A DNA stretch of 33,188 bases from Oscillospiraceae bacterium (GCA_028706415.1 JAQWBK010000006.1:1-33188), one strand, 5' to 3'. Positions 1-33,188 are shown, counted from the stretch's first letter. The notes: generated by a model not told the origin, from the sequence alone. Made by a program: numbers and translations.

Positions 1-72
1 ACTGAGTGGATTATTAGGTGTGATTTAAGTAAAGGTTATTTAACCGCCTGTACAGATTTACCTCCTCAATTA

Positions 73-206
73 TGTGGAAAAATAAGGATACTAACAGTTT
101 CCACATTGGAAAAACGGCAAAAAGAGGCGGTTTTATCAACACTTTCAACAGAGTTTTCAACATTAACCTCGTTTTTACCGTTTTACAGACTGTAAAATGT
201 TGAAAA
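73..206. promoter_or_regulatory. Cluster of DnaA-box-like 9-mers (possible oriC or DnaA-regulated region)
   Basis: 9-mers close to TTATCCACA: TGTGGAAAA 73-81 (reverse complement TTTTCCACA), GTTTCCACA 97-105, TTATCAACA 133-141, CTTTCAACA 142-150, TTTTCAACA 154-162, TGTTGAAAA 198-206 (reverse complement TTTTCAACA), followed by AT-rich DNA at 236-335. No coding support in this region. Confidence 0.45.
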
Positions 207-336
207 AATAATACCAAAACCTTCCATATATGTTCTGTAATTTAATTAATTATTGTCCATAATTTGTATAGTTCTCATGTCTGCGGCACATAATGATAAA
301 ACAGAATTATATGATTTATAATAGGGGGCAAGTTAA

Positions 337-609
337 ATGATAAAAGGTGTCAATCGGGAGATAATTGAAGTCACCGAAACAGGCAACGAATATTTTGAGC
401 GCGCATTTTTGGTGGTTCGTCCGCGTTTTGCCGATACCACACAAGGTAGATTGAATGATGAGGCGTGCAGGTTCTTACGCAACGCCCAAGGATATAGCGG
501 TTTAAGGATAAATCGAGGGCGTAATTTAAAGAATTTGATAATTCGCGGATGCTCTTTTGGAGCTGCCGGTGCTCTGATTGGCGCACTTCTAATGTCACTT
601 GTTCGCTGA
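337..609 (+). CDS. Hypothetical small protein with C-terminal hydrophobic segment
   Basis: 90 aa ORF with an AGGGGG Shine-Dalgarno upstream, a hydrophobic C-terminus (GAAGALIGALLMSLV), and an intrinsic terminator just downstream. Confidence 0.65.
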   Translation: MIKGVNREIIEVTETGNEYFERAFLVVRPRFADTTQGRLNDEACRFLRNAQGYSGLRINRGRNLKNLIIRGCSFGAAGALIGALLMSLVR

Positions 610-633
610 AAAGTAGAATCAAAAAATTGAAAT

Positions 634-667
634 AAAAAGCGTCACCATTTCTTGGACGACGCTTTTA
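634..667 (+). terminator. Intrinsic terminator after the small ORF
   Basis: AAAAGCGTC ... GACGCTTTT inverted repeat ending in a T-run. Confidence 0.65.
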
Positions 668-822
668 TACTGTTCTCAAGTAAAAGGTGAGACAAAATTT
701 GCGAGGATGTTTTTCGTCATGCAAGGCGGAGGAGGAGAGCGGTGACGCCCGCCGACGACAACAACGCTGTATGGCGGAAAACAGACCGCAAAGATGTCTT
801 GATTTTTACTTGAGATCAGTAT
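667..822. mobile_element. MITE-like element, family 2 (full copy, ~156 bp)
   Basis: Terminal inverted repeats ATACTGTTCTCAAGTAAAA ... TTTTTACTTGAGATCAGTAT. The first 71 bp are identical to 33118-33188, and a diverged end recurs at 18538. No ORF. Confidence 0.75.
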
Positions 823-844
823 TATACATTTTTATGTTTCACAC

Positions 845-874
845 TTGAAATAGGTTGTAAAGATGTGTTATCAT
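845..874 (+). promoter_or_regulatory. Putative sigma-A-type promoter for guaB
   Basis: TTGAAA - 18 nt - TATCAT, 54 nt upstream of the guaB ATG. Confidence 0.45.
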
Positions 875-876
875 AA

Positions 877-2400
<1,524 letters not shown>

Positions 2401-2404
2401 CAAT

Positions 2405-2444
2405 AAAAACCGGCCTCCATCAACAAAATGGAGGTCGGTTTTTT
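2405..2444 (+). terminator. Intrinsic terminator of guaB
   Basis: AAAACCGGCCTCCAT-caacaaa-ATGGAGGTCGGTTTTTT. Confidence 0.85.
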
Positions 2445-2455
2445 AAAATGCTTAA

Positions 2456-2530
2456 TGGAGGCGCCACCCAGATTTGAACTGGGGGATCAGGGTTTTGCAG
2501 ACCCGTGCCTTACCGCTTGGCTATGGCGCC
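2456..2530 (-). tRNA. tRNA-Cys (anticodon GCA), CCA encoded
   Basis: Reverse complement GGCGCCATAGCCAAGCGGTAAGGCACGGGTCTGCAAAACCCTGATCCCCCAGTTCAAATCTGGGTGGCGCCTCCA: paired acceptor stem GGCGCCA/TGGCGCC, anticodon loop TCTGCAAAA, T-arm GTTCAAAT. Confidence 0.95.
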
Positions 2531-2639
2531 GTATATCAGGCAACGAGCATTATTATAATGGGATTAATAACATTTGTCAAGATAAGATTGGGGTATAAAT
2601 GATAAAACATCTTAAAACAAAGGGTGGAGAATAAAAGAG

Positions 2640-2671
2640 CTACTATACAAAATTAATATTTTGTATAGTAG
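2640..2671. repeat. Perfect AT-rich palindrome (14-bp arms, 4-nt loop)
   Basis: CTACTATACAAAAT-TAAT-ATTTTGTATAGTAG. Confidence 0.8.
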
Positions 2672-2734
2672 AGGGGATGTTAATAAGGCAAAAAAACATA
2701 AATAACCGGAAAACGCCCTGATTTACCGTTATTA

Positions 2735-2778
2735 ATCAAAAACACCCTTGGCTTTCGGTCGAGGGTGTTTTTGATTAT
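2735..2778. terminator. Bidirectional intrinsic terminator (between lysA and the guaB side)
   Basis: AATCAAAAACACCCT ... AGGGTGTTTTTGATT. Confidence 0.75.
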
Positions 2779-2796
2779 GTTATACTAATTTCAATA

Positions 2797-2867
2797 AGAA
2801 ACATTCCGGCCAACAGAGCCGTGACAACCGGACAGAATGGCTGTCACGGCTCTGTTGGCATGTTTCT
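2797..2867. repeat. Long hairpin / inverted repeat
   Basis: AGAAACAT-(tccg)-GCCAACAGAGCCGTGACA ... TGTCACGGCTCTGTTGGC-ATGTTTCT; 18-bp perfect inner stem and 8-bp outer stem. Confidence 0.75.
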
Positions 2868-2872
2868 AATCG

Positions 2873-2918
2873 GAAGCGGAAAGCATTATCCGTTCAAAAC
2901 AGGTTTTTAGAGGTGACC
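2873..2918. mobile_element. Family 1 MITE-like remnant (right end only, internally deleted)
   Basis: GCGGAAAGCATT...TCCGTTCAAAACAGGTTTTTAGAGGTGACC matches the right end of the copy at 11583-11741. Confidence 0.65.
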
Positions 2919-2926
2919 ATTAGAAA

Positions 2927-4228
2927 TTATAAATCATTTCTAACCAAGTCTTCATAATCTTCTGCCTTGACTACAATGCGCGACTCTCCATCTTTAACCA
3001 TTACAACGGCCGGTCGCGGGAATCGATTATAATTTGATGACATTGAGTAGTTATAAGCCCCTGTGGACAGCACTGCGATTATATCTCCATGCCGGCAGGA
3101 TTGCAGCATTACATTTTCCTGTATCATGTCTCCGCTTTCACAGCAACGCCCTGCAATGGTATATTCGCACTCTGGAGGCTGATCTGCTTTATTTGCTACC
3201 AACACTGTATATTGGGCTTTATAAAGCGCGTAACGGGGATTATCGGTCATACCACCGTCTATGCTGACATATGAACGAACACCCGGAATATCCTTAACAG
3301 CACCAACCGTATAAAGGGTTATTCCTGAAGATGCAACAATCGAACGACCCGGCTCAATAACAATATATGGCAACGGGAAATTAAGCTTTTGTGCACTTTC
3401 TTTTAAAGCTTCCGAAACCAGATTCATATACTCGCCGAGCTTCTTTGGGTTATCATTTTGAGTGTATTTAACTCCGAAACCGCCGCCCAAATCTAATTCA
3501 CCAAGCGTTATTCCGGTAACCTCGCGTATCTCGACCATAAAATTAAACATGGTTTGGGCAGCAAATTCGAAAGGTTTTTCATCGAATATCTGGGATCCGA
3601 TATGACAATGCAATCCTTTAAGTGTAATGCCATTCAGCTTTACAGCAGCTTTGACGGCCTGTAAAGCGTCTCCGTTTTCCAGCGTAATGCCGAATTTTGA
3701 GTCAATCTGTCCGGTTTTGACGAAATCATGGGTATGGGCTTCAATTCCAGGGGTTATCCTTAAATAAATATCGGCCCTCTTCCCCATCTCTATGGCAATA
3801 TATGACAATTTATTCAGTTCGATTAAATTATCAACAACAATCCGACCCACACCGTAGTTAAGTGCCATTCGCAGTTCGGCATCGCTCTTGTTGTTACCGT
3901 GAAGAAAGATGAGCTCGGCCGGAAAACCGACCTGCATGGCGGTATAAAGCTCCCCGCCGGAAACCACATCAATCCCGCAGCCTTCCTGCATTACGATGCG
4001 ATATATCTCCTTAAAACAGCATGCCTTGCTTGCATATGTAACCATACCACCGTTTTTATGGTTATCATCAATCGATTTTTTATAATCACGCAGTGCCCTT
4101 CTTATGGCGTTTTCATCCATAACATATAATGGAGTTCCGTAATGATTTGCAAGCGTAACTGTGTCACAGCCGCCGATTACAAGATGCCCCTGTTGATTTA
4201 CATTCAATGAATCTGAATAAAACATCAT
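2927..4228 (-). CDS. lysA: Diaminopimelate decarboxylase
   Basis: PLP-dependent fold III decarboxylase: YASKACCFKEI (PLP Lys), HCHIGSQIFD, GGGFGVKY, EPGRSIVASSG, CCESGDMI. Confidence 0.96.
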   Translation of the reverse strand: MMFYSDSLNVNQQGHLVIGGCDTVTLANHYGTPLYVMDENAIRRALRDYKKSIDDNHKNGGMVTYASKACCFKEIYRIVMQEGCGIDVVSGGELYTAMQVGFPAELIFLHGNNKSDAELRMALNYGVGRIVVDNLIELNKLSYIAIEMGKRADIYLRITPGIEAHTHDFVKTGQIDSKFGITLENGDALQAVKAAVKLNGITLKGLHCHIGSQIFDEKPFEFAAQTMFNFMVEIREVTGITLGELDLGGGFGVKYTQNDNPKKLGEYMNLVSEALKESAQKLNFPLPYIVIEPGRSIVASSGITLYTVGAVKDIPGVRSYVSIDGGMTDNPRYALYKAQYTVLVANKADQPPECEYTIAGRCCESGDMIQENVMLQSCRHGDIIAVLSTGAYNYSMSSNYNRFPRPAVVMVKDGESRIVVKAEDYEDLVRNDL

Positions 4229-4246
4229 ATCACCCTCTAGAATTTA

Positions 4247-4831
4247 TTAATCCTGTGTAACCAAATCTAAAATATCTCTAATCTCCACTACTCCCTCGCC
4301 ATTTTTTGATGAAAAGGGAATTAGCTTTACACCAATAAAATCAGCGAATTCTGTATTAATATCATCGAGTCTTTTATTTCGCTCGGTTTTATTGAGTTTA
4401 TCCGACTTTGTCAGCGCAATAATAAAAGGAATTTCACGCTGGGTCAAATATTCAAGCATACTGTAATCGTCGACAGTAGGAGGATGTCGCATATCTATAA
4501 GTTGAACCACCAGCCTTAAATCCCTGTCATCATTAAAATACCCTTCAATCAATTCCGACCAACGCTGCCGTTCCGATTGTGATACCTTTGCATAACCGTA
4601 GCCGGGCAGGTCAACCAGACGCATACTATCAAGCCTGTAAAAATTAATTGTGGCGGTTTTCCCGGGAGTTGCACTTATGCGCGCAAGGGATTTCCGGTTA
4701 AGGATTTTGTTTATAAGGGATGATTTGCCGACATTTGATCTGCCGGAAAAAACTATTTCAGGCAGAACGGATGGGGGGATCTGACTGGATATGCCAAAAG
4801 ACATTTCAAAAACAGCAGTTTGGATTTCCAT
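4247..4831 (-). CDS. engB: Ribosome biogenesis GTP-binding protein EngB/YsxC
   Basis: GRSNVGKSSLIN, ATPGKTATINFY, DLPGYGYAKV, TKSDK motifs. Confidence 0.96.
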   Translation of the reverse strand: MEIQTAVFEMSFGISSQIPPSVLPEIVFSGRSNVGKSSLINKILNRKSLARISATPGKTATINFYRLDSMRLVDLPGYGYAKVSQSERQRWSELIEGYFNDDRDLRLVVQLIDMRHPPTVDDYSMLEYLTQREIPFIIALTKSDKLNKTERNKRLDDINTEFADFIGVKLIPFSSKNGEGVVEIRDILDLVTQD

Positions 4832-4857
4832 GGCTCTCCCCCCTCGTTTTGTTTTTA

Positions 4858-7275
4858 TTATTGCGGAACCGACTTGTGGATATTATCGTCAGAAACGGTT
4901 GGAATAAACCGACCATCTTTTTTATCCTCCTGCCGAGCTGTTGGCATGGAGACCAGTGAATGGCTAATAACGGTATCCAAATGATCAGCTGTGATAATAT
5001 TAATATTATCAAGGACTGCTTTATCGATTTCAACCATATCGGCTTGATTTCCACCGGGTATTATCACCGTTTTTATAAGGTGACGATAAGCTGCCATGGT
5101 TTTTTCCCTCAATCCGCCTATAGGAAGAATGCGACCGCGTAGGGTGATTTCACCCGTCATTGCAACATTACCACTTACAGGTATGTTTGTTAGGGCGGAA
5201 ATAATGGCGGTAGCTATTGTAACCCCGGCAGAAGGGCCATCCTTGGGAACTGCCCCCTCGGGAACATGGATATGAATATCCTTGGTTTTATAAAAATCCT
5301 TATCTATGAAAAATTCCGCAGCTCTGCTTCTTACATAGCTAATTGCTGTGCGTGCCGACTCTTTCATGACATCACCCATGGAACCTGTAAGCTCGATTTT
5401 CCCGGTACCATCAAGAATGGCAACCTCAATCGGCATCATTTCACCGCCCACAGAAGTCCATGCCAGCCCGTTTACAACCCCTACACCGTCACATATACTG
5501 TTGACATCATCCTTATACCTGCGGGGACCGAGATATTCTTCAATATTCTCAGGGAGGATCTTAACTGATTTATTATTGCCGTCAACCAAGCGCCTTGCTG
5601 TTTTGCGACAAATTTTAATTATACAGCGTTCCAGTCCGCGCACACCTGATTCGCGAGTATAGCCATCAATAATTTCACGAATGGCATCATCGGAAATGCG
5701 AAGTCGACGCAGGTCCAAACCATGAAGCTTTACCTGCTTTTTAAGCAGGAATTTCTTTGCAATATGGAATTTTTCTTCGGAGGTATAGCTGGGGATTTCA
5801 ATAATTTCCATCCGGTCATATAGAGGTTTTGGAATATTATTTAGATTGTTTGCGGTTGTTACAAACATAACCTGTGATAAATCAAACGGGATTTCAAGAT
5901 AATGGTCTCTGAATAACGAATTTTGTTCGGTATCCAGTACCTCCAGCATTGCTGAAGCGGGGTCTCCGCGAAAATCATTCCCCATTTTATCAATTTCATC
6001 CAATAAAAACAACGGATTTGCCGAACCGGCCTGCCTTATCGCATTTATTATTCGTCCGGGCATTGCTCCGATATATGTACGCCTGTGCCCCCTTATGTCG
6101 GCTTCATCCCGCATACCGCCAAGTGAAACCCGCACATACTTGCGACCCATTGCCTGGGCGATGGATTTTGCTATCGAGGTTTTACCTACGCCCGGAGGCC
6201 CTGCCAGGCAGATCACCTGCCCCTTTGTTTTAGAAGCCATTTTTTGAACAGCCAAGGATTCCAGAATTCGCTCTTTAACCTTTTCAAGCCCATAATGGTC
6301 CCTGTCCAATACTTTAGCAGCATTATCGATAATAAGGTTGTCCTTTGTAAACTTATTCCAAGGCAGAGACAAGCAGGTTTCAATTAAACCTCGAATAACG
6401 GTTGCTTCATGCGAGCCTGCCGGCATTTTTGACAGCCTTGCACATTCGTCAAACATTTTTTTCTCTGATTCTGCATCAAGTTTTAACGACTTAATCTTGT
6501 CAATATAGCTTTGGGCTTCATCCTGAGGGTTATCAGCCTCACCCAATTCCTGTGCAATAACCTTGATTTGTTCACGAAGATAATATTCCTTTTGATTTTG
6601 GTCAATTTGTTCCTGCACCCGTTCACGAATTCCCTGTTCCACCGAAAGAATTGAAATCTCGCGTTCAAGTACAATTATCAGCTTTTCCATGCGCTTTTCG
6701 GGATCAAGGGTTTCAAGTAGCAGCTGCTTTTCCTCGGTGGGAAGCAGTATGTTTGAAGCTATATAATCCGAAAGCTTATCAAGGTCATCCATTGTGGATA
6801 CGCCAAGCAGGACATCGGGCGAAATTTTGGGGGCAAACACCGCGTATTCTTCAAAGCTGTTACGGCATTGACGAAGTAGCGCTTGTACCCTTATTTCCTC
6901 CGTAACACGGCGGGAAATGCATTCTCTCACTTTGGCGGTATAATATGTATCCGACCCGGTGATTTCCTTGATCTTGGCACGATATAACCCCTCTACCAAA
7001 ACCCGTACATTATCACCCGGCAGTCTTAACACCTGGCGTATTTTCGCGACAACTCCAACGGCATACAGGGATTCCTCATCCGGATCATCGTCGCGTAAAT
7101 CACGCTGTGTAATAAGAAAAATCGTCTGATCTGAGGACATAGCTTCATTGAGCGCCAACATAGATTTTTTTCTGCCGACGTCAAAATGCAAAACCATATC
7201 CGGAAAGACAACAAGTCCTCTCAAAGCCAATAACGGCAATGTTGAAAGGCGCGATATTTGTCTTTTAGTTTCCAT
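4858..7275 (-). CDS. lon: ATP-dependent endopeptidase Lon (LonA type)
   Basis: N-terminal LON domain, GPPGVGKTS Walker A, LLDEIDKM Walker [11 protein letters not shown] catalytic Ser. Confidence 0.97.
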
Positions 7276-7389
7276 TTATCGGTTCCTTTCTTGTGTCATA
7301 CGTTTAAAAAATGGGCCAAACTTAAAATGCAAAATCATAAGATCGGCATTTATCATCTGACCCTTTTTATAAATTTCAGCTGATTGAAA

Positions 7390-8697
7390 TTATGCTGTAA
7401 CCTGTCTTCTTGTGCTGCGCCCCTTGTCGGGAAGCTTTGGCTTGGATGGCTTGCGGTCGGGATTACTTACAAGCTCTGGCTTACCCTTGCCCATGACATA
7501 ATCTTCATTGATAATAACGCGTTCAATTTTATAGTCTGAAGGTACCTCAAACATAAGCTCGGTAAGCAGACCTTCCATTATTGAACGCAAGCCTCTCGCA
7601 CCGATGTTGAGCTCAATTGCCTTTTTGGCAACCGCGGTCAAGGCTTGGGGAGTAAACTCCAACGCAACATTATCCATGGTGAAAAGCTGCATATACTGTT
7701 TAAGAAGCGCATTTTTCGGTTCTGTGAGAATTCTTGTAAGCGAGGCTTCATCCAGTGAGTCAAGAGTTGTAACAACAGGAAGACGACCCACCAGTTCGGG
7801 GATCAGTCCGAACTTTATCAGGTCCTGGGCAACAAGCTTTTTAAGAAGCTTACTGCGTTCAACATCTTTTTTTGAGCGTACATCGTTTCCGAAGCCCAAT
7901 GCGCCTGAGGAAATACGCCGTTCTATTGTTTTTTCAATTCCGTCAAAAGCTCCCCCGCAAATAAACAGGATGTTTGAAGTGTCAATTTGGATAAACTCCT
8001 GCTGGGGATGCTTCCGCCCGCCGGACGGGGGTACATTTGATACGGTGCCTTCGATTATTTTCAAAAGCGCCTGCTGGACACCTTCACCGCTCACATCTCT
8101 GGTAATCGAAGGGTTTTCGCTTCTGCGGGCAATTTTATCAATTTCATCTATATAGATAATCCCGCGTTCGGCCTTTTCGATATCATAATCTGCCGATTGA
8201 ATAAGTCTTAACAGAATGTTTTCAACATCCTCGCCGACATATCCGGCCTCGGTCAGGGTGGTAGCATCGGTAATTGCAAAGGGAACATCAAGAATATTAG
8301 CCAGCGTTTGTGCCAAAACCGTTTTTCCCACACCGGTCGGGCCAAGTAGAAGCACATTGCTTTTACCCAGCTCTACATCAGAGGTAAAGCCGAAGTAGAT
8401 GCGTTTATAATGGTTGTAAACCGCAACCGCAAGGGCGATCTTGGCGTCTTCTTGTCCGATAACATATTCATCAAGACCGGACTTTATTTCTTTTGGAGAA
8501 GGCAATGCCGACGGAGTTCCGCTTGTGACCCCCCGCTTTTTGGTTATAATTCCGCCGTCTTCAAGAATTGACTGACAAAGCTCGACACACTCGTTGCAGA
8601 TATAAACACCCTGCCCCGCTATTAAACGCTGGACTTCATTCTGGGTTTTTCCGCAGAACGAACAGCTAATTGTTCTGTTTTCCTCATTCTTTGGCAT
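7390..8697 (-). CDS. clpX: ATP-dependent Clp protease ATP-binding subunit ClpX
   Basis: N-terminal zinc-binding [11 protein letters not shown]...[24 protein letters not shown]. Confidence 0.98.
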
Positions 8698-8730
8698 TGT
8701 TCGCTCTCCTTCTGTGTAGTGTTATGGAAA

Positions 8731-9324
8731 TTAGGCGCCGCGTTTTGTAATTATCTTATCGATAATACCATATTCCATTGCGGCTTGGGCTGACATGAAA
8801 TTGTCGCGTTCGGTGTCCCGCTCAATTGTTTCGATCGGCTGTCCGGTCATCTCGGCCAACAAAGTATTCATGCGTCCCTTGATATATAAAATGTGTTCTG
8901 CCTGAATTTTAATATCGGAAGCCTGCCCCTTGGAACCACCGGAAGGCTGGTGAATCATAATCTCACTGTTGGGAAGGGCTTTACGCTTACCCTTTGCACC
9001 TGCCGCCAATAAAAAGGCACCCATGCTTGCAGCCATACCCATACAAATGGTGGATACATCACATTTTATGAACTGCATTGTATCATAAATAGCCATTCCG
9101 GATGAAATAGAGCCGCCGGGGCTGTTAATGTACAGATCGATATCCTTATCAGGATCTTGACCCTCGAGGTAAATAAGCTGAGCAACCACCAGCGAAGCGG
9201 TTACATCATTAACTTCATCGGATAACATTATAATACGGTCATTCAGTAAGCGTGAAAAAATATCATAACTGCGTTCTCCGCGTCCTGTTTGTTCAACAAC
9301 ATATGGTACTAAACTGCCCATCAT
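8731..9324 (-). CDS. clpP: ATP-dependent Clp protease proteolytic subunit ClpP
   Basis: [19 protein letters not shown] catalytic Ser, MIHQPSGG catalytic His. Confidence 0.98.
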
Positions 9325-9428
9325 AGTTCACTCAACCTTTCGTGCTGTTATTTTATCATTTAATAAAATAAATAACGCATTTTTATTATTGCCTTAAAAC
9401 TACACCCTCAAGCATTAAAAAGCTGCAA

Positions 9429-10709
9429 TTAAGAAATTTCGGCTGATTCCTTAACCAAGTCCAGAGCTTTCCCGACCTCTAAATCCTTAACAAGCTCCTT
9501 TGAAGAGATAAAAGATTTTATTTTATCAACATCCATCTTATACTGCTCGGCGAACTTTGCATACTCGGCTTCAAGTTCCTCATTGGATATTGTAATATTC
9601 TCAACACTTGCAATCTTTTCAAGAGCAAGGCGAATTTTTACCTGCTTTTCAGCCTGCTGGCGGAAGCCGTTGCGAAACGTTTCAGCATCCATTCCAGTAT
9701 AACCAAGATAGCTTTCAACATTCAGCCCTTGGGATTTCAAACGCTGCTCAAACTCCGCAACACTGTCATCCACACGGCGTTCGAACATGGCTTCGGGAAT
9801 TTCACCTTTTAGCCCTTCGACCAGCTGTTCAAGAAGCGTCGATTCAAACTCGTCCTCTGCGGCATGCTCCCTTTGATGCTCCAGCTTACCCTTCAGATCC
9901 GCCTTAAGCTGGTCAAGGGTATCAAATTCACTGACATCCTTTGCAAAATCATCGTTAAGCTCGGGCATTTCCTTTGCCTTTATCTCATGGAGCTTGCATT
10001 TAAATACTGCCGGCTTTCTTTTAAGCTCGTCGGCTTGATAATCCTCAGGGAAGGTTACATTAACCTCAAATTCTTCATCGGTAGATTTACCCACAATCTG
10101 TTCCTCAAACCCGGGAATAAATCGGCCTGAACCAAGCTCTAAAGAAAAGTTTTCAGCCTTGCCACCTTCAAAAGGGTTGCCGTCAACAAATCCTTCAAAA
10201 TCGAATGTGACGGTATCCTCGTTTTGAGCAGCTCGCCCTTCAACCGTAACAAGGCGTGAATTGCGATCTTGTAATGTAGATATCTCTGCGTCAATATCCT
10301 CTTGTGTTACCGAGACCGTCTTTTTCTCAGCTTTAAGTCCTTTGTATTCCCCAACCTCAACCTCTGGTTTAACGGTTATTACCGCCTTGAATACCAGACC
10401 TTCTTTTCCAACCGATACTACATCAAGATCAACTTTATCTTCAATATATTCAAAATCGGATTGTTCTATGGCATCGTTTAATGCTGTGGGATACAGATCG
10501 TTTACGGCATCATCATAAAACACGCCCTCACCGTATAATTTTTCTACCAGATGGCGGGGGGCCTTACCTTTACGAAACCCCGGCACAGACATCTTGCCGA
10601 TACTTCTCTTAAAAGCATTACTGACAGCGGCCTCAAATGCCTCTGCATCCACTTCAACTTCTAACTCTACCCGATTTGTGTCAACCTTTGTCGCTGATTT
10701 TAAACTCAT
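9429..10709 (-). CDS. tig: Trigger factor
   Basis: VPGFRKGKAPR signature, FKBP-type domain, clpP-clpX context. Confidence 0.97.
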   Translation of the reverse strand: MSLKSATKVDTNRVELEVEVDAEAFEAAVSNAFKRSIGKMSVPGFRKGKAPRHLVEKLYGEGVFYDDAVNDLYPTALNDAIEQSDFEYIEDKVDLDVVSVGKEGLVFKAVITVKPEVEVGEYKGLKAEKKTVSVTQEDIDAEISTLQDRNSRLVTVEGRAAQNEDTVTFDFEGFVDGNPFEGGKAENFSLELGSGRFIPGFEEQIVGKSTDEEFEVNVTFPEDYQADELKRKPAVFKCKLHEIKAKEMPELNDDFAKDVSEFDTLDQLKADLKGKLEHQREHAAEDEFESTLLEQLVEGLKGEIPEAMFERRVDDSVAEFEQRLKSQGLNVESYLGYTGMDAETFRNGFRQQAEKQVKIRLALEKIASVENITISNEELEAEYAKFAEQYKMDVDKIKSFISSKELVKDLEVGKALDLVKESAEIS

Positions 10710-10832
10710 TTTAAAACTCCTCCTGTAAAAACAGATATTACATAATAAAACAATAGAAATTATTATACCATAGCTAAACTGTTTATGCCATAATTTTTTA
10801 TATGTTTCTTTGAAATTTAAAAATTTTTGATA

Positions 10833-11519
10833 CTACCCCACCGGAACCGGTGAAAAGTCAACTGCATCACATGAAATTAGCTTAAATATCGTGCCATCAA
10901 TTGCCCTTTCCGGTATTCTGCGGGCGTTTGGTCCATGTATGTGCCCGTAATAGCAGAGCCGGATTGCTCGTTCCTTAAGAACTGATAATATTTCATCACA
11001 TTTTGAATCCCCCATAAACGGCGGATAATGTAGAAACACAACCGGCTCTTTGCCGGTTTTTTCGGCAGCGTCAATGGACATTTTAAGTCTTCCGACTTCC
11101 CGCATAAGTATTTTCTTATCAATATCCTCTTCGGCATCAAAGAACCATCCACGCGTTCCGCATACCGCATAATTCCCTGAAACCTCGGCAGAGTTATGGA
11201 TAATTGACAAGGTATTATATCCGTATTCTTCGAAATACTCATCCATTTTTCTTCGGGTAGTCCACCAATAATCGTGGTTGCCCTTAATTATAAGCTTTCT
11301 TCCGGGCAAAGAATTTAGGAAGGCAAAATCTTGTTTGGCCTGTTCAAGAGAGATTGCCCAGGAAATATCCCCTGCTATTACCACCGTATCATCATCACTT
11401 ACAAGCCGCCACCAATTCCCCTCAAGTCGTGCAACATGGTTGTCCCAGCCGCGAAAAACATCCATAGGCTTGTCGGTACCGAGGGACAGATGCAAATCGG
11501 CTATGGCAAACAGCGACAT
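10833..11519 (-). CDS. Metallophosphoesterase
   Basis: IADLHLS, GDISWA, IKGNHDYWW, GHIHGP calcineurin-like motifs. Confidence 0.9.
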   Translation of the reverse strand: MSLFAIADLHLSLGTDKPMDVFRGWDNHVARLEGNWWRLVSDDDTVVIAGDISWAISLEQAKQDFAFLNSLPGRKLIIKGNHDYWWTTRRKMDEYFEEYGYNTLSIIHNSAEVSGNYAVCGTRGWFFDAEEDIDKKILMREVGRLKMSIDAAEKTGKEPVVFLHYPPFMGDSKCDEILSVLKERAIRLCYYGHIHGPNARRIPERAIDGTIFKLISCDAVDFSPVPVG

Positions 11520-11582
11520 ATAATACTCCTTTTTTATATCAGAAATTGTTGGTAATATTATTATAATAAACGGTAATACTAA

Positions 11583-11741
11583 AGGTCACCTCTAAAAACC
11601 CCTTCCGGCGTCTTCCGGCACAATTACCGCCGGACTGCGTCAAACCTTCTCGTAATGCGGAAAGCATTGCTTCGTCGGCTTTCCTTTTCCGACAAAAATT
11701 CTGCTCGGAATCCGTTCAAAACAGGTTTTTAGAGGTGACCT
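11583..11741. mobile_element. Family 1 MITE-like element (full copy, ~159 bp)
   Basis: Terminal inverted repeats AGGTCACCTCTAAAAACC ... GGTTTTTAGAGGTGACCT. The internal sequence matches the reverse complement of 27589-27745 and 17064-17176. Confidence 0.8.
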
Positions 11742-11774
11742 GAATTAAGAAATAATTTAGAAAGGAAAGAAATA

Positions 11775-11960
11775 ATGGATATTTTCAAAGAAAATAATGA
11801 AGAAATTACCCCTACTGTTTATTGTGATGTAAAAAACTGCACATACCACGATGGAGACAATATCTGTACAGCAAATAAAATCAAGGTAGGCCCGTCACAT
11901 GCAATCAGCAGCATAGATACCATTTGCGCTACATTTAAACCCGGGAACAAATATCATTAG
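11775..11960 (+). CDS. DUF1540 domain-containing protein
   Basis: YCDVKNCTYHDGDNICTANKIKVG...DTICATF Cys pattern; SD AAAGGAAAG. Confidence 0.85.
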   Translation: MDIFKENNEEITPTVYCDVKNCTYHDGDNICTANKIKVGPSHAISSIDTICATFKPGNKYH

Positions 11961-11981
11961 CCTATACGAAATCGATTTCTA

Positions 11982-12018
11982 GCGGCGGGGGCAGATAAAA
12001 CCCCTGCCGTCTTTTTTT
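11982..12018 (+). terminator. Intrinsic terminator after the DUF1540 gene
   Basis: GGCGGGGGCAG-ataaaa-CCCCTGCC followed by a T-run. Confidence 0.65.
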
Positions 12019-13510
12019 ATATCCCGAGCAGCTTATATATCATCTTGTTCATGTCGGCAGGGTTACATACATCTGTAAAGCGCTTTCCCTTTTCATGTAT
12101 TGATCTCAGCGGTTCGGGAATTTCTTTACCGGTTATTTCATACAGCCTGTCCATCTTCTCAAATTCATTTACATCTGCTCCGTTTTTACCCAGTGCATCT
12201 AAAACACTTGCCGGGAATTTATACGGATTTGCGGTCGAGGCGATGATGACGGGTGTTTTATCCCCTGTTGATTTGCGATATTGCTCATAAACATTTACGG
12301 CTACCGCGGTATGGGTATCACACAAATAATCATGGTTTTCGAAAACATTCTTAATGGTTTGGGCTGTCTGCTCATCGCTACACCATCCCGCCCAAAACAG
12401 CGATTTTATATCTGCAAATATTTTGTCCGAAACGGCATATCTGCCTTTTTCTTTTAATTCTCTCATCAGATATCTGATTTCATCATCTTTACACCCGGAA
12501 ATATCATATAAAAGCCGTTCAAGGTTTGAGGATATCAGAATATCCATAGAGGGTGAAGTGGTGGTATAAAAAGACCGGTTGCGATTGTATTCACCGGTAT
12601 TTATAAAATCGGTCAAAACACGGTTTTGATTTGATGCACATATTAGCTTGGCAATAGGCAAACCCATTTTCCGTGCGTAGTATGCCGACAGAATATTTCC
12701 GAAATTACCTGTTGGAACAACCACATTAATTAAATCGTCTGCATTAATTTTCCCACTGTCAATCAAATCACAATATGCAGAAATATAGTAAACAATCTGG
12801 GGAAGAAGCCGCCCCCAGTTTATAGAATTTGCGCTTGAAAACATCATATTATTAGTATCAAGGCGTTTAGCTGTTTTGGGATCGTTAAAAATTGCCTTTA
12901 CTCCGGTTTGTGCATCATCAAAATTGCCTTTTATTCCACAGACAGCGACATTTTCGCCTTCCTGGGTTATCATCTGAAGCTTTTGAATAGGACTCACCCC
13001 GTCCTCAGGATAGAAGACAATGATACGGGTGTTTTCGGCATCGCGAAAACCTTCAAGTGCTGCCTTCCCCGTATCACCCGAGGTTGCCACAAGAATGATA
13101 ATGGTTTTATCTTGGGCGGCTTTGCGGGCGGAAATGCGCATTAAATGGGGCAATATCTGCAAAGCCATATCTTTGAATGCACAGGTGGGGCCGTGCCAAA
13201 GTTCAAGCAGATTAACCCCATCATATAGCCCATGAATAGGAGCGACGGCAGGAGAGCGAAAACGCTCAGAATTATATGCAAGACTTGTAAAATCCTCAAT
13301 TTCTTCGATTGAAAAATCAGTCAGATATTTCGATAGAATATATGCCGCGCGGGATGAATAGTTTACCTTGGCCAGCATCCTGATTTCGTTAGAGGTTATG
13401 GGCGGAATTTCTTCCGGTACAAACAACCCACCATCTACCGAGATACCCTGGGTAATTGCCTGTGATGCAGTGTAACCAACACTGCTGTCACGCGTACTGT
13501 TATATATCAT
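12017..13510 (-). CDS. thrC: Threonine synthase
   Basis: STRDSSVGYTASQAITQGISVDGGLFVPEEIP, HGPTCAFKDMALQ (PLP Lys), VATSGDTGKAALEGF. Start placed at the internal ATG (13510) with AGGAAG SD; the ORF track extends to 13570. Confidence 0.95.
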   Translation of the reverse strand: MIYNSTRDSSVGYTASQAITQGISVDGGLFVPEEIPPITSNEIRMLAKVNYSSRAAYILSKYLTDFSIEEIEDFTSLAYNSERFRSPAVAPIHGLYDGVNLLELWHGPTCAFKDMALQILPHLMRISARKAAQDKTIIILVATSGDTGKAALEGFRDAENTRIIVFYPEDGVSPIQKLQMITQEGENVAVCGIKGNFDDAQTGVKAIFNDPKTAKRLDTNNMMFSSANSINWGRLLPQIVYYISAYCDLIDSGKINADDLINVVVPTGNFGNILSAYYARKMGLPIAKLICASNQNRVLTDFINTGEYNRNRSFYTTTSPSMDILISSNLERLLYDISGCKDDEIRYLMRELKEKGRYAVSDKIFADIKSLFWAGWCSDEQTAQTIKNVFENHDYLCDTHTAVAVNVYEQYRKSTGDKTPVIIASTANPYKFPASVLDALGKNGADVNEFEKMDRLYEITGKEIPEPLRSIHEKGKRFTDVCNPADMNKMIYKLLGI

Positions 13511-13570
13511 TAATTTACACTTCCTCGATTGCATAATACATCCCAATATATCATTTCCTATACTAAACAA

Positions 13571-14503
13571 TTACCCTGCATTTGTCAAAGCGGTACGATA
13601 AAAATCGTAGCAATTACTGAAAAATAAACGGTCAAGCAGATATTCCTCGTAATTTTTGCGATATAAGTATTCGTAAATATCTTCCATTACCTGAATGCCT
13701 CCCCAATCGGCAGGTAAATCAGCACCGTCAAAATCACATCCGAAAGCCAGATTATTGCTACCGTCAAGTGATAGGTAATGCTCAATATGGCGTTGTATAC
13801 ATTCAAATGTCTGTTTACCCAGTTGATCACAGCAAAGGGTTATACCCACCAGCCCCCCGGTATTAATAACCGCTTTAAACTGCTCATCGGTAAGATTACG
13901 AGGATGGTTAAAAACTCCTGCCGAAACCGAATGACTTGCGATGATAGGTCTATTTGCCGTATGAATTACATCCCAAAACCCCGCTTCATTAAGATGGGAT
14001 ACATCGGGAACAATATTGGCCGATTCCATTTTTTTAATCGAATCTATACCAAACTTGGTTAATCCGGCTTTATTGCCGGATAAGCAGCCGTTTCCTAGCT
14101 CATTTGCGCCGTTCCATGTCAAGGTGATTATCTTTACACCAAGTCCCGACATTATATCAATCGTTTCCAGCCTGCCCCCAAGTGCCGAACCACCTTCAAC
14201 CGCAAGAATGGTGGCACATCTTCTGCTTTTAAAGGCTGAATCAAGGTCCTCTGAATTATATACTATGATAATTTTATCCGGATTATTTACCGCCTCGGTA
14301 TGGGCACGCTCCAATATTCTGCGACATTGCTGCCGGGCAGCCTCCCCGCGAATCGTATCGGGCATCCAAACTGCAAAAACCTGTCCCCAGGCATCAAACT
14401 CCAGCCCTCGTTTTAAGTCAATATGGAGCGAATTTTCAGATAGTTCGTGCTCCCCCATGACGCACTCATATAGTGTGTCGCAATGCATATCAAAAAGCCG
14501 CAT
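13571..14503 (-). CDS. Membrane dipeptidase (peptidase M19 family)
   Basis: DMHCDTLYECV, VEGGSALGG, LTWNGANELGNG, DVSHLNEAGFWDV, ASHSVSAGVFNHPRNL, GCDFDGAD. Start inferred at MRLFDMHC. Confidence 0.92.
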   Translation of the reverse strand: MRLFDMHCDTLYECVMGEHELSENSLHIDLKRGLEFDAWGQVFAVWMPDTIRGEAARQQCRRILERAHTEAVNNPDKIIIVYNSEDLDSAFKSRRCATILAVEGGSALGGRLETIDIMSGLGVKIITLTWNGANELGNGCLSGNKAGLTKFGIDSIKKMESANIVPDVSHLNEAGFWDVIHTANRPIIASHSVSAGVFNHPRNLTDEQFKAVINTGGLVGITLCCDQLGKQTFECIQRHIEHYLSLDGSNNLAFGCDFDGADLPADWGGIQVMEDIYEYLYRKNYEEYLLDRLFFSNCYDFYRTALTNAG

Positions 14504-14876
14504 GTAAATCCCCCGCATCAAATGCACCCAGAATATGATCGATTTCGGCTATATCCATCGGGTGCTGATTTCGTGATATTATCTCAATAACGTCAAAACG
14601 CGGTTGCAATTCAATATTGTTGTTTTTAATAAACATCATGGCTGTTTTTATTATGCGGCGCTGTTTGTCACGAGTAACCGCTTCTCTGGGTAAATATATT
14701 GAATTCTCACTGCGCGTTTTAACCTCTACGAAAGCAATATACGGTTTTTTAACTGCGATTATGTCTATTTCACCAAATCTGAAGCCAAAATTTGCTGTCC
14801 AAATCTCATAACCCTTCTCACGGAGAAAGCGGGATGCTAATACCTCCCCCGCCGCTCCTCTTGATATTTCGGGCAT
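14490..14876 (-). CDS. yraN: YraN family protein (UPF0102, predicted endonuclease-like)
   Basis: GEVLASRFLREKGYEIWTANFGFRFGEIDIIAVKKPYIAFVEVKTR signature. Start inferred at the internal ATG 14876; overlaps the dipeptidase start. Confidence 0.92.
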   Translation of the reverse strand: MPEISRGAAGEVLASRFLREKGYEIWTANFGFRFGEIDIIAVKKPYIAFVEVKTRSENSIYLPREAVTRDKQRRIIKTAMMFIKNNNIELQPRFDVIEIISRNQHPMDIAEIDHILGAFDAGDLHAAF

Positions 14877-14904
14877 TAGTATGAGCCTCCTTTCGCCAAA
14901 AGAG

Positions 14905-15528
14905 TCAACCCAGAATTTTTGTAAGGAAACTTCGGCGATGTATGGGTGAGCAGCCGTGTTCATGCAAAAGCTGTATATGTAATGCGGTTCCGTATCCTTT
15001 ATGCTTTGCAAACTGATAAACCGGATATTTCATATCCATTTCCCGCATAAACCTGTCACGGCTTACTTTTGCGAGGATGGAAGCCGCCCCGATGCATGCC
15101 GACAAGCTGTCGCCCTTTACAATAGTGACCGCCTTTGACGGAAGGTCGCTGGGCATACAGTTGCCGTCAATCAATATTAAGTCCGATTTTACAGATAATC
15201 CGTTTACTGCACGCTTCATTGCAAGAAGAGTTGCCTGCAATATATTAAGCTGCTCAATCTCCTCAACCGATGCAGAGGCAATCGAATATGCTACCGACTG
15301 CCCTCTTATTATGTCAAACATAGATTCCCGTTTGGCCTCGCTGAGCTTTTTGGAATCATTAAGACCGGATATTTCATTTGACGGGTCAAGAACAACCGCG
15401 GCGGCAAAAACCGGACCTGCCAAAGGACCACGGCCTGCCTCATCCACCCCGCATACTGCCTGATAGCCTTTTTCATATACAGCGCGGTCATAATCATAAT
15501 TTGTCATAATGTTGTGTGCGCCTTTCAA
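14905..15528 (-). CDS. rnhB: Ribonuclease HII
   Basis: [45 protein letters not shown]. Confidence 0.97.
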
Positions 15529-15546
15529 TACATTTAATGTAAATCG

Positions 15547-16416
15547 TCAAGGCTTTTCGAGGGTTATACGACCGATCTTTCCCCCCCTGAATTCGTCAAG
15601 AATCATGGTCGCGGCCCGCTCGGTATCAACCTCGCCGCCCGAAATCAGCATTCCGCGTTTTCTACCGATTATATTAAGAAGCTCCCAGCTTTCAATCTCT
15701 TCATGCAAAGTAATGTCATCCGTTTTATATCTGTCAACAAGCAGCTTGGTGTAATTGTTATATAAAATACTCAGAAGTCCGCAGGCAAGATCTTCTTTAT
15801 CAAGAACTTCATCTCGAATTGCTCCGGTATACGCCAGATGCTGCGCAACCCTCTGGTCGTCAAACTTCGGCCACAATATGCCCGGAGTGTCCAGCATTTC
15901 AAATCCGTCCTTGGTGGTATACCATTGATTTGCTCTGGTTACACCTGGACGATCCTCAACCTTTGCCTTGCCTCCCTGTGCAATTCGGTTAATAAATGAT
16001 GATTTTCCCGAATTCGGTATTCCGGCAATCATCATTCTTATTGGCCTGTTTACCATTCCTTTTCGTTTCCACGCGGCTATACGCTCCCCCATAATCTCGT
16101 TTACCTTGACAGAAAATGCACCCAGCCCGCGTCCGCTTTTGCAGTCAACAATTAGAGCCTGTATTCCTTGCTTTCCAAAATGCTGCACCCATCCGGCTGA
16201 AACCGCTTCATCGGCAATATCCGCCTTATTAAGCAAAATAATACGCGGTTTTCCGGAAGATAAACGGCCAAGGTCGGGATTACGGCTGCTTGCAGGAATA
16301 CGGGCATCAATAATTTCAACCACCAGATCGACAAGTGGCATACAGGTCTTCATCCGGCGTTTTGTTTTGGTCATATGGCCCGGGTACCATTGAATATTGC
16401 TCATTTGAATTTCCAT
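15547..16416 (-). CDS. rbgA: Ribosome biogenesis GTPase YlqF/RbgA
   Basis: Circularly permuted GTPase: QWYPGHMTKTKR, NKADIAD, GIPNSGKSSFIN, DTPGILWP. Start inferred at MEIQMSNIQW. Confidence 0.95.
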   Translation of the reverse strand: MEIQMSNIQWYPGHMTKTKRRMKTCMPLVDLVVEIIDARIPASSRNPDLGRLSSGKPRIILLNKADIADEAVSAGWVQHFGKQGIQALIVDCKSGRGLGAFSVKVNEIMGERIAAWKRKGMVNRPIRMMIAGIPNSGKSSFINRIAQGGKAKVEDRPGVTRANQWYTTKDGFEMLDTPGILWPKFDDQRVAQHLAYTGAIRDEVLDKEDLACGLLSILYNNYTKLLVDRYKTDDITLHEEIESWELLNIIGRKRGMLISGGEVDTERAATMILDEFRGGKIGRITLEKP

Positions 16417-16462
16417 AAAGTTATAATGCCTTTCCTTTGAAAAAGCTTCGGCTTTCACCTTG

Positions 16463-17059
16463 CTATTTCAAAAAGCCAATTCTGTTAAACGGAGAAAAGC
16501 GAAATATTGCTTTTCCCACCACATCTTTTTGGTTTATATATCCGACTTCCTCAGAACGACTGTCTTTGGAAATTTCTCTGTTATCTCCCATTACAACAAG
16601 ATATCCTTCGGGAACAATCCTGGTTTTAGTTCCGAAATCACGCACCACCGTCATGCCTTTAGTGTAATTTTCCTCTAAGACAACCCCGTTCAGAGCAACC
16701 TCACCGGTATCGGGTAAGATGGCTATACTGTCCCCGCTTACCGCAATTACACGCTTTACGAGGGGCTCATGCGTGTATGTGTCAATTACAACAATATCTC
16801 CCCGTTTAGGGGTGTAAAAAAAGGTTGTGAGTATAAGGCGTTCTTTGTCTTTAAGAGTGGGTATCATGGAAGGGCCGTCAACCCCCACAATACGAAAAAC
16901 AAATATAAAGACCAGAACAACACAAATCAATGATACTATTACAGCTTCTATCCAATCGTATAACGATTTAACCATGTTCAAAATAACTCTCTTATATTTT
17001 ATATTATTAGGAATATCAGAGATAATTATTTTCGACTTCAATTTTGAAAATGTAATCAT
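16463..17059 (-). CDS. lepB: Signal peptidase I (copy 1)
   Basis: GVDGPSMIPTL catalytic Ser, KRVIAVSGD catalytic Lys, VMGDNREISKDSR. The start may be 17059 or 16975 (MVKSLYDW). Confidence 0.94.
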   Translation of the reverse strand: MITFSKLKSKIIISDIPNNIKYKRVILNMVKSLYDWIEAVIVSLICVVLVFIFVFRIVGVDGPSMIPTLKDKERLILTTFFYTPKRGDIVVIDTYTHEPLVKRVIAVSGDSIAILPDTGEVALNGVVLEENYTKGMTVVRDFGTKTRIVPEGYLVVMGDNREISKDSRSEEVGYINQKDVVGKAIFRFSPFNRIGFLK

Positions 17060-17063
17060 ATTA

Positions 17064-17176
17064 AGGTCACCTCTAAAAAACTGTTTTAAACGGATTCCGA
17101 GCAGAATTTTTGTCGGGCAAGGAAAGCCAACGAAGCAATGCTTTCCGCATTACGAGGAGGTTTGACTAGGTGACCT
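17064..17176. mobile_element. Family 1 MITE-like element (internally shortened copy, 113 bp)
   Basis: AGGTCACCTCTAAAAAACTGTTTTAAACGGATTCCGAGCAGAATTTTTGTCGGGCAAGG...GAGGAGGTTTGACTAGGTGACCT; flanked by TTA/TAA. Confidence 0.8.
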
Positions 17177-17757
17177 TAATATAAACCCCCGGCACGGCTG
17201 AGGGGAAAGAAACGAAATATAGCCTTCCCCATGATGTCTTCCACATCAACATAACCCACTTGTTCCATCATTCGACTGTCTGCTGAGTTTTGGCGGTTGT
17301 CCCCCATCACAAAAACAGTGCCTTGGGGAATCACCTGCTCTTCCGGCGGAAAACCTTCTCGCCAGGTAACGCCAAGGATATAGTCTTCATGAAGCACCTT
17401 GCCGTTTAATATTACCTGATTCGTTTCGTCATCTATTTTAAGTCGGTCTCCACCAACCGCAATAATTCGTTTGACCAAAGGCTCCTCGGGATATCGTTTA
17501 ATAATAATTATATCTCCCCGCTTAGGTGTATAAAAAGAACGGGAGATAATCAGTCTCTCGGAATCATAAAGTGTGTTTTTCATCGAATTCCCGTCAACCC
17601 CTACAATCCGCATAACAAATGTAAAAATGAGGCTGACACACAAAAGCGAAAAAACGGCTGCCTCTATCCATTCATATACACCTTGAACCGATTTTGAGTT
17701 TAAATATAAGATTTTATCATCAGAATTATTGATGCTGTCAGCATTCATAAGGGTCAT
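17176..17757 (-). CDS. lepB: Signal peptidase I (copy 2)
   Basis: GVDGNSMKNTL catalytic Ser, KRIIAVGGD catalytic Lys, VMGDNRQNSADSR; paralogue of 16463-17059. Confidence 0.94.
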   Translation of the reverse strand: MTLMNADSINNSDDKILYLNSKSVQGVYEWIEAAVFSLLCVSLIFTFVMRIVGVDGNSMKNTLYDSERLIISRSFYTPKRGDIIIIKRYPEEPLVKRIIAVGGDRLKIDDETNQVILNGKVLHEDYILGVTWREGFPPEEQVIPQGTVFVMGDNRQNSADSRMMEQVGYVDVEDIMGKAIFRFFPLSRAGGLY

Positions 17758-17866
17758 CCCTTTATCTCATATATTTAATATTTTAGTTATAATATATATT
17801 AATGAACCTGGGACACTATACTGTTACATCTTTTATTATAACACAATATTATGCCTCAATAAAGAA

Positions 17867-17891
17867 AAAAAGGGACATATTGTCCCTTTTT
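17867..17891 (-). terminator. Intrinsic terminator of rplS
   Basis: AAAAAGGGACA-tat-TGTCCCTTTTT. Confidence 0.8.
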
Positions 17892-17910
17892 AACCATAAA
17901 CTCAGACTTA

Positions 17911-18255
17911 TCAGCCGATGCGCTGTTTAATCTTGGCGGCTTTACCAACACGGTCACGCAGATAATACAGCTTGCTGCGGCGAACCTTTCCGCGGCGGAT
18001 AACCTTAATGTTTTCTACATTGGGTGAATGAGTTGGGAAAACTCTTTCAACTCCTACGCCGTACGAAACGCGGCGAACGGTAAAGGTTTCGGCAATACCG
18101 CTTCCTTTTCTTGCAATAACAGTACCTTCGAAAGCCTGAATGCGTTCCCGGTCACCCTCACGAATTCTGACATCAACACGCACGGTATCACCGATGGCAA
18201 ATTCAGGGACACTTTCCTTCATACTGTCGTTAGAAATGATTTTTAATGAGTCCAT
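17911..18255 (-). CDS. rplS: 50S ribosomal protein L19
   Basis: [35 protein letters not shown]...[23 protein letters not shown]. Confidence 0.98.
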
Positions 18256-18388
18256 AATAAATAATCCTCCTTGATTCTTCAGACATTCATGCTAAAAATA
18301 TAGCAGAGGACTGCCCGCTTTAATGCAATCATAATCAGCCTTGCATTAATCCCCACGGAATAAAAATCTCCGCGGACATTTTAACACC
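18256..18388 (-). ncRNA. Candidate structured 5' leader of rplS (L19 leader-like)
   Basis: A ~130-nt untranslated leader with a perfect 9-bp stem TTAATGCAA/TTGCATTAA (18320-18349) and a GCAG-AGGA-CTGC hairpin (18303-18314). The family assignment was not verified. Confidence 0.35.
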
Positions 18389-18393
18389 GATAT

Positions 18394-18422
18394 ATACTAA
18401 CATAAGAATCTGCAAAATGCAA
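18394..18422 (-). promoter_or_regulatory. Putative sigma-A promoter for rplS
   Basis: On the minus strand TTGCAT - 17 nt - TAGTAT. Confidence 0.4.
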
Positions 18423-18537
18423 CACTTTCGTCTTTAGCTTTTAGAAAATATTGAATGTACCAATGATATAATGGTTATGGATAACGCAGTAAGGCGTAAC
18501 CCATAACTGCTTCACATCACACCGAGATATTGCTGTA

Positions 18538-18595
18538 ATACTGATCTCAAGTAAAAAGTTCAGACAAATTTTCGGGGATACTTATTTTATCATCC
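18538..18595. mobile_element. Diverged family 2 MITE-like fragment
   Basis: ATACTGATCTCAAGTAAAAAGTTCAGACAAATTTTCGGGGATACTTATTTTATCATCCAAC resembles the first ~60 bp of 667-822. Confidence 0.6.
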
Positions 18596-18656
18596 AACGA
18601 GTTTCGTCATAATTGTCACTATTTCATAGCTATAATGAAAACGTGCTATATCGCTT

Positions 18657-19610
18657 TTGGTTATGGAGGTGACGGGAAATATGCCTGTTATATATATTGA
18701 CGTGCTGCTAGCTCTGAATTTATTTATTGATTTCCTTCTGCTATCGCTGGTTAGGCGGGTTCTCCGTATCCCATCTAAAAGGCTGAGAATTGTGTTGGGT
18801 TCGCTTGTGGGGAGCGCCTCTTCCTGCCTGCTGTTTCTACCCGACATCCCCTCCCCCCTCTCATTTCTGATTAAAATGGCTTTCGCCTGTGTGATAGTAC
18901 GAATAGCCTTTGCTTGGAAGGGCGCACTTCTTTACATAAAACAAATTGCTGTATTCTTGATATCCTCTACAATATTTGCAGGTCTTTCATTCGCCATCTG
19001 GTTCTTTGCCGCTCCGACAGGATTTTATGTGGTAAACGGGGTTGTATATTACAATGTATCCCCGGTTGTACTCACAGCCCTTACCGTAATTTGCTATTTT
19101 GTCATCACCATTTATGACAAGATGACCCATAAACGCTTGGCAGACAGTCAGGATTATCGACTTATAATAGACAACGGAGTCGGCACCGTGGGACTGAGAG
19201 CTTTATATGACACAGGACATCATGCCACAGAAGTTTTTTCGGGCAGCCCTGTTGCCATAGTAAGATTGGGAGCAATTGAAAAATTCCTGCCCAAAAGTTT
19301 ACTTTCTTCTATTACACAATCTCTTGACGGCACGAATTCGCTCAAAGAGGATGCATTAACAACCGCGCTCAAGGAACGGTTTCGCATGATACCCTTTAAA
19401 ACCGTAAGCGGAACCGGTCTGCTTCCGGCATTCCGACCGGACAAAATCCAGCTTTCAGCCCGAGAAAACCACGGGGATGTAACCGGCTGTTATGTCGCCG
19501 TTTGCCGCATTCTGGGGCGGGGAGAATATGATGCAATCATTGGCTCCGACATGATAAATTTGCTTGAAAGGAGAGATGGTCATGCCAAAAATATCAGCGT
19601 TCATATATGA
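18657..19610 (+). CDS. spoIIGA: Sporulation sigma-E factor-processing peptidase SpoIIGA
   Basis: Five-helix membrane N-terminus (YIDVLLALNLFIDFLLLSLV) and C-terminal aspartic protease motif ALYDTGHHATEVFSGSPVAIV; directly overlaps sigE. Confidence 0.93.
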   Translation: MVMEVTGNMPVIYIDVLLALNLFIDFLLLSLVRRVLRIPSKRLRIVLGSLVGSASSCLLFLPDIPSPLSFLIKMAFACVIVRIAFAWKGALLYIKQIAVFLISSTIFAGLSFAIWFFAAPTGFYVVNGVVYYNVSPVVLTALTVICYFVITIYDKMTHKRLADSQDYRLIIDNGVGTVGLRALYDTGHHATEVFSGSPVAIVRLGAIEKFLPKSLLSSITQSLDGTNSLKEDALTTALKERFRMIPFKTVSGTGLLPAFRPDKIQLSARENHGDVTGCYVAVCRILGRGEYDAIIGSDMINLLERRDGHAKNISVHI

Positions 19611-20304
19611 TAAGATATGCCGCTTTCTAATAAAGATATTACGGGTTTTTGCAGATGATTCTTATTATATTAACGGAGCGGATACCCTCCCCCCACCACT
19701 TACACAAGAGCAAGAAGCGGATGTGTTTTCTAGAATTCAAGCAGGTGAATTGACAGCAAAAGACGATCTGATAACCCATAATTTAAGGTTGGTTGTATAT
19801 ATTGCCCGCAAATTTGAAAATTCAGGGGTTGGTATCGAGGATCTGATTTCGATAGGAACAATAGGGCTTATAAAAGCGGTTAATACATTCTGCCCTTCTC
19901 GTAACATAAAGCTAGCCACCTATTCATCCCGCTGCATCGAAAATGAAATATTAATGTTTTTGCGTAAAAACTCTCAACTAAGAAATGAGATGTCAATCGA
20001 TGAGCCTTTGAATGTTGACTGGGACGGCAACGAACTGCTGTTATCCGATATTCTGGGAAGCGAACCGGATATAGTAAACCGTGATATTGAGCAGGAGGCG
20101 GAAAAAAACCTGCTGTTGGATTGTATAGCTAACCTTTCGGAGCGGGAACAGTTTATCATGTGTCTGCGTTTCGGAATAAAGGGGAACAAAGAACATACCC
20201 AAAAGGAGGTTGCCGATCTTCTGGGCATTTCTCAATCATATATTTCACGGCTTGAAAAGAAAATCATCAAAAGGTTGAAAAAGGATTTCGAAAAAGCATG
20301 TTAG
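19582..20304 (+). CDS. sigE: RNA polymerase sporulation sigma factor SigE (pro-sigma-E)
   Basis: DDLITHNLRLVVYIARKFENSGVGIEDLISIGTIGLIKAV, CIENEILMFLRK, region 4 helix-turn-helix, N-terminal pro-sequence. Start inferred at MPKISAF; the ORF track begins at 19564. Confidence 0.95.
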   Translation: MPKISAFIYDKICRFLIKILRVFADDSYYINGADTLPPPLTQEQEADVFSRIQAGELTAKDDLITHNLRLVVYIARKFENSGVGIEDLISIGTIGLIKAVNTFCPSRNIKLATYSSRCIENEILMFLRKNSQLRNEMSIDEPLNVDWDGNELLLSDILGSEPDIVNRDIEQEAEKNLLLDCIANLSEREQFIMCLRFGIKGNKEHTQKEVADLLGISQSYISRLEKKIIKRLKKDFEKAC

Positions 20305-20367
20305 TGCCAAAAATAATACTAATCATTCAATACTCTATGTTTGTGTCTTAATTGTGATGTAAATGTT

Positions 20368-20404
20368 AAATAGTAATCATTATTTTCAATAATGATTACT
20401 ATTT
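20368..20404. promoter_or_regulatory. Perfect 17-bp-arm palindrome containing Fur/PerR-like 7-1-7 half-sites (operator or terminator)
   Basis: AAATAGTAATCATTATT-ttc-AATAATGATTACTATTT; contains TAATCATTA and TAATGATTA cores. Confidence 0.5.
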
Positions 20405-20502
20405 TTATGTTATTTTATATGCTTCTATCATAATATCATCACATTTATTTGTTATACTCTTTATGGAATTACCTTTATTTGAGAAATGAGGAGAGGGTTG
20501 AT

Positions 20503-21000
20503 ATGAAAACTGAAACCATAAGATGCTGCTGTGACCAGACCGTGGATGGAGAAAAGTTTCAAGAAATCGTCAACATAATTGACCTCTACAAGGACAAAAA
20601 GGGAAGTCTAATTCAAATTTTGCACCTAGCCCAAGAAATCTATGGTTATCTGCCTTTAAAACTGCAGAAATTCATTGCCGCCTCGCTTGAAATACCCCTG
20701 TCCGAGGTGTCGGGTGTAATTACCTTTTATTCATTCTTTTCCACCAAACCCCGCGGAGAACATACAATAAGGGTTTGCCTGGGTACTGCCTGTTATGTCA
20801 GAGGGGGTAAAAAGCTGGTCGAGCGGTTGCAGGAAATTCTGAAAATCCAGGCCGGCGACACCACCCAGGACGGTAAATTCACATTTGAGATTGCGCGTTG
20901 TATCGGCGCATGCGGTCTGGCACCTGCCATGATGATTGACGATGTTGTTTATAAGCAGGTGAATGTCAATAAGCTGGAATCAATCTTATCAAAATATTAA
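20503..21000 (+). CDS. NuoE-like [2Fe-2S] subunit of NAD(P)-dependent [FeFe] hydrogenase (HydC/HndA-like)
   Basis: HLAQEIYGYLP, GVITFYSFF, VCLGTACYVRGG...CIGACGLAPAMMID. Start inferred at ATG 20503 with GAGGAGAGG SD. Confidence 0.93.
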   Translation: MKTETIRCCCDQTVDGEKFQEIVNIIDLYKDKKGSLIQILHLAQEIYGYLPLKLQKFIAASLEIPLSEVSGVITFYSFFSTKPRGEHTIRVCLGTACYVRGGKKLVERLQEILKIQAGDTTQDGKFTFEIARCIGACGLAPAMMIDDVVYKQVNVNKLESILSKY

Positions 21001-21065
21001 CCAAGGGGTAAATAGGTTGAAAGAAATTCTTTTTTCAACCTGCGGCAGAAAGGAATGAACTTTTT

Positions 21066-24000
21066 ATGAGTGCTACAATAAAAAACATTGCCGATCTAAA
21101 TCGCATAAAAAATAATTACAACGATAAGCTTAATAAATATAAATTTCAGGTGTTGGTCTGCAGCGGCGGAGGCTGTGTTTCATCAAACTGCAGTCTTGTC
21201 AAGGATGCCATAATTGATGAAATCAATAAAAATAAACTGCAGGATGAGGTCACGGTGTTTGAAACCGGATGTATGGGAACCTGTGCTGTGGGACCTGTTA
21301 TGCTCATTCTTCCCGATAAAATATTCTACACCGAGCTGACGCCCGAAACTGCACGATACATAATAAAGAGTCACCTCATCAAGGGGATTATTCCGGAGCA
21401 GTACACATTTTATGATAAGTCGCTGCTTAAGCATGTGCCCAACATAGATGATATTGATTTCTTTAAAAACCAGGTCAAAATTGCATTAAGAAACTGTGGC
21501 ACCATGGATTATCAAAGTCTTGATGCTTATATCGCCAGAGACGGATATTTTGCTGCCCAAAAGGCTATCTCATCAGACAGAATGAAAATCATCCAAGAGG
21601 TTAAAAAATCCGGACTAAAAGGCCGCGGCGGCGCCGGCTTCCCCACGGGTATAAAGTGGGAGGCAGGTTATAATGCCAAAAGTGATTTAAAATATATTGT
21701 ATGCAATGCCGACGAGGGGGATCCCGGTGCATTTATGGACCGGAGCATTATTGAGGGAGACCCCCATACCCTTATCGAGGGCATGACTATTGGAGGTTAT
21801 GCAATAGGTGCGAGTGTCGGCTATGTCTATGTGCGAGCCGAATACCCTATTGCAATAGAACGCCTTAAACCCTCCATCCAAGAAGCCAGAAAACGCGGTT
21901 TATTGGGATGTAAGATCTTTGGAAGTGATTTTGACTTTGATATTGAAATAAGAATTGGTGCAGGGGCATTTGTATGCGGTGAGGAGACCGCGCTTATGTC
22001 CTCAATCGAGGGGCAAAGGGGCGAACCCAGGCAAAAGCCTCCCCTCCCCTTCCAAAAAGGTTTGTTTGAAAAACCCACCATAATCAACAATGTCGAAACC
22101 TTTGCGGCGATACCGGTAATCCTTCTTAAAGGGAGCGAATGGTATTCGCAGTTCGGCACAGAAAACAGCAAGGGCACCAAGGTTTTCGCCCTTGCAGGTG
22201 ATGTTGTCAACACAGGTATTATTGAAGTGCCTATCGGTATGCCCTTGGGCGATATTCTTTTTAATATCGGCGGCGGAATGCAGAATAAAAAGAAATTTAA
22301 ATCCGCCCAAATCGGGGGGCCGTCCGGCGGATGTATCACCCAGGATAATCTTAATGTATCCACCGATTATGAATCCCTCACAAAACTGGGCGCAATTATC
22401 GGCTCGGGCGGTCTTATTGCCATGAATGAAGACACTTGTATGGTGGATACGGCTAGGTTTTTTATGGATTTTATTCAGGATGAATCCTGCGGCAAATGTG
22501 TCGCCTGCCGTCTGGGAACCAAAAGGATGCTTGAAATCCTTGAGAGATTAACCCGCGGTGATGGTCGTCAGGGGGATATTGAGCTGCTTGAGGAGCTTGG
22601 CGAAACCATTAAGGAAACCGCAATGTGCGGTCTCGGGCAAACCGCTCCCAACCCTATTTTAAGCACCATACGATACTTCAGAAATGAATATGAAGAGCAT
22701 ATTCACAATAAATATTGCCGTGCGGGAGTATGCTCCGAGCTTTTCATTTCACCCTGTGAAAACACCTGCCCTGCAAATGTAAATATCCCCGGTTACCTCT
22801 CCCTTGTCGCCGAAGGTCGGTTTATTGAAGCTTATAATCTTATCAGGCAGGAAAATCCTTTCCCTGCCGTATGCGGACGGATATGCACCCACCCATGCGA
22901 AGATAAATGCCGCCGCGGTACAATAGATGAGGCGGTGGCAATCTGCGATATTAAACGATTTGTTGCCGATTATGCCCATAAAAACGAAATGCCATTTTCA
23001 AACGATCTTGTATTCCCCAAAAACGGTAAAAGCGTGGCCGTTATCGGTGCCGGAGCTTCCGGGCTTACATGCGCATATTATCTTGTGCGCATCGGTTATT
23101 CGGTGGATGTGTTTGAAGCGCAGCCGGTTGCCGGAGGGGTATTGGCCTTCGGAATACCCGAATACAGGTTGCCAAAAAAAGTTTTGGAGCATGAGATTGA
23201 TCTGATAATCCAAAGTGGTGTAAATATTCATCTAAACACCGAGGTTGGCAAGGACATTGATTTTAAAAAGCTGAAATCCCAATATGACTCTGTTTACATA
23301 GCAACCGGAACACAGTTTCCTCAGCTGATTAAAATTCCGGGTGAAAAACTCACCGGGGTCATACACGGCATTAACTTCTTAAAAATGGTCAGCCTAGAAG
23401 ATGATATTATCCTGGGCAAAACCGTTGCGGTAATTGGAGGAGGAAACACCGCAATTGACTCTGCCAGAACGGCTTTGCGGCTAGGTGCTTCCAAGGTAAT
23501 GATGATTTACAGACGAAATATCGAAGCAATGCCTGCCAGCGAAACAGAAATACATGAGGCGGTTACCGAGGGGGTTGAAATCATTCAGCTTGCCGCCCCC
23601 ATAAGGTTTATAGCGGGCAAGGATGGTTGCTTATCAAAAATTGAATGTGTAAAAATGAAACTGGGTGAATTTGATAAGACGGGACGAAGAAAATCGGTTG
23701 AGATTGAAGGTTCAAACTTTATTTTGGATGTGGATAATGTAATCCCTGCCGTCAGCCAGTATTCGGATCTTCCGTTTGTTCGTAAGGATGAAATCAACAT
23801 TACATCCTGGGGGACCTTTTTGGTGGACGACGACACACTTATGACCACCATGGAGGGTGTCTTTGCCGGCGGAGATGTCGCCAGAGGACCGGATACCGTA
23901 ATAAGTGCGATAGCCGACGGTAAGAAGGCGGCCGAATCAATCGACAGGTATCTTGGTGGCACAGGAAAACTAAACAAGGGCAATCCGATTGATATTCCCG

Positions 24001-24164
24001 ATAAACATGATGAAGATGAAATTATTGCTCACAGTCGGTTCCCTATGGAGATGCTTAATATGGAGGACCGCACTAATTCCTTTAACGAGGTGGTACTTGG
24101 ATATCATAAGTTAAACGCAATGGCCGAAGCAATGCGCTGTCTGCATTGCGACAGGAGGTGTTGA
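21066..24164 (+). CDS. NuoF/HydB-like flavoprotein fused to a GltD/NfnB-like FAD-NADPH oxidoreductase
   Basis: N-terminal thioredoxin-like 2Fe-2S (CSGGGCVSSNC...CMGTC), FMN/NAD site GLKGRGGAGFPTGIKWE, CNADEGDPGAFMDR, 4Fe-4S ESCGKCVACR, then from ~22713 a GltD module (CENTCPANVNIPGY, CGRICTHPCEDKC, VAVIGAGASGLTCAYYL, VAVIGGGNTAIDSARTALRLGA, GVFAGGDVARGPDTVISAIADG). Confidence 0.95.
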   Translation: MSATIKNIADLNRIKNNYNDKLNKYKFQVLVCSGGGCVSSNCSLVKDAIIDEINKNKLQDEVTVFETGCMGTCAVGPVMLILPDKIFYTELTPETARYIIKSHLIKGIIPEQYTFYDKSLLKHVPNIDDIDFFKNQVKIALRNCGTMDYQSLDAYIARDGYFAAQKAISSDRMKIIQEVKKSGLKGRGGAGFPTGIKWEAGYNAKSDLKYIVCNADEGDPGAFMDRSIIEGDPHTLIEGMTIGGYAIGASVGYVYVRAEYPIAIERLKPSIQEARKRGLLGCKIFGSDFDFDIEIRIGAGAFVCGEETALMSSIEGQRGEPRQKPPLPFQKGLFEKPTIINNVETFAAIPVILLKGSEWYSQFGTENSKGTKVFALAGDVVNTGIIEVPIGMPLGDILFNIGGGMQNKKKFKSAQIGGPSGGCITQDNLNVSTDYESLTKLGAIIGSGGLIAMNEDTCMVDTARFFMDFIQDESCGKCVACRLGTKRMLEILERLTRGDGRQGDIELLEELGETIKETAMCGLGQTAPNPILSTIRYFRNEYEEHIHNKYCRAGVCSELFISPCENTCPANVNIPGYLSLVAEGRFIEAYNLIRQENPFPAVCGRICTHPCEDKCRRGTIDEAVAICDIKRFVADYAHKNEMPFSNDLVFPKNGKSVAVIGAGASGLTCAYYLVRIGYSVDVFEAQPVAGGVLAFGIPEYRLPKKVLEHEIDLIIQSGVNIHLNTEVGKDIDFKKLKSQYDSVYIATGTQFPQLIKIPGEKLTGVIHGINFLKMVSLEDDIILGKTVAVIGGGNTAIDSARTALRLGASKVMMIYRRNIEAMPASETEIHEAVTEGVEIIQLAAPIRFIAGKDGCLSKIECVKMKLGEFDKTGRRKSVEIEGSNFILDVDNVIPAVSQYSDLPFVRKDEINITSWGTFLVDDDTLMTTMEGVFAGGDVARGPDTVISAIADGKKAAESIDRYLGGTGKLNKGNPIDIPDKHDEDEIIAHSRFPMEMLNMEDRTNSFNEVVLGYHKLNAMAEAMRCLHCDRRC

Positions 24165-24165
24165 T

Positions 24166-26190
24166 ATGATAAACCTGACGATTAACGGTAAAAAAATATC
24201 CGCTCCAAAGGGCGCTACAATTATGGAGGCTGCAAAGGCAAACAACATCAACATTCCCAACCTTTGTTATCTTCAGGATGTACATAAATTCGGTTCTTGC
24301 AGGATTTGTGTTGTGGAGGTAAAGGGGGCAAGAACACTTCAGGCATCCTGCATGACGGCTGTATCAGAAGGCATGGAGGTATACACCAACTCTGACAAGG
24401 TGCGCAAGGCACGCAAGGTTCTGTATGAGCTTATTTTATCCGACCATTCCCAAGAATGCCTTAGCTGTAAACGCAACAAAAGCTGTGAACTTCAAGAGTT
24501 GGGAAAAACTCTGGGGGTCGATGAAACCCGATTTCACGGGGAACGCTCCGATTGCGTTATCGATCTGTCCCCCTCAATAATACGCGATACATCCAAATGT
24601 ATTCTTTGCAGAAGATGTGTAACCGCCTGCAACATAATTCAGGGCACCGGTGTCATAAATGCTCAAAATAGAGGCTTTAAAACGGTTATCGGCACCGCCA
24701 TGGATTTACCTCTGGGGGATGTAAACTGTATATTCTGTGGGCAATGCACGGTTGTCTGCCCTGTTGATGCTTTAAAGGAAGCCGATGCAATTGAAGATGT
24801 ATGGGATGCAATCAATAACGAGAAAAAATATGTTGTTGCCCAGACTGCTCCTGCAATTCGTGTAGCTTTAGGAGAGGAATTTGGTTATGAGCCGGGTACT
24901 CTTGTCACGGGCAAGCTGGCGGCCTCCCTGCGTGCACTTGGGTTTGACAGCGTATTCGACACCAACTTTACGGCGGATCTAACCATCATGGAAGAGGGAA
25001 CCGAGCTTTTAAATCGGCTGAAAAACCTGGTAACCGGCAAAGAGGCAACCCTACCCATGATTACAAGCTGCAGCCCGGGCTGGATAAAATATGTTGAGCA
25101 TACCTATCCCGAAAAACTGGACCATTTATCCACCTGTAAATCTCCCCACACCATGATGGGCGCGCTGATCAAATCCTATTATGCAAAATTAATTGATACC
25201 GACCCTGGGAATATTTATGTTGTATCGATAATGCCATGCACAGCAAAGAAATTTGAAATATCGCGCCCTGAAATGAAAAACGACGATATGCCTAATGTTG
25301 ATGCGGTGCTGACCACAAGGGAGCTTGCATCAATGATAAAGGGGGCGGGCATCGATTTTGTAAAGCTACCGGATGAGGAATTTGATAATCCTCTGGGTAT
25401 GTCAACCGGCGCCGCCGATATTTTCGGTGTTACCGGAGGAGTTATGGAGGCAGCCCTGAGAACGGTTTATGAGCTTGTAACCGGTCGGGAAATTCCGTTT
25501 AAAGGCTTGCATGTTACACCGGTTATCGGTTTCGACAGGGTAAAGACTGCCGAAATAATAATTGAAAACCCATTACCCGAATATGCGGCATTTGACCAAG
25601 TTACATTAAAGGTTGCCGTAACAAGCGGTACCAAGGGTGCAAAACAGTTAATGGATGAAATAAGTACAGGTAAATCTAAATATCATTTTATTGAGGTTAT
25701 GGGGTGTCCGGGCGGCTGTATCACCGGCGGAGGACAGCCCAGGTCGCAGGATCCGAAAATCGGTGAAAAAAGGTTGAAAGGACTTTATAAAGAGGACGAG
25801 GGCAAGCCTCTCAGAAAATCACATGAAAATCCATATATAAGCGCAATTTATAAGGAATTCTTGGAATATCCCGGAAGTCATATTTCTCATGAACTCCTTC
25901 ATACACATTATGTAAGACGGGGTATATTCAACGAGCTAACCGACGAAAGATTCGCAGTAAATGGGGGTATAAAATTGGTGAAACACAAGTTGAATGAAGG
26001 CTCTGAGCAGAGCAGTCGGATGTCAGACCGAAGAAAGCGAATTCGCGAAGAATCCGAATCGGAAGAACTGCTTGTTTTAAGAGCCGAAAATGAAAAGTTG
26101 AAAAATGAGCTTGCAGACACTCTTGAAACGGTGGAAATATTCAAACAGGTAATTGCCGATCAATCCAGTAACAAGAACAAGCATGATTGA
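24166..26190 (+). CDS. hydA: [FeFe] hydrogenase catalytic subunit HydA with C-terminal coiled-coil extension
   Basis: 2Fe-2S domain, HSQECLSCKRNKSC His/Cys3 cluster, CILCRRCVTAC and CIFCGQCTVVCPV 4Fe-4S, H-cluster motifs TSCSPGW, MPCTAKKFE, EVMGCPGGCITGGGQP; tail KRIREESESEELLVLRAENEKLKNELADTLETVEIFKQVI. Confidence 0.97.
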   Translation: MINLTINGKKISAPKGATIMEAAKANNINIPNLCYLQDVHKFGSCRICVVEVKGARTLQASCMTAVSEGMEVYTNSDKVRKARKVLYELILSDHSQECLSCKRNKSCELQELGKTLGVDETRFHGERSDCVIDLSPSIIRDTSKCILCRRCVTACNIIQGTGVINAQNRGFKTVIGTAMDLPLGDVNCIFCGQCTVVCPVDALKEADAIEDVWDAINNEKKYVVAQTAPAIRVALGEEFGYEPGTLVTGKLAASLRALGFDSVFDTNFTADLTIMEEGTELLNRLKNLVTGKEATLPMITSCSPGWIKYVEHTYPEKLDHLSTCKSPHTMMGALIKSYYAKLIDTDPGNIYVVSIMPCTAKKFEISRPEMKNDDMPNVDAVLTTRELASMIKGAGIDFVKLPDEEFDNPLGMSTGAADIFGVTGGVMEAALRTVYELVTGREIPFKGLHVTPVIGFDRVKTAEIIIENPLPEYAAFDQVTLKVAVTSGTKGAKQLMDEISTGKSKYHFIEVMGCPGGCITGGGQPRSQDPKIGEKRLKGLYKEDEGKPLRKSHENPYISAIYKEFLEYPGSHISHELLHTHYVRRGIFNELTDERFAVNGGIKLVKHKLNEGSEQSSRMSDRRKRIREESESEELLVLRAENEKLKNELADTLETVEIFKQVIADQSSNKNKHD

Positions 26191-26208
26191 GCATGTTTAG
26201 AATATTTT

Positions 26209-26254
26209 AAAAACCCGACCACCCTCAGGAAAATTCCGAGGGTGGTCGGGTTTT
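26209..26254 (+). terminator. Strong intrinsic terminator of the hydrogenase operon
   Basis: AAAACCCGACCACCCTC ... GAGGGTGGTCGGGTTTT. Confidence 0.9.
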
Positions 26255-26405
26255 ACGATTTGGGCCCCTCCCCTGCCTTAACCACTAATATTAAGTATAA
26301 TAGTTTTGTTATCTAAATATTATTGTATTAGTTTTAATTTTGTAATATAATATTTATAATGCTAAATAATTATCATTTTTACCATTTCTATAAAGGGATG
26401 AATGC

Positions 26406-27086
26406 ATGGATGACATCAGGTTGTTGTTTGCCGAGAGCAATCCCGATATAATTTGCTCAGTCAAGGATTGTATCGATACCGAGGGTTATTATGCCGATTT
26501 GGTACCGAATGGTATTGCTGCGATTAAATCTTTCAGAAGAACCAACTATGACCTTATTATTATTGATTCCCATCTGCCCGAGCTTGACGGCTACAATGTA
26601 TGTTATCAAATAAGAAAGGTTTCGGACATCCCGATAATTATTATCAGCAGCATGAAGGAAGAAACAGAAAAACTATCATTCTATAAAATTGGTGCAGATG
26701 ATTTTCTTGTGAAGCCCGTTTCAATGTCAGAGCTTATGGCAAAAATAAAAGTGTTACTGCGCAGAACCTCCTCATTAAAAAGCGTATTATCCCGAATAAT
26801 TTCGGTGGGTCAGATACAAATCGATACCGTATCCAGAATGGTATACATAAACGAAAATGAGGTACAGCTCACTCCCAAGGAGTATGAGCTTCTTGTGTTT
26901 TTGTCTCAGAACCCCAACAGGGCATTATCCAGAGAGGTGTTGCTGAATGAGGTTTGGGGGATTGATTTTTTAGGTTCTGACAGAACGGTTGACACACATA
27001 TAAAAACACTGCGGGACAGTTTGAAGCCCTATCATCAGTGCATTGCCACCGTCTGGGGATACGGCTATAAATTTGAGATAACATAA
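26406..27086 (+). CDS. OmpR/PhoB-family response regulator (orphan)
   Basis: Receiver domain (LIIIDSHLPELDGYNVC, FLVKPVS) and winged-helix DNA-binding domain (LTPKEYELLVFLSQNPNRALSREVLLNEVWG, DRTVDTHIKTLR). No adjacent histidine kinase. Confidence 0.93.
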   Translation: MDDIRLLFAESNPDIICSVKDCIDTEGYYADLVPNGIAAIKSFRRTNYDLIIIDSHLPELDGYNVCYQIRKVSDIPIIIISSMKEETEKLSFYKIGADDFLVKPVSMSELMAKIKVLLRRTSSLKSVLSRIISVGQIQIDTVSRMVYINENEVQLTPKEYELLVFLSQNPNRALSREVLLNEVWGIDFLGSDRTVDTHIKTLRDSLKPYHQCIATVWGYGYKFEIT

Positions 27087-27157
27087 AATATCGTGTATAC
27101 AAAATTATATTTGCAGACAATTATTGACCCAACTATTGGTAAGGAGCGGTAAAATAT

Positions 27158-27571
27158 ATGGCTGAAAATGATTTATACAGCGTTCTTTCGTCACACGGAA
27201 TTCGTCCGACACAGCAGAGAATTTCCGTTTATAAATACCTGCTGTCTCATCCCGTCCACCCTTCGGCCGACACCATTTACAGGGCGTTGTCACAAGAGTT
27301 TCCGGTGTTTTCAAGAACAACAATCTATAATACTCTGAACTCTCTTGAAAAGTCCGGCTTGGTAAGGTCGATAAATATTCAGCACGATGAACAGAGGTTT
27401 GATACTACGACCGAGGATCACGGGCATTTTTTATGTATAGAGTGTAACGAGATTACCGATTTTGATATTACCCGGGGAGTTTTAATTACTTTATGCCCCC
27501 AGGGATATGAAAATATCAGGGGGGATGTTTTCATTACGGGGTTTTGCCCGAAATGCAAAGAAAAGCGCTAG
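27158..27571 (+). CDS. Fur-family transcriptional regulator, PerR-like
   Basis: RPTQQRISVYKYLLSHPVHPSADTIY, TTIYNTLNSLEKSGLV, DHGHFLCIEC, CPKC. Confidence 0.92.
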   Translation: MAENDLYSVLSSHGIRPTQQRISVYKYLLSHPVHPSADTIYRALSQEFPVFSRTTIYNTLNSLEKSGLVRSINIQHDEQRFDTTTEDHGHFLCIECNEITDFDITRGVLITLCPQGYENIRGDVFITGFCPKCKEKR

Positions 27572-27588
27572 TTTACTAAACTTGTTTA

Positions 27589-27745
27589 TGGTCACCTATA
27601 AAAACCTGTTTTGAACGGATTCCGAGTGTAATTTTTGTCGGGCAAGGAAAGACGACGATGCAATGCCTTCAGCATTACGAGGAGGTTTGACCAGTCCGGC
27701 GGAAATTGTGCCGGAAGACGCCGGAAGGGATTTTAGAGGTGACCT
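27589..27745. mobile_element. Family 1 MITE-like element (full copy, inverted relative to 11583-11741)
   Basis: GGTCACCTATAAAAACCTGTTTTGAACGG...CCGGAAGGGATTTTAGAGGTGACCT; TA on both flanks. Confidence 0.8.
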
Positions 27746-27826
27746 TACATTATTATTAAAAATCATTTTGTTATTTATCACCATATTATTGCAGGGTTTT
27801 GAAGTATTTATTTTTATATTATTTGC

Positions 27827-27855
27827 TTGACCAAACTGGATGATGCCTGTATAAT
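27827..27855 (+). promoter_or_regulatory. Sigma-A promoter for carAB
   Basis: TTGACC - 17 nt - TATAAT. Confidence 0.8.
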
Positions 27856-27924
27856 AATTTGTTAGAAACTATCATGTTTTTATTTGAAAATCCATCACAG
27901 ATGATTATTATGGAGGGATCTGCA

Positions 27925-29004
27925 TTGGAGCAAACGGCTTATCTTATTCTTGAAAACGGGCAGATTTTTAAGGGACAGCGTTTTGGTGCTGACGGTGATA
28001 TTACCGGAGAAATTGTTTTTACCACATCGATGATCGGCTATCTCGAAACATTGACAGACCCGAGTTATTACGGGCAGATGGTTGTTCAAACATTTCCTTT
28101 GATTGGTAATTACGGCGTTATTCCTTCGGATTTTGAAAGTGATTCATCCCATGTTAAAGCTTATATCGTCAGAGAATGGTGTCAGGAGCCCTCTAATTTT
28201 CGTAGTGAGGGAAATCTTGACGCTTTTTTAAAGTCCCAAAATGTTATAGGTATTTATAATATTGATACCCGTGCACTGACCAGAATATTGCGGGAATACG
28301 GAGTTATGAACGCCAGGATAACATCCTCGGCGGAGGATATCCAAGCCTCTCCAGAAAATTTGAAAAAATATAAAGTTGATAATGCTGTTTCCTCTGTCAG
28401 CCGAGATAAGCCATATGAACTAGAAAACTCGGCCGGTAAATACAAGATAGTGCTATGGGATTTCGGCGCAAAAGCTAATATTCGCCGCGAGCTGGAAAAG
28501 CGGGAATGCCAGGTCATTGTGGCACCTGCTGGAGCCACCGCCAGCGAAATTATTGCAATGAAGCCGGACGGTGTTGTGCTGTCTAACGGTCCCGGAGATC
28601 CAAAAGAAAATCCGGAAATAATTAAAGAGATTAGCAAGCTGTGCGAAGCAAAAATACCGATGTTTTCGGTCAGCTTGGGGCATCTGCTGCTCGCCCTTTC
28701 ACAGGGAGCCCAAACCGTCAGGTTGAAATACGGCCATCACGGAGGCAATCAGCCTGTAAAGCAGATTTCAACCGGCAGATTATATGTCACAAGCCAAAAC
28801 CATAATTATGCGGTTGACGGCAACACCCTCCCCAAAAATGCCGCCATCAGCTTTGTCAATGCAAACGACGGTACCCCCGAAGGTATCGAATATTCAGATA
28901 TGCCGGCATTTTCGGTACAGTTCCATCCGGAAGCCGCCGCAGGTCCTCTGGATACCTGCTTTATGTTTGACAAATTTATAGATATGATTAAGGAGGGCCG
29001 CTGA
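27925..29004 (+). CDS. carA: Carbamoyl-phosphate synthase small subunit homologue with nucleophile Cys replaced by Ser
   Basis: CarA N-domain (MIGYLETLTDPSYYGQMV), class I GATase fold with VLSNGPGDP, FSVSLGHLLLAL in place of GICLGHQLLAL, YGHHGGNQPV, QFHPEA. Start inferred at TTG 27925 (GGAGGG SD); the track start 27859 lies at the predicted transcription start. Confidence 0.94.
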   Translation: MEQTAYLILENGQIFKGQRFGADGDITGEIVFTTSMIGYLETLTDPSYYGQMVVQTFPLIGNYGVIPSDFESDSSHVKAYIVREWCQEPSNFRSEGNLDAFLKSQNVIGIYNIDTRALTRILREYGVMNARITSSAEDIQASPENLKKYKVDNAVSSVSRDKPYELENSAGKYKIVLWDFGAKANIRRELEKRECQVIVAPAGATASEIIAMKPDGVVLSNGPGDPKENPEIIKEISKLCEAKIPMFSVSLGHLLLALSQGAQTVRLKYGHHGGNQPVKQISTGRLYVTSQNHNYAVDGNTLPKNAAISFVNANDGTPEGIEYSDMPAFSVQFHPEAAAGPLDTCFMFDKFIDMIKEGR

Positions 29005-29006
29005 AC

Positions 29007-32000
29007 ATGCCATTGAATAAAGAATTAAAGAAAATACTTGTTATCGGTTCGGGTCCGATTGTTATAGGACAAGCTGCCGAATTTGATTATGCCGGCACCC
29101 AGGCATGTCGTGCCCTCAAAGAGGAAGGTATTGAGGTAGTTCTTGTAAACTCCAACCCTGCCACCATAATGACCGACAATGCCATGGCCGATAAGATTTA
29201 TATAGAGCCCCTTACCCCCGAAACATTAAAGCGGATAATATTGCTTGAAAAACCTGACAGTGTGCTTTCAACCCTGGGGGGGCAAACCGGTCTTACTTTG
29301 TCCATGCAGCTTGCAAAGGAAGGCTTTTTGGAGCAGAACAATGTCAGACTGCTGGGGGCCAATCCTGTTACAATTGATAAGGCGGAAGACAGGCAGATGT
29401 TCAAGGATACCATGCTTGAAATCGGTGAACCGGTCATCCCTTCCCTTGTGGTCACCGATGTAGAAGCTGCCGCAAAATTTGCAGATGAAATCGGATATCC
29501 CGTAATCATCCGTCCCGCATTTACATTGGGCGGAACCGGTGGCGGTATTGTCAATAATCAACTCGAGCTTCATGAAATTGCAAGCAACGGTCTTCGTCTA
29601 TCCCCCATCACCCAGATACTTGTAGAAAAATGTATTACCGGCTGGAAGGAAATCGAGTTTGAGGTCATGAGGGACAGCGCGGGCAGCGTTATTACCATCT
29701 GCAGTATGGAAAACTTTGACCCTGTGGGCGTTCACACCGGGGACAGCATAGTAATCGCTCCGGCAGTTACCCTTTCTGATAAAGAGTACCAAATGCTAAG
29801 GTCGGCAGCCCTCAACATTATCACCGCTCTTGAATTAGAGGGTGGGTGTAACTGCCAGTTTGCTTTAAAGACCGACAGCTTTGAATATGCGGTTATCGAG
29901 GTAAACCCGCGTGTATCGCGTTCTTCCGCTCTGGCATCCAAGGCTACCGGATACCCCATTGCAAAGGTAGCAGCCAAGATCGCAATAGGATATACGCTTG
30001 ATGAGATTAAAAACGAAGTTACAGGCAAAACATCCGCCTGCTTTGAGCCCGCACTTGATTATGTAGTGGTCAAGCTGCCAAAATGGCCTTTTGATAAATT
30101 CGTATATGCAAAGCGCACTCTGGGAACCCAAATGAAGGCAACCGGAGAGGTTATGGCAATCGGCGTAAGCTTTGAACAAGCCATAATGAAAGCGGTGCGC
30201 GGGGCAGAAATATCCCTTGACAGTTTAGGGCTTCCAAAACTGGCCGAGCTGAGTGATGAGGAGATAGCAAGCCGTCTGTCCAACTGTGATGATGAGCGGC
30301 TGTTTGTAATCTTTGAAGCAATCAAGCGCGGGATTTCGTGTGAAAGAATAAACGAAATTACCGGAATTGACCTTTGGTTCATGTATAAGCTTAAAAATCT
30401 TGCAAATCTTGAAAAGATGATGGCCGCCGGACTTACAGATGACCTTTATCTTGAAGCAAAGAAGCGCGGATATCCCGACAAGGTTATTGAGCGCATTTCC
30501 GGCTGTAAAGTAGAAAAGCCTGCCAGGGCAGTGTTTAAAATGGTGGATACCTGTGCTGCCGAATTTTCAGCTCAGACACCTTATTTCTACTCAACCTATG
30601 ATCAGGAGAACGAAGCTGCAGAATTTATCTCAAAAAATAAAAGCGATAAAAAGACTGTTATTGTATTCGGTTCGGGGCCCATCCGTATCGGGCAGGGTAT
30701 AGAATTTGACTATGCCTCGGTTCACTGTGTATGGGCACTTAAAAAGGCAGGGTACGAGGTTGTTATAGTCAACAACAATCCCGAAACGGTATCAACCGAT
30801 TTTGATACCGCCGACCGACTTTATTTTGAACCTCTCACAACCGAGGATGTAATGAACATCATAAACACCGAAAAACCGTATGGTGTTGTGGTGGCCTTCG
30901 GCGGACAGACTTCCATTAAGCTTGCAAATTATCTTGAATCCCAGGGTGTACGCATACTCGGTACCCCCGCCGACAGCATCGATGCCGCCGAAGATAGGGA
31001 GCGTTTTGACGCTCTGCTTGAAAGGCTGAATATTCTCCGCCCCGAGGGCACCACCATAATGAATACAGAGGATGCTCTCACGGCCGCCAATGCACTTGGC
31101 TACCCTGTTTTGATGCGTCCGTCTTATGTGTTGGGCGGTCAGAATATGATAATCGCTTTCTGCGACGAGGATATTATCGAATATATGAAAATAATCCTCT
31201 CACACGGTATCAGTAATCCGGTTTTGATTGATAAATACCTGATGGGTATCGAAGTCGAGGTTGATGCAATCTGCGACGGTGAGGATATTCTTATACCCGG
31301 CATTATGGAACATATTGAACGGGCGGGAATTCATTCGGGCGACTCAATTGCTGTATACCCCTCGTGGAATGTCAGCGGGCAACAGATTGAACACCTTACC
31401 GAATACACCAAAAACCTGGCACTATCACTGAGTACGCGTGGACTGATTAATATTCAATATGTTATTCACGAAAACAAGATATTCGTAATAGAGGTTAATC
31501 CCCGTTCCTCCCGTACCATTCCATATATCAGCAAGGTGACCGGGGTTCCGATGGTGGATCTTGCAACCCGCGCCATGCTGGGCGAAAAATTAAAGGATAT
31601 GGGTTACGGCACCGGTCTGTATCGCACCCCTCCCTATATAGCGGTAAAGGTTCCGGTTTTCTCGTTTGAAAAGCTGATTGATGTAGATACCCATCTTGGC
31701 CCCGAAATGAAATCCACCGGCGAGGTTTTGGGTATCGGAAAATCCCTTGACGAAGCTCTTTATAAAGGATTGATTGCAGCCGGTTATGAAATGAAAAAGC
31801 AAGGCGGGGTATTGGTTACAGTACGCGACACCGACAAGGCTGAAATAGTTGATACCACCAAACGGTATGTCGAGCTTGGATTTACCATTTATGCAACCAA
31901 AGGTACTTCTGAAATTTTGGCAGAGGCCGGAATTGATTCCGAGGTTGTAAGCAAAATCCATGAATCCGATAAAAATGTAATCACCCTTCTGGAAAGCGGA

Positions 32001-33044
32001 AAAGCCAACTATATTATCTCAACCTCATCCAAAGGAAGACTACCAAGTCGTGACAGCGTTAAAATAAGGCGTAAAGCCATTGAACTTGCCATCCCCTGCC
32101 TGACTTCTATTGACACCGCAAATGCGCTTGCAAACAGCCTTAGAAGCCGCTATACCCAATACAGCACCGAGCTTGTAGACATAAACAACATGAGAAGCGA
32201 GCACATGAAGCTTAATTTCACAAAAATGCAGGGCAGCGGGAACGATTATATCTATTTCAACTGTTTTGAGCAAGAAATCACAAGTCCGGAGTCGTTGAGT
32301 GTCTTTCTTTCCGACCGTCACTTTGGCATAGGCGGCGATGGTGTTGTTCTAATCTGCCCATCTGATATTGCCGATGCAAAAATGCGCATGTTTAATCTTG
32401 ACGGCAGCGAGGGAAAAATGTGCGGAAATGCAATACGCTGCGTCGCAAAGTATTTATATGATAATGATATTGTAAAAAAAGATCGGCTAACAATTGAAAC
32501 TCTCAGCGGACTAAGGAAATTAAAGCTGTATTTCCAAAACGGAAAGGTAAACTCGGCCATGGTGGATATGGGAAGGGCCGAGCTGGTACCTTCAAAAATT
32601 CCTGTTAGGATGGAAGGAGACAGTATTATCTCCCGTCCTGTCAAAATAGACGGCAAAGATTATGACATAACATGCGTATCGGTAGGTAATCCTCACTGCG
32701 TTGTATTTATGGATCATCTTGATAATATCAACATCGAAAAGGTCGGGCCGATGTTTGAAAACGCCCCCCTCTTCCCCGAACGCGTAAATACTGAATTTGT
32801 AACGGTAATAAACCGCACCACCTTAAAAATGAGGGTATGGGAACGCGGCAGCGGGGAAACATGGGCCTGCGGTACCGGTGCATGTGCGGCAGCAGTTGCA
32901 GCCGTGTTAAATGGATACTGTCCCAAGGATGAAGAGATTACAGTCCGCTTAAAAGGCGGCAATCTCATTGTCAGATATTCGGACGATACCATATATATGA
33001 CAGGAAATGCGATCAAGGTTTTTGAGGGCACTGTTGAAATTTAA
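29007..33044 (+). CDS. carB-dapF: Carbamoyl-phosphate synthase large subunit fused to diaminopimelate epimerase (CarB-DapF)
   Basis: Residues 1-~1066: complete CarB (VIGSGPIVIGQAAEFDYAGTQACRALKEEG, IRPAFTLGGTGGG, second half VFGSGPIRIGQGIEFDYASVH, MRPSYVLGGQNM). Residues ~1067-1345: complete DapF (MKLNFTKMQGSGNDYIYF, MCGNAIRC, SVGNPHCVVF, WERGSGETWACGTGACAAA). Single uninterrupted frame. Confidence 0.96.
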   Translation: MPLNKELKKILVIGSGPIVIGQAAEFDYAGTQACRALKEEGIEVVLVNSNPATIMTDNAMADKIYIEPLTPETLKRIILLEKPDSVLSTLGGQTGLTLSMQLAKEGFLEQNNVRLLGANPVTIDKAEDRQMFKDTMLEIGEPVIPSLVVTDVEAAAKFADEIGYPVIIRPAFTLGGTGGGIVNNQLELHEIASNGLRLSPITQILVEKCITGWKEIEFEVMRDSAGSVITICSMENFDPVGVHTGDSIVIAPAVTLSDKEYQMLRSAALNIITALELEGGCNCQFALKTDSFEYAVIEVNPRVSRSSALASKATGYPIAKVAAKIAIGYTLDEIKNEVTGKTSACFEPALDYVVVKLPKWPFDKFVYAKRTLGTQMKATGEVMAIGVSFEQAIMKAVRGAEISLDSLGLPKLAELSDEEIASRLSNCDDERLFVIFEAIKRGISCERINEITGIDLWFMYKLKNLANLEKMMAAGLTDDLYLEAKKRGYPDKVIERISGCKVEKPARAVFKMVDTCAAEFSAQTPYFYSTYDQENEAAEFISKNKSDKKTVIVFGSGPIRIGQGIEFDYASVHCVWALKKAGYEVVIVNNNPETVSTDFDTADRLYFEPLTTEDVMNIINTEKPYGVVVAFGGQTSIKLANYLESQGVRILGTPADSIDAAEDRERFDALLERLNILRPEGTTIMNTEDALTAANALGYPVLMRPSYVLGGQNMIIAFCDEDIIEYMKIILSHGISNPVLIDKYLMGIEVEVDAICDGEDILIPGIMEHIERAGIHSGDSIAVYPSWNVSGQQIEHLTEYTKNLALSLSTRGLINIQYVIHENKIFVIEVNPRSSRTIPYISKVTGVPMVDLATRAMLGEKLKDMGYGTGLYRTPPYIAVKVPVFSFEKLIDVDTHLGPEMKSTGEVLGIGKSLDEALYKGLIAAGYEMKKQGGVLVTVRDTDKAEIVDTTKRYVELGFTIYATKGTSEILAEAGIDSEVVSKIHESDKNVITLLESGKANYIISTSSKGRLPSRDSVKIRRKAIELAIPCLTSIDTANALANSLRSRYTQYSTELVDINNMRSEHMKLNFTKMQGSGNDYIYFNCFEQEITSPESLSVFLSDRHFGIGGDGVVLICPSDIADAKMRMFNLDGSEGKMCGNAIRCVAKYLYDNDIVKKDRLTIETLSGLRKLKLYFQNGKVNSAMVDMGRAELVPSKIPVRMEGDSIISRPVKIDGKDYDITCVSVGNPHCVVFMDHLDNINIEKVGPMFENAPLFPERVNTEFVTVINRTTLKMRVWERGSGETWACGTGACAAAVAAVLNGYCPKDEEITVRLKGGNLIVRYSDDTIYMTGNAIKVFEGTVEI

Positions 33045-33062
33045 TCGATAATAATACGAAAA

Positions 33063-33107
33063 TGGGGTTGCCGTGTTTACGGCAACCCCAAAATTATTTT
33101 TATACTG
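33063..33107 (+). terminator. Intrinsic terminator after carB-dapF
   Basis: TGGGGTTGCCGT-gttt-ACGGCAACCCCA followed by an AT/T-rich tract. Confidence 0.85.
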
Positions 33108-33188
33108 TTCTCAAGTAATACTGTTCTCAAGTAAAAGGTGAGACAAAATTTGCGAGGATGTTTTTCGTCATGCAAGGCGGAGGAGGAG
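33102..33188. mobile_element. Family 2 MITE-like element, truncated by the window end, preceded by an extra TIR copy
   Basis: ATACTGTTCTCAAGTA (33102-33117) followed directly by ATACTGTTCTCAAGTAAAAGGTGAGAC...GGAGGAGGAG (33118-33188), identical to 667-737. Confidence 0.75.

Follow-up and report, generated by a model that had tools for sequence, protein, structure and literature searches.

An in-frame carB-dapF fusion of Clostridia with repeated loss of a catalytic cysteine in its DapF half

Gene fusions usually join steps of one pathway. In the window, i.e. the whole stretch of DNA analyzed here (33,188 nucleotides from an Oscillospiraceae bacterium, the entire contig C57 of assembly G000, which is 79% complete in 146 contigs), the carbamoyl-phosphate synthase large subunit (CarB) is followed in the same frame by diaminopimelate epimerase (DapF). 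The two enzymes share no metabolite, yet their fusion is ancient, occurs widely among gut and rumen Clostridia and in some cases is the sole source of both. This raises the question of whether the gene encodes a genuine bifunctional protein and which role the DapF half plays in it. In the open literature searched, no description of a CarB-DapF pairing was found; a prior notice is possible in subscription papers or database annotations. The analysis makes it very probable that carB::dapF is a genuine, ancient fusion of single origin, produced as one polypeptide and most likely bifunctional in the lineage of the window.

The original prediction, made from the sequence of the window, described one frame of 1345 codons containing a full CarB and then a full DapF. 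The frame scan together with the NCBIfam and Pfam searches confirmed this arrangement (Table 1): the frame has zero internal stops, and the order of the Pfam domains is CPSase domains, MGS and DAP_epimerase. Residues 1-1049 match PRK05294 with 1490 bits and TIGR01369 with 1442 bits (NCBIfam; cut-offs 599 and 1027, respectively), the full-length TIGR01369 match reaching 1441.5 bits for residues 4-1044 (curated cut-off 1027). TIGR00652 (DapF) covers residues 1070-1343 with 291.7 bits (cut-off 114.65). The ATP-grasp catalytic motifs EDR, RP and EVNPR/EMNPR are kept in both CarB halves in the alignment with E. coli CarB (1bxr). The CarB part is like TIGR01369 and the E. coli enzyme in its full length, all domains and the catalytic motifs, and differs from E. 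coli-type CarB by the C-terminal DapF and by a partner CarA without the Cys nucleophile. The DapF part is like known DapF proteins (TIGR00652; 9mro, 2otn, 1bwz) in fold, both catalytic Cys and the DAP-contacting residues, whereas it is fused at its N-terminus. These contacting residues (N, N, N, N, E, R, GN and GT), a set taken from solved structures (PMC12039745), are complete in the window DapF and 100% conserved in the 90 fused copies that keep their Cys.

Table 1. Coordinates of the fused gene, its parts and the adjoining features in the window.
Feature	Position	Strand	Description
Sigma-70-like promoter before carA	27827..27855	+	TTGACC-17-TATAAT, 11/12; consensus scan, number of sites in the region not above chance
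carA, CPSase small subunit	27925..29004	+	359 aa; TTG start after GGAGGG; PRK12838 454 bits
carB::dapF fusion	29007..33044	+	1345 aa; Shine-Dalgarno sequence GGAGGG overlaps carA 3' end
CarB part, residues 1-1062	29007..32192	+	native C-terminus TELVDINNM; TIGR01369/PRK05294 to residue 1049
MGS-like allosteric domain of CarB, residues 946-1033	31842..32105	+	PF02142; E. coli alignment
Junction, residues 1055-1071	32169..32219	+	exactly 17 residues in 107/107 fused loci aligned; predicted ordered, extended
DapF part, residues 1067-1345	32205..33041	+	both catalytic Cys present; TIGR00652; PDB DapF matches
Catalytic Cys1139	32421..32423	+	C73 of H. influenzae DapF; most frequently lost in relatives
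Catalytic Cys1288	32868..32870	+	C217 of H. influenzae DapF
Terminator-like hairpin after the fusion	33063..33090	+	12 pairs, T-rich tail; consensus match, sites in the region not above shuffles

For residues 550-1345, a structure was predicted with AlphaFold using 61 sequences (mean pLDDT 86.5, pTM 0.85, the latter being the only measure of confidence in the domain arrangement). The linker blocks of the model are extended and have a pLDDT of 87-90. Its parts match E. coli CarB and the closed form of DapF (9mro; TM 0.92), and no CarB-DapF fusion was found among the 50 best PDB matches listed.

About half of 60 relatives carry the fusion as one stop-free frame of about 1340-1430 codons. The search for CarB followed by DapF across Clostridia, proposed with the original prediction, was carried out with a junction profile (A1) at an E-value meant to shut out either half alone. 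It returned unbroken fusions in 143 of 394 genomes (86 of 169 genera) of the order sample, in 58 of 391 genomes (38 of 223 genera) of the class sample and in 8 of 200 genomes of the phylum sample. Named carriers include Ruminococcus albus KH2T6 and Ruminococcus sp. FC2018. A stop codon or frameshift at the junction was also sought in the related genomes; the frame is open in every relative with this architecture, which is far beyond chance. The copy in G011 looks split because its junction contains a run of N, behind which the usual junction sequence follows.

As an alternative to a true fusion protein, a loss of the carB stop codon with internal initiation at ATG 32190 or 32205 had been considered, and the window copy does have ATG codons at both positions. 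Across the family, the codon at the position of the DapF Met (32205) is ATG, GTG or TTG in 31 of 107 loci and a non-start codon in the other 76, and even weak Shine-Dalgarno-like 4-mers are found in just 29 of 107. The upstream candidate (residue 1062) is ATG in 88 of the 107 loci and a Leu codon in the remainder; in unfused CarBs the same C-terminal position is often I, L or V. Since the DapF start codon is not conserved, internal initiation is not a conserved feature and is unlikely to be general. An assembly error or a recent stop loss, combined with DapF synthesis from an internal start codon, is highly improbable and was rejected on account of the identical in-frame junction in hundreds of genomes, the constant linker length and the single clade. 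The true fusion protein, in turn, is backed by its one origin, the constant length of the linker (17 residues), intact copies in the hundreds and several near-complete genomes in which the fusion is the sole CarB and the sole DapF.

In the CarB tree (FastTree, 162 rows), all fused CarBs fall into one clade with a support of 100. Two unfused rows are nested within it, G055 (on a long branch) and G038, neither with dapF directly downstream, and apparently represent two later fissions; a third nested row counted as unfused (L018) comes from the N-interrupted copy of G011. The unfused sister CarBs end exactly at a TELVDIN-like motif. On the evidence of these sequences, the fusion has one origin, in Clostridia, and wholly retains the native CarB C-terminus. 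A tightly coupled carB-dapF operon had been named as the likely ancestor, and this arrangement was recovered in a genome of the window's own genus that has no fusion (G005): the carB stop codon TAA and the dapF ATG are separated by 1 base. Unfused carB and dapF one to a few bases apart were found in other lineages as well, and carB, dapF and dapL are consecutive by their coordinates in G113, G125 and G077. Given such close unfused neighbours, the fusion most likely arose by in-frame joining of adjacent carB and dapF genes in one operon.

Proximity of dapF to carAB extends beyond the fusion, since in four loci of unfused relatives (L117, L118, L121 and L123) dapF is found on the opposite strand, at most a few kb from carAB. 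Two contigs labelled Treponema sp. and Brevinematales (L098 and L106) carry the fusion and are nested among Clostridia sequences, which would reflect either mislabelled bins or horizontal transfer.

The window carA ends two bases upstream of the fusion, and carA is the upstream neighbour in 86 of 92 loci. With the hairpin behind the fusion (Table 1), the two genes look like a two-gene unit here. Common downstream neighbours in the family are pyrG (CTP synthase) and dapL (LL-DAP aminotransferase). Because DapL makes the DapF substrate, a neighbouring dapL supports a working epimerase half in those loci. A glutamine synthetase-like gene and a response-regulator-like protein are encoded ahead of carA in some loci, the latter being ANTAR-type by a reading of its sequence that has no tool match.

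Among the near-complete genomes with the fusion, 18 of 49 are without other DapF. Five of these 18 (G035, G311, G318, G366 and G037) likewise lack a second CarB as well as meso-DAP dehydrogenase (Ddh), and both Cys are kept in four of the five. The assembly of the window, at 79% completeness, encodes Ddh but neither a further CarB nor a further DapF, and no TIGR03542-type dapL was found in it above the cut-off; epimerase activity may therefore not be essential there. In the loci L087 and L132, a second, stand-alone dapF adjoins the fusion itself. The near-complete genomes G318 (L134) and G204 (L158) have a Cys-lost fusion with no other DapF and no Ddh, and G204 is additionally without a TIGR03542-type dapL.

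In the CarA of the window, the nucleophile of the glutaminase triad is changed from Cys to Ser (AGC, 28672-28674; motif FSVSLGH), whereas the His and Glu are kept. The Ser aligns with Ser269 of the E. coli C269S mutant (1c30), which is the best PDB match. Judged by this residue, the partner of the fused CarB would not be a glutamine-hydrolysing CarA. In human CPS1, the replacement of Cys by Ser294 explains the inability to use glutamine (PMC4655335). Human CPS1 resembles the window system in the Ser of its small-subunit part and also in having a C-terminal domain as control site, the allosteric switch in CPS1 (PMC4655335), whereas CarA and CarB of the window are separate chains and an extra DapF domain is present. 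The Ser in place of the glutaminase Cys suggests that the window synthase probably uses ammonia. Within the family, the Cys is lost in 25 of 116 CarAs with 16 changes on the tree, often together with His or Glu, and CarAs of the same genus have N (L002), G (L004) or S (L005) at this position. This recurrent loss is probably a repeated switch to ammonia-dependent CPS in these Clostridia.

With both catalytic Cys of DapF and the CarB motifs checked intact, the window copy is probably bifunctional. The CarA without its nucleophile would probably just act as a scaffold, the CarB part would make carbamoyl phosphate from free ammonia and the DapF part would convert LL-DAP to meso-DAP. There is no hint of channelling, because the substrates are unrelated. 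The benefit may lie in a single transcription unit (carA-carB::dapF, with pyrG and dapL frequently behind it in relatives) that firmly couples the supply and the regulation of nitrogen-rich precursors needed for pyrimidines, arginine, lysine and peptidoglycan. Since DapF is held on a short ordered linker to the allosteric domain of CarB, it could also act non-catalytically.

The original prediction that the epimerase half looks active agrees with the window copy, in which both Cys contexts are kept as described (C1139 and C1288), and does not hold for the family at large. At least one catalytic Cys is lost in 57 of 147 fused DapFs and in 0 of 53 stand-alone DapFs (Fisher p = 7e-10, relatedness not corrected), the commonest loss being C1139 to A, G or S. 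The CarB tree shows 17 changes of the Cys state, and in one clade, made up of 27 fused rows and the G055 fission, every member is Cys-lost. Replacement of a catalytic Cys hinders or abolishes epimerisation by DapF (PMC12039745; PMC4227774). With a Cys gone in 57 of 147 copies, DapF catalysis is not the reason why the fusion is kept everywhere.

In the 27-row Cys-lost clade, the DAP-contacting side chains are conserved to 93% on average compared to 73% for the domain. The main exception is N1079, which binds the proximal amine and is D in 10 of the 27 rows. Raw dN/dS values between distant fused copies were discarded, as synonymous sites are near saturation, and relative amino-acid distances were used. 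The DapF/CarB relative distance was found to be 1.31 for Cys-lost and 1.28 for Cys-kept pairs (1.89 and 1.67, respectively, for close pairs). These similar ratios indicate that the DapF domain is not decaying under relaxed selection. Cys loss is associated with the presence of a second DapF (raw Fisher p=0.0006) and with that of either a second DapF or Ddh (p=0.015, likewise raw), but neither link is significant on phylogenetically independent pairs, so that both are suggestive only. Some members of the family are likely to retain the DapF half for a non-catalytic role, e.g. DAP sensing or scaffolding.

A non-catalytic function of DapF has been described for E. coli, where the activation of RppH by DapF persists after mutation of both Cys (PMC4227774). 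This complex (PDB 6d13) is similar to the proposed role in that DapF is a cysteine-independent regulator of its partner, whereas it is non-covalent and involves an unrelated enzyme. DapF with a second function is also represented by the bifunctional DapF/glutamate racemase family NF038284 (NCBIfam), which in contrast has two activities in one domain; the window protein scores 120 bits against its cut-off of 350.

The uniformly Cys-lost clade is mostly located in arginine operons: of the 19 loci examined, 13 have argF immediately before carA, and argC, argJ, argB and argD are found farther upstream in several. The CarB of this clade departs from the rest of the family mainly in the MGS domain, at positions that are K944, 1005-1011 (S1005-R1011) and R1021 in the window. 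These align with the nucleotide-effector loop of E. coli CarB, known for its UMP/IMP contacts, and the effector site is degraded in the clade. The loss of nucleotide control, the move into arginine operons and the loss of epimerase catalysis thus appear to go together in one clade; the coincidence is one event and does not show a cause.

In this large clade, with its Cys lost and the DAP pocket kept, DapF is probably a ligand sensor or a structural domain. On the former reading, which we put forward tentatively and at less than an even chance, carbamoyl-phosphate synthase would have in the fused DapF an allosteric domain that senses DAP, or one that readily turns into such a sensor. As the DapF clamp opens and closes on DAP, the movement would be passed via the ordered linker to the MGS domain, so that carbamoyl-phosphate output would be tied to DAP/lysine status, and catalysis would be dispensable given another route to meso-DAP. 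The Cys loss in fused copies but in none of the 53 stand-alone ones and its many state changes, the conserved pocket with nearly equal distance ratios, the degraded effector site in the same clade, the location of this clade mostly in arginine operons and the precedent of Cys-less DapF with RppH (PMC4227774) are in favour of sensing. However, the pocket residues could be kept partly for the fold, the substitution of N1079 affects a ligand contact, the window copy itself is not Cys-lost and the link to a second DapF disappears on independent pairs. A purely structural or dimerisation module that stabilises CarB oligomers, for which ligand binding would be irrelevant, is unlikely. It would agree with the constant linker, the domain being kept after catalytic loss and a degraded DapF half that is still fused in G204, and DapF-fold proteins dimerise. 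Against it stand the selective retention of ligand-contacting side chains in the Cys-lost clade, the CarBs without DapF in the sister lineages and the two apparent fissions.

Extended further, the sensing reading would have the fused DapF repeatedly turned into a DAP-sensing pseudo-epimerase that allosterically controls the synthase and replaces nucleotide control in the arginine-operon clade. This is a rather doubtful proposal; if true, it would be a direct regulatory link from cell-wall and lysine precursors to arginine and pyrimidine synthesis. Through the repeated loss of one Cys with an intact pocket, nature offers seemingly active versions alongside seemingly inactive ones, so that the reason for keeping unrelated enzymes fused can be tested directly in cultured Ruminococcus albus. 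DapF is a long-standing antibiotic target. Furthermore, lysine and peptidoglycan pathways may be mispredicted in many genomes by pipelines that take the fused domain for an active DapF.

Elsewhere in the window, a palindromic repeat of about 160 bp was found at 27580-27760 (+) and 11582-11740 (-), which folds far better than shuffled sequences (z -5.7). About 40 copies are present in the genome (44 match rows), several of them at contig ends, and the repeat may be read as MITE-like or RNA-like. One copy is located between a perR-like gene and carA. A regulatory RNA upstream of carA was rejected, as there is no Rfam match and the stable hairpin at this site is the copy of the genomic repeat. 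In addition, positions 21066-24164 encode a NuoF/GltD-like fusion protein of 1032 aa with an N-terminal 2Fe-2S ferredoxin part, directly followed at 24166-26190 by a group A6 NADH-dependent [FeFe] hydrogenase. This gene pair (21066-26190) is a probable electron-bifurcating hydrogenase unit.
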